64,000 bases of DNA from Gymnopus androsaceus JB14 (taxonomy: Eukaryota > Basidiomycota > Agaricomycetes > Agaricales > Omphalotaceae): contig ML769434.1 of the NCBI GenBank assembly GCA_009733575.1, positions 62,444 through 126,443 on the forward strand, given 5' to 3'. Below the pieces are notes generated by a model, which was given only the letters and a program-made list of their open reading frames with translations, did no database searches and was not told the origin of the DNA. A program made the translations under genes and the position numbers. Position 1 is the stretch's first letter. Each line of letters opens with the position of its first letter. Below, piece by piece: positions 1-64,000 of the stretch.

Positions 1-1267
1 AGTAGAATCCTCGAGACCTTCTTCTACAATCTCAAACTCGTCTTTGCCTTCTTACCGCTCGAATGCCTCGTCCTACAATGCCAGCCGTGACGACGATTAC
101 AGCAGCAGCAGATACAGTTCTGCAACTTCCAATGTCCCTGATCAGTCCTACGATAGCGGGGCCAACTTGACCGATAAATACAGAAGGAACAACGGCGTTG
201 GAGATGTTTATTCCCGCGGCGCAGCCAACCAGGAGCAGGAGCGTAACGAGTTATTTTCTGGATACAATCCTCAAAAGGGCGGCTCTGGCAGGTTCTTCGA
301 TGGTCCCGGTGCCGGTCGTGATCCAGCTCCTGGCGAGGAGAACGATGAGGATGTAGAAGGCATCAAGCAACAGACTAGATTCGTCAAGCAAGAGAGTGTT
401 AATTCTACTCGAAACGCTTTGATGATGGCTAGGCAAGCGGAAGAAACTGCTCGTGGAGTTAGTATGCCCTCAACTTTCACTATTACTCTTTTGCTGAAAT
501 ACCTTTGCAGACCCTCAGTAAACTGGGTGACCAGTCTGGCAAGTGACTATTTTCGTTTCTTCTATATCGATTCTAATCAGTCTTACAGAAAGTCTTGCCA
601 ATACTGAAAGGCATCTCGACATGTCCAAGTCGCATGGACTGCGTGCTGAAGATAAAACCGATGAGCTCAAGAAGCTTAATCGCTCCATCTTCCGTCCTGT
701 CATCACATTCAACAAGGATGCCAAACGCCGTGCTCAGGAGGCCAAAATTCAGGAGCGATACGAGGAGGATCGGTCGGAGAGAGAAAGAACTATGATGGAT
801 GTCCGTGAGACGCAGAACCGTCTCGGTCGTGCAGCCACATACGGTCGTGCAGAGGATGATGAGAATCTGTTGTATAACGGTCCTCCTGGAGGCACGGGCG
901 AGGAAGGAATCAGTGGTAGTGCGGCGCCTGGAAGGACCTTCCGCAAGTCCGAGCAGCAGAGAGCTCGCAACCGAGAACAGAACAGCCGATATCGGTTCGA
1001 AGCAACCGCGTCGGATGATGAGATTGAGGACGAGTTGGATGAAAACTTGGACGAGATTTCAGATGTGACGAAGAGGTTGAAGGCTTTGGGCAGCGCGATG
1101 AGTGAGGAACTGGACTCGCAGAATCGTAGGATCGATAACATTACGAGCAAGACTGACGGCGTTGACATGAAGCTCGCCAATCTTACGAGGAGGGTGAGTA
1201 TCGAAGTTTCATTCTCGTGTTCTTGACTGATCTATTTTTTCTACCAATCTAGCAAAAGAAGATTTGA
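1..1267 (+). CDS. SEC9: SEC9/SNAP-25-type Q-SNARE (5' end outside window)
   Basis: t-SNARE with two SNARE helices that pairs with a syntaxin and a vesicle SNARE to fuse secretory vesicles with the plasma membrane. The frame is open from base 2, so the N-terminus is missing. Exons read as <1-457, 511-538, 589-1193 and 1253-1267 (stop TGA). A low-complexity Ser/Tyr/Asn-rich N-region is followed by the Qb helix (VKQESVNSTRNALMMARQAE onward, continuing across two introns into LANTERHLDMSKSHGLR) and a C-terminal Qc helix with SQNRRIDNITSKTDGVDMK, where the Gln is the expected zero-layer residue. There is no transmembrane segment, as usual for this family. Exon 2 is only 28 nt. The following intron (539-588) must start with GCAAGT to keep the frame, so it is a GC-AG intron. 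The SEC9 call is family knowledge plus visible motifs. Confidence 0.9.
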
Positions 1268-1541
1268 TTTTCTCTATATTTCCGTGAACGAGCATTGAAG
1301 CATCTTGGTTAATGGACTTGATTTGGATTCTGTACTCTTCCTGTACATCTTATCGTCTCGCACGTTTCAACAGTAGTTCTTTGATGTCGACGGTATCGGG
1401 CTATAATTATTACTTGTTCCTCTTTCTTTTTCCCTCGCAAATTCCTGAACTCATCAGCTGTCCCAGTGTCTTGTCTCTCACATGGTAGTAAGTATAGTAT
1501 AAAGAGGAGCGTACGTCGTGTTTCTCTCCCTTAAATCATCA

Positions 1542-3981
1542 ATGAAGACATTACCTCTCATCCTGCATTCTGTCCTCTTTGGACTCGTTCAATCTGCTTC
1601 CCTCGAGGTTAAACTCACTTCCGGAACGTTCCTAGGCGTCTCAACTCCAAATGGAACAGACCAGTGGCTGGGAATACGTTATGGTACTCCGCCAGTTGGA
1701 GACCTTCGGTTCAAAGCACCTGTTGCCATCACTCAACCAAACACTACTACCGTCCAAGATGCTTCGACTTTCGGCAACGCTTGTCCTCAGCGGCCGGCGA
1801 CAGATTTGGGTGCGCCGCTGAGCGAGGACTGTCTTTTCCTCAATGTTCATGATTATGACTGTGTATCTTGTAGAAGTTGGTGCTAATGCTATCTTTGTAT
1901 AGGTCTTTCGTTCCCAAAACACAACCGCGGACGCGAAGGTTCCTGTGTTAGTCTGGATACATGTGAGAATAGCTCAGATTTCGTTCAACCATTTGAAAAA
2001 GTTGTAACCTAGTACATATTAGGGCGGAGCCTATACGGACGGGTGAGCTCTACGCTTAGGCTGCTCTGAAAAAGCAGGTACCAACCATTTCTCTCTATAG
2101 CGCAGCTTCTGAGGCCGAATTTGACCCCACTCGTACGTCGTAAAATCTTGCATTACTATCTTACCGAATATCGTCATAAAAGGAATCCTCACACAAAGCG
2201 TCGCCGTTGGCAAACCCATCATTTTCGTTTCGATGTAGCAAATTAAGCTTACTCCTGAGAATGATATGTATTTACTGATAACGACCTGCCTTACCAGAAA
2301 TTACCGGTTGAACACGTTTGGATTTGTAAGTCCGTTATATGTACCGAGATATCCCTTATACTTACAGCTTTATGTTTATGGTCAGCTTTCCAGCTCACTC
2401 GTCGCCCCTGAAGATCTCAACGCAGGTCTACTCGACCAACGCTTAGCATTCGAGTTCGTCCAGGACAACGTAGCTGCTTTCGGCGGAGATCCAAGTATGC
2501 ATTCCTCACCCGATTAAGAAATGAAAACTGAATAGTATCCGTTTTGACTTTTTTCAGCAAAGGTTACAATTTGGGGCCAAGTAAGACAGACTACATGTCA
2601 CGCTTTATTTGCCACATTTGTGCTTACAATCATCTCCAACCTAGTCCGCTGGGGCAGGAAGTGTCGAATCACACATTCTGTATTCATCGAACCGAACTCT
2701 TTTCAGAGCGGGCATGGGTGATTCTTCTACCGGACCATTGCGAGTCTTCGTCGTTCGGTGGTAACCTGGAATCTGATTGTTGTTGAATCTAGTAAATCCT
2801 CTCCTCCAGCAAGCACTTATGATCGACCTGGTCTACCATTCAGCAACCTCCTTAAAGCTAGTGGATGCACTTTCGGTCCCGAAGCAATCCCATGCTTGCA
2901 GAGTATACCATTCGAAGTGCGTCCGGATTGAACGATTTGCGATTTTTTTTCTTAATTAACCTAACCTATCTTATGTAGACTCTTCTGAACATCAGTAACA
3001 CGTTGATTGACGGGGCGCTAAACGGACAACTCTGGCAACCTTCAATCGGTCCACCAGGGAGTTTCGCTGATGTTGAAGCGTCAATCAAGATCCAGAGCAA
3101 GGAATTTCTTCACGTACCTTACCTAGGAGGAACGAATGTAAGTTAGTTGATTGAACTCTTTGTTCTCATACTGAGCCGCATCTACAAAGGTGAATGAGGG
3201 AACAATATTCAGCCCTTCCATCGAGGGTCTGGGTCTTACCGGCGCTGCACAAAACGAAGCTTTCATCAACTTTATTGGCCACCTAGTCATTGATAACAGT
3301 ACTTTGACTGAAGATGTCTATAATGATATCCTCGCTATGTGGCCAGGCGAACGATCCACTCTTGGGAGCACCATTCAACACAGGAGACTCCCTTTTTGAT
3401 CGTGGAGAAGCATGGTACACTGACGAGTTCTTTCTGTCGCCCCGGCGATTGTTCTTTGAAAACGCAGCTGCCCTGCAACCATATGTTCGCATACTACTTC
3501 AGAGAGTTCATCCCTGGACAGAATCCCATGCTCGGAGGTGATTTACTTTTCTTGCAATCATATTACATGAAATGTAGACTGATCTAATTACACACAGTCG
3601 CTCACGCTACGGAGCTGCTTTTGCTGTTTGGACCAGTGCCGACTGCGGTTGAGGATACTTTTGCCAACCAAATGCTTAATTTCTACATCAACTTTATCAA
3701 CGATATGAATCCTGGATGTGAGTCCATAATTGACCTGTCGAGTCGGAGCTAAAGCTATTTTTTTTTCGTCCACAGCTCCCTGGCCAGAGTATAGTACAGC
3801 TGCCAATGCAAACAATGTCATGCAACTGCTACGCAACAACATAATCGCGATTCCAGATAGTACGTATCGGACTCACGCTGGAAGTCGTTTGGGAACTAAC
3901 GAGAGAATTTATCTAGCTTGGGATATTGATAAGACCGATTTCTTGAATACGCAAAAGGTTCTCGATGAATTCCAGAAGTAA
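1542..3981 (+). CDS. Type-B carboxylesterase/lipase, secreted, with two apparent frameshifts
   Basis: Secreted alpha/beta-hydrolase of the cholinesterase-like family. The start at 1542 gives a signal peptide ([19 protein letters not shown]). About 15 exons can be followed: 1542-1862, 1903-1962, 2023-2042, 2101-2132, 2183-2234, 2298-2325, 2386-2494, 2558-2580, 2645-2760, 2793-2916, 2979-3137, 3190-3537, 3598-3717, 3776-3859 and 3917-3981. Visible family motifs are [18 protein letters not shown], the nucleophile elbow GQSAGAGS, and the catalytic-His segment [13 protein letters not shown] near the end. The donor at 2761 is uncertain because it makes a 32-nt intron. The reading frame must shift by one base near 3342 (before [18 protein letters not shown]) and again near 3482 (before [15 protein letters not shown]). 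Both look like single inserted bases, so this is either a young pseudogene or a residual sequencing error. Confidence 0.85.
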
Positions 3982-4659
3982 ATAATAGCTTTTTATTCAG
4001 CTTAGTCCTGCAATGTAACAAATCATTGCCATTTTTTGTTGGTGCATGGAGCTATGGTACGTTCGGATACTATGATGTGCAGGATCTTCCAAACAATGCC
4101 TGATTGAGAGCTTATTTTCGAGCTCCCTGTCCTGAAGCCTTGGAGCTGGTTAGTCTGCCATGAGCAGACACTATATATGATGATCGTTGAAACGATGTAG
4201 GAGTTGGGTTTCCTTCACAAGATTAAGCAGACACCTCACTCTTCGCTTTTAATTCGTCGATCTCCGCAAGATTTCGTGGCCTATTTAATTCATCTCGTAA
4301 AATTTATCTTTTGTGTTGCCAGATATATTGTAGAACCATTCAGAGTTTCTTTGTCAGAGATACAGTGTTTAACCGCTCCTTTACCAATCACCGATCCCCA
4401 GTCGAGACCTGCATTTATGCGTAGCGGTAAGCAAAATGAAACTTTGCTCTAGTAGAATTCAGATCTTCAACTTGGCAAATCGAACAGAAATCACAGCGAA
4501 ATGCAGCCCCTCTGTTAACACCATCTTCACGCCTCGGGTACAACCCCAGGTAGATGATCCTCAGATACTCGTCTGGCCCTGCGACACTTCACCCCAATGA
4601 GATGAACTAGATTGACTCGATACTTACTACTCCAAAGCGCACGTCAGGACCTTAGGGAC
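3982..4659. other. Intergenic, no gene recognised
   Basis: About 680 bases after the esterase stop. Short open frames are present but none has a recognisable domain or consistent splice structure. I see no repeat or mobile-element terminus here. Confidence 0.4.
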
Positions 4660-5092
4660 TAAGACCGGGAGATTCAGATTCTCGAGTCCCGTAGGTTGGT
4701 ATTTGCTAGGAAGCAAGAGCACGTACGAAAAGGTATGGCCCATCTCCAGACTTTGCTTTTACCTTTCCGAAAGATTCCCGACGAGATTTTGCAGCGAATC
4801 TTTGAAGATTGCTGTGACGGTTCCGACAATCGCTTCATTCTGCGCAAGACAGCGGAGAGCCTATGGATACTATCAGAAATATGCCTGTGTTGTCTCTGAC
4901 CAGTGTCTGTTCAACCGTGGCGTAGGAACGGACTCTCCATCCCGGGTATATGGTCGAGGATTAGAGTCCAATTCGGCCCTGCTACTCCTCCGCATTTTCC
5001 TAAATCGGTCGGCATCAGTACCATTGTCCATCACATTAACCTCAAAACACTCCCTATCGAGTGAAACGAAAAAGAGGTTCTTCCCGTTATAG
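4660..5092 (+). pseudogene. F-box protein remnant
   Basis: A short coiled segment (DREIQILESRR, then FARKQEHVRKGMAHLQ) leads into an F-box-like core, LLPFRKIPDEILQRIFEDCC (about 4750-4815). This arrangement is common in the large agaricomycete F-box family. Its usual continuation is visible in another frame (about 4910-5000) as QPWRRNGLSIPGIWSRIRV, the conserved Trp-rich segment after the F-box. The frame change plus stops indicate a decayed copy. No leucine-rich repeats follow. The F-box assignment rests on pattern recognition alone. Confidence 0.55.
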
Positions 5093-5926
5093 CATCGAGC
5101 ACACATACCGGCGCAGCCTGATCTTTCGATCCGAAGATTATCTGTTCCCTATTCTGTTTCCACATTGTATGGTAGACTTTCCTCTTCTACTACGGACACG
5201 GACGGTACGTAAAATACGCCTGGGTTGGTGTTGGTTGATTGGCGGTCGAAGTTGGGTTTTCCGCAGTGGAAGCTACACACGCGGGAAACATGGGGATGGC
5301 GGCTGTGAGCTGGAAATTAGAGGTCCCCGCAATCCGCGGAGGTGAAGAATCACAAAAGCCGGCGCATATGAGCAGAAGGCCTTGATACCTAGAGTGGTAC
5401 TAGCTGTTACTAGAAACAAGTTTCGGAGACTTTGGACGTCACCATCGGAAGTAGTCAACGGCATGTATTAAAATCCAGGCAGTGACAGGTACAGTCAAGC
5501 GCATGGCACAGGATGAGTAGATCAGATTGTAACTGTCAAGTACCGCAGCTCTGTGCGACTTCCCAGCTCTTCCCAGTCAAGCATAATGGTTTTCATACAA
5601 GGACCAGGTACGTGGTGTATCAGTTGACTGGCTTCGATAGTGTGTTTTACATGACTCGGATTGTTTCAAGGTACTTTTTTCCAATCATGCTATGCCACTG
5701 AGAAACTGATCAGTGATCTTTCAGTGAAGAATCTCAGAACATACATAAAGGAGGTGGAGACAGATAAATTGTAATAAATAGAAGGCACAGATACATCCGG
5801 CTGCTTTCGCCATTTTCTCAGCGCTTTCATTACTTCTGGGACTAAGTAAGTATATAAAAATGAAGGCTTTCGATTTTCAGGTAGTGTTTGGATCCCATTC
5901 TTCTCCCTCAGGCTTCCAAAAATCCA
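5093..5926. other. Intergenic, no gene recognised
   Basis: Region between the F-box remnant and the 7TM gene. Only short open frames without domain signatures. It presumably holds the 7TM gene promoter, but no TATA-like box stands out convincingly. Confidence 0.4.
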
Positions 5927-7343
5927 ATGACTCCTGCTGAAGCTTCTCTCCTTGTAACCAACAGCACATTGGTATACCTTAATCTGGTAACTGGGATTCC
6001 ATTCATTGTCCTCTATGGTAAGTTACTTTGCTTTCAAGTTGAATGCTATGCAAGTGGCATGTTAGAGGATAAATAATGAATGTTCAATATGTCACCTCTT
6101 TTGATGTTGATTTTATTTTAGGCATCTTCTTGCCTTCTTGTGGTGTTGCACTGTATCTTGCTCTGTATGTAGGACTTGGATACACCTTTTTTCTTGAATA
6201 TATGCTGACCAGTGCTGCTCAAATCCAGTCAAGAAAAACGTCAATCCAAAGCCATACTAGTCATTGTGATAGTACTTCTCCTCACAATGACATTGACCTT
6301 GGTCTGTGCAGTGGTGTACATTGTCATGTCATGCAAATACATGTTCATTGAAAATACTGCATGGAGTAAAGGAGACTCAATCAACAAAGAAGCAGAGGTA
6401 CTGGACAGCCTCCTTTCAGACCACACCTTTAACTGGCTTGTAGCTGAGGAATGGCTTGGGGTAGTCCCAGTATGTTGTCTGAGAAAATTCAATGATATAC
6501 CTCTGATACAGCATAATCACTCTCCTTCTTGTCAATTGACAGCTTCTTGTCAGTGACTCCATTGTTACCTGGAGGGCATGGGTAATGTGGCCCAATCATA
6601 AATATGCAAGAATTGCATTTGGAGTGCTCCTGTGCTCAAATATCAGCAAGTGCTCTATTGATATATGCACTAGCAGCACATGTCTAATGTTACAGTATGT
6701 TTCACTGCAGTTCTGTTCATCTGTGATGGAACATTTGATGCCATTTCACTCAACCCATCGAGCCCACTGGGATCCACTATCCCATGGGACTTGGCATCCG
6801 GATTTCTTTCTCTTACTGTCAACATTATTACCACGAGCTCCATTATCATGAAAGTTTGGTGAGTCTATTCATAAATCCAACGTAAATCATGCACTTGCTA
6901 AAGCAGCCCATTTCATTATTAGGTACTACTGGAAAAGCCTACCTCGAGGTTATAGACAAACACCTGCACAACAAATTCTCCTCCTTTGGGCAGAATCAGG
7001 TGCTCTATATTGTGCTGTACAGGTAATTAACCATGCAGACAGTCTCGTGAATTTTCTCACTTTTTCTTATCTGCAGCTGCCTTGGGCTATTTTCCAAGCT
7101 TTGGCTGTGAACAAAGTACAGCAGAGCCCTGAGGTTCTTGCGGAAGGATTCTTAACTAACCTCACAGCTGCTCTTGGGGTGAGAGTAGTTTTGCAGTGAA
7201 CCACATTGGCCCTAAGTCATACTTACTACATTCTACAGGGCCTTTATCCTATTTCTGTGTTCATTGTTGTTAAGCAAAAGGTATCACTGCTAGATGAGAC
7301 TGTCCAACTGGAGACACATATGCCAGCATCCAGGACAAGTTGA
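5927..7343 (+). CDS. Seven-transmembrane protein of an agaricomycete-specific family
   Basis: Membrane protein of the large uncharacterised 7TM family of mushrooms; ligand and function unknown. The ATG at 5927 gives MTPAEASLLVTNSTLVYLNL. Exons I can place: 5927-6017, 6122-6164, 6229-6469, from 6543, then exons ending with the stop at 7341-7343. Hydrophobic segments include LVTGIPFIVLYG, IFLPSCGVALYLAL, AILVIVIVLLLTMTLTLVCA, VCFTAVLFICDG, ASGFLSLTVNIITTSSIIM and GLYPISVFIVV. Family hallmarks seen are LLVSDSIVTWRAWVMWP, YYWKSLPRGYRQTPAQQILL and SGALYCAVQLPWAIFQAL. The junction near 6650-6690 does not resolve cleanly in frame, so either the splice site there is unusual or one base is off. The C-terminus is a short hydrophilic tail. 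Confidence 0.75.
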
Positions 7344-7507
7344 TTGCTAGACCTTTTTAATTACTATATTGTTGACTCCCTTATCTCCAGTTACTTCACC
7401 AAGTTCACTTTGATTTCTCAAATGCAAACCATGTTCATACAGCTTACTCTCCAAGAAAGTGTGGTGTTATATGGTCTTGGGATGCATTTGGGCCAATATA
7501 TCACACT

Positions 7508-7627
7508 CATCAGCAAAACCTGTTTTTTTGCTGGAGAAACCCCATTCATTTGGGACATCTCTGGAGCAAGGTACCCTATTCCAGAGATCTCTGGAGACCT
7601 CCAGTGAAAATACAGGTTTCGCTGATG
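7508..7627. mobile_element. 120-bp MITE with CATCAGC termini
   Basis: Inverted termini: CATCAGCAAAACCTGTTTTT on the left and, in complement, CATCAGCGAAACCTGTATTT on the right, with GCTGG/ACTGG just inside. The core contains a second palindrome around AGAGATCTCT. The same CATCAG...AAAAC terminus occurs in the larger element at 19757-20066. No coding capacity. The TSD is unclear. Confidence 0.6.
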
Positions 7628-8288
7628 CTGTAGATCTAATAAAATTCATCACCACTGTTGATGCAAATACTGCCTTAAACATGGAGAAAGTGTATATGCA
7701 CTTGAATTTTGCTTAATTTTTTAAACTTCATTTATTGTATTAATTTGTGTACAATAACCCACATCAGGAAAACCACCCCTTAGCATGAGTTAGTAAGAGT
7801 TGAACTTGATGGTTCAAGGTGCCCTCATCAGTAAAACATCTGAATACTTGATAGCTTGTAAAGCTTACCTCAAGCTCCCTTCAGGCTGGTCTTGCTCAAG
7901 ACCAGTTAATGTAACCACACCCTTCATTTTCTTGAAAATACACTACAAAGCCCTCAAGCCTGTCTCAAGCACCCCTCAAGCATTTACAAACCCACCATAC
8001 AAGCCCATCTTAAAGTGGACTGGAGTGTGATTAAAAGCACAGAATTACAACAGGTGGCTAATGATTATCATTGATACACAGAAAGAACACAGCATGAATG
8101 TATATACAGTTGCTTAACAGATAGTAATCATTTTGAAGACTAAAAAAATGGTGGGCAAGGGGTTACCATGAAAAATAGATAGTCACTTCAACTCATTATG
8201 CAAACACTAAGTAAGATCAGCAACTAAGAAAAGAAAAATACTTAGTAAACTACTTAGAATGCACTTAAGGAGCAGCTCAATTTACAGA

Positions 8289-8460
8289 CATCAGGAAAAA
8301 TGGTCTGGGCCCAGGATGACCCCAGGTCACTTAGGCAGCCTAGGTCACCTAGGAATAATGCAAAAACTTTGCACACCTCTGGTATCCTAGGCCTCCTAAG
8401 CCTCCTAGGCATTCTGGGGGCATCCTGGGGCATCCTCAGGCTGCCTCAGTCTAGGTTACA
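8289..8460. mobile_element. Partial MITE of the CATCAG / CCTAGG-array family
   Basis: Begins CATCAGGAAAAATGGTCTGG, followed by GGCCCAGGATGACC and clustered CCTAGG, GCCTCCTAG and GGCATCCT words, matching in layout the element at 19757-20066. A matching right terminus is not evident, so this copy looks truncated or diverged. Confidence 0.45.
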
Positions 8461-8801
8461 CAGACTTAACATCCTCCTGAAAAACTTAGATATTGCTGGA
8501 TAATGTCTATGGAGTGTTGAATACAAGTTGAATACCTCTGAGTCTACCTTGAGTCTACCACGCATTTCAGTATAGCAGACCAGTTTTTTTAACACCCTAG
8601 CTCTTGAATCAGGCCTCCGGGGAGCACTGTGGAAAGTGTCCATTAGCTCACAATTTTAATGCACTGCTCACTCCTTTGGAAACCAATTAGAAATGCACAG
8701 TGTAAAGATGCTTCAGCTCATTTCTGGTTACACCCTCGGCTCTATCATTCCATCTTGGTTCCATCCAGAAATTATTAGAATGGATTTTCGAAAATCCTCT
8801 G

Positions 8802-8845
8802 AAGCCGAAAAAAGCAGGTCAATCAATACTCGGCTAGTTACGATG
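8802..8845 (-). mobile_element. Terminal fragment of a TA-type MITE
   Basis: 44 bases matching, with one difference, the reverse complement of the left end of the MITE at 33401-33656 (TIR CATCGTAACTAGCCGAGTAT then TGATTGACC). Only one end is present. It lies about 70 bases upstream of the start codon of the 2EXR-type gene. Confidence 0.6.
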
Positions 8846-8913
8846 ACTATTGCAGAGCGCGCCCATCTTTAGCGCCCATCGGACGCATTCTTTCCTCTTC
8901 TTGCTCATCGAGA

Positions 8914-9804
8914 ATGGCCAACGATCCTCCTACGTTTCTTCAGCTGGCTCGCGAACTCCGAGATCAGATCTATGAGAATGCCTTGCTCACCACTGTTGCA
9001 ACACCTCCCGAGTCCATCCTCCCATGTCTCGTAGATGCATCTGGGCCGCGTACCGACTCGGTGAGGTGGCGACTCACACCCAATCGAGGATCCTGCTTCG
9101 GCCTCATGCACTCTTGCCGACAAATCTACACAGAGATGATCGAGTCTATCAAAAGAGATAATGGTCTGTCTTTTGAACTTGATCTGGTTGTTCTCAAGAC
9201 ACCGTCATCACCAGATGAGGATTCATGGTATCGCGCTCCTGAGGAGATATGGCCGGAATGGGTTGTGCTTCCCATATTTTCGTACTACAATCCAAAGGTT
9301 CAATCGAACGCCTCCTCCCCTGCCATCACCGACTCAACGTGCCGAAGCCTGCGTGTTTCGTTTAGGATTCAATCCCAATTGCGCCTTTGGTGGTGGGCTA
9401 CAGGAGGACCAGCGCCTCTGACACAAACGCTGTTCAGCATGCTGGCAAAATTCCTACTACATGGGCCATTGGGTTTGCACATGAAGTCATCGCAGTCGAG
9501 TGACAGTACATGGAACATAGATACGCTGTCTGTGGACATCGTTGGTGTCGGAAAGACATATACGAATCCTTATGACAGCCAGATCTATACAGTGCCCATT
9601 GAGGTGGTGGAAGATACGGAAGAAGGACTAGGGGTATACTTCATGGAAAAGGTCTGTTCAAGTGGGGCTTTGTCTGGTCGAGTGAGAGTCGTAAGACTAC
9701 TCGTAGATGGCGAGGTTAAACGAGAATGCGTAATTGACCAAGAGACGAGCCTTTCGGCAGATACGAAGAGCACTTGGGCATACTATGGATGGATTATTGA
9801 ATGA
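8914..9804 (+). CDS. 2EXR/F-box-like domain protein, single exon, 296 aa
   Basis: Intact intronless frame. The N-terminus MANDPPTFLQLARELRDQIY matches the start of the fungal 2EXR (F-box-like) domain, in which an LPxELRxxIY-type motif precedes a conserved CxQIYxE segment, here SCRQIYTEMIES. The rest is a mixed alpha/beta region with no further signature. Most relatives are uncharacterised; some may act as substrate receptors of ubiquitin ligases, but that is inference. The ATG at 8914 is the first in frame and gives the full domain. A MITE end lies in the presumed promoter. Confidence 0.75.
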   Translation: MANDPPTFLQLARELRDQIYENALLTTVATPPESILPCLVDASGPRTDSVRWRLTPNRGSCFGLMHSCRQIYTEMIESIKRDNGLSFELDLVVLKTPSSPDEDSWYRAPEEIWPEWVVLPIFSYYNPKVQSNASSPAITDSTCRSLRVSFRIQSQLRLWWWATGGPAPLTQTLFSMLAKFLLHGPLGLHMKSSQSSDSTWNIDTLSVDIVGVGKTYTNPYDSQIYTVPIEVVEDTEEGLGVYFMEKVCSSGALSGRVRVVRLLVDGEVKRECVIDQETSLSADTKSTWAYYGWIIE

Positions 9805-11977
9805 AAAGAAAAGACCAGGAGTGGTGTTTGTATGTATCTATTTCATATTTCTTTTGTCGTTGAGAGCATCGAAATGTGGAGCAATTAGCTGCAATAAAAT
9901 GAATGTAAATTCTTCTCCTTTCATTATAAGTAGCTATTTGTTGCAGAACGTGCAACTTGGAGCCCTGGTGAGTACAGAGGAGAAAAAGGAAGGTAATTTG
10001 GCATTGCGAAACGCACGAAGAGGAGGAGATGAAAGGTGCAGGTGGCCGCAAAGTTGGGAAAAAAGGGTTCTGGTACCGGTATCGTTTCTGTGCTCTGGTG
10101 TCCGTATTAGAGAAACTGTAAGACTATATAGATTGGGATACACACGGAGTACAGTGTCTAAGTAAATGTATCCAAAAGTAAAAACCAACGTACTGTAAGG
10201 AAAGTAGGGGAATCAAGACGAAAATCCATAATAGCTCAAATCAACGACAAACTGCAGTGCACGGAGCGCTGAAAGGATGAGCAACATCCGACTTTGAAGA
10301 CGGATAATAACATTAAAGCATTGGACCTGAGAAAAACACCATGCACTTCAGTACACGTACTTCAACTTTCCACCCAACGTCTCGCAGTCAAATACACATC
10401 TCCTTCGTTCTCACATTGTAATTCTGTAGGGAACTTCCTATATCCCTGGAGAAAGCTTTCTTCAAAGGCTAAGGAAGTCCTTGAAGTATGTTGTCACGGG
10501 CGGGCGAAATTTGGAGTTCCACAAAATCTCTAAGCCTTTGGAACCAGCCACATAGTGGTCCCAGAGAAGCGGAGGATAGAAGGGATTTTTTTTCCGCGAC
10601 ATACACGGTAAAGCATGATATGTCATGCCGATATAGAGATCTTTACTAGACCCTTTCAGCAAATCCTAATCAAAGTCAATCATTGAATCAAGATTAAAGT
10701 AAAGCAAAGACAAAGAATGGAATATGTCATCAAATACCTGTCCGAATTCTGTTGCGCACTCCGAAGAGCCTAGCGGTTCGAGACTCTCCTGAACCACAAT
10801 CTCACCGCGTCTCGTATCGTCTGGTGAGATCAACAGACTACGCTCGTAAGCTCATGACTCGAATGTTTTCTGGTACAACAAATGCAGCAAATGGTTCAGG
10901 AGCCACTTGTGCTCACCGCCATTCGCAGCATCCACGGTGGTTTGGATCAGGTCGGTTTCAGCCTCTCGTGTCTTGCTCGGATAGTAGTAAATACCGATTT
11001 TGACTATGAAGATATCGCCGACCCGAACGCATTCTCGAGCACCCGAAATCTTAACACGACGATGTTTCCGCATTCGATAACACCATGAGCACAGTATACT
11101 GTAAGACAGCTGTCTCTTCGACAACTCGATCACTTTCATTGTCAATGCGGTTCGACTGCCGTGATTTCTTGGATGGAGTGGGAGTGGTAAATGACAGAAG
11201 CGAGTAATGGAGCGCTCGTGGCTGTGCAAAAAAAGAATACGGACATGTGATGGCGATGACCAGCGCTTCTGCTTCGCGAAAACCCACTTCACACTTCTTT
11301 TCTCACTACTGCTCCAGTGGCAAGTCTTCTTTGGCATCGTGTACAACAGTTTATGGAGTGTCTTCATAGCTATACTTAGATTTGGTTGGATGTACGTCAG
11401 TGAACGTCACTACCTTCCTTGCCGCTCATAGTATACTATATTCTTCCAGGTTAGCGTTTCTCTGTGTGTGCTCGAGGACAAGAAGAAACAACATATGACA
11501 CACTTTGGGAGTAATATAGTAACCTTCCGAGCTCAAAAAGTGTGTTATTCGAAGGTGGACGAGATTGCAGCTTGAACATCCTTGCGCGTATATATCTTTC
11601 TCCTCTCGATATACTATATATTCACGCATGTGTTTGATGCTTAGCGCTATGCTTTCTGTCCCATGCACTTTCCAGATTTCGCTCGCAATAGCACGCAAAC
11701 ACGTCGATAAGTGGAACCGAATACACTATTTATCAAGATCCGAACCTAAGATCTAAGACTTAGGAAATGAATGACTTGACCGAGACTGTAACGGGTATCA
11801 TTCGAGTATCATTACACAGACCAAACACAAACCGATCTTCTTCGCCTCCGCTGATGTTCTGTCTTGATGTTCTGTCCGACATGCTGTCTGTCGAACATCA
11901 TTTGGCGTGCTGAGGATTCCTTCCGGTGAGTTAAAAACAAATCGGTTCCATACTTCTTCTCTCCATCTCTTTTCAAT
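9805..11977. other. Long intergenic interval, no gene recognised
   Basis: About 2.2 kb with several mutually overlapping short frames on both strands and no convincing domain, splice chain or mobile-element end. A minus-strand frame at 10462-10662 has a protein-like composition but no recognisable family. I leave it unannotated. Confidence 0.35.
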
Positions 11978-13873
11978 ATGGCCCAGGTCGACGAAGAAAC
12001 GCCTTTGTTGCAAGAGCAGCAATCCAAACCACGGACGCCTCTTCCCTGGTTCCAGTTCAGCATTATTCTGTTTTTACAACTGCCTGAACCGTTAACTTCG
12101 CAAGTGATTTATCCATTCTTGCCCCAGGTGTGTCGAGCTTAGTGTACTGCTTCGAATTATATCGGTGCTGATTAGTGCATTCAACTTTTCTGCGATTGCA
12201 GCTTATTCGAGACATTGGGGTTGCTGGTGGAGATGAAACAAAGGTCGGCCACTATGCAGGGTTACTGGTACGAGCTTTCGAACGAATTACCGTGATTTTT
12301 TTTCGAAATATACTGACAAACGTCATTCCACAGCAATCCCTGTTCTTTCTGAGTGAAGCAGTGACGATACTTCATTGGAGTCGGATTTCAGATCGTGTGG
12401 GGCGCAAGCCGGTCATCCTCATCGGACTTTTTGGACTGTCCATCACCATGTACTGCTTTGGTCTGTCCATGACCTTCTGGGGACTGGTTTTAAGGTTCGT
12501 ATTTGCTAACCTTCTGGGTATAGCCAAAGACTTTTTTTTGCTGATAATCCAATGTAGCCGCAGTTTGAGTGGTGCATTGAGTAAGGTTCCACTCGTTTCT
12601 TGGCTAATGCATAATACTGACCTGTCTCCTCAGATGGAAACATTGGGGTGATAAAGAGGTTTGTTTACTGCCTGGCATCGATCAGTACTTCCCGACTAAC
12701 ATTTGTTTATACATAGTATGATGGTGGAAATGACGGATGCGACTAACATCTCTCAGGTTAGTATTGATGTTTTTGTATATTGAATCCGTCGCTTACATGA
12801 ATCTAGGCATACGCATACATGCCTATCGCATGGTCGAACTGGCAGTGTACTAGGAGTGAGTTATAGGTTACGTTTCAAAAAACATATTCTTAATTCTTCT
12901 TAGCCGTTGATTGGAGGCACGCTCGCAAACCCGGCCAAGCAATTTCCTCATCTGTTCGGTGATAACGAGTTCCTCAGAAAGTACCCGTACTTCCTACCAT
13001 GTGCTGTTCCAGCTACCCTTTCCGCTATCGCCTGGCTGGTGACCATTATGTTTCTCAAAGAGACTGTCAAGCCCCCACCCTTTCTCTTCCGCGTCTGTTC
13101 CGCTCAAAGAAACCAAGCCTTTCCGCTGCACCCGATATTAACGGCGCTGCGAATGAAACTCATGATAACGAAAAGCCTGTCGCGTTTCGACAGCTTCTTA
13201 ACCGCCGCGTACTGGTCGCGGCTGGCAACTACGCAACTACTTTCGCTTGTGGACATCACCTTCCGTGCTATCCAACCTCTCTTCTTCTCAACTCCCATCG
13301 AGCTTGGTGGTTTGGGACTTGAACCGTCTGCGATTGGAAATATCTTGTCGGTTTGCGGACTTCTCAATGGTTTTCTACAGATCTTCTTCTTTGCCAAAAT
13401 CCATGATTATTTGGGCTCCAAGAAGACGTTCATAATGGCAAATGCGGCGACGCTGCCGATTTTCGTTTGTTTCCCAATCCTGACTTATTTGGTGAAGATT
13501 AATGGGACCGTCCCCCCGCTTGCTTGGGTGATTGTTGGGGTGCAGATTATCTTCTCGCTCGCATTCAGCTTTGGATATGGTGAGGTTTGGTAATTCTAGT
13601 CGTTCGACTCTAATGTGTTTCAACACAGGTGCCATTTTCATTTACATCTCTGCCGCTTCACCGAACACGGCTTCTCTTGGAGCTACTTATGGTTTCAGCC
13701 AGATGACGGTCAGCGTATGCAGGGCCCTTGGCCCCGCCGCGAGTAATTCGTTGTTCTCGCTTTCGTTGAGGCATCAGTATCTTGGTGGATTCATGGTGTA
13801 TTATGTCCTTCTGGGAATAGCCGGACTTTCGCTCCTGGCGGCTACAATGCTTCCTCGAAAGGTTTGGGCGTGA
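11978..13873 (+). CDS. MFS transporter (zinc-induced-facilitator/YCR023C-like), with apparent indels
   Basis: Twelve-helix major facilitator. The ATG at 11978 gives MAQVDEETPLLQEQQ, an acidic di-leucine N-tail, then helix 1 (LFLQLPEPLTSQVIYPFLPQ). First exons: 11978-12127, 12202-12267, 12334-12494; several small exons follow, including ISQ|AYAYMPIAWS and PLIGGTLANPAKQFPHLFG; the last exon ends at 13873 (LLAATMLPRKVWA). The MFS signature SRISDRVGRKPVILIG follows helix 2. Keeping the family frame requires an extra base near 12838, a missing base near 13078 (in a C run), and an extra base near 13230. The last two together restore the frame around RQLLNRRVLVAAGNYA. The gene is therefore either degenerate or affected by sequence error. 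The substrate cannot be read from sequence. Confidence 0.8.
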
Positions 13874-14044
13874 ATTATAATTACTGATGTATCAAGATGA
13901 TCATCTTGAACTGTATTCGCCACCTCTTGATTTCTGTGATTAGACGGAGCTTCCCCATTTTCCACTTCAAGTTCAAGAACCTCCATGTAGCTGTCGCTCC
14001 ACTACGTATCGGTCTCCCCATTCACTTACAGTACAGTCTTTCCC

Positions 14045-14105
14045 CGTTGGACTCCATTCATTTACTCTACCCGCTGGACTCCATTCATTTACATACTCTA
14101 CCCCA
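14045..14105. repeat. Short tandem repeat between MFS and ERO1 genes
   Basis: Two close copies of TGGACTCCATTCATTTAC, each followed by CTCTACCC. Possible slippage product in the intergenic region. Confidence 0.6.
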
Positions 14106-15295
14106 GGTCCTATATCATTTGTACGATTGCCATCATTTATTCATTACCTAGCTCTACTATGTACATATTCAAGCCTTTCCTAATATACACGTCGCACGAC
14201 ATTACCAATGGCTAGACGCGCGAATTTTTAGCGCTCATCCTTGTCGAGAACAAGATCTAGACTGGGCGCAAACCACCTCGAAGTTTGGCAAAAGGCTACA
14301 TAGGATGAATAATATCATATCATCTTAGCCTAGACTTTCCACTTTCACCTTCACCTACTCCGACATGCCATTCATCCTATGCCACAGTAGACCATTACTT
14401 CCCATAATCTTTCTCTTTCTCCTCCTCCTCTCCAAGGTCGCACTCGTACAGGCTCAAGTCACAGCGAAATTGGGACTCTCCCTCGGAGGCGTAGGTCTTG
14501 GCATAACTCCAGTCCAACAACAAATTGCTCTTGGCTCGGTGACAGAAGAGCTATTGGGATCATGCGGAAACAAGGTGTGTGTGTGTTATATAGTACCTGT
14601 CAGGTAAATACCACTAACTTGAATCTGTCCCAGCCTACTGGTCCAATCAATGCAACACTCTGCGATTACGAGACCATCGAAAGTGTCAACAACAACCTTG
14701 GTGAAAACTTGCAGATATTGCTTCAGGTTCCGTTCTTTAAATATGTTCAGGTGCAGCGAGTATTACATCTGGATTTATTTGTTTGACCTATATACAAGTT
14801 TGGACTAGATGGAGTTGTATCGCGGTTGTCCGTTTTGGGAAGATGATGGGATGTGTATGGAACTGACGTGCTCTATTGAACACGTTGACGAGGTATGTTA
14901 TTGTTGTTGTGATCTATCATTATTGTTGTGATCTATCATTATCAAGTCTAACCTATAACAGAGCCAAGTCCCAGAGGAATGGCGAATAAAAACTCTCAGT
15001 AGAGTTAATCCTGTTATCAATACTGTGAGCTGAGACATGCAGCCCTCATTCATTCATTCATTTGCTTTGTTTAGTATCACGAACTCAATGGATGTTACTA
15101 CAGAGAATCCGACTTTTGCTTTTTAGAGGATCCCAAATGTATGTTTGTTGTTCCACGAATTCAGCAACTTATTTATATACTTACATACATCCAACAGCAG
15201 GAGAATACTACGACCTAACGACCATACCCGAACGTTACAACGGATACACTGGTGCTAGTCCTCATCAAATCTGGTGTGCTATATACGAGGAAAAT

Positions 15296-16713
15296 TTTTT
15301 TACCGTACCGATAACGTGGTCCTAACCGTAGATATATAAAGTTCAAACACAAGTTTGAACCAACAACACAAATGGTAAGGAATGATCGTGCTCAAATGTT
15401 ACGCGAGTACTGGTAAAGGCATTGTCAAAGGTTCCGCCAAATCCTTGTATCTCTCTGTAGTCCAATGTAGTACATTCTCAAAACTAAGTTTGATACTTGA
15501 TCCAAGTTCTCTATTCAATGCTTGGTAATAATAATCAAAAATGGGTACGAGAATGAACTGTCAACGATATGACAGACGTCAACGACAATACAAAGATGAT
15601 TTTGATAAAAACCAACCAACGATATGGATGGGTGTGGTATTCTAACCAGCTCCAACAGTTGAGGCTTCAATGATATGAACGCACGAACAGTTGACCAACT
15701 ACAGTCGAGGCGTGAGCTATATCACCACACAAACAATAGTCACCAAACACTAGCTTGGGTTTTTGGGTGTGTTGGTAATTTAAAGTTTGACCAAACTCTG
15801 CATTGACACTTCTAGTGTATAGCGAAGGTGCAACGGGCAAAAGGATATGTGCTCGAAGTTGGGTTTCGTTCACACTCGGAGTCTATGTCGCAGATCAGAC
15901 CGGTGCTCGCCGGCTGACAACCTTTATCACTCGGGTGAGGGGGAAACAAACTTGTATTCGCAAACCACTAGATCGCTACTTATACCATGGCAACTAATTA
16001 AATGTGGCTAAACGAATATCCCTACTTAAATGTACAATTAACAATTATTATTACTCGTTACAGTAAAGTTCTCATCCAATAATTCATGTAAATATTCAAT
16101 TTTATAATAATCCTGCGCATATACCCATATATATTCGTCTCCTCGATTGTTACTTACATTGGTCCTTTAAGTACAACCGTTTCATCCTGAACGGCCACCA
16201 ACTTTACTTCCGTATGTGAGTTCTTCCTAATATTACTACCCAATCGTTAATTCTTGTCTCGTCATTTTTCTTAGCTATTCTTCATCCTGTTACGAGAACG
16301 CTTCACGAGCTAATTCATATATATCCTAGCTTCCGAACGGTATGCATATGTTCTAGGTCAGTACCTCATAGTCGGACTACATTCTCTTATCATTAGTTAT
16401 GGTTCCGTTGTTGGCCATGGCCAACTCCTCATGCTTCCCTTTCGGACCCTAAATAGTGGTCGTGCCTGTTTGATACTTTTCATCTAACGTGGTTTTGAGT
16501 TCTTGTTTCATTTACTCGATCCTACTCTTATGAATTCCAATCTCGATTCTAGTCCAATAGCCAAACTTGATTTTGGTATCCCTTTGTCTTACTAGTACAT
16601 TCCAACCAAACACTAGTTTGGTATACTAATCTGTATTCTATTCCATATAATATTGTAATTCTCGTTTTATAGGCTTTATAAGCCTATTCAAAAAATAGGC
16701 GTATCACTGAGGC
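15296..16713. mobile_element. Unidentified 1.4-kb insertion inside ERO1
   Basis: The ERO1 frame stops at IWCAIYEEN (about 15290) and resumes at GLEEKEEDACLEEKVYNKV (about 16714), so the AT-rich DNA between does not belong. Internal inverted repeats are visible, for example GTTCAAAC/GTTTGAAC near 15340 and ACCAAA/TTTGGT near 16612, but I found no clear TIRs, LTRs, TSD or protein domain. It begins with a T-run, which could be the tail of a retroposon in reverse orientation; that is speculation. Confidence 0.55.
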
Positions 16714-17444
16714 GTTCTGGGCTGGAAGAGAAGGAAGAGGATGCGTGTTTGGAGGAAAAAGTGTATAATAAGGTTATTTCGGGTATGTCGACCACTGTGC
16801 TCAAGTTTTAGCTTTTGCTCATCGTGGTTTAGGTCTTCACACCTCAATCTCAACGCATATTTGCTTGGATTATCTTAACCAAACTACAGGAGAATGGGCG
16901 GACTATTGAATTCCAAGTCTCAGGGTCAAGTCTCAAGTCTTTCGCCCAAGTCTCAAGTCTGACATTTTTAAGTCTTGATTGTGACTTAAGTCTGACAGAT
17001 TGTTTGATATATAATGCTGTAATTTACATGTTGATTTAATCATAAAAAGTAGTAGAAAGTATCAGATTCACACGGAAAGTCTTGATGCATGCTGGTATAG
17101 CACCGGTATAGCATGCCATAAGTGGTGTTTCAAGGTGCATGTTGGATAAAATTGGCTTTAAATCACCGTTTGATGCAGCTTTGATGCGGTCTCGATGAAC
17201 ATGCATGTAAAATACGTAATGAATCAGACTTGAAAGGACTTGATCAAGACTTCGCTAGACTTGAAATTTTATTTGTTCAAGTCTGATTCATTTGGTCAAG
17301 TCTAGTCAAGTCTCGGTCAAGTCTCACTCAAGTCTTCAAGTCTTGCTCAAGTCTCACTCCAAGTCTCACTCAAGTCTTACTCAAGTCCTATCAGGACCTA
17401 TGTTACCAATTTCTTGTACTGTATAGTTGCTGCTGTAAGTTGCT

Positions 17445-18640
17445 GTTGCTCATTACATTAGGAATTTCAGAAATAAATAAATATGAAGAACAGAATATGT
17501 TGTTAAATATTACTCTATTCCTTGCGCTTCTTCTTTTGACTGTCTGTATCATCCAGTCCAGCTTGATCAACCTCTGTAATGTTGCGTTTTCTGCGAAGCC
17601 TTGATTTTGGCCAGGGTTGGTTTGATTTCTGGGGAGTTTTCCTTGCTCTAAGATCCTGAGCATGTGCAAGTTCTTGAGATTCTGCTTTGTGATCATAATC
17701 AGCACCCTTCTGGAGTTAAAATCAGCAACAAGTCTGAAGGTCAAAAAAACACAAACAATTTGCACATACCTGCAATTCAATATCATCATCTCCTTCTCGT
17801 TTCTTATTATGTGTCACACTAGGACCACTTGAACTTGGTTCCCAACATTGCTCATGAGGTCCTGCATCTAGTCCCCACTGATCATTCCCAGCAATGCCTG
17901 CTCTTTCAGACTTGTCAAACATGATTTTGTCAAGTATACTGATGGCCTCAGAGTTTACATCCAGCATGTTCTTCTCTTTACCATCCACATCATAACCAGT
18001 CCATTCCTTCAGATAATCCCAGGCCTTTTGAAGCACAAACTGCTCAGTGTTTTCTATAGAAGAGTCTATTGTTTGAAGAAACTCCTCATGGTGTCGATGA
18101 GCAATAAGTAGAGTATGGCAATGAGCAATGGCCATATGGATGCATCCCAGATATGACAAGTTTTTCACAAAGGGAATTCTTCTATGAAACCAGTTGTTTA
18201 TTACTGCAACCTCAGTATCCAGAAGACCCCCAGTGTATACTGTAGCATTTATGTTGATTTTATTCTTTTCAGCCATCATAGCCAGAGATGGGACTTCCTG
18301 CACGGATATTTTAGAGGGATCAACCACAAGTTTAACAATGAGGTCAATATGTGCATCCAATATCTGGGATATCTCAGTAGGACACTTTACTGCATTTGGA
18401 TCCAAGAACAATGTAGCCTTAGTTTCAATGAGATTTTCCCTAGTCTTCCAATGGCCGGATATATTTTCCAAGCTATAGTCATTTTAATAAATTACTGTAA
18501 ATCATGAGTCAAAGTTCAACATACCTGAATCTTTCGACGTCCTTTGTCATCTTTCCACAGGCCATCAACAATATTTGAAACAGGGACATCATGAAGGATC
18601 TTGTTGGCAAGCTCATTCTCAATCCCTCTCCACATCTGAA
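17445..18640 (-). CDS. Unknown protein carried by the MULE (second gene or C-terminal part)
   Basis: Minus-strand exons with good splice sites. One (about 18640-18525) encodes MWRGIENELANKILHDVPVS and is followed after an intron by ENISGHWKTRENLIETKATL onward (18471-17770), then the C-terminal exon(s) near 17703-17520, rich in Lys/Arg (PWPKSRLRRKRN), ending KKKRKE. The basic C-terminus resembles a nuclear-localisation signal. I do not recognise the family. Its position inside the MULE, downstream of the transposase segment and on the same strand, suggests an element-encoded accessory protein or the 3' part of the transposase gene. No catalytic motif is evident. Confidence 0.5.
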
Positions 18641-19756
18641 TAGTCCATGTCAATGTATGTTCATCCAATGGAGATTAGACAGCCTGGATAATAGTATACA
18701 GAATTTTGCTTGACTAAAACTCCCTTCCCAGGACTAAATATGTTGAGTTGGGTTAATTCAAAATTAAAGACTAGAGATTGCACTTACAAGAGGCACTTAG
18801 ACACTGTATTGAAACTCTGCTTTCTTAGTCCTGGCAGCTTTGTGATGAAGTTATGAAACTCATGAGGACTACCATGCCGATGACATATAAATGTTTTGTC
18901 CATCACATCAGAGAACCGCAAAGTGATACAGGAAGTATGAGTGTAATTTGAACAAATACTGCATTGAACAGTCCTCTGGTTTATGGCTTCTCAATCACCA
19001 TCTGATTCAACTCCACATCTGCAGAGTACATGATGAGGTGAAGATGGGGGCGGTGAACTATCCAAGTCAAATGAGGGGAGACTAGTAGTAGCAATATGAA
19101 GAGCTGCCTCCATCTCAGAGGGAAGGTCTATTACTGAATGAGCATTTGATTTTACATTGAGTGTATCCAGGATCATTTGGTCAATGCTTTCAGATCCTTG
19201 AATAGAACAGGAACCCATTTGAGCATCAGTTTATTGAAAATTGATGTGACAATTAGCTTTCCATCTTGTGACTCCCAGTATTTATGAGCTGCATCCAAAA
19301 GTAGCCCATTTAGAGATCCATCAAATGAAAGGTCACCAAGGGATTGACTGCGCATCCATTCTGTTTGTATAGAAATGCAATTTATTTGATGGTCAGTGTA
19401 ATCTTCACAGAGGACAGTTGGATGTTGCTGTTTCCACTCCTTCAAACATGCAAAATGTCCAAAGGCACTATTTGGTCCATTTCCACTTTTCTGTTTTTCA
19501 CAGCAAAGTCTGTAACCAGTGTATGTAGTGTATGGCTCGGGTTGGGTTGGCTGCCCAAAATGTCAACCTGACCCGGACCTGACCCGGACCCAAGTCAAAA
19601 CCCGGACCCGGATGTCCGGGTACGGCTACATCCGGGTCGGGTTGGGTACGGTTTTCATAAACGGGTTAGCAGCAATAAAACAAGTGTTATGTCCAACAAA
19701 AGTAGGTACAATATACAATACAACCTACTACAGCAAGATACAGTACAATCATACAA

Positions 19757-20066
19757 CATCAGCAAAAACTGTTTTGGGCCCAGGAGGATCTAAGGTCACC
19801 TAGGCCTCTTAGGCAACCTGAGGTATCCTAGTTGGCCCAGGAAAAAGGGTAAAACTTTGGACACCTCAGGTATCCTAGTTATCCTAGGTGTCCTAGGAGA
19901 TCCTGGGATGTCCTGGGGCATCCTGGGGCATCCTGAGGCATCCTGAGGCATCCTGGGAGGGAACTTTTATCCTAGGATGCCTCAGGATGCCCCAGGATGC
20001 CTCAGGTTGCTTAAGAGGACTAGGTGACCTTAGATCCTCCTGGGCCCAAAACAGTTTTTACTGATG
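19757..20066. mobile_element. 310-bp palindromic MITE inside the hAT
   Basis: Long inverted termini: CATCAGCAAAAACTGTTTTG and, in complement, CATCAGTAAAAACTGTTTTG, continuing through GGGCCCAGGAGGATCTAAGG and TCACCTAG. The centre is built of repeated CCTAGG, ATCCTGAGGC and ATCCTGGGGC words. It sits right at the 3' end of the hAT transposase frame and appears to supply the last two codons and the stop. Relatives: 7508-7627 and 8289. Confidence 0.8.
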
Positions 20067-21460
20067 AAGGTCATCATCAACTAGATTAGCTAAATCAATA
20101 CCTTTGTCATTGTCATCATTAGCATTGGAAAGTAAGAATGTAACCAGCTCATCATTTGAGATATAATCCTCCCACGACCAGTCACCAAAGCACATGAGGG
20201 CATGAATCGTGTCAGTGTGAAGACAGTTTCGAAGATGGGATATGAGGATGCAACCACGCAAGAATGACCGTTCGACGGCAATGGAAGAAGCTGAAATACA
20301 TGAGAATGATACAAAATAAATAGCAGAGAAGATACACACCAGGAATCAAGTGAACCGATATTGCCAGCTTTGCCAGGTTGGGATACACCTTCCTGTTATT
20401 AATCCACCACTGGAGAGGGTCCTCAGTCGGCACACAGCTGTCTGCAAGATAACAGTCCAGCTCATTGTTCACTCCATCCCCTGAGCTGCCAGTCACCTGC
20501 ATATGTTTGGCCACTAATGATGCAAAGGAGTTCGATGAAGAAGCTTGACCGGATTTGGACATTGATGCCTATGATAACGATCATTAATAAAGCAGGGGAA
20601 CAATGGGCAAAAAGGCACACCATTGTTGAGGTGGTACTTGTTTGAGCAGGCTTATACCGGCCCCAGTGCTCTCGAGTCACGGAAACAGCCTCGTCAATCC
20701 ATGAATCCGTCCAACCAGCCTTGCGAAAGTAGTCGAGCTTGAAAGAAGGATGAAGAACTACATGATAATTAATTCAGGATCTCGAAACTCAGAAAATAAA
20801 AGAGCTTACCCATTGCCACTCAATAGATATGTGATTCATCTGTGAGCATGTAATATTTGTTCAGAGTTTTCTTGCCAATTGTGAGAGCGTGGCAAATTGG
20901 TTCAGAAAGAATCTGTTTGTCAATAATACCAGTAGCAAATGTTTCATCAATAGCGTCCATAGCAGGAATAACTGCAGCAACAATTGGCACGTTCGAAGAA
21001 AAGAAAGTTGTTGTGTCTTTGAGGATCTGTCGGCAAAACATGTTAGCAAGTCCAACGGTAAACAGAAGAGGGAAGGAACCTTGAGCGCAGAGATCAAACC
21101 TTCAATTGCATCCCATTCCTCATCCTCGAGCAAATACTCAGCCAGGCCATTTGACGGGCGATCCAAAAACTTCGTAACTGGATCCCTCATCTCCAGAAAG
21201 GCAGCCAACATATCATAAGTTGAGTTCCAGCGTGTAGCAACATCGCGAGGAAGGATCCTGTTTCTGAATTCCATATTGGCAACTTGCTCTCGCCATCGAG
21301 GCAAGAGCAAGGTGGTCAAGTTTATGATTTTGAATTTTTCCTGCATCCATGATTGTTGCTGGTCTTTCATTTGAGAAGATTCATTGGGACTGGAGAGAAA
21401 GTTTTGCAGTGGCGGTATAAACTTGTACAAATAACGTTGAAGGTTATCGAAGGCTGTCAA
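20055..21460 (-). pseudogene. hAT transposase, C-terminal half
   Basis: The minus-strand chain begins near 21460 with a hAT linker region (LPRWREQVANMEFRNRI, LPRDVATRWNSTYDMLAAFL, YLLEDEEWDAIEGLISALK). After an intron comes KDTTTFFSSNVPIVAAVIPA onward, then an exon with FKLDYFRKAGWTDSWIDEA. The hAT dimerisation region follows (EDPLQWWINNRKVYPNLAKL, SIAVERSFLRG). The N-terminal zinc finger and first catalytic part are absent. An in-frame TGA stands where family members have Arg (after DESHIY), a C-to-T type change. The element is therefore non-functional on its own. Confidence 0.75.
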
Positions 21461-23970
21461 AGGATGTAGCCTAATTTACTAATAAAATTACTCTTTCTGC
21501 ATGTAAATGCAGTGCTTCAAGCGCTTGAAAAGTTGTTGGGTTTGATGACAGTTGATGGGTTGCCAAACCCAGAACCGACCCGACCCGGGAGGTGTACCCA
21601 ACCCAGAACCTGGCACAACCCGGCGGACCTGTGCCATACACTAAGTGTATGCTGGATTGAAAAATTTTAGTCCATGTTCTGGTGCACTAGGTGTGAAACC
21701 ACCAATAGTTGGTGCACCAACCATCATCTGTGTAGCTGTTGCCTTTGGTCTGACTTCATATGCTGCTTGAAAATGCTTGTCCTCAACAGTTGTGGTTCGA
21801 GCTGGATTGGGGAACCGGCTATGGTTGTGTTCTGCACCATTGATGTAGCGTTACTTTCTTGTTGAAATATCATCACCAATTTGGCCCCACTGAATAGTTG
21901 TTGAGCAAGAAGCACACTGAATATGCTTAAGGCCTGCCCCACATTGACAACTACAAGTCAATTGTTCCCTAATTTTTGCAGGACCACCTGTGACTGGCTG
22001 GACTACTACTGGACAGTTATTGTCAGTACACTTAAGAGCTCCCAAACATTTCCGGCAGGAGACCTTGCTACCACAAGTAGTAGGGGATTCAACAGAGCCT
22101 TTTCCACCATTCACTGAGCTGTTTTGTGTGGCCCAAAGGACCTGAAGCTTCTTGGTATTCTCAAAGTCCTGGTGTGAGATATCCAGAGCAAATCGGCCAC
22201 TAGGCCATACAGGCCATACACCTTCATTGAGCTTGTCAAATGAAGTAAATACAACTCCTTGATCGAACCGGGTCTCTGACTCTGGCTGTGGATGAGAAGG
22301 TATGAAGGGTGTGAGTTTAGCTGGCCATGTCCTATCGTGTTGAGCTGTAGAAGTCCAGTGTTTTTTGGAGTCTATGTTATTGTTATTATTGGTCTGACCA
22401 CCTGTAACTGATCCAGGCTGGGCTTTATGGCTCTGAGGAAGTATAGTAGGAACAGAGGGCACCAGCTGTGAGCCAATGCAGACACCTATGAATGGTTAGT
22501 CTGTAGTTGATACAATAGGTAGTATATACTCACCATGTTGGTCAAATACAGGAAGTAGAACCATTTGATCACCATTATTACTAGCAGAAGTTGCAGTAAA
22601 GGTAGTAATGTTGGGCTGATTATCATCAGATTCAGCATACTGTGCAGCCCAGTCTTGCACTGAGCAAGCAGTAAACTTGATGAATTGTTTCTGAGATCAT
22701 ACAAATAAGTATCTGCTAATTAGCCCAGCAGAATGTGAACATTACTCACAAGCGTAGTGGTGAGTATGTACTATGTTGAGGAAACAGAAGTGGGTGGTAA
22801 TGGTAAAGAAATATCCACATCACTTCCTTATAAGCTGCAAGATTTTGCGACCCTGAGCTACTCCAAATGGCTTTAAAATATGCAAAACTTTGTGTAGTGC
22901 TTAATTTTATGACCTGTACCCTCCCCACTCAATTTTTAGTACTTTTACCACTATAATACCTACATTTTGATATACAATACTTGCATACTTTCTAGATTAG
23001 CTTCTAATAAAGCCCCGGGAAGCTATCAAACAGTGTCGCGCATCGATTGACACAAATTATTATCTTATCTACTGCCAAACTTGTTAGACTTGATCATAAG
23101 TTGATCGGCATCAAGACTTGAATCAGACTTGAGTACGTAAAAGTAAGACTTGAAGTTAATTCAGACTTGAGACTTGAGCGAGACTTGAGACTTAATTTGA
23201 AGTCTTGAGACTTGACCTCAAGACTCGAAATTCCATGTGCCGGAGAATGGGTATGTAGACGTTCTGCATTTTGGTTCTGAACTAATATTCGTATTCGTAT
23301 TCAGGGCCCTAATCTCCAATGTTACCTCACAAGAGTAGCTTCTCACCCCCAACGTCTCGAATACATCTACTTCAACGCGGTTCTTCTTCTCCGGGCTATT
23401 CATCGCATATCTCCGCATCTGGAACAGTATGATTATTACCTTGGCATGTCCGAGTCTGGGGTCGAGGAGACGAAACGGAGTTTGGAGAGAGTCGTAGATA
23501 TAGCGCAGCAGGTTGGGAGGTTTGACGAGAATTTGATGTTTCGGGGTGTTGATGCGCTGGTAAGCAGCAGCTCGAAAACGAAACCAACCTAAAAGCTGAC
23601 CATCCACAAGTCTCTACGCGAAGAATTCAAAGCCCACTTCCGTAACGTTTCCCGCATAATGGATTGCATCGAATGTGAACAATGTCGGTTATGGGGTAAA
23701 GTTCAAACGGCAGGAATCGCCACTGCGTTGAAGATTTTGTTTGAATGGGACGAAAGCAGGTTTTCGTTTGCGGAGGATTCATCTGTGGATGGGATCATTC
23801 AAAGATCGGAATTGGCTGCGATGTTTAATACGTTGAATAGGTTTAGTGAAAGTTTACGAGCGGCGACGCGGTTTCGGGAGACACACCGGAAACGGAAAAA
23901 TTCTTCACGCAAGAATTTTCGACGGATTTTTCGCTTATCGTCCGTACTCTCACCATCGCTGATACCTTAG

Positions 23971-24903
23971 TTATCTTATGATACGAAATTCTCAGGCAAA
24001 TTTAGTACGATTTTGTAAGGTGAGTGAATTACACCCTGCTGAAAGATAGTAGGAGAACAAATATTTCATTCAATGATAATTATTCAACGATGTTCATTAT
24101 TTCCTACCAAAGGATACAGTACAGTGCCAAGGGCACTTCCCCAACAGGTCAATTTTGAGTGCAAAAAAATAGCTCAAATAATAATAAAATCACTTTTGGA
24201 AGGAAACCAACCAAAAGAATGTGATTTACGTCGAGAAAAGAATTTGTGACATCTTAGGAGATATATTCCCACGGTGTTCATTTCTGGCCCCCAGAATTCC
24301 AAAAATTTTCATGCTTTTTACACAATATTGCCTGTTGCATAGGTTCTGGGGGTCAGCCGAGATTTTTTCCGTGTTTATTTGTACACTGGGCTGTGTCTTC
24401 TATATAATTCCTTCCCATCGATCTTCCCGTGTTTCAAGCACTTGCTTTTGAGCTATCTTTCTTCAACCCCTCCAGACATGCCTTCAATGCCTTGTTACTC
24501 TTTCACAATACATTTTTTTCTTGACAAACACATCCGCATTGATTGAAATATCTGACTGAACATTGAAGCTTCCTCCACTTTTTTTCTGCATAACCAACAC
24601 ACATCATCATTGCATTACTCTCCATTCTTATACTTACAAGCAACAAAATAGCGACGAAATCTGCAGATTTGGTACAGCGTATGGTGCCTAGGATACACCT
24701 ACCCTCAACCTATGGCTAGAAAATGGTGTGTATACAGTAGCTCGCTGCTTCAATCACTCTCATTTCTTCATTTTCTATCTTGAAGCTATGGATTGCCCTG
24801 AGTGGACAAGTTGGCTGCCTGCTTGACTGTCAGATGCCTGGATGCTACAGCCTGCTTGGATGGGTAAGGACTTGACTTTGGTGACTTTTACACTGCTAAT
24901 TCA
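23971..24903. other. Intergenic after ERO1, no gene recognised
   Basis: AT-rich. One imperfect inverted repeat, CCCCCAGAA (about 24288) with TTCTGGGGG (about 24344), could form a hairpin. No domain-bearing frame. Confidence 0.4.
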
Positions 24904-26245
24904 TTGCAGATGGTGCTCATAATCCTCCCATCATGTTCAGCACTCAGCAACAGATCAATGATGTTTACAACTATTGGTGACCTCAGTTCAATCACCTCTA
25001 CCAGCGACAAGTGGCACCATCAGCTCAGGGGCATTCACATCGGCCAATCGCTAGGCCTATACCACAAAGTGCCCCAGCTGCATCTCCTGGTACCATAGCT
25101 GTTCAACCTGTTGTTTCTCACAGCACTGTAGCTACCCAGCCTATCTCATCTTCTACCTCTTGCAGTACTGCTCAGCCTATCTCAAGTACTGCCACCGCTC
25201 AGCCTATTGCTATTTCTGTATCTTCTTGCAGCCCTTTGCCTGCACCTTCCAACAATCCTTTTGTAACTTTTCAACCTTTTTGCTATACCGCTCAGTCTTC
25301 CATTCTATCTCTAGCATCATCTACTGCATCTTGCATGCCATTTTTTGCTGCAAGCCCCAGTGCTTCTTCAGTGGTACCTCAGCCTATGGCCACTACATCA
25401 ACCAGGACTGTGCATTATAAGCCAGGTAAGATATGAACTTTCTGTATGACTATCAGTGTCTAATCACAATCCTAAGTCTTAGATGTCAATACTGAATATG
25501 ATGTTTCTCTCACCCAGATCAACAAAGTTTACAAGCAAGCACCAATACCAAAATCAAGGACAGGCAAAGCCAGTGCATCAAAAATGGTTTCTAAATGTGA
25601 AATGAGTCTTGGAAAGACCATCATTGCTGGTTGAATGCGTGTCAACTTTGTTGGCTGGTGCCTCCGTATGCTTTGAATTGAGACTGACTACACACCTGGT
25701 CTCAATAATGGTCATGAGCTGGACAGGAATGGGGTATGTTGTTGGCAGCGTTGCTGTATCTACATATGCTACAGGGGTGGGATGAAGGGTCGTATAAGCA
25801 TTAACGACAACTCTCAGTTTCAGATGTCCGGGATCAGCTTAGGCAAATGCAATGCCTCAAAGTCTAATTTTTGTGTTAGCATTGAGTTTGACCTTGACCA
25901 AATGTCCGAACATCGCGTTTGTAAACAAGGAAGCACCTCCTTCTCGATTATAAGATATTCACTGACTTTCGCAACCTCCAGATTGCAGATTCACAAGATG
26001 AAGTAAAGAAAGGCAAAGCAAAGGAAGGAGAGCTTGCTTATGGTAGTAAAGTAAGCTTTACACTACTATGTCTTGTGCTTTTACTGACTATTTGAATCTA
26101 GGTCCCAAGACTCAATAACTATAGTCTGGAGACTGTTGCTACTGTGGCGGCGGAAATTAACCGAACATGTGAAATTTTAACTTGTGATCCAAATATCTCA
26201 GGATCAGGGGCAATTCAGAGCAGACTTAAAGTATATGAATTGTAG
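24904..26245 (+). CDS. Unknown Ser/Ala/Pro-rich protein, probably element-borne, degraded
   Basis: A frame from about 25011 encodes a low-complexity segment with repeated AQPIS/TQPIS units (ATQPISSSTS, AQPISSTATAQPIAIS) ending near 25433 at a plausible donor. Downstream pieces (INKVYKQAPIPKSRTGKASA; KGRISINDNSQFQMSGISLG, 25782 onward) and a terminal piece ending ILTCDPNISGSGAIQSR then LKVYEL* (stop 26243-26245) follow on the same strand. The same C-terminus is present on the opposite strand at 27872-27657, inside the second arm of a large inverted repeat. There are stops between pieces. Function unknown. Confidence 0.4.
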
Positions 26246-27785
26246 AGCATTAATCCCTCTATGACCTCCAATTTACAAAATATGAATGTCTTGTGTTATT
26301 CTCAAGATATGACATGAATAATCTGAATGTCGGATTTTCTGCATGTATTATTTCACTTGAACAGCATAAATTGAGTAATTCTGCACCATTTCTCACAATT
26401 CCTTTTGTTTACAAGATCCTAGATGTCTCAAATATATATATTTGGACACTGAGAAGGTATTGTGTGGGAAAATGCACCTGCTATGATGTCAGACATGAAT
26501 TTGGACAATTTTGTGAATTTTGGGAGACACACTAGTGAGAGAGTCAGGTTTTGTACATGAAATGAGCAGTAGGGATGGTTATGCACTCAAATATTACAAA
26601 TTATGGGTGGAATATTCTCTGTTCTTTGTCAATATTGCTAAAGTTTTACACTGTTTGCAAGCTTTTTGACAATATTGACAAAGAACAGAGAATACAATGA
26701 GCCTCTGAAGATATTCCACCCATATTTTGTAATATTTGAATGCATAACCATCCCTACTGTTCATTTCATGTAAAAAACCTGCCTCTCTCACTAGTGTGTC
26801 TCCCATAGGGTTTTCAAGTGCAGTTCGGTTCGGTTTTTGGACCTATTTTGGGAAACCGGGAACTGCACCGGTTCAATTTTTTCTTAAATTGGCTGCACTG
26901 TGCACTGCACTGACAAGAACTACTGCACCAGTGCAAGCGCAATGCATTTTTGCAGTTTGCACCAGTTCCAGTTCAAATCAGTGCAAACTGGTGCAACACC
27001 AGTGAAACTGGCCTTCTAACCACTTTATGTTACAGTAAATAGCATAATAAAACATAACTTACACTTAAAATGTATCAGAAAAAGGTGTTCTAATAGGTAT
27101 AGGTTGTCAGAAGTGGTATCAGATCATTTAATTCAGTTCAGACTAAGTATATTAGAGCTTTAGCTACACTTTCCACTGTTCAAAATTTATAGTATACTAA
27201 TGAAAAATGCACCAGTGCAGCACCGGTTTTCATTGGTTCTTTGAATTTTCAGATTTTGGAGAACCAGAAACTGCACTGCACCGGTGTAATGTTTTTTTAT
27301 CTGCACCATGGTTCAGTGCAGTGCAGTTGCCAGTTTTCAGCGGTTATATAAACTGCACTTTTAAACCCTAGTCTCCCAAAATTCACAAAATCGTCCAAAT
27401 TCATGTCTGACATCATAGCAGGTGCATTTTCCCACACAATACCTTCTCAGTGTCCAAATATATATATTTGAGACATCTAGGATCTTGTAAACAAAAGGAA
27501 CTGTGAGAAATGGTGCAGAATTACTCAATTTATGCTGTTCAAGTGAAATTGAAATACATGCGGAAAATCCGACATTCAGATTATTTAGGTCATATCTTGA
27601 GAATAACACAAGACATTCATATTTTTTTAATTGGAGGTTATAGAGGGATTAATGCTCTACAATTCATATACTTTAAGTCTGCTCTGAATTGCCTCTGATT
27701 CTGAGATATTTGGATCACAAGTTAGAATTTCACCTGTTTGGTTAATTTCCACTGCCACAGTATAGGCTTCATGATTGAGAAAATC
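26140..27785. repeat. Fold-back palindrome with roughly 500-bp arms, split by a MITE
   Basis: Arm 1 runs from about 26140 to 26660. Its complement runs from about 26680 to 26805 and, after a 565-bp insertion, from 27379 to about 27785. Matching landmarks on both arms are TTTGTGAATTTTGGGAGACA (joined across the insertion), CACTAGTGAGAGAG, and the C-terminus ending RLKVYEL. The loop is only about 20 bases. Both arms carry the same end of the neighbouring unknown gene, tail to tail. Confidence 0.8.
26806..27370. mobile_element. 565-bp hAT-type MITE with TGCAC arrays
   Basis: Termini TAGGGTTTTCAAGTGCAGTT and, in complement, TAGGGTTTAAAAGTGCAGTT. Exact 8-bp duplication GTCTCCCA at 26798-26805 and 27371-27378. 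The interior is full of GTGCA/TGCAC/ACTGCAC words. No coding region. Removing it and one duplication restores the second arm of the surrounding palindrome. Confidence 0.9.
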
Positions 27786-27799
27786 AATAAGGATTGGAA

Positions 27800-28525
27800 A
27801 TTTGAAGAGCCGCAGCATTGTAGCAGTGACCAGAATGGTGTTTGCTGGATTGATCCAGCGATGCAGCAGCATGTGGGGATCAACCTACATGCTAAAAAAC
27901 AGTGGGCTTCTGACATTGTAGGTTTTATTTATATATCTTAAAACCACATTGCTTATGTTTTTTATAGCTCAAGGGAACTGCTAGTCTCAAAGAGCCACCC
28001 AATATTACTGGTATTGATCTTGTACATGATGGGTGTTCAGTCATTCATCCTCAAGGTTGTGCTGGTCGACACACTATGGCTTCCATGGCTCTGCTTCAAC
28101 CGCAGCCCACCAATAACCTTACAACTGTGCTTGCTGCATCAAAGATCCCACTCCTGCCAACATGTATGGACTACCAAAAGCACCCGTGCCATGATTGCAG
28201 TGCTTCGCCTGCTACTAGCTTAGTTACATTGTCTCCTGCAAAACCAGCCACTACAATTGATGAAGATGCTAAGGACCTACTCAGTTGCATTCAGAAGTTT
28301 CAGATTTGCAAAGGACATGATTTGCGGGGTGCCTTTGAGGTACTCAAGACAGTAGGACTCACTGTAGAGCTTATCCCTGATGTTGCAGTAGCACACATGC
28401 TGGCGGTTATGAGTGCTGAAGTGGAGAGTGGTGTTGTTGAGGGTGTGGTTATGGCATTCCAGAAGTACTGTAGGGAGGTAGTGGCCAAAAGGGAGTGGGC
28501 AAAGAGGTCTTCATGCTGCTATTGA
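27800..28525 (+). CDS. Unknown protein, two exons, element-associated
   Basis: An upstream exon (QNGVCWIDPAMQQHVGINLH, then AKKQWASDI) reaches a donor near 27918. After a 50-nt intron the frame continues LKGTASLKEPPNITGIDLVH through DEDAKDLLSCIQKFQ to CREVVAKREWAKRSSCCY (stop at 28523-28525). The upstream part overlaps the outer edge of the inverted repeat. I do not recognise the family. Cys/His spacing in YQKHPCHDCSA is not a clear zinc finger. Confidence 0.45.
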
Positions 28526-28679
28526 ATCTACATTGCACTGTTCTCACGTATTGCTACTTACAATGCTAGTTCTGGCTTCTTATCATGCTGCATTGCCTAC
28601 TTATCCTTTTAATAAACTTCTATGTACATTTAGCCTTGACCAAGTTCTCTGAACAATGATGTATATACTGCTAGCTCAA

Positions 28680-29975
28680 TCGTATCTGCAATTTGCAATC
28701 CATCCTGTGACCATCTCACTAGTTATAGCTTGTGTGGTAGCATGAATGAGCCACCATCATTCATGGTCATTAACTGCAGCATCTTCATGTTGTTTTAGCC
28801 AGCTTTTGATAAAAGAAAATGCTTGCTCAGCAGGATTATTCTACTGAATAACCCTAATGTTCATTGACAACCCCTTTGACAACCCTTAAACTTCGGCGTC
28901 ACAAGCAGAGTCACACCGGGGCGTCTACGGCAAGCTCGCCAGCGGTCGCCGCTGAAATGAAATAGACAGAATTTTTTCGATATGAAGTCATGCAGAATCA
29001 GCTCTTGAGAAGGCGAATGCTCATGGCAGCAATTTGAGAGGAGCGAAATATTTCAACATTTGGCATACTAAAACTATGGAAAAAAACTGGATGCCTAGAG
29101 TTCGTCTCACCACATGGCTCACAGGAGTAGCGCAGGAAGTTCTAGAGGTTGATTTGCATTCACGGCGCTGAACATTGGTGGACTAAGAGGGAGAATCATC
29201 CCGCTATTGGTGAACAAGTTGAGTCAAGTCTTCATTTAATTAATGTCATTGTACGCACGCCTTATCATCACAGGGCCACTCTTCTCCATCCGCATTCGCT
29301 TTTCCAATCCAATTACAGCTCCGTTGTCGTGTCTTGCAAGTCCGTTTCACCTATCTTGCGCTACGCCTACATTTCTGGTGACAATGTTTTTGCGCAGCTG
29401 TGTATAGATGTTGCTTCACCTCGGATGGAGGTTTTGATTCTCGTTATCTTCAATTGGTGGGGGAAGGTAGTGGAGTAACCAGTAACATAGTCAATGGCAG
29501 GGAAAGGACATGAGCTACCAGCGAACACGGCGACAATCCGGAGTGACCGGAGGTGAACTCGTTTGACGCTCAACAATCCTCGGTTGTCTATCAACAACGG
29601 GGTTGTTGAATAGAATTATCCTGCTCAGCAGGGTTATAGTCTGGAGAATAGGGGGACAGATAAATGAGTTTCACACCTAGATTTCTCTATCTGATGGTAA
29701 TCTCAAGTATAACCGCTTCACTCACCACATTCATCCTCAATGATTGCACATATCTCTTCATCATGATGGATCAAGGCATTGTCAAGAATCACAACACTTT
29801 GTGGTCCCGGGTATGGTGTCATTAGTATTAATGAAATCAAATTGTCAAAGTACAAACTAGATCTTCCTTCAGATACTTTATGAACATCTCCCTATTCACA
29901 GAACCTTTGAAGACATGCGGGTGTGGGCCATCGCAATGCGTGGCAAGAACGAGTCCAGTTCAAATTCAGGAACTG
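28680..29975 (-). pseudogene. Tc1/IS630-like DDE transposase, C-terminal half, interrupted
   Basis: On the minus strand, GSVNREMFIKYLKEDL (about 29905) precedes SVVILDNALIHHDEEICAII (the DN of the second catalytic Asp, about 29800). After a short intron-like gap comes IYLSPYSPDYN|PAEQAFSF (about 29650, then 28820), with the conserved PYSPDxNPxE motif bearing the third acidic residue. An 789-bp element splits this motif. The tail IKSWLKQHEDAAVN continues to about 28740. Frame breaks are present. The matching N-terminal half is not adjacent; a related N-terminal half lies at 40881-37140. Confidence 0.7.
28833..29621. mobile_element. 789-bp non-autonomous element with 9-bp TSD
   Basis: Exact duplication TGCTCAGCA at 28824-28832 and 29622-29630. 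Inverted ends GGATTATTCTACTGAATAAC and, in complement, GGATAATTCTATTCAACAAC. The 9-bp duplication is MULE-like. The interior has no domain-bearing frame. Inserted in the transposase motif PDYN|PAE. Confidence 0.8.
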
Positions 29976-29983
29976 TATTTGAT

Positions 29984-30670
29984 CTACTGATGCTTGACAT
30001 AAATTGCAACAGAAGTGGATCCTCCTCCACAGAAACAAAAGTCAATGTTGGCAGAGAGTGCAGTTTCTAATATTGGTATGCCATTATTCAACATACCATT
30101 GTGTTTGAAAACCATGCCATCATTGGTGATCAATTGTGAAGTATAATGGCAGGCTAATGGCCACCAATAGATTACACCTCTAAGGTCATAGTGGATAGGC
30201 CCAGGTTGATTATCAACACTCGAATTGGTGGTTAGGTCAATGACAAGGTCAGGGTTACCTTCACAGCACACTGCTACTATACATGGGGCAAAATTAATTT
30301 TAAATGACCTTACCAATGTGCCGTTGCACATTATACACTTAGTAGCCCAAGGAGCCAGTGGATTTGTTGACACCCATTGATGCATCGAGGTTTGTGGCAT
30401 GACTCAAAGGCCATGGATGACACAGTTTTTCACATTCCTAGGCTGTCTCCATTGCCTATGACCTTGTTCACATACTAAGGTAGTAGTCATGAATGGTTTC
30501 TGAAGAGACAAGGCTTCCTGAACCACATCCATCACAGGACAATATGCACTGTAAGCAAACATACAAGGATATTTATCAGCTAAAATGAGTCGAAATTTGA
30601 CACGAGCTGTCTCTAAAGATAAAGTGCTACCGGGGTTGGTAATCAATTGGAAATCTTCAGTAATATTCAT
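29984..30670 (-). CDS. Ubiquitin-specific-protease-like (C19) fragment carried by the Hel element
   Basis: Two consecutive minus-strand frames. The first (30670-30404) contains DVVQEALSLQKPFMTTTLVC and CEQGHRQWRQPRN, resembling the Cys-rich middle of a USP-type domain. The second (30400-29984) contains PLAPWATKCIMCNGTL and then IHYDLRGVIYWWPLACHYTS followed by DGMVFKHNGMLNNG, which resembles the C19 His box (Y.L.GVIY...HYT....DG.W...G). The Cys box is not evident. Same strand as, and directly downstream of, the Helitron helicase. Function assignment is inference from motif shape. Confidence 0.5.
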
Positions 30671-33090
30671 GAAATAAGTGAAGTCAGACTGTCAGAGTAG
30701 CCTGTATCATGTAAATCAGACCAAATGTGTCTTAAGATTGTAAAAACAGCATCAAAAGCACAACTGTTGTTTGACCAATGCAAACCAATAGGTATTGAAG
30801 GTGAGTGATTTGGATTAGAGGGTGTAATTTGAGATGTAGGTGTTTTTGTTGTGGGTGTAGTTAGGCATTTGAAGCAGGTCTACTAGATCTATGGGATGGA
30901 CCATTTGATGAATGTAATTTTTTGTATCTCAAAGGGAAATCTGTGGCCCATCAAAGTGAAAGATCGGAAGTCGTGGATTTGAACTTGAATTGGGCATAGA
31001 GGAAACATGAGGTGAAGTGATATCTGTATGTGGCCTCCTTTTATGTGACAATGAAGGGATGTCTTCATTGAGATAAAGGTCAAAAAATTTTCTTTTTCTG
31101 GGAGTCTTGTCTGGAACAGTTTTCAAATTATCTGGAGGAAGAGAACCTTCCCTCTGTTTTAAGAGTTTTCCGAAGGTAGATTCATCTAGTACAGTCCATG
31201 GAACACAAGGATCGGTTTCAACCTTATATGGATCTTTTGCAGTCCATCTTAAAGCATCATGAATATGAGTTGGAATATAGTCAGAGCCTTTCCATGCCAA
31301 AAAATACTCTATAAGTACATTACGTGTGGACCCAGAAACTTCTGCAGGATGTTTACCTTCAAAACGCAGTTGTGTGATATCATTCAGTATTTCAATCTCC
31401 CTGTATTCTCTGCATAGCTGGCCACTTGCACCATGTGTTAACTTGGATGAGTCAAAACTCTGTAAAATAACAGTTTTATCTGCACTCCAACTTCTAGAAC
31501 ATGCAGTATATATTGCATGATGATTGCTTAAAGTATTTAGATCCGTAGCATTTGGAGACAGACTTTGACCTTGAGAAGCATGTGCTGTCATTGAACAACC
31601 AGGTAGAACATCCACTTGGTTTCTTGTTATCCAAAGCATTGTATCATCTGGTAGTTGTCTAATCAATGGAACTACATTGCATGGGAGACCTTTGATATGT
31701 ACTGAGGTTGGTGGGTTATCCAGAAGCACAACAACACAACTTAGCATAGATACCTCATCTAAAATTATGTATTGCACTCCATCAAGCCTGGAGCACACTT
31801 GAGCCATTGTACATGCTGCTACTTCTTCAACTTTGTTGTTCATCCCTAGAAGAAAGTGGTATGTTGAACCTCCAAGCAAAGCTGCAGCATTTCCAGTGGA
31901 GCACAAGTGACTATAGCATATGCGTTATTTTGTGCTCCAAAAATTATAAGAGACACTTCACAACTTGGGATTTTCCTGCTCCACCCATTCCCCCAATGTA
32001 CATATGCAAAGGTTCATTGCAGTGCCCTACTGAATGCTGAGCAACAATTCTAAAAGCACGTTCCTCATTCAAGTTGAACTCATTAAAAAAAGTCCAGAGT
32101 TAATGCCTTTATACTTCCATATTCAATTCCCATTTTTTCAAAATAAGACTTATTGCAAATCTCAACAACATTTGGCTGATATTTTCTTGAATTAGTTGGA
32201 TCAAGTGAATTAGTTTTATTTTTGGGGTTACATTTTGATTCCTTACGCTCAGCTAACAATGTTTGTTGCATGAGTTTCAAAAGACTTTCCCAATATTCAG
32301 GTTTTTCACACTTTATAGCCATAGGAGGTTCAAGAGCCACTGTATATGATAATTCGGAGGGCAAGGTCTGTGTCCAACCAGCATCAAAGAGAATATTGCA
32401 CATGGATTTCATAGCAGCATCCCTTGCTATATAACTTTTCCCTTTTTTCATACCTGTTTTTGGATCATATAGAATAAGGTCATCAAGTTCAAAAGGTTCT
32501 GAGTGAATCTGGTCATCATAAAGATGGGTTGGAATGGAAGATAGTAGCTTTGTTGTATTATCAAGTTTGCCTGCTTTTAGCTGTGCTCGGTAGTCATCTC
32601 GAGCATCAAGACACTCATATTGTAGGTTGATATTTTTCATGTAGAAGATACAATCATTGTTGAAGTTGTAATTTAACAATGCATCATGCCAAGTTTCTTC
32701 TGTGGCAGACCTGAGATCCTTACCAGATCTCCAGGGTCGGAATAGGGTTAACATTGTGGAACAGTAAAACTCTCTATATTCCTTGTCAGGCCTGGGTAAT
32801 GGACCACCGAGGAAATTAGGAATAATTTTTTCATGATTACGTTGAAGAGAAATTACATGGGTATTTGCAAAAGGATGACCTTCAATGAAAGATAAGGAGG
32901 ATGATTTTGATTTGGAAGAAACTGGGTGAGGAGGACAGTTAACATCATCACTTTGATCTTTGTTATCCTCAAGTTGTTTCTTTTTGCGTTTTGACACTCT
33001 TTGGAAGTGTTGAATCCAATCATACAAGTTATAATCCTCATCCTCAATAGGTCTATGGGTGTAGTCAAAGGATGAAGATAGCCCTACAAG

Positions 33091-33288
33091 TGTAACGGCT
33101 CATACTTATATGGTAATATACCCTTTTAGATTATATTCATTCCTTTACTATATAAAGCCTCTTGGAGGCTCGTACTATCCTTAACTCTTACTTTTACCAT
33201 CGCCTGTCTTTGCCTTACCTTTACGGACAATATTAAATACCTGTCTGGTTAGAGGTTTGGGGCACTGGGCCCGGTAAGTGAGTTTACA
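33091..33288. mobile_element. 198-bp solo LTR
   Basis: Begins TGTAACGGCTCATACTTATA and ends GTGAGTTTACA, with an exact 5-bp duplication ACAAG at 33086-33090 and 33289-33293. An ACTATATAAAGCC promoter-like box lies in the middle. Inserted in the Helitron between LIKQQGKLV and GLSSSFDY. Confidence 0.85.
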
Positions 33289-33400
33289 ACAAGCTTACCC
33301 TGTTGCTTTATAAGAACTAATTTTGGTTGAGCAGTTGCAGTATCCTGTGGATGATAAACAGAACAGGCTTCTGTAATAAATGTGTGCCAATAGAATGGTA

Positions 33401-33656
33401 CATCGTAACTAGCCGAGTATTGATTGACCGGCTTTTTTCGGCTTTTTTCAGCTTGTTTCGGCTTGCTCAACCCCAAAAAGCAGGTCAATCGACAAGCCGC
33501 AATTTATCTCACATTGTGTCGCAACCCGGTTTCCATGTAGATTATTTATAGTATTCATAGTACAAAATGTATACTTTATATACAAAAGTTTGAGTACTTG
33601 TGGGCAACCTGGCAAGCTCGTCAAGCCGGTCAATCAATACAGTGCTTTTTACGATG
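33401..33656. mobile_element. 256-bp TA-flanked MITE
   Basis: Inverted ends CATCGTAACTAGCCGAGTAT and, in complement, CATCGTAAAAAGCACTGTAT, both followed by TGATTGACCGGC. TA duplications at 33399-33400 and 33657-33658 indicate a Tc1/mariner-type MITE. Its removal joins YTSHVFV to PFYWHTF of the Helitron protein. One end of a relative lies at 8802-8845. Confidence 0.85.
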
Positions 33657-35716
33657 TACAAATACATGGCTAGTGTAATGATCAGGCTTTTTCAATAAAT
33701 CTAGACTGATCATAGGACTACCGAGCTCAAGTTTTGTAGATAGGAGGTTGGTAATAAGTGTTATGAGACGGCGGGATTTTTCTTTTACTGATAGAGGTCC
33801 ATTGATAACTTCAGTGCTCTTGTCAAAGATAGCACGTATACAGTCAAAAACAACATGAGTTTTAAGGCTGGTCTTGGTGATATAATCAGCAATATAGATA
33901 ACAGCAGCTTTCATTGCGGTTCCACTCATAAGAGAAGTGACATCAGTGTTTCCATGAACTAAATAAGTCAGTGCAGGACTAACATCATTTAACCACTTTT
34001 CACCCTTTTTTTAGTGATATGTGGCCAGTATCTGGATCTACTACAGACTCAGGGAAGCATTTGCGTGGAAAGCGTGCCTTACATTGTTTGAACTTATTGT
34101 TTAAACATGAAGATTCAAATTTAGCCTTATTTATAATAGTACCATCTTTGCTTATTCCACAAAAACAGTCATGCCAATTGGATTTAAATACTAAATTGTC
34201 AATTGTATGCTGATATTGTAAGAACCATTTTGAGTATGTTAAACATGTTGGACAGTTCTCTTTGGTACAGTTATCACAGGTAGGTGGAGGAAGAATAGGT
34301 AGACTACTTACATTCTGGAGTAATATAGCTAGGAGTTGCTTCAGCTGCTGCAATATTCTCTTGAACAGATTCTTTACTACCAGTAAGAAATTCACCAACT
34401 CTGACACTTTCTAAATATGCCAATAAATCCTTTTGAAAGGGTGAGCTTTGATCCAAATACGATCCTTGATTTCCTGAGGTGACAATCTCTTCTTCTGACT
34501 TCACACATATAATTGCATGACCATGTAGCACCAAATGTCCTTGCTGTTCCAGAGTACAATAATAACCACTGGTTGGTCCAAATAAACCCCCTTCTTCAAA
34601 ATTGATGTTAACTACATGTTTGAAAAATAATGTCATTATGAAGTGGAAAAATCATGCAGCAGCAACCGGATTATTTCCAACCAATGAAAACATCCACTAG
34701 GTGCACAGAATAGAACAGAAAATTCTTCTTTGTCATCAGCAAAGTACAGAAGCAAACCCGGATCCGAAACAAAATTAAAAAATAGACACACAGAATGCAA
34801 ATATTGACCAATTTTCTTGATTCTTTTCACACTCACAGTTGAATATATGTCAGAAACAGATTCTGAATTTTCCAGATTTTTTAGATGGTATTCAGCATGT
34901 CTGTAAAGAAATTTCTGCTCTTTTCTCCAAAGCACTAGAAACCCCCATCCAAAACATATGGTCTGAGACAATGCAATATAGGAACCCTGCTGTTCCTTTT
35001 ATGGGAGCCTACTCTCTTATATTTATCATGATTTTTGAGCATATTCAAGTGCATATAACTGGGGTTTTCACTGTAACAGGCCCATCTTAACTTAAAAAAA
35101 TAGTTTTTGGCCTATAGAGCCATATGTATTTTTTAACAACATATTATGTAGATTTTTTTTTGGTTCAGGTATGATATATCTGAGTCAGGGTGCACTCAAA
35201 TACTTGTTACAAAGAAATTCTGGCGTCATGTGGTGCTCTGCAAGCAAAAATATCACATGTTTCGTTTCTGGGTCTGTTTCACTTCCGGGTTGGCTTCTGT
35301 AAATACAAATGGGATGTTTAAAATCACAAGGGGCAATGGTGATGTACCACATAGGACTTCCAATATGATTAATAAGTGACCAAATTTCTGACTGCATGTT
35401 TTTTTCCAGGAAATTTCAAATGCGGGAGTACAGGGGGAAGTTGGTGAACCAAGTATTATCTGCCTTCACAAGTTCGTCTATGCGCCAGCACACAAGGCAA
35501 TTCCTAGAAGTACTTGCATCACCAACCGAGTCACAAATTTGTGACTCGGGACTTGGAAAAATTTCACATTTTGCTCAGCCTGGGATTCTCGATATTTGTT
35601 CTCATTGTTCTGGCCCTTGTCCGATGATCTCAAATACTATTTCCACTATCATTAACTGATACAAATACTCATGTACACCACTTTTATTGAATATAAACAA
35701 TGTTTAAACTTCAAAA

Positions 35717-36120
35717 TCATGAAAACTGATAGTTCTGAGGGTATGTGAACGCATTTGGGTCTACAAAACCGAAATCGTCAGTGAACAGTTGCAATTCCAA
35801 GGCCGGATGATAGGCATGTGAGTGGGATTGAGATGTGTGAGCAATATCTGAGGCTAAAACGGGCTGATAGTAGCGATCCGAGGGTGATATTTGTGAAGGA
35901 GTTTCCGGGAATGGTCGATGTTGGAAGCGACTCGGAAAGGAAGACTGAGGAGTTGGGTATGGATTTCGAGACGTGCGGGCCTGCGGAGTTTCCGGATAGA
36001 AAGGTAGATTGCCATAAAACGCGTTGTAGCGAGGGTCCTTGTATGATGTAAGTACTGGAAGGAGGGTGATTGGGTGTTACACGCGCGTTAGATATTGGAT
36101 ATGGGGCTGAATTGAGCTGA
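35717..36120 (-). CDS. C-terminal part of a Ser/Pro/Tyr-rich host protein
   Basis: Minus-strand frame ending with TGA at 35719-35717, preceded by FGFVDPNAFTYPQNYQFS. Upstream it reads RYNAFYGNLPFYPETPQART, YPTPQSSFPSRFQHRPFPET and SDRYYQPVLASDIAHTSQSH, a composition typical of disordered C-termini of fungal regulators. The 5' limit is uncertain (open to at least 36120). A second minus-strand stretch of similar composition (PSNREPTSHSQNRSQTNSYP, 36600-36460) may be an upstream exon. No DNA-binding domain is visible. The direction is the best guess, because a competing plus-strand frame exists at 36203-36535. Confidence 0.4.
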
Positions 36121-37277
36121 ATTGCTCTCGGATCGATTGAATGCTGGAACCGTGAAGCCAGTCTGGAAGGGGTAGCAGTGGTGTGTTAGAACGTGTAGTG
36201 GTATGCGAATCACCTCTCGCGCTGTCCAGGTAGTCACTGGTTCCGATGAAGAAGTTATTGTCGCTGCCAGCTCTAGTGGCGCGAAAGCTGGTCTACGTTC
36301 CAAATGGGGCGGTGGCGAGCTGCGCTCTCGCGGCAAGATGGTTCGTCAAGGCTCAGAATGGACGATGGAATCCAACCCTGGCTCCCCTGCTATCGGCGGT
36401 GGCTACGGAAGCTACACTGGCACACCAGTATTATCGACGTTCTCTCCGATACCTAATTCTCCGTATCTGGGTTATGATAGTGTGGCATATGGGAAGGATA
36501 AGAATTGGTCTGAGAACGGTTTTGAGAGTGACTAGTAGGCTCTCTATTGGAAGGTCCCGCAAACGATGGAAGAGCTGAAGCTTGAACACGGTCCTGCACT
36601 GCCGGCAATTGACAGTGGAAAGCACATCGAGCTTGAGCTTGTGACGCGTGTTGATAAAAATAACGGAAAGCTTTGCAGGACTGGAGAGCCATCTACTTCA
36701 CAAGAGACCTAAAGTGAAAAAAGTTAAATATAAAGTAAACAATAAGCACAATGCAGCGGACGTACTGCTTGCATTAAAGCGCAGTAGTTCGAACTACTAC
36801 TCCAATCCAATCTAAATCCTGCAATAACCAACCATTCCAAGATATCATCGCGGCAGGGATTGAGAGGAAAAAGCAGGAGAGATGTGACGGTTTTCAGAGG
36901 TAAAAGGACTGAGCAGATAATGAACAAGGGTGGATCGGAGGCGGTGAATCAGAGGCGATGAGAGAACAATGGAGAAAATTAAGCGCCAGCATAGTCACAG
37001 AAAACCAGCGCCCAGTCACAGCCAATTTGGCGGTGATTTCAAGACTCTGTGACATTAAGGTTAGGGTGAAACAAAAAAGGAAATCGAGAGTGCGCGAGTG
37101 CAGTACATAAAGACGAATCCTTCATTTCATTTCGGACTCGTAATATCAACTGCAATGACTCCATCAACAGTCACGGCAGGGAGAACCAAAAACCTCTCTC
37201 CCCATAGAAAAACTGCTCATTGTTGGCAAGCCTGCCCAGGAAAAGACCAGCCATGGTTGCATTGACAGTTCTCATGC

Positions 37278-37481
37278 TGTAATGCCCCCAATCCCTGATT
37301 GGTAGGAATTCAGTCCTTACTAGTGGCAGCGCATTCCCGTGCCTGCCAGTTATCTTATATTATAATAATTATGTAACATACCTTAGCTTTATACCATCAC
37401 CTCGCAAGTAACCCACTGAATAAATCCAGTAGTACTTGTTTGCATGATACTAAGGCTCTTGACTCCCTAGGAGTCGTTACA
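37278..37481 (+). repeat. Left LTR
   Basis: 204 bp, TGTAA...TTACA. It contains its own inverted repeats (CCAAT/ATTGG; GACTCC/GGAGTC near the end). Pairs with 40209-40412. Confidence 0.85.
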
Positions 37482-37490
37482 CTTTTTTAG

Positions 37491-37913
37491 TACCTGAGTA
37501 CTCTTCAGCAATCCCCGCAATATGCAGAGTCCTTCTTGCAAGCATGTGCAAAAGCACAGGCCACAAGCCAAAAGGCTCTCCGTGAAATTTCGGAGTTCAC
37601 GGAAAAATTTCAGCTTGACTCATGTTGGGCTGATAGCAATGTTTGTTACATTGCCAAACTGAGTTGTTTTCATGACCTGGTGTTTAATAAGGCCAAGGAC
37701 ACAGTTCTTGGCACCATTCAGCTTGACTCTGATCAAGCTGAATTTAATAATGTTCAATGCAAACATTCTAGCATGGCTAAGGCCATGCTCAATTTTAATT
37801 CTCAGCTCGACCCATATCAAGCTGATGGCAATGTTCATTACATTGCCAAATCAAGTTGTTCTCATGACTCGGTTTTGAACAAGACCAGGGGCACTGTTCA
37901 GCTTGACCAGTAA
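37491..37913 (+). CDS. Repetitive frame 1 of the LTR element
   Basis: Open frame after a TAG at 37488 with no early ATG; it reads FLQACAKAQATSQKALREIS and then two copies of a unit of about 50 residues containing ADxNVxYIAKxSCxHD and SSMAKAMLNF. A third copy begins the next frame (37944), after a TAA at 37914. The start at 37491 is the open-frame limit, not a known initiator. No known domain. The self-complementary DNA dictates the peptide: for example SMAKAM is encoded across the hairpin AGCATGGC/GCCATGCT. Confidence 0.4.
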   Translation, partial: YLSTLQQSPQYAESFLQACAKAQATSQKALREISEFTEKFQLDSCWADSNVCYIAKLSCFHDLVFNKAKDTVLGTIQLDSDQAEFNNVQCKHSSMAKAMLNFNSQLDPYQADGNVHYIAKSSCSHDSVLNKTRGTVQLDQ

Positions 37914-37943
37914 CATGATAACATTCCTCTCAAACGCTCCAGC

Positions 37944-39191
37944 ATGGCTAAAACCATGCTCAGTTTTCAGCTTGACCCACATCGAGCTGATGGCAATATT
38001 AATAACATTGCCAAACCGAGTCGTTTTCACAACTTGGTGAATTATCCAAATGATCTGCCTGAACATTCTAGTGTGGCTTCAGCTACACCTGTATCACCAT
38101 TTGGGTTAACCCAAACCAATATTTTTCTACAGCAATGTGCAGAAGCACAAGCTGCGAGCCAATGGGCTCTCCATGAACTTCAACAGTTCACAGACACATT
38201 AGCAAAAGCTAACATGCCAGGAGTTAATCCTGGTAGTTGCAATGAACCAGATGTAAAATCTACATCCACGGTGACTGTAAAGTCTCGTAATACAACAAGA
38301 TTGGGTGTGGATTCATACCCAGAACCTGGCATTGTTCAAACAAAATGCATCCCTGAACGGATCCATGCTAGGATCAACTCAGAAGGACAATCTCCTTGTG
38401 GAGATGATCCACATGAGAATGTCAGAGATACTGACGGAGACCGATGGGCTGACATTGCTCAGACAGGCCTAAGGCCTTCCTGTCATCCCTGCTTGTCTGA
38501 CAGTGAAATTTCACTGCCAGATGTCTCTCTGACACTTCCCATGTCCTCACCTCTGCCTCAAATCACTCCTCCTGCTCCTGGTCCTCCCCTGAGCATCAAT
38601 CCACCCTGCAGATCGATTCAGGAAGTGAGTGTCACTCCATGGAAGGTTATGCCTTCCAATATATTTGCATCCTCAGGAAAAGAAATTCCTCTGGGAGACA
38701 TTCCATACTGGAATGTCAGAGATAGTATTGATGGCAAGTGGCAGCCCAGCTACGGCTGGACACACACCAAGCCTTGCAGTCATCCCTGCACACCTGAAGG
38801 TGATTCTCGGACACCTCCCATGTCCTCATCTCTCCCTCCAGCTCCTCTTACCACTCCTGGTACTTGCGGCTACCCAGATGTAATAAATACATCCATGTTG
38901 ATGCCAGAGTTGGGAGGAGAAACTTCTCCAGGAGACGTTCCACTCAGGAATGTCAGAGATGCTGATGGCAATTGGCAGCCCAGATATGGCTGGACAGGCT
39001 TCAAGCCTTGCAGTCATCCCCATGCTCCCAAAGGCAACTACTCACCCCTGGGTGACTCTCTGACACTTCCCCCTTCCACTCCAGTTCCTCACCCTCGCAT
39101 CAATCTGCATCCCAAATTGAGTCAAGAGATGAGGTTCACCCCATGGGAGGTCTTGCCTCCCAAATTGACAGCGGTACTCCCAGGCCCTTAA
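37944..39191 (+). CDS. 415-aa repetitive protein of the LTR element, unknown
   Basis: Uninterrupted frame. Residues 1-40 repeat the MAKTMLSFQLDPHRADGN unit; then FLQQCAEAQAASQWALHELQ parallels the start of frame 1. The C-terminal two thirds hold three modules: ENVRDTDGDRWADIAQTGLR, WNVRDSIDGKWQPSYGWTHT and RNVRDADGNWQPRYGWTGFK, each followed by K/RPxSHPCxP and a Pro/Ser/Leu-rich spacer. No protease, zinc-knuckle or polymerase motif. A structural (gag-like) role is possible by position only. Many hairpin stems lie inside the coding sequence. Confidence 0.55.
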   Translation: MAKTMLSFQLDPHRADGNINNIAKPSRFHNLVNYPNDLPEHSSVASATPVSPFGLTQTNIFLQQCAEAQAASQWALHELQQFTDTLAKANMPGVNPGSCNEPDVKSTSTVTVKSRNTTRLGVDSYPEPGIVQTKCIPERIHARINSEGQSPCGDDPHENVRDTDGDRWADIAQTGLRPSCHPCLSDSEISLPDVSLTLPMSSPLPQITPPAPGPPLSINPPCRSIQEVSVTPWKVMPSNIFASSGKEIPLGDIPYWNVRDSIDGKWQPSYGWTHTKPCSHPCTPEGDSRTPPMSSSLPPAPLTTPGTCGYPDVINTSMLMPELGGETSPGDVPLRNVRDADGNWQPRYGWTGFKPCSHPHAPKGNYSPLGDSLTLPPSTPVPHPRINLHPKLSQEMRFTPWEVLPPKLTAVLPGP

Positions 39192-40208
39192 AAAGGGACT
39201 GGATGAACCGAGTTGCTGTACAGCAACTCCGTGAACAAGATCTCCAAGAAGTTGGAGACTCTCAATTCCCTGATCAGGGAATTTTTTAAAATATCAATGG
39301 GTACCCCGTCAATAGACTCCTGGACAGTGGGAAAGACCCACCATCTAGAAATAGTGAGGGGCCAAACCTGTTGTGAAGTACAAGTTTACAATGGGTTTTG
39401 AAAACTCACAGGGCAAGCTTGGAACATGTACAACATTCACAAGCAAGCTTTTTTTCATTTTGAGAGGGAGGGGCCAGTGTAGAAATACACTAGCTTGCTC
39501 TACATCTCAAGTACGTGGGATTAAAAATCCCTCGAAACACCATCCGCCAGAGGATTGGGTATGCTACATCCAGATGTACCCCAACCAATGTCCTACTGGT
39601 GTAAAGCATGATCACAATGATCATATGCTCCCCTGTAATGTATGGGGATGGAAGTTATTAGTAAGTAACCATGCCCCAGTTACAGCAGTGGGGACTCCCA
39701 AAGTGAAGCAGCATTGCTTCAACTTATGAACAGTGGAGTTGTTCACAACTCCGGGACTTTATGCATCCATTACCGGATGTGATGAGACAAATATTGTCTC
39801 AAAAATTCAACATCACCATATACAAGTGACATCAATAATGCTACATTGGATGATGTAGCCTTGTTTTACACCTCTCAAGGCATTACCATTGAAATGGTAA
39901 AAGACATAACTGTCTTTGCCCTTCAGTGGTTGACTATGTTCCATACAATGGACCCTAGTCTGGGATTTGAGTTACATGCTACACATGACTGTGTTCTTAA
40001 CTCCCATTTCTGAACACTTACGGCACACTGCTGTATGTTCGAAATCCCAGGATATGTTTACAACATGCTGTTGTAAATATATTCCCAACTTCAACTATCA
40101 AGTTGAAGTCTCACATCCACGCTCCAGCTGTGTTGATATGCTATCAAAACAACCAGGGCCCATCTTTCCTTTTTGATTGAACTGTAGGCTCAATCTGGCT
40201 GGGGAGGG
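39192..40208 (+). other. Non-coding 3' part of the LTR element with densest hairpins
   Basis: About 1 kb between the end of the 415-aa frame and the right LTR. There is no long frame, yet it contains two perfect 20-bp palindromes (39210-39229 and 39264-39283) and at least eleven stems of 7-9 bp. Conserved self-complementarity without a reading frame argues that selection or a mechanism acts on the nucleic acid itself. Confidence 0.6.
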
Positions 40209-40412
40209 TGTAACACCCCCAATCCCTGATCAGTAAGAATTCAGTCCTTACCGGCGGCAGCGCATTCCCGTGCCTGCCAGTTATCTCATATTATAATAAT
40301 TATGTAACATACCTTAGCTTTATACCATCACCTTGTGAGTAACCCACTGAATAAATCCAGTAGTCCTTGTCTGCATGATACTAAGGCTCTCGACTCCCTA
40401 GGAGTTGTTACA
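40209..40412 (+). repeat. Right LTR
   Basis: 204 bp, same length and ends as 37278-37481. Differences are mostly transitions. Preceded by GGGGAGGG. Confidence 0.85.
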
Positions 40413-41476
40413 AATGCTCAATACCACTCTCATCAAGCCATACAACATATTCTTTTGGGATGTTTCCATTCTCTGCAACCCAAACAGTGCAAAGGGTATT
40501 ATTTTGCTGCAATGCATATTGCGTGACTTTCTTGCTGCTCATACCTATTCCTTGCAATGTTCTGCTGATAGTGGAGAGTGAAGCATCAATATAGTGATGG
40601 TTCCAAAGGTGGTCATGGATCTCATCCAAAAAGAGCAATGGCATGGTATTCAGTATGGAGAGAATGTACAATTTATCACCAGAATTGAGGACTCATGGAC
40701 AACCATAAGGAATAGCATTAGTATTATACACCTCACCCAATTCACAGTATATCTTGAGAATGGTATAGACTGTGTTGTCACAGCACCTAGCTAACTGAGC
40801 AATCTCATGGATTTGATATCCTTGCTCTATACACCAGTGAACTATGCGTTTACAAAGTTCTTGGCTCAGAGTACAAGGCATTTAAGAAGAATAAAGATGA
40901 TGTATTTTCTGAAGTGCTTGAAACATGGGAAGGATCAATGTGAAGGATTTATATAGAAGACACAGCCCAGTGTACAAATAAACATGGAGAAAATCTCAGC
41001 TGACTCCCAGAACCTAATGCAACAGGCAATATCCAGCCATCTGGGATCTTTCCCAACCATCTTAAAAGGATACCTACTGCAATCATCTGTCACTACCAGC
41101 ATTGTTATTACTACATAGATGTGTAAAAGTATGTGAATTTTCAGATCTCAAAATGAATATTACTAATTTTAGTGCCCAATTAGGCATGGCCTCAACATTA
41201 GTAGACAGACTGAGTATGCAGTCAAGAAGTATATTAGCCATTGCCATATACCTGCATCTATTGAAATTATATCCTTTCAATGTAAAAAAACTCCGGAGAT
41301 CTTTCCTTTTATGGAAGGTACCTTCCTTATTAGGTAATCACATGATGCGTTCATTTTCAGCTGACAGTCTGCAAATTAAAAGTCAAGCTCAGGCTTAGCG
41401 GAGCACAAGCCATGTAGATAGCTTCAATACAAGCTGATTCAACATATTCTGAACATAATTTGATAATACAGTGATG

Positions 41477-41537
41477 GCAGAAATTGATGAACCACCTGTC
41501 CACCAGGCTGCTGCCAAAGTGGTTCATCAATTTCTGC
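41477..41537. repeat. Perfect 19-bp inverted repeat with 23-nt loop
   Basis: GCAGAAATTGATGAACCAC at 41477-41495 and its exact complement at 41519-41537. It could form a long hairpin in RNA of either strand. No surrounding element ends found. Confidence 0.75.
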
Positions 41538-41878
41538 TGGCACTATAGTTGTATGCTCTGAAAAAGTTGCAAGATTTCATACTTCTCATGCCTAATGAGA
41601 TGATGGGAAGTGCCCCTTGGCACTATATGTGAAAACAGAGACTTATGATTTGATACTGTGAGTGATATTTCAACTATAAGCATAGGAGATACCATGTCCA
41701 ATAGCACAGGATTCTGCCAGGAGGAATGTGGTGAAGAAAGCTTGGTCAATATTCCAAGTTTCATGCTGATGGATATGCTGCAGATGATAAATTCTTGATG
41801 CATATGTGATGCAAAGAGCCACACACAGCTGTGTTAGCAACAAGTCCCACCGCAGATGCCAATCACTAGTATTGCATC

Positions 41879-42381
41879 CAAGGGGGTTCAAATTTTATAA
41901 AAAATGACCGGACATCGATTTTTTTTTCTTGCACCTGGTCAGCGGACTAACTAACTACGTAAGCATTCCCACGCCCATATATGGTATATCATGATAAGAT
42001 TTCATCATGGATGGCTCTTTATAGACACCGTTTGGACACTGTACCCTCAGTTTGAGCTTTGTTCTTGAGTATAATTGACATCCATAGACTGTAGTGCATC
42101 CCCATTAATCCTTCTGAAAAATATGATACTACCATTCAAATCTTGTAAGTCCTGCAAAGCAAGTACAAGGGCTGAGGTGTAGTATGGCTACAGAGTATAC
42201 AAGTAAGGCTGCATACTTATACTTCAAAAGATGTGAGATCTACTCATTTATGAAACTTCAAGACTGCCAAAAGTGGTCAAAATAGCTCAAATTTTGGGGT
42301 GTCAAAAAATTTCTTTTCTGCCTGAGGGCTGGACTAACTAACCTAGGCCCGGTTGGGCGCTAAATTCTTTGAACCCCCTTG
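41879..42381. mobile_element. 503-bp hAT-type MITE
   Basis: Ends CAAGGGGGTTCAAA and, in complement, the same 14 bases; exact 8-bp duplication ATTGCATC at 41871-41878 and 42382-42389. No coding capacity. CTAACTAAC words occur near both ends. Confidence 0.85.
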
Positions 42382-42538
42382 ATTGCATCAGTTCATGAGC
42401 AGTGAACATTTATACTGTGACTCACACTTTCATCCACAGAGTCCAAACCTTGATTGTACATACCATTCTTCTCTAGCATAGGAAATGTAACATTTTTCTT
42501 TGCTTGAAGGAGTTCCATGTCATATGGTGACAGGGACT

Positions 42539-44779
42539 TCAAATACCAGCAATGATATAGTGCAATTGGGAGTTTGTGCGCAATGGAATTGTGACTGCAT
42601 TCCTTACTCTGGCAATGAATCCTGCCTGAGGGAATGAGTCATTGCTTTCCCCTAGAATGCACATTTCATAGTTTCCAAGCAATGGTCTCATCCAGCTCAT
42701 GGAGAATTTGACCAACAAGCAACAGCAATAGAATGGCTCATAGGTGACCAGTGCCAAGTCCAAGTCAGTGTGCTCCAATGACTGTCCATCTGTACCAAGT
42801 TTGATGAGAACTTTCTTTGCAAATTTCCATTTTGCACAATCTGTGGTTGAAAGGTGTGGATTTTTGAGCAGTTTGTTCACTGTATCAAGGCACTTGCAAT
42901 GTTTCTTCAAGGTAATAGATTAGCCTTTGGCTCAGAGATTGTCAAAAATACATACTTTAAACTTTCATTGGTTGACCTTGAGTTTTTCTGATCAAGCATT
43001 CTCTTGTGAGTGAACACAGTTGTGGAATTCTTGGGCAGTTTCATAGCATTCACCAGAAGCATGAACGCATGGTTTATCAAGCTGCCAAGAGGCATGTGTT
43101 TGTTTGAGGTGATCCTGCAAGCAAATTTTGATCACCTTGGATGGGATACAATCACCTGGAATACGGAAAGTAGCTTGTTGATTGACAACCTGTGTCACCA
43201 GATTCAACACAACTTCTTGATTCCAGCAAGAGTTGCTCTGGCCCTGACTGAAGAAAAATTGGTGTTTGATTGCACCCTCAGGGCTGGGCCCCTCAAACTC
43301 CTCATATGCCCAGGCTATTGCCAAGTCCACAGGGACATACTTCTGAAAATTGTTGATTCTAGTCATACCAGTTGAGCTAATGAACATACTGTGGATGAGT
43401 CTCTGCATAACAATTAGCATCTGACAATGAAAAGAGGACCAAAATGCACCCTCCAATGTGATTCAAACCAATGATTTTCCAATGAGGAATCTTTGATCTC
43501 CTTACTGTAGGCTTGATTTCCAGGTCAAGGAATATTCTTGCATTGTGGGGCAGGAGTTTAGGAGAAGTTGATGCAGTGGAAGTAAGCCCTTGTAGAACTT
43601 GGGTAACTATGCTATCAACAGTGGGTCTGCACCACTTCAGACTGTGTTTGGCCAGGCAGGACTGAAGACAAGGGAGTCAATGAGGAAGTGGAAAATGCAG
43701 GCAAGGAGGACAAGGAGGATTGATTATTCCAGGACAACTGTTGCCACAGGTGCTGTTGCAAGTCCTGTATCTCAGTTTCATGCTTGTTTTAGCAGGATAT
43801 ATTAGCTTCCTCTGGTCTGATTTACCTTTTCTTGTTGAGCTTGGTTAAAATCCTTTGTCTAAGGCCAAGATGTGAGAAAAGGTATTTTCTCAATCTAGGG
43901 AACCTACCAGCTGGGTAATGGTTTCATTCTGCCTCACAATTGTTGGAGCTGCTGTCTTTATCTGATAGAGAGTGAGCTGTGGTATACTTGATCAGATGTG
44001 CCATATATGTACTTCCTCTGCAAGCTTCACTAAGTTTGCTAACACATCTTCCTTCTCAGCTAAAGCTCTGTTCCTGTTGGAGGTGAGTCTTGCACAGTCT
44101 GATGCCTGAAGGACAGAATTAGTCTGTAATTCTGCAGACCAAGATTATACTCACTAGTATATGAGTTCTGTCACTCTGGAGTTCAATGGTGACCTCAGAC
44201 TCTTCTAAACATCTCATAGTCGAAGTGGCTTGGGCCTTGAGCTCTTCAAGCATGCATACCACATCCTGCTGATTGTGTCAGAGAGTAAGAGGGAGTTTGA
44301 TGGACATACATCATTGGGCTGATTCAAACAAGCATTTATGCATTCTCTCAGTCACTCATTGTCCTGAAAGGCTGCAGCATACTGTGTACAGAAAAACTGC
44401 AGCTCCTTCTCAGTAGCTAGATGCTTTTCTTGTCCCCGTGGACATGGAAATAGTCAGTGATGTTCAAAAGGAGAGTGGAGGCTAATCACTTCATCAAACT
44501 GGTGCTGTGCAGGACCAGCTACTGCACAAATTTGTCTAGATGTGCATACAGAGTGCATGCTCCACTTTCATCATTGCATGGTTCATGCATACTTCTGCTG
44601 TATAGGACAAGCCAATTCAAAGGTACAGGTGCTGCATCATTTGAAGGCAGAGGGGCAAAGGAAGGTGAGAAGGATGGACCAGCATCCTGGGAAGATTGAG
44701 CTGGCCATGTACCAATTGTAGCTTGACCAAAAGGATAGGGCATATAGCAAAAGCCTTTGGTGGAAGGATTGGTCATCAT
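42539..44779 (-). CDS. Unknown multi-exon gene, partly degraded
   Basis: Minus-strand coding-like pieces: MMTNPSTKGFCYMPYPFGQA with PSFSPSFAPLPSNDAAPVPL and YAHLDKFVQ (44779-44520); LQFFCTQYAAAFQDNE (about 44360); CMLEELKAQATSTMRCLEES (about 44240); ARLTSNRNRALAEKEDVLAN then LVKLAEEVHIW (about 44080), coiled-coil-like; YVPVDLAIAWAYEEFEGPSP, SNSCWNQEVVLNLVTQVVNQ (43456-42992); TDGQSLEHTDLDLALVTYEP with SWMRPLLGNYEMCILGESN (42910-42539). Splice sites are plausible between several pieces but stops occur. I recognise no domain. It lies between mobile elements, so it may be an element-borne gene rather than host. Confidence 0.4.
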
Positions 44780-45341
44780 GTAGTGTATGTTTTGTGTTCA
44801 TTAAAGACAGGGAAAGTAAAGACAGGAAAATTGGGGCACCTGGCCTGATGGATGGATGAGTTCATACTGCTCAGGCATTTTAAAACCCAGACCATACCAT
44901 ATGCAAAAGGCTGCAATTAAATGGTTGGATAATTTGCATAAGAATTGGATTGACAATAAGATTTTGAATCTCACATCATGTACATTTTGGTTGATAGCAA
45001 TCATATGTGCAAGATAAGACTCTGGAAAAGAAAAAAATTTAGCTGAACTCCAACAATAGTGAGTTGACATCTAACCTCAGTGACCATGCACTTGAGGACA
45101 GCAGTCAGATCAGGCAATCATTATTGAAATTGAACAAGTCTATTATTGTCATTATACTTCAGATGTAGATAGAAGTACATTATGCCAACTGCAGGGGCAC
45201 TGCCAATCTACATCTCTGAGAGCTTTGGAAAAATGTAAGATGAGGTGCAAAACTAAAGAGTACTGTGTCAGTATTGAAGAACAAACATGAAGATAGCACT
45301 TCACAGCTTTGCAATGTGCCTTGCTTTAGGTGCATCTTTAC

Positions 45342-47500
45342 TGTTGGAATATCAAAGGTAATTTTACTATTTCACTATACATGGAACACTTTCTCGTAGT
45401 CTCCACTTGTTTGTATCACCACCCCATGCACTCCATATCTATTGTCTTGCAGACTCCACTCAGTCTCTTGCTGTATCCATCTACTATCTTGCAGTACCCA
45501 CTTTACCATATGCACAGTAGCCACAAATGTTCATGCAGTAGCCACTTGCCCAATATATTGTTTGTACATAGGACTGTATATAAGCCTAGGTACCATATCC
45601 TGTGATAACACCATTGTCCCCCATTGATCTGTGTGGACTTACTGCTGCTACTTCCTATTTAGGAATGTAACTCTAATAGGTTATGGGCCCTGGCCTTAAC
45701 CATTGACACATCTATTTGTGGACATAACTTTTATTGATGTCACAACCTAGACCTACTGCACCAGCCACTCACAGAACAGCATCAGGCCAAGCAGCTGCCA
45801 CAGCATCCAGTAGCAAACCCACACCTCTACCATTACCATTTCCAGCCACCGATTCAAAAGCACCTTGCACTTTGAAAACTCATATAGCAGACAAAGACAA
45901 AACCCATGACAGGTGGTGGAATTTTGTCAAACAAACATAGTTTGTTTGCGGTAAACAGCCTTGCCCAAACCGGTACAATACACCACATAAGAATACAGCA
46001 TATGCTGCACAACTACCAGATTATGCCAACATACCTGATATCAGCCACTGGCCAGGAACAATATAACACAGAGGCAGAAAACCAAAGACAGGAGAAAAGA
46101 CATAGCAAACATCTAGCTGACAAACAGAAAGCTGCAGCTTCATCTTCATCCAATTCCACTCCAGCACCTACACCTTCACCAGCTCCAGTTTTGTTACTGA
46201 AACAAGAGCCAGAACCATCTCCACCTCTGCCTAATCCATCTCCACAATGAACTCCACAACCCTTACCTAGTGATCTCCCACAAAATTCTCCACCCCCATC
46301 TCCATCAGACTCAGGTTCTAAATCATCAGGGGCATTTGAATTGGACTCCAACAACAACAATGACAATATGTCTAAAGCATCAAAAGCCTTTGATAAAGTT
46401 ACACTTTTAAAGTTGGATGGATCAAACTGGGACACATGGAAAACTCGAATAGAGTTTGCAGCCAAATCTATTGGCTATCAATGTTATCTAGAATGGAATC
46501 CTCATTCAACTGTGGGCACAGAGGCAATGGAGAATGATAAAGAAAAGGATAGTGACCTTTTGAATGCTATCATTGGCAGGTTATTGGATGGAATATTCTG
46601 AATGTATAGGCATTACAATAACACAAAACGGCTGTGGGACAATTTACTTGCTGATTATGATTCTAAAAATGCTCTCACTGAATCATTTTTGCAAAGGCAA
46701 CTACACACTATGCAATGCATGGACCTATCCAAGGTCAATAAACATCTGGACAACATGATCACCATCCACGATGACCTTACAACAAGGGGAATCAATATCA
46801 ACAATGAAATATTCATCAACACCATCATGTCCTCTGTCCCTGACACCTTCAAACACAAGATAAACACTCTAGCCATCTTCTCCATCAAATCCAACAAGAA
46901 GCTCAATCCTTCTGAGCTTATCTCCACTATACATGTGGAAGGAATGGTTCATCAAATGCAACATGATCATAAGAAGGAATTGGCAAACTATGCCGGTAAC
47001 AGGGGAAGAGGAGGATTCCAAGGTTGTGGAAATTCCTTTAGGGGAAACTCCAGAGGCAGAGGTAAAGGCAGAGGAGGGGCAATAAGTTGCCAAGACTCCA
47101 TCTGTGACAATTGCAGAGGCGAAGGACACTTCAGAAATCAATGTCCATTGGAGAAACGCAGCCAGGCCGATGAGGCCAAGGAGACGAAACCTCCTAAGGA
47201 GCAGAAGAAGAAGTCAGAAGGAAACTGGAGAGACAGGCCAAAGAACAATGAAGTGGCATCCTCATCTATGATTGAGGAAGTACTAGAGTCATCATGGGCA
47301 GCTATTGAAATTCCTGATAAGCCAGGGAATCTTGTTTTCAGTTTTTCTGAAATAGCTGATAAATTCAAATTAGCTCTTTCATCACTGAGGGATCAAAGCT
47401 GTGATATAGTAACTCCTCCACCACCACTTCAGGCTGCCCAAATTTATATCTTCTTAGTTAGACCAAAGTGTAACAATCCACTATCTGATATGAAGTAAAT
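45342..47500 (+). mobile_element. Copia-type retroelement, LTR-leader-gag fragment (copy 1)
   Basis: The sequence from TGTTGGAATATCAAAGGTA (45342) through about 45700 is matched on the opposite strand at 61278-60650, marking the LTR/leader. It contains GTATATAAGCC, a promoter-like box. A gag region follows. The protease, integrase and RT are missing: homology to copy 2 ends near 47390. Downstream are other sequences, so this is a truncated element. Confidence 0.65.
45734..47498 (+). pseudogene. Copia gag with CCHC zinc knuckle
   Basis: Frames: SQPRPTAPATHRTASGQAAA (45734), a Pro/Gln-rich spacer, FDKVTLLKLDGSNWDTWKTR (about 46390; typical UBN2/gag start), then after one in-frame stop at 46599 RHYNNTKRLWDNLLADYDSK, LQRQLHTMQCMDLSKVNKHL, RGININNEIFINTIMSSVPD, an RG-rich stretch, and the zinc knuckle CDNCRGEGHFRNQC (about 47100). 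These are the hallmarks of Ty1/Copia gag in mushrooms. Frame breaks near 45940 and 46250 plus the stop indicate decay. Confidence 0.75.
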
Positions 47501-47569
47501 CCACAGGAAATCCAGGGGCCCTGCCTGGAATCCATAGGGCTAGGACCTCTGGCACCCTTTGGATATGGA

Positions 47570-47690
47570 ATCCATGTACTAAAATATAGTAGTGGGTGAA
47601 TTCCATGCAATAGAAAAATGGTAGTGGATGGATTCCATGCACTAATAATTATAGTAGCACATGGATTCCATGCACTAGTAAATATCTCCT
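47570..47690. repeat. Tandem GGATTCCATGCACTA-type repeat
   Basis: Four imperfect copies of (T)GGATTCCATGCACTA at about 47570, 47618, 47630-47645 and 47659-47675, separated by AT-rich spacers with TAGTAG. Probably part of an element end. Confidence 0.55.
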
Positions 47691-50600
47691 GCCCTCTTGC
47701 ACTTTGTTTCAGCATGTTTGGTTGCTTGTTCATCACCTTCCCAAGCAGCCAGAACTTTTGTTTTAAGCTTTGGCCTATCTTCAACCTTTTGCTCAGCATG
47801 CACTTTGGACACAATCTGTCCCTTCCCAGGAGGACCTACTCTTGTAACTGAGCCAAGCAACTCTGTTGCGACCTGACTCTGTCTTCCCATCTGACTCCAG
47901 CCTCTGTCTAGCCTTTTCAGCCTTTTTATTTATTATTTATTTTTATTTATTTATTTTTTTGAATCCCGTTTATTCGCCAAAGTGTGTAAGCATATGGTAG
48001 TGAAATCTTATCTAGATATGTACTCATGTTGCATATGTATGAGTTTCTGCTCAGTTGTATAATACTGCCAACAACAAAGGGCACTCGGTGGAGGCCCCAG
48101 TGGGATAAATCCCACCTAACCGCAAGGGCTGGATTAGGTGCTGATAGGTAAGTTATGGTAAGGTGAAGATGAATCCCACTTCCCCTGCTCCTTTCCCCTC
48201 CTTCCTGCACCCCACCCCAGTCTCTATTACCTCCTTCCCAGGTTCTTTCTCCCTCCACGTTGTATACCTAGATGATTGGGCACATGCCACCACAATGCAG
48301 TGATTAACTGCCAACGGGAATCCAGACAATGCTCGCTTTGCTCTACTGTCTAAACCACTGGCCAGGTGGTCAGTTGGGTGGACTAGTCCTGGCAGTAAGT
48401 CCGAGAGTGTAGGATGGACAAGTCCCTGTGTTGGTCCTAGAGCTTCTGACCATGCTGGAAGTTGTGATGTGCTGGATGGTCACCATGTGTGGTTCCCATA
48501 ACAGCGCTGGTACAGGCTGGTTTGAGGATGTGACATGAGAGTGGTGTAATGATATGGATGAAACACAGTGGCCAAAGGTGGTGGATTGGATTGGGTGGAG
48601 TGTGGTCGGTAGTGATCAAAGGAGACAATTGGCCCAAATGGTATCCAACTGTCAACAGAGAAGTCCAGTGGCAAGGTAATCCCACTATTCCCCAGCTCCA
48701 GAGCATCCTGTGGAGGTAATGTTGTGATTAATGGGTCATCCTGCAAGAAGATGATGGCGAAGAGCCTTCTGTGTGCTCAGCAGGGTGCGGCTGACAGCCC
48801 ATCTTCAAGTCCTATGCCAAAAGGTAGCCAGCATGGTGCCCTTGGGTTGCCAGCAAAGCAAAAAAGCCACCACGCAAGCGTGGGAATGTCTCGGGATGGT
48901 GGTGGTACGGGATCAAGAAGCCTCTCCTTTTCAGCCTTTTGCACAAGTGTATTACTGACTGCCCATCTCTGTCTATGCTCCTTTAACACACAGGCACCTG
49001 GCAAAGTGGAGGCTCTATCTGATTCAAGCTCCTCTGCTCTTGTATTTTGCTTCTTCACCTTCTGCTTTTCCCCATTGTCTCCTTCCCACATCTGTTTATG
49101 CTTCTGTTCTTTTTGTAGTGGTTCCATTGGCATAGGTGATTCTTTGTCTACATTGAGCTCTTCTGACTCATGCCGAGGCAGTCCCACCCTTTTATGGCAC
49201 CTCTCATCTTCCACCACATTTTGTGGACGTCCTCTATTCATTTTTGCCTGAATCCTGTTTTCACAAGCTTTCACCCATGAGGCAACATCCCAGACATGAA
49301 CCAAGACCTTATTATGGTTGTCAGTGACCAAGGCTATATTTGCCTGCTCTTTCCAAGTGAGATTTTGATCCTCTATTGGTTTCTTTTAATCAGCCAAAGT
49401 CAAAAAGGATGAAAGGAAATAATATACCTTTGCCCCAATAATTTAGCTCATATATTGAACCTTTCAACCTCCTAGCTTCATTACTGTTGGCCAGGCAGCA
49501 TGCACATTTCATTCTCTTTGGAAATCATGCACCAAGGCTCAAGCACCCCCCAGGTAGATACCATTGACATATGCTTCTCATCACTGGTATTGAATTTGGG
49601 AAATTCTGTTGAGGGCCAGTTGCCAATGCAGATCTGTGACTGCCAAGCTACCTAAAGGAAGTTGTTCAGTGTCACTGGTCCTTTTAAATCATCACCAAAT
49701 GTGATTTCTACAAAAAAAAAAAACCCCCCCCATTAGGCTGGTGAATTGCAATTCCCTATAAATGAATGAACCTACCAACATCATATTGGAAAATACATCC
49801 CAAAGCACTCTGCTTCCAGTCAGCAGTCTGACCACATCTTGCCTTACTAGTAACTGACCATACCTTGACAAGGTCAGCATCCAAACCATGAACCTACATC
49901 TGCTGTGCTAACAGCAAAGCCTCTAGGTCATGGATTTGAGAGCTTATCTTGGTCCCATACTTTTCTTTTAACATACATCCATCCTCTGTGCCAGCCCAAA
50001 ATGCAGAGTTACTCCACCCAATGGAGTCACGGCATGTATTGATGAGAAATCCAAGAAGATGCTGTCCATATGTTTCATATATATGGTGTGCCTGATACAT
50101 GCAATGTTTCTATAATCCTCACTATAACTTTTAACAAAAAAAAACACTCACTAGCTTCAGCACATGTTTCAACATCTTTCTCAGATTGTTCTTGATCTTG
50201 CCACTTGTCTCTGCACTCCGCACAAACTCCACCAGCATGCCCTTATACCAATCCACCTCTTTGGCCATGGCATGCTTCCATTTCACAGGATTCTGTAGAT
50301 CCTCCTTCTGAGGTAACCACTCAGCCATTGTATCATAATACAGCTTCTGCAGTTGCTAATGTTTCTACACTTTGGTCATTAATATATTCATTCCAAGATA
50401 AGAAATAACATACCATCCCTCTTCTTTGGTGTTCCATGTTCAGTGCAGTAAGCCTTGAATGCATTCCATATATTGATGCTCCTGCTTGCCTTTGGCTCTC
50501 CTTCATCCTGCACATAGGATTAACATGCCTCTGGATCTTTGCCATGCTTCTTAGCAATGTTTTCAACAGCAAGTCTGAAATCTGCTTCAGCCACCATTAA

Positions 50601-50993
50601 CTCTGCTTGAACTATTTTCCCAAAATAGCTGCTTCCTGTGGCACCTTCTCCTCTCTCCTCTTCTTCCTCATCCTCATCTTCATCATCACTTCCATCCCCC
50701 ACACCATCTGGTACTTCATCATCCATTGCAAAGCCATCAGCAAGATGTTTTCTTATAGAGTGTTTTCTGACAGGGGCCCCCTTATCCCTATTATCAAACT
50801 CATCAACTTTTTCCAAATGATCTTTCACTGGGGATGCTCTGGCAGGGCTACTTTGGTAATTAACCAGTGGAGTTTTGGGATGCTCCTGATTCATTAACAT
50901 ATTCCCTGGAACAATATTGTCTTCTCCCCCTGTTACATTGGCCCCATTCTTCACATGCTCTTGCCATGCAATCAAGTAGTTATTCATTGGCAA
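47675..50993 (-). CDS. Unknown agaricomycete element-associated protein, multi-exon, degraded
   Basis: Minus-strand pieces: ENIVPG... SPARASPVKDHLEKVDEF, an acidic tract (DEDEDEEEEERGEG), QAELMVAEADFRLAVENIAK (50993-50520); SINIWNAFKAYCTEHGTPKK (about 50470); after an intron LYYDTMAEWLPQKEDLQNPV and WYKGMLVEFVRS (50335-50150); YQAHHIYETYGQHLLGFLIN and ISSQIHDLEALLLAQ (50100-49900); later VWDVASWVKACENRIQAKMN and a Lys/Glu-rich tail (49331-48777). The order NIWNAF - WLPQKEDL - HIYETYGxHLLGF - DLEAL recurs in repeated mushroom genes, as far as I can recall, but I know no function. Frame breaks suggest a pseudogene. Confidence 0.45.
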
Positions 50994-53479
50994 AAACAGG
51001 TGCTCAATTCAACTGGTGTCTCAGGCAAAGCTCTCTTGTCAAGAACAGCCTGATATTCATCATTGGAGTATGTTACCATGTCCAGTTTTCACTGGATCTA
51101 TTGCACATGCTCTTCCCATTTGTCAGGCTTTTGGCCAAGAAGTTTTGCTTTTTGGTGGGATTGAATAGATTTGCTGCATCATGATCCACCTTTACAACCT
51201 TAGTATATAATGAGTCTACATCAATATGGTGGTCCTAGATACCCTTGATACGTCAGTATTCTTGGTGGAGTGCATCATCAGTTGTTAAGTTGTTCAACTG
51301 GCTCTAGTGTGTGGCTTGGGTTGGCTTCGGGACCCAAAATGGTGACCTGAGCCAAGTCCGAGTATGGGCCTGAGGCTGAAAGCTCAATCACGGGATGGCC
51401 AAGGTAAGGTGGCTTCGGGTTGACCCAACATTTTACATGGCATAAAAAAAGTAATAAAGCAATATAAAACAATATTTACAACTGCTACCAGCTAAACCTC
51501 ATCATCATCATCAAATAAACGGATTTCATCCCCACCATGACCCTTGTCCAACAGGAAAGCTTCAAGCTCAGCATTTGTGATAAGATCTAGACGTGACCAA
51601 TCTCCAAAGCACATAAGTGCTTGAATGGTTGGGCCACGTAGGCAGTTACACAAATGCAGTATAAGGATGCAACCACATGAGAAGGATTGTTTGACAGGCA
51701 CTGCAGTCGCTATATAAATAATGACCAGCAGTAAGCATGAATAAAAGGATTAGTAAAACGTACCCATGATAGTGTGAATTGAAATGGCTAGCTTCGCGAG
51801 GTCAGGATAAACCTTTTGATTCATTACCCACCATTGCAGTGGGTCATTGGTCTGGACATAACTATCTGCTAAGTAGTAGTCAAATTGATCAGTTGCATTG
51901 TTATTTGAGAAGGCTGCTTTAGTCTGAGTAGACATGAGTGATACAAAAATATTTGAAGACAATCCAGGGACCTATAGTAAAACTAAATGTCAGTAAAAGA
52001 AATGAATAATAAAAAGTTTGACTGGCCAGTTTCTCTGTAGGTGAGTCCAATGTAGATGATTCCTTGGGTTTATACCGACCTTCCCAAGCTTTGTGTGCAA
52101 TATCAATAGCATTGTTGATCCAGCCTTGAGGCCACTGCAGTCATTTTAAAGTATTCAAGTTTGAATGAGGGATGAAGAACTATGAAAGGAATCTCAGTGC
52201 ACAAATTCACAATTTGAAAAAATAAATTTACTCATTGCAATTTGATAGATGTGGGAGGTGTCCGTGAGTTGATAATACTTATTTAGTGTTTGCTTTCCAG
52301 TTGAAAGTGCATGTTGAAGCGAGGCTGAGAGCTCTTGCTCATTGACAATACGGGTAGCAAAGGCCTCATCGATTTGATCCATGGCAGGGATGATGGCAGG
52401 GATGTTGGGGGAATTAGATGAAACGAACTCAGTGGCATCCTTTAATATCTGTAGAGCTAGTTGTTAGGTAAAATTGCGAACAATAATTATGGACGTACCA
52501 TCAATATGAAGACGAGACCATCCACAGCTTCCCACTCTTCATTAGATAGTATATAAGCTGCAAGCCTGTTGGAAGCGCTGTCTAAGAACTTATTCACAAG
52601 GTCTTTCATCTCCAAAAATGATTTTAGCATGTCATAGGTTGGGTTCCATCATGTTGCAATGTCACAAGGGAGAGTACGATTCTCGAAAGCCATCCCAGCT
52701 GTAAGTTCATGCCAACATGGGAGGAGCAAGGTTGGGGAGTTGATGATCTTGAATGAAATCTGTCAGGTCTAAGCATTACCAATCAGTCATACAGAAACCA
52801 ATTGACTGAAAAAAAGGAATTGGTTCAATAATTTCCGAAAATGGAAATTTTTATGATTGGTTTGCACCTAGGTAAAGATTTCCATCTTGGGAAATTTTGA
52901 CAAGAACATAGGTGCCAACCAATTGATGCAGGAATTGGTTCAGGATTGGTACGTACTTTCATCAATGCTGTATGTACAGGCTGCACGTTCTCTTCCCAGT
53001 CTTCTCTCTCCTCCTCTGTCATCTCTACCATAACATTGACAAAGCCCTCAATATCATTGGCATCCTGAATACCATTAGCCTGAACATCGTTTATCTGCAC
53101 TTTCAGCTCTTCTATTTCCTCTGCTTCTTCATTTGCTGCATCAACTGCTTTCAACTTTTTCCATTCAAATGGACGAAGGACACCTTTTCATTAATTACTA
53201 GGTGAGCAAAGCGCCAAGTATGTGATACGGTCTAAGAACACCTTTTGCAGTTAAATTGACAACATGAGCAAAGCACCTAACATGGGAACAAGCACCAAGA
53301 AACATTGGAAGCTCCTCTGCAAGTTCTTCAATCATTTTGTTGTTGGCAGAGGTGTTGTCACAGGTGATGGAAATAATCTTTCCAGGTATGTCAGTTTAGT
53401 TGTAGAGCAATTTGGTATTCCTAATGTACCTTGTTCTCAATTCCCCATTCTCTCAGAATCTTTGCAAGCGCCTCAGCTA

Positions 53480-54093
53480 TAGGGCTCTTCACCGTACGTA
53501 CCGTATACGGTACGGTGAAAATTTCCCGTGATACGGTACGGCCGAATACGGTTTGATTTTTTGCTCCACGGTACGGTACGGCAAAAATACGGCCATATAC
53601 GGATACGGTACGGAGTTTCAAACACAATCATTCAAGTACCATTTTTCTATCCATATAATGCACCTGTAAGAGGTACAATTGCTACTCTGAGAGTCCAGTA
53701 AATATTTTTGTATGAAGTCAGGATAATCACCCTTAAGAACGCTACACAGACATGGGTAACACATCTGTCACACTGTGTGACTGGGTCAATCCTCACCAAA
53801 ACCTGAAGATTGGAAGCACAAAATCGAGGCAGAAGTAACTGAAACACTATACTATGTTAAAGATTGAAATATAGTGTATGTAGCTCAATAATCGTTTTAA
53901 TACAACAGTTTTATCGAAACCTTCCCTGTAGCCTCCGTAGTACGGCCGTATTCCCGTATACGGTACGGTAAAATACGGGAATTACCGTACCAGATACGGT
54001 ACGGTCCCATGACCAAAAATCTGAGACGGTACGGAACGGTCACCGTATTTTACGGCCGTATACCGTAGGCTACGGATACGGTGAAGAGCCCTA
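53480..54093. mobile_element. 614-bp hAT-type element built of ACGGTACGG arrays
   Basis: Ends TAGGGCTCTTCACCGTA and, in complement, the same. Exact 8-bp duplication CTCAGCTA at 53472-53479 and 54094-54101. Both subterminal regions are packed with CGGTACGG / ACGGCCGTA words; the centre is unrelated AT-rich DNA. No coding capacity. Confidence 0.9.
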
Positions 54094-54120
54094 CTCAGCT
54101 ATGTTCTTGCCAGAATGGGA

Positions 54121-54939
54121 TAAAGGTGGACACGACTCCGGGTCCTGACCCGGTACCGGCAGGTTTACCTGTGGGAATACCGGCCGGTTTTTTAACCTGC
54201 GGGTCCCGGTACCGGTTTCCCACGGGTTATGCCCGGTTGCAGGTCGCCATTTTTGTTTCTATTGTGACCGGCCGGTAACGGTAGACCCGTGGGAACAAAT
54301 GTTTGGCTTTAATATTGGTACATATTTCACTACTTAGTGCCAATATAGTATACTAATATTATTGGTTAGTACTTACAGTATGTATTAGTTCTGCTTGGGA
54401 CTGATATTAGTGTCTAATACTAGTATACTTACACTAATAGTACTAATACTTTGCCAATAGTAGCTTAATTAATAGTAAGTAAGATAATAGAGGTGACATT
54501 AAGATGCATATATGCAGCTATAGTAGCAGTGATAGTGCATACAGTAGCATAGAGATCTTATTTGGATCCTATCTCCATGTCAAAAGACATTATCAATATT
54601 TTGGTATTATTACCACTGACATTGTATTGAATACTGTACCAATAATGGCTGGATACTTACCAGTCTTTGAATTTAGTACTAACATTGGTGCTAGAATCTA
54701 ATACAAACATACTAGTACCAGTATAAGTACTAATGTTAGTACAAATATTATTACTACTAGTGAGTGCCCTAGTATGGGCAGGTTACACAGGTACCGGCCG
54801 GTTTACCTGTGACAGGTCCCGGTACCGGTTAACCGGTTTCCCACGGGTTTGGAACCGGTCGCAGGTCGCTAGTTTTGCCCTCCGGTTACCGGCATCACAG
54901 GTCCAGGTAAACCGGGACCCGGAGTCGTGTCCACCCTTA
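54121..54939. mobile_element. 819-bp hAT-type element with CCGGTACCGG arrays
   Basis: Ends TAAAGGTGGACACGACTCCG and, in complement, TAAGGGTGGACACGACTCCG, continuing GGTCC. Exact 8-bp duplication GAATGGGA at 54113-54120 and 54940-54947. Subterminal GC-rich arrays (CCGGTACCGG, CCCGGGAC-like, CCCACGGGT) flank a central AT-rich stretch with many TACTAA/TAGTAC words. No coding region. Confidence 0.9.
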
Positions 54940-56035
54940 GAATGGGAGCAGGGAAGCTCAACAAAGTCTAGCTGGTGAGTAACCAGCTCTTCCTTTCCAT
55001 CACTTCCCTTTTGGAGGTTCGCCACCATGACGCTCATGCATGCTTGGTGATTAGGCAAGGTCCAGCAATCAATGGCAATGGGAAGTTCCCCCTCATACTC
55101 CTGGTGAATATTTATGTGAGTACAAGCTTTTTCAATGTTTTTTTAACTTTACCTGCAACTCCTTTGCTAATTTCTCCTTTGTCTTGTTGTATAGATGTTT
55201 GATGTCCCTGGAAACAGTCTCCTTACTGGGAATGTAGCGGTCAGGCCATCCTTCTTGCTGGAGCCATCAATAACATTGGTTCTTCACCACTCGGAATGGT
55301 CATGCACTTTCAGCAACCCAAGAGGCTTCTTGCCAAACACTATAAGGGATGTAACACAACTGCTTGTTTATAGGGACAAAGCCCTGATCTGGCATATTGT
55401 GACAAAGCACTCTGATGACTGCATGTCTATAGGGAATATTCCCTGGATGTGAAAATTATTTGATATGGGAGTGCTGTAACTCAAACTATTTAGACATGTT
55501 GACATAAATATAAAGAATATCACTGACCCAAGTTCCAATGGATTTGCAGTGCTGTTGTGCCAATGAATTGACCTAAATGTCAATTTAAATGAACTAGAGC
55601 AGAGCAATGTAATAATAAATGCTTACATGTAGAACATATTTTGAAAATAAACTGTAAATAGAAAAAAATTGATCAGTATCCTCTTCGCGAGTTGCATTTT
55701 ATGATTATAGGAGTTGTGCATCTAGAATACATCAGCATTTATATCAGAATGTATATGATCAGCTTTTACCCATAGATGATTTATAATGATGAGCATGTGG
55801 GATAGGAGCATATTTTTCATGAAGTGCAGTGATAATCAGATGGGGGAGAAGAAAGAAGGAGTGATTGCATGTGGGCCGACTTTAAATACAAGACAAAGAG
55901 TCACGTGCAATTTCAACATTGATGAAACAGGCACAAAATTACATAAATATGATCTTTATCCCAGCATGTGCTAAATCTTCATCCGTACGGCTGAATACCG
56001 GTATCGCCGCATCACTACATCTCTTAATAATAATA

Positions 56036-56665
56036 TCAATGGCTGCACACTGTCTGTTGTAGAAATTGTGTCCAAAAATAATCTAAGCATTGATTGGAAT
56101 AAGTTGATGACCATGTAATATCAGTGAATAGTACCTTGACAGCAGTTGTATCCATATCCAATGCCCTCAATACAATAAAAACCATGATGGCAGTGTGAGC
56201 TGAGGGTATCACGTTCATGTGAGGCAACATCCCAAAGAAAAGTTCTTTGGTATAGTAAATGGCTTTGGAATGTACCATATTACCGGAGACTCGGGCTGCT
56301 CGTATACGATCAATATAATCAGTAATCGAGGTGTATCTAAGAAACAAGTCAGTAAACCAATATAGAGAGACTTAGGCTACATACTGTTCAATATCATCCT
56401 CAATTGACATGAGGCGTGTGATATGTGGAGCCAAAGTATGGCACACAGTATAATACTGTAAGAGTGCACTTGGCATGGGACGAGATTCAGTTTTGCTATA
56501 GAATGGTATGTTTACCATGAATAGATCAGATGGAGAGGCACCACGGGAAGTGACAGGAGAAGGCTGATTAACAAGATGAGGCAGAAGCATCAAAGTCTGA
56601 GAAGCACTTGAAAATGCTGTCATAGGTAGACTTGGAGACGGTACAGCCAGGGCATTATTTGCCAC
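56036..56665 (-). CDS. Unknown protein fragment, element-associated
   Basis: Two minus-strand exons separated by a short intron near 56372-56340: NNALAVPSPSLPMTAFSSAS then SPSDLFMVNIPFYSKTESRP and HTLAPHITRLMSIEDDIEQY (56665-56372), continuing RYTSITDYIDRIRAARVSGN, ELFFGMLPHMNVIPSAHTAI and RALDMDTTAVKVLF (56347-56036). The composition is coding-like. Not recognised. It lies just outside the large fold-back element and may be the 5' or 3' part of a neighbouring transposon gene. Confidence 0.4.
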
Positions 56666-56991
56666 TGCAGGTGCAACTTTTGAGCAACTTTACCTGGCTT
56701 GGCTAGTCTCGTGCTGGCCAGTTCTTTCACAGAAGGAGAGGCATGGAGCCCCAGACACAGATCTTGTTGACAAATTCAATTACAATTGTAGGTTTTGTAT
56801 TATTCTACAAATTACTACAGCTGTAAGTACCATCAATTATTAATACCATTATACAGTATGGCGCGCAAAATTCGGGCCCGCCTCCGCTTCCCTCCCCTCC
56901 CTCGCTGCGCTCGGGGGGTCCCCCGGGCCGGGAAGTCGTCAGCGGGCACCCTAAAGCCTCGTTTGCGCTTATTTTGATAGGCGGGAGCCCC

Positions 56992-57022
56992 TTACCTAAC
57001 CTCAACCCCTAACCGCTAACCC
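56992..57022. repeat. Telomere-like CCTAACC block, left arm
   Basis: Imperfect CCTAAC/CCCCTAACC run. Counterpart 61691-61728 reads GGTTAGGG/GGGGTTAGGGTTAGGGG. (TTAGGG)n is the common fungal telomere repeat. Confidence 0.6.
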
Positions 57023-57528
57023 AGCACGTTTGGCAATGCCGGACTAGCTCTCTAATGTTAGGGTTCACCCTTCGGGCGAACCCTAACGAGAGCTAGCCAC
57101 GGCATTGCTTGGAAATAAAAAAAACACAATCTAATTAATGTTTTTACATTGGGGATTGAACACTCGCCGCTACTAGGTACAGCTTACCTCACCTGTCAGA
57201 GACACCAACAAGAATACTGTTATACCATCATGCGCATGGAAGCCATGAATGTAATTGAAATATATTACATCACTGTTGCTACATGTATTTACAACTGTAA
57301 GTAATTTGTAGAATAATTAAAAACCTACAACTGTAATCATTTATCAACAATCCTGGTGTCCTAGGTTGAGGCATGTGGACATCTGCTCAGGTCCTTCCAG
57401 AGAAAATCTGGCTGGCCTTTGAGAATACGAGCTTCATATATTCCAAATACTCGGACCTCTTCAGACCCGGAAAACACTGTGTCGAGAACTTGAGATGATG
57501 ATAGGTTAGCCACTCAGCCAGATGAATA

Positions 57529-57735
57529 TCACAACTTACTGATTTTCTCAATCTCTCCACTGTCTTGTCTCTGAAGAATCTGGCCCTCAGATAAAGCTGT
57601 GTTGTCCTGAGCTACAAGAGAATCAACAGCTTTACCAATGCAAAACTTGCATAATGATTGTTTGTGAGATTGATTGTTTTTGTACTGGCGGTAATCTTTG
57701 TGGATATAATTCCACACATCTGAGACAGCAGGCAT
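57529..57735 (-). CDS. BED-like zinc-finger fragment (possible hAT N-terminus)
   Basis: Minus-strand frame beginning MPAVSDVWNYIHKDYRQYKN, then KQSLCKFCIGKAVDSL. The VW...CxxC arrangement resembles the start of a BED zinc finger, which heads many hAT transposases, but the His pair is not clear. It lies inside the fold-back element. A hAT N-terminus displaced from the transposase at 51.5-55.5 kb is possible. Confidence 0.35.
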   Translation of the reverse strand: MPAVSDVWNYIHKDYRQYKNNQSHKQSLCKFCIGKAVDSLVAQDNTALSEGQILQRQDSGEIEKISKL

Positions 57736-58505
57736 AGAAGCACTGAGTACATCAAAACCATAGTGACAGATGTAAGAGTATGAGGTTACTAAAATTACGA
57801 TTACTTTTGTTGACTGCTTTCGACTGCCGCTTGACCCGTGGGAACTCCCAGCCTGATCCGGTTGACGGCTGGACGGACCTGGTCAAGCTGCAAGTCAAGA
57901 ACTCGACCCTGTAACCCTGCTAGAGAGCAAGTAAATGGTAGCCTGCTACCAAAGTATTCAGTGAAAGGTATCCTCAATGCGAAGGATACAGATATGCAAT
58001 GTGTATATGCAAGGCACAGGCTTGGCAGATCTGACTGTCAGATTGGATATGCACCCATCCTTTTGTTCTTGGGCCTTTTCATTTATTTATTTATTTCCCT
58101 TTTCACTCCACATGCTCACTGCAGTTGTTTCTTATCCCATCCTTGTATTTTCACACTAGATACTACTTTATTGTTCATATTCTGCAATCTAATTGGGTCC
58201 CTTGCGCTTCTTACAAGCATTGGTATCCTTCAGGTTCTTGAGTTGCTTGTGCAAAACAGTGCTTGCACCCCAAAAGCAGGAAACTGTTCAACTATCTGGG
58301 AGAGGGTTTGGAAAGGCAAACTGTGCAGCCACTTGTGGATGTACCATGTTATGAGCTGCTTGCAGAGCTTGTCTATCCTATCTGGACATCAGAGGGTGTG
58401 ATAGAGTTTCAGCATTCTGACTTCTTGTCTGAATGTGGGAAGATCAAGATGGAGTGTGCCAGAGATGTTTGCCATGAAAGTTTCCACATTAGCAGCCTGG
58501 ATTAC

Positions 58506-60600
58506 TCATGTCAGAATCTCTCTTTGATTCCTGAGTTCATCAATGTGTAGTGTCATGTGGGTAGAGCATCCAGAGTCAAAAAGAATTGCTCCATAACTGT
58601 GGGCTGATCCTGCATTAGTGCATACTTCTTCCTCCTTTTCATTAGAAGTTATGAGAGTAAGTGATGGAGAAGTGTCTTCAATGTCTTGCACCACATTACA
58701 GCTGTATTTCTTACATCTGTGATATACTGTTGAAACAATACATCTTTCCAGAACTTTGTCAGTGATTTTGGAGAAATCAAAAACAAGGTTTCCTAGCTTA
58801 TCAGGAATTTCAATAGCTGCCCATGATGACTCTGGTACTTCCTCAATCATAGATGAGGATGCCACTTTGTTGTTCTTTGGCCTGTCTCCAGTTTCCATCT
58901 GACTTCTTCTTCTTCTTCTGCTCCTTAGGAGGTTTCATCTCCTTGGCCTCGTCGGCCTGGCTGCATTTGTCCAATGGACATTGATTGCCAAAGTGTCCTT
59001 TGCCTCCACAATTGTAACAGATGGAGTCTTAGCAACTTGTCACCCCTCCTCTGCCTTTACCTCTTCCCCTGGAACTTCCCCTATAAGAATTTCCATCACC
59101 TTGGAATCCTCCTCTTCCCCTGTTACTGGCATAGTTTGCTAATTAATTTTTCTGCTCATTTTGCCTTTGGTGAACCATGCCTTCTGCATGGATAGTGGAG
59201 TTAAGCTCAGCAAAATTAAGCTTCTTATTAGTTTTAATGGCAAAAATGGCTAGAGCATTGATTGTAGGTTTAAAGGTGTCAGGGACAGAAGACATAATAG
59301 TATTGACAAATATATTATCATTGATATCAATTCCCCTAGTTGTAAGGTCATTGTGGATGCTGATCATACTGTCCAGGTGCTGACTGGCTTTAGCTGTGTC
59401 AGTACATTGCATTGTATGAAGCTGCCTTTGTAAAAATGATTCAGTGAAGGCATTTTTCAAATCATAATCCTGGAGTAAATTTTCCCACAACTGCTTTGTG
59501 TTGTTGTAATGCCTATACCTTTGGAATATTCCATCTGATAACCTGCCAATGATTGCATTTAGCAAATCATTATCTTCTCCCTATCAGCATTGTCTGCTTC
59601 TTCTGCAAGAGAAGATTGCGGATTCCATTCTAAACAACATTGATAGCAAATAGATCTAGCTGCAAATTCCACTTGAGTTTTCCACATGTCCCAATTTGAT
59701 CCATCCAACTTTGAAAGGGTAACCTTATCAAAGGCTTTTAATGCTTTAGACATATTTTCATTGTCATTGGAATTTGAATCTGTTTTGAATGCCCCTGATA
59801 ATTCCAAATTTGATGGTGATGATGGAGGTGGAGGATCTTCTGGGAGATCACTAGGCTGGAGTTGTGGAGCTTGTTGTGGAGATGACTGTGGAGGTGGAGG
59901 TGGAGTTTGCTCCAGTTCTTGTTTTGGTAATGGAGCTGGAGCTGGTGCAGGAGTGGGATTAGATGAAGATGATGCTTCTGCTGCAGCTTTCTGTTTGCTG
60001 ACTAGATGTTCACTATGTCTTTTCTCCTGTCTTTTGTTTTCTGCTTTTTTGATATCAGCTTCCTGTGATGGATCAGGTATAGCACTGTAATCTGGTAAGT
60101 TTTTGATATACTTGGTATTGTATTGATTTGGACAAGGTTGTTTAACACAAACAAACCACTGTTCTTTAAAAGGGTTCCACCACCTGTTGCAGATTTTGTC
60201 TTTGTCTGCTATACTGTGCCATTTCATTCAATTCAACAGTCACATGTCACAGGCCCTCAAAAAGTCAAAAATTTTTCCACTGGTCACAGGTCACTGCACA
60301 AAATTTGCCCAAAAATTACAGCTTTGACTGAATTAGGTCCAAAAAAGCTTACAAAGATTGCCCTTTGAGGAAATTAGTCAAAAGGACGATTTCAACACAC
60401 TGATCACAAGTCACAAGGTGTATTGAATTGAATAAAATGCAACAGTATGTGATTTTAAAGTGCAAGGTGCTTTGGAGTCAGCGGCTGGTAATGGTAGCAG
60501 TGTGGCTTTGCTACTGGATGCTGCAGTGGCAGTGGCTACTTGACCTGATGCTGTTCTGCAGGTGGCTGGTGCAGTAGGCCTGGGTTGTGACATCAACAAG
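58506..60600 (-). pseudogene. Copia gag-protease (copy 2), interrupted by a MITE
   Basis: Minus strand. MSQPRPTAPATCRTASGQVA (60595) is followed, after the MITE 60214-60445, by ADKDKICNRWWNPFKEQW and a Pro-rich spacer, FDKVTLSKLDGSNWDMWKTQ (59720), RHYNNTKQLWENLLQDYDLK (59510), NDNIFVNTIMSSVPDTFKPT, an RG-rich zinc-knuckle region eroded near 59000, then NKVASSSMIEEVPESSWAAI (58870) and the retropepsin-like site GAILFDSGCSTHMT (about 58580). The protein order is gag then protease. Integrase and RT are absent. It is highly similar to copy 1 but extends further, into the protease. Confidence 0.75.
60214..60445. mobile_element. 232-bp TA-flanked MITE in Copia gag
   Basis: Ends CTGTGCCATTTCATTCAATT and, in complement, CTGTTGCATTTTATTCAATT; TA duplications at 60212-60213 and 60446-60447. 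Interior has repeated GTCACAGGTCAC words. Same family as 60758-61023. Comparison with copy 1 (TCATATAGCAGAC) confirms the empty site. Confidence 0.85.
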
Positions 60601-60647
60601 AGCTATGTCCCCAAATAGATGCATCAATAGTTAAGGCTGGGGTCCAT

Positions 60648-61278
60648 AACCTATTAGAGTTATGTTCCTAAATAGGAAGTAGCAGCAGTAAGTCCACTCA
60701 GGACTTAGTAGTAAAATCACACAGATTGATGGGGGATAATGGTGGTATTACAGGGTACTGTACCATTTCAATCAATTTGGCAGTCACGGGTCACGGAGGC
60801 CTTCTGATGTGCCGAAATTTGACCAGGTCACAGGTCACATTTCGAAAGTGCCAAAAGTTTTTGGCATGACACACTCAAAATTGCCTCAAAAAACGCAAAT
60901 TTTGGGTCAAAAATGCCGAATTTTTGCTGGGGTCACGCAGCTCCACCGCGAGGTGCCGAATCCAAAATTTTGTCGGGTTGGTTACGGTCACATGAGCCTG
61001 CCGAATCAATCAAAATGGTACAGTATTGTACCTAGGCTTATATACAGTCCTATGTATGTATGATATTTCAGGCAAGTGGTTACTGTGTGAATGTCTGTGG
61101 CTACTGTGCATATGGTGAAGTGGGTACTACAAGATAGTAGGTGGATATGGTGAGAGACTAAATGGAGACTGCAAGACAATAGATGTGGAGTGCATGGGGT
61201 GGTGATACAAACAAGTGGATACTATGAGAAAGCATTTCATGAATAGATAGACAGAAATATACCTTTGATATTCCAACA
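60648..61278 (-). repeat. Copia copy 2 LTR/leader, containing a MITE
   Basis: Reading on the minus strand from TGTTGGAATATCAAAGGTAT (61278) it parallels 45342-45700 (shared CACCACCCCATGCACTCCA; GGACTGTATATAAGCCTAGG; CTTACTGCTGCTACTTCC). The 3' LTR limit is not resolved. Confidence 0.65.
60758..61023. mobile_element. 266-bp TA-flanked MITE in Copia LTR
   Basis: Ends CTGTACCATTTCAATCAATT and, in complement, CTGTACCATTTTGATTGATT; TA duplications at 60756-60757 and 61024-61025. Interior holds GTCACGGGTCACGG and CAGGTCACAGGTCACA. The empty site is seen in copy 1 at about 45590. Confidence 0.85.
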
Positions 61279-61489
61279 GATCACTAGGTTCAACTAGTAA
61301 GTAACTTGGATTGACAATGGTTGAGTATAAAATTGATCAAAGATGCTTTTATTTTCTGATAGGCCAACCTACGACACGGTATTTGTATACAAATACATTA
61401 CACTGTAATAGAAATGTTATGTCTACAAATTTCTTACAATGTAACAGTAGTCTCGTAATGTATCCAAATTAAAATCCTATCTTACATGT

Positions 61490-61575
61490 GCCTGATGGTT
61501 GAGCGGTAATCCTAATCCACGTTTCTGACAGGTAAATGTCTGTTAGTGAGTGTTCGAACCTCCGGTGTGTTAATT
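61490..61575 (+). other. tRNA-like segment (Pol III A and B box) in fold-back arm
   Basis: TGGTTGAGCGG (61497-61507) fits an A box and GTGTTCGAACCTCC (about 61550) fits a B box, about 45 bases apart. The left arm has a related copy (complement of 57147-57200) with GAGTGTTCAATCCCC. A complete cloverleaf does not form by eye, so this is a SINE-like relic rather than a tRNA gene. Confidence 0.45.
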
Positions 61576-61690
61576 TAAAATAAGTATGTATTTTTCTTTT
61601 TATGCAATGCCGTGGCTAGCTCTTGTTAGGGTTCACCCTTTGGGTGAACCCTAACATTAGAGAGCTAGTCAGGCATTGCCAAATGTCCTG

Positions 61691-61728
61691 GGTTAGAGGT
61701 TAGGGATTGGGGTTAGGGTTAGGGGTTC
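61691..61728. repeat. Telomere-like TTAGGG block, right arm
   Basis: GGTTAGGGATTGGGGTTAGG followed by GTTAGGGGTT. Inverse of the block at 56992-57022. Confidence 0.65.
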
Positions 61729-62819
61729 CGGTCTCTCGAAATAAGCACAAACAAGGCTTTAGAGTGCCCGCCGACAACTTCCCGGCCCGGGGGACCCCCC
61801 GAGCGCAGCAAGGGAGGGGAGGGAAGCGGAGGCGGCCCGAAGTTTGCACGCCAAATTATATTACTATTAACGGTAGTAAGAGTTGATGGGACCTACAGTT
61901 GTAATAAATTTGTAGACATAAGGGTTTATTACAATTGTAATACATTTTGTATACATTAGTTGTGTCTGGGGCTTGATAGGCTAGGATGTTATGGTTGACT
62001 ACAGATCACAGGTCAGATACTTTCCAAAAACTCAAAACATTATAATGATGTGCTTCACTGGGTGGGACACCAAAATGGAAACTGGGATAGGGACCTAGGG
62101 TTATGCAATACAATTCATAGACTCAACATTGGATACAAGGTAATTTATTGAGGTTAGAAAGCCTCAATGTCAGCAGACAATGGCAGTCAACAAAGAAGAA
62201 GCTATCTGAAAAAACAAGCATAAGAGAAAACATGGAAAAGTGGCCCATGGGAAACAATTGCCTAGAGTGGCCGTTTTTTGGAAGTTTTGTCCAATCGCTG
62301 CATACAGGACCTTCCCTTCCCTTCGGTCAGTGTCGGACACGCAAAATACACATAATTTATCACAACGTACTTATTAGCTGCAATGATACCAAAAAGACAT
62401 CCTAATATCTTTATTGCAGGCATGTCACTGCTTCAAGTGCTTACTGGGTGCTTACCTATGTCAGTGTGATATAAATGTTCCTCAGTATTCAAATATGTAC
62501 TTAACTCATGTAGGATTAGTTTACAATACTAAATTACTCAAAAGATATTGTTTTCAGCATGGTAGTTACAGCTTACTATTGTATATATAATCATTGTACA
62601 TAGTTAGTACATGATAGTTTTGCTTAATGATTAAATATCTTGCAATGTTGCAATATGTGACAAGCCATGTTGTAAACCTCAAAAAAGAGTTTTTAGTGCT
62701 TAACTATGTATATATAAATAGGGTATAACCATGATTGAACATATACTAAGTGTATCAGTGCAATACTTACATTTATGATCGAAATTTTCGTTCTGTTATT
62801 CAAACTCAACTTTTGAAGG

Positions 62820-62898
62820 TTGAGAACCTGGACCGGATTATCCGGGTTCAGGTCGGGTTCATATTTTGTGTACCCGACCCGACCCAAGCCACACACTA
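62820..62898. mobile_element. Right terminus of a hAT element
   Basis: GTACCCGACCCGACCCAAGC then CACACACTA at 62898. In complement it reads TAGTGTGTGGCTTGGGTCGG, nearly identical to the left end at 51305. Preceded by CCGGATTATCCGGGTTCAGG-type subterminal repeats. Confidence 0.65.
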
Positions 62899-63628
62899 GC
62901 GGCAGGCTCAGGGTCAAAAATCGGTGAGAAATCTTAGTCTTGCCAGTGGAATTTATTCTCTTTGCTTCTGCGTCTTTGTCAGAATAGCATATAATGTTAT
63001 TTTATATCATTTAAACACTATATAGGCATCAAAAAGCAGTGCAGAGCTGCACTAAGGAGAACAGGTGCAAGACTGAAGAGTAAGGTAAGGCACAATATCA
63101 AACGCTGTTTCTGAATCATCCAAGAACACCATGGTAAGCATATCAGCTTGAGATTCCAACAAATTCAACTTGTAACATGCAGAGTATATAATAACACAAT
63201 CTAGAGTGGAAAAGATTGTCTACTGATCAGACATGAGATGAACTTTGGAATCATAAAATTGAATACAAAATTTGAGATCAGAAAATTTTTACAATGTATA
63301 GCACAACACTACTGAAGGAAAAATCATGGACAAGCCAATCAAGGAAAAAATTATTGAACTTCAGATGCAAGAGAGAAACATGACAAAAAAGAACAAGAAT
63401 TAAAGCCATTCGCAAAACCAATAACAGTTGTCGATCTTGAGGCAATGATTCCGATTAAAAATAACTCCAAATTTTTCACAATTTTGCCCCTCGGAAATCG
63501 GAAATACTTCCAGGGCCCCTGAAAACATGAAGATTCCAATTCATTTTCAATCAGAATAGTTAATTCGAGATCGAGGCTACTGTTGTTAGTTTCGCGAACG
63601 GCTGTAAACCTTTTCAAATCAAGCACTA
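62899..63628. other. Intergenic, downstream of the CHAT gene
   Basis: AT-rich. A minus-strand frame (63659-63351) overlaps the CHAT stop region and looks like a shadow or 3'-UTR. No recognisable element. Confidence 0.4.
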
Positions 63629-64000
63629 CTACACTCCAAGATGGATGAAGGGTACCCATTTAATGAAATTAGTTTCACCGACATCATCTCGCAGGCTTTT
63701 TGTAGCTTCATGCAGTGCATATGCTGCGCTCACTTTTCTATTCTCATTGCTATGCCAGTGAGTGTTCTGATTCCCCAAAAGCTTGGCATAGAGTTTATCG
63801 GCAATGTGAGGAGCTTCCTTGTCTCCAATAGCCCATAGTGTTGCTATAACACTTGGGTAACCCACCACAAGCATACCAGCTGCTAGATGGACAGCTTCTT
63901 CAGGGAGATTCTCATCTCCTGTGGCTGTCTGGCATGCTGAAAGGACTGCAAGCTGCACATTGTTCAAGGACCAGGACATCAATGATTCAAGCTTTAGTCT
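63629..64000 (-). CDS. CHAT-domain protein, C-terminal part (5' end outside window)
   Basis: The minus-strand frame is open to the window edge (…RLKLESLMSWSLNNVQLAV). It carries the C-terminal half of a CHAT (caspase-HetF-associated, TPR-linked) peptidase-like domain: LSACQTATGDENLPEEAVHL, with the presumed catalytic Cys in SACQT; AAGMLVVGYPSVIATLWAIG; IADKLYAKLLG; and the family's usual end, GETNFIKWVPFIHLGV (stop at 63631-63629). In mushrooms these proteins usually have long TPR arrays upstream and occur in many copies. Roles in programmed death or nonself recognition are suggested for the family but unproven. There is no intron in the visible part. Confidence 0.85.
   Translation of the reverse strand, partial: RLKLESLMSWSLNNVQLAVLSACQTATGDENLPEEAVHLAAGMLVVGYPSVIATLWAIGDKEAPHIADKLYAKLLGNQNTHWHSNENRKVSAAYALHEATKSLRDDVGETNFIKWVPFIHLGV

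Follow-up and report, generated by a model that had tools for sequence, protein, structure and literature searches.

LARDs have long LTRs, and TR-GAG elements encode Gag only. Both LARDs and TRIMs are described as non-autonomous elements that possess LTRs without gag-pol and are assumed to be mobilised in trans (PMC7215508). The RNAs of retrozymes, as reported in PMC4918200, are roughly 700 nt long, and about 70% of their bases are paired in predictions. For GORS virus genomes, PMC7642675 gives mean MFED values (i.e., the folding-energy excess over shuffles) of 15% for SARS-CoV-2 and 23.4% at the highest, with local peaks above 50%. The element analysed here was presented in a preliminary description as one without a known counterpart among described LTR families, and none so described was found in the literature searched.

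The element lies in a window of 64,000 nucleotides, the whole stretch of Gymnopus androsaceus DNA that was analysed. It was correctly recognised as an LTR element from the outset: as in LTR retrotransposons, a pair of direct LTRs, each starting with TG and ending with CA, bounds it, and a short target-site duplication lies outside them. The 5′ LTR (37278..37481, + strand) and the 3′ LTR (40209..40412, + strand) each measure 204 bp; 188 of 204 bases are identical between them, and 15 of the 16 differences are transitions. In the flanking sequence, the 5′ target-site duplication CATGC (37273..37277) recurs with one mismatch as AATGC (40413-40417). The interior of this copy (37482-40208) comprises 2,727 bp and ends, directly before the 3′ LTR, in the polypurine tract GGGGAGGG (40201..40208, + strand). 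By eye, GGGAGGG occupies this position in 26 of 28 interiors, the remaining ones differing by a base. In the element's own sequence no primer-binding site was recognised: by eye, there is no TGG near the end of the 5′ LTR, and self-complementarity to the LTR extends over only 6 bases. When the sequences on either side of the window copy are joined across the insertion site, no long frame results, the longest having 111 codons.

Within the interior, the ORF list gives an open frame of 425 codons (37914..39191, + strand), a remnant of the long reading frame of the family, which in better-kept copies is a single frame covering most of the interior. Over part of its length, the 425-codon frame is 75% and 61% identical to annotated G. 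androsaceus proteins; protein relatives were found only in this species and as one JGI metagenome protein, and the frame has no match among solved structures (PDB sequences). A Pfam scan of the element's proteins returned nothing above cut-off, i.e., neither the reverse transcriptase nor the integrase of an autonomous LTR retrotransposon was recognised in the scanned proteins, nor was gag, although the long frame lies near the 5′ LTR. In the first 2,300 bp of the long reading frame N/S is lower among inherited changes; the 3′ part has no frame-specific constraint. The window element is a decayed copy belonging to a large LTR family in which no pol can be recognised.

This family is a mobile element present in dozens of copies in G. 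androsaceus, where 40 LTR matches were scored. A junction pattern search gave 66 matches with at most three mismatches, against 45 in the control, and 43 with at most one mismatch; of two loci fetched from the matches with more than one mismatch, C251 (L057) is a diverged relative and C395 (L056) shows no kinship. An exact 5-bp target-site duplication was found by eye at 18 of 27 other copies, in one case after a one-base boundary shift. Interiors range from 1.8 to 5.1 kb across copies and measure 2.7-3.5 kb in most. The nested sequence in C484 was identified as a Copia element, at most a candidate for the mobilising partner, of which none was found.

The interior of the window copy holds 34, 21, 10, 5 and 1 perfect stems of at least 6, 7, 8, 9 and 10 bp, respectively (loops of 3-10 nt), whereas 60 dinucleotide-shuffled interiors gave means of 5.5, 1.7, 0.5, 0.2 and 0.07 and maxima of 11, 5, 2, 1 and 1. 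To provide a flanking control, the window was cut into 23 blocks of 2,727 bp; the 21 blocks that do not overlap the element contain 1-13 stems of at least 6 bp and 0-6 of at least 7 bp each. The large excess over shuffles and flanking DNA announced in the preliminary description is therefore real. Re-measurement of all 18 hairpins that the description located by position showed perfect pairing over the length claimed; its 20 perfect stems of at least 7 bp become 21 non-overlapping ones in our recount (loops of 3-9 nt), and its chance estimate of about one such stem per interior is close to the shuffle mean.

The hairpin chain is uneven along the interior. Stems of at least 6 bp number 13 in the 5′ part (37482..38380, + strand; mean 2.0 and maximum 6 in 200 shuffles), which has kinship with internal repeat units of other copies, and 15 in the 3′ kilobase (39190..40208, + strand; mean 2.3, maximum 7, 200 shuffles). 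Only 6 are found in the middle part (38381..39189, + strand; mean 2.1, maximum 6, 200 shuffles), where the excess is weaker. As had been claimed, hairpins cross coding and non-coding parts, i.e., they span both the reading frame and the 3′ part that lacks frame-specific constraint.

The hairpins are retained in other copies, and the window copy in fact understates their density in the family. Another 27 copies that have both LTRs contain 13.9 stems of at least 6 bp and 10.2 of at least 7 bp per kb, and every one of the 28 copies measured shows the excess. The figure for six Gypsy coding regions is 3.2 stems of at least 6 bp per kb, and the Copia element nested in C484, from the same genome, has no hairpin excess. 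Stems of at least 7 bp are denser in copies whose two LTRs are more alike (Spearman 0.65, p 0.00016), younger copies being richer in stems and older ones poorer. Across the family, perfect stems are mostly 6-12 bp long and loops mostly 3-6 nt. In four copies, loops of 3, 4, 5 and 6 nt occur 32, 47, 24 and 15 times, whereas shuffles yield about one of each length; such a peak is expected of single-strand hairpins. GNRA tetraloops are not enriched (3 of 46, equal to their complement).

Folding energies point the same way. The MFED of the window copy was computed in 17 overlapping 300-nt segments, with 40 flanking segments as control (+ strand). Its mean is 33.6% on the + strand (mean z -5.1) and 28.3% on the - strand (z -4.7), versus 1.1% (z -0.1) in flanking DNA on the + strand; this is the comparison with shuffles that the preliminary description had proposed. 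On the + strand, segments starting at 37482-38232 have values of 24-54%, and those of the middle part, starting at 38382-38982, 12-19%. For the 28 copies, the mean MFED is 44.5% on the + strand and 37.2% on the - strand, and per-copy + strand values are 24-61% in 28 of 28. By prediction, this is the order-dependent folding excess along the genome that marks GORS, weaker at 38381-39189 of the window copy. In one copy, L022, 65% of bases are paired in the prediction.

To assess whether the stems are conserved, the window copy was compared with the others, and stem columns diverge by 6.0%, versus 15.5% outside stems. As proof of constraint this difference is biased, because it is conditioned on the perfect stems of one copy; it was therefore replaced by tests of inherited versus private variants in stem and non-stem columns of the 3′ kilobase in 40 aligned copies. 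Private variants are equally frequent in stems and non-stems, whereas inherited variants are 2.7-fold rarer in stems; whichever of the 40 copies serves as reference, the odds ratio is below 1, and for 37 of them p<0.05. Main-lineage changes fall in 1 of 218 stem columns and 30 of 429 non-stem columns. With CpG-prone columns still unmasked, stems defined on the window copy gave an odds ratio of 0.46 (p 0.0019), and stems defined on three copies one of 0.62 (p 0.047). A tree-based count in the 3′ kilobase that took its stems from the copies under test gave no significant result (odds ratio 0.83, p 0.36), and neither did the inherited/private test of the 5′ part, for which 7 references gave odds ratios of 0.53-1.33. 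Because inherited variants are depleted in the stems of the 3′ kilobase and private ones are not, we conclude, from the distribution of variants in the alignment, that purifying selection kept these stems while the family replicated. The conservation among copies on which the preliminary description had staked its reading thus holds for the 3′ kilobase, which points to a role for a strongly folded single strand in the element's life cycle.

The compensatory changes that the same description had proposed to look for are less clear. Among orthologous copies covariation in the 3′ kilobase is marginal (27 double-change pairs vs 20.9 ± 1.9, maximum 27). It is stronger between internal repeat units, with 1017 Watson-Crick cells vs 978.5 ± 8.4 (maximum 1000) and 59 double-changed cells vs 38.5 ± 4.2 (maximum 49) in 300 shuffles; pairs with double changes in these units, 18, equal the shuffle mean of 18.1.

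Our best explanation, which we hold to have about an even chance of being right, is that the window contains one degraded member of a non-autonomous LTR family with a hairpin-chain interior, whose transcript is selected for local folding along its length. The selected molecule would be mainly the full-length transcript, folding in the manner of the genome-scale ordered RNA structure (GORS) that certain RNA viruses have, and the likely benefit would be a compact RNA resistant to nucleases or silencing. Stems this short are generally regarded as below the length that Dicer needs, and so could protect the RNA without supplying RNAi with substrate. For packaging and reverse transcription, the transcript may rely on the proteins of a putative autonomous LTR element acting in trans. 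A bolder reading, somewhat less likely than not, is that the interior of this cellular retrotransposon family, its coding part included, is selected as a hairpin chain, possibly on both strands, and so forms a GORS in an LTR element by which it escapes RNA surveillance of the host or is packaged by a foreign Gag.

Whether the + strand is the relevant one was examined through mismatches in stems, as RNA helices should tolerate G-U. Over all copies, G-T and A-C mismatches number 63 and 89 (expected ratio 0.79); by age they number 9/9, 18/19 and 16/21 (25 of 28 copies), i.e., they are equally common at every age, and a purely plus-strand RNA function is therefore not established. The compactly folded RNA of the preliminary description is kept as the best reading, but the mismatch counts lend no particular weight to the + RNA strand. 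Selection might instead act on hairpins of both strands, in single-stranded cDNA or in RNAs of both polarities, and not on the + transcript alone. We consider this unlikely, although the - strand folds nearly as well as the + strand, the loop lengths suit RNA or single-stranded DNA, and RNAs of both polarities are described for some retrozymes (PMC4918200). Most mismatches in genomic copies may have arisen by decay after insertion, a process symmetric under every model; inherited non-CpG changes from Watson-Crick pairs to G-T (6) and A-C (5) are too few to decide; and the + strand has the greater MFED in each of the 28 copies, though the copies are related and the shuffle baselines of the two strands differ.

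A purely mutational origin, with one arm copied onto the other by template switching or snap-back synthesis while the element is reverse-transcribed or its DNA replicated, and without any benefit to it, appears improbable. Template switching is able to generate perfect stems and to mend them (PMC8794818), and the strand symmetry of mismatches fits it. However, of the 21 private multi-base clusters in the 3′ kilobase, 6 improve pairing and 7 worsen it, and of the 85 such clusters in the 5′ part, 25 improve it and 25 worsen it; the snap-back templating proposed earlier therefore finds no support among recent private changes, which are what this test covers, an older burst lying outside its reach. 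Arm copying should also not lower the substitution rate in stems, yet inherited variants are depleted there; inherited stem changes are partly seen to be single-base and uncompensated; and the Gypsy coding regions and nested Copia lack the excess, although protein constraint could mask it there. That the palindromes are duplex sites for dimeric proteins, or mainly duplicated hairpin-bearing modules, is very improbable: internal units of ~171-180 bp do bear related hairpins and several stem motifs recur, but loop lengths peak at 3-6 nt, 13 copies contain 134 distinct hairpins with stems of at least 7 bp, and the 3′ kilobase, outside the repeated units, still has 15 stems vs 2.3.

If the body of the element is indeed under selection for folding, the question of why some RNA genomes fold end to end becomes testable in an ordinary mushroom, with dead copies of graded age serving as an internal neutral reference. 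The same selection would be relevant to the choice of pol-less non-autonomous elements for packaging and to the survival of their RNA under silencing.

Compared with known systems, the family shares LTRs without recognisable pol with the LARDs and TRIMs of PMC7215508, and differs in combining LTRs of ~200 bp with an interior of 2.7-3.5 kb in most copies and a long reading frame. It thus lacks the large conserved non-coding core and long LTRs of a LARD, and its interiors (1.8-5.1 kb) are unlike the almost absent internal domain of a TRIM. Cassandra is described there with super-hairpins between LTRs, whereas here a chain of local hairpins occupies the interior. The Helenus group is likewise non-autonomous, with LTRs, and found in basidiomycetes, but is defined by a tRNA-derived sequence in the LTRs, and hairpins go unmentioned in that account of it (PMC10886601); here, the LTRs of the window copy and five loci have no tRNA match in Rfam, whose scans of these sequences gave only matches below the gathering score. 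Retrozymes are also non-autonomous LTR elements with highly structured RNA (~70% of bases paired vs 65% in L022, both predicted; PMC4918200), but the copies here are several times longer than their ~700-nt RNAs, contain a long reading frame, and gave no match to the hammerhead ribozyme that retrozymes carry in their LTRs in Rfam scans of 36800-40900 up to E 1 and of five loci up to E 0.5. RNA hairpins made by template switching (PMC8794818) share a mechanism able to originate perfect inverted repeats, of which recent private changes here bear no trace. With the GORS genomes of PMC7642675 the family shares consecutive stem-loops, a folding energy well above shuffles and less variable paired sites; it differs in being a fungal LTR element with stem positions conserved among copies and a higher predicted folding excess, the family mean being about twice the highest virus-genome mean given there for another window length and shuffling.

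The element at 37278-40412, named an LTR element in the preliminary description, is borne out as such by paired 204-bp LTRs (37278-37481 and 40209-40412) with TG...CA ends, and by a target duplication, CATGC on the 5′ side and AATGC on the 3′ side. The LTRs of this window copy are identical at 188 of 204 positions, 15 of the 16 differences being transitions, and a GGGGAGGG tract precedes the 3′ LTR. Minus-strand open frames in 40408-40881 adjoin the 3′ LTR; one gives a weak helix-turn-helix match (HTH_23, below the cut-off), and these frames resemble a decayed Tc1/mariner-like transposase. The family is large in the Gymnopus androsaceus JB14 genome, with at least 40 matches to the LTR (40 of 121 candidates scored), at least 46 to the 3′ kilobase of the interior (39190-40208; 40 of 70 candidates scored), and 43 junctions between LTR and interior that differ from the pattern by one base or none. 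Forty loci were retrieved, and 27 further copies with paired LTRs were chosen; they measure 2.2-5.5 kb, insertions included in some. By eye, 18 of the 27 show an exact 5-bp duplication.

In the interior of the window copy (37482-40208; 2,727 bp), perfect stems of 6 bp or longer that enclose 3-10 nt loops number 34, compared with a mean of 5.5 and a maximum of 11 in 60 shuffles. The large excess claimed in the preliminary description, there against random bases, is confirmed, and all 18 hairpins listed there with coordinates proved exact on re-measurement. The RNA folding energy above that of shuffled sequence (the folding excess, or MFED) points the same way, averaging 33.6% on the plus strand and 28.3% on the minus strand, versus 1.1% in 40 flanking windows. 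The excess is real, but the picture of an almost continuous chain holds less well in the middle part (38381-39189), where it is weaker. Outside the element, the highest stem counts are in the blocks 51814-54540 and 59995-62721, with 13 stems of at least 6 bp each.

Hairpins are likewise found in the other copies, which the preliminary description had proposed to collect. Pooled, the 27 carry 13.9 stems of at least 6 bp and 10.2 of at least 7 bp per kb, against 1.1-2.9 per kb in three shuffles of each; the pooled figure for the flanks, 4.5 per kb, takes in a locus (L019) whose two copies each lie in the flank of the other. Over all 28 copies, the folding excess averages 44.5% (24-61%) on the plus strand and 37.2% on the minus strand, and in the young copy L022, 69 hairpins, mismatches allowed, make up 46% of 3,381 bp. 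In six 4-kb Gypsy regions that carry long open frames, stems of 6 bp or longer occur at 3.2 per kb, slightly above their own shuffles (0.9-2.0). The family's LTRs (n=49) have 8.2 such stems per kb versus 2.1 in shuffles, with only 0.3 per kb reaching 7 bp. A Copia element is nested in opposite orientation in a family copy on contig C484 (L012 from ~2741 and L055 up to ~2716), and within it the stem count, taken per 500 bases, drops to ~2-4 per kb. The hairpin chain is a real, strong feature. Local hairpin clusters also occur in L057 (contig C251), a more diverged relative with 72-81% identity to L022 in pieces.

Among stems of at least 7 bp in four young copies, loops of 3, 4, 5 and 6 nt number 32, 47, 24 and 15, versus ~1 each in shuffles, while loops longer than 20 nt are near background (28 versus 22.7). 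Loops of 0, 1 and 2 nt are also enriched (11, 5 and 17 cases); these would open to 4-6 nt in a folded strand. Pairs that span less than 50 nt make up 79% of those predicted for folded L022, versus 49-52% in three shuffles. Because of these loop lengths and short pair spans, folding of one strand fits better than binding sites in duplex DNA. As to which strand, G-T and A-C mismatches within stems are about equally frequent, and inherited non-CpG changes in stems are too few to tell the strands apart; we therefore make no claim of selection on the plus-strand RNA alone. The folding excess is higher on the plus strand in 28 of 28 copies, which may be due to shuffle baselines that differ between the strands and to kinship among the copies.

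Hairpin density climbs with LTR identity across the 28 copies (Spearman 0.55, 0.65 and 0.56 with minimum stem lengths of 6, 7 and 9 bp; 0.36, p 0.06, with 10 bp). Thus, a copy seems to carry hairpins when it inserts and to lose them afterwards. In an alignment of the 3′ kilobase (40 sequences, the window copy plus 39 others, some partial), singletons were taken as mostly post-insertion and variants in at least three copies as mostly inherited, with CpG-prone columns masked. Singletons are equally frequent in stems and non-stems (median ratio 1.06), whereas variants in at least three copies are depleted in stems (0.37). With each copy in turn as stem source, the odds ratio is below 1 in 40/40 and significant (p<0.05) in 37/40, and for 37/40 less than 5% of shifted stem masks match the result; these 40 tests use common data, and hence are not independent. 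At columns on which the early-branching copies do not differ, changes in the main lineage fell on 1 of 218 stem versus 30 of 429 non-stem columns (1/211 versus 28/422 with CpG masked). CpG-site changes recur in many copies of the alignment and can imitate common inheritance; masking them sharpened the test, the odds ratio for stems of the window copy moving from 0.46 to 0.20. When projected onto the 28 copies, odds ratios in the 3′ part are 0.20-0.75 for 8 references (p<0.05 in 4). Those in the 5′ part are 0.53-1.33 for 7 references, none significant. A tree-based count, in the 3′ kilobase, was not significant either. The selection claim is therefore confined to the 3′ kilobase, on which it rests; support in the 5′ part is the hairpin excess as such, together with covariation among the repeat units of the interior (61 were cut out, 22 of them distinct, and 21 of these used).

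Snap-back synthesis, which had been suggested as a source of the hairpins, finds no support in private multi-base clusters, which improved local pairing in 6 and worsened it in 7 of 21 cases in the 3′ kilobase, and in 25 and 25 of 85 in the 5′ part. Template switching may have made the first stems; it leaves their retention unexplained.

One plus frame of the L022 interior, the long frame, contains 4 stops, versus 44 and 77 for the others; L014 and L015 have the longest uninterrupted plus frames (705 and 689 codons). Over the first 2,300 bp, N/S in the long frame is 0.60 for inherited variants versus 0.88 for singletons, compared with 0.84/0.92 and 0.79/0.81 in the other two. Protein constraint in 2301-3190 is not supported, because N/S there is flat in the long frame (0.65/0.66) and drops in both other frames. 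Internal units of ~171-180 bp (in L011, L022 and others; interior ~800-1700) encode imperfect repeats of ~57-60 residues in the long frame, and each bears related hairpins. A gene model of 979 residues (P0007) sits on the L022 contig. Protein searches gave relatives solely in Gymnopus androsaceus plus one JGI metagenome protein, and Pfam gave nothing over the cut-off in five related proteins (P0002-P0006) or in the window copy's own frames.

The statement in the preliminary description that no LTR family is known to have such a hairpin chain agrees with the literature searched, mostly open-access and mostly titles and abstract openings, in which none is so described; the passages seen of a paper on fungal hairpin small RNAs (PMC9757828) likewise make no mention of one. 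We conclude that the family is a variant of non-autonomous LTR retrotransposon, undescribed in that literature and organised in the manner of genome-scale ordered RNA structure (GORS). Its nearest counterparts there are LARDs and TRIMs (PMC7215508), retrozymes (PMC4918200), and the GORS of virus genomes (PMC7642675).
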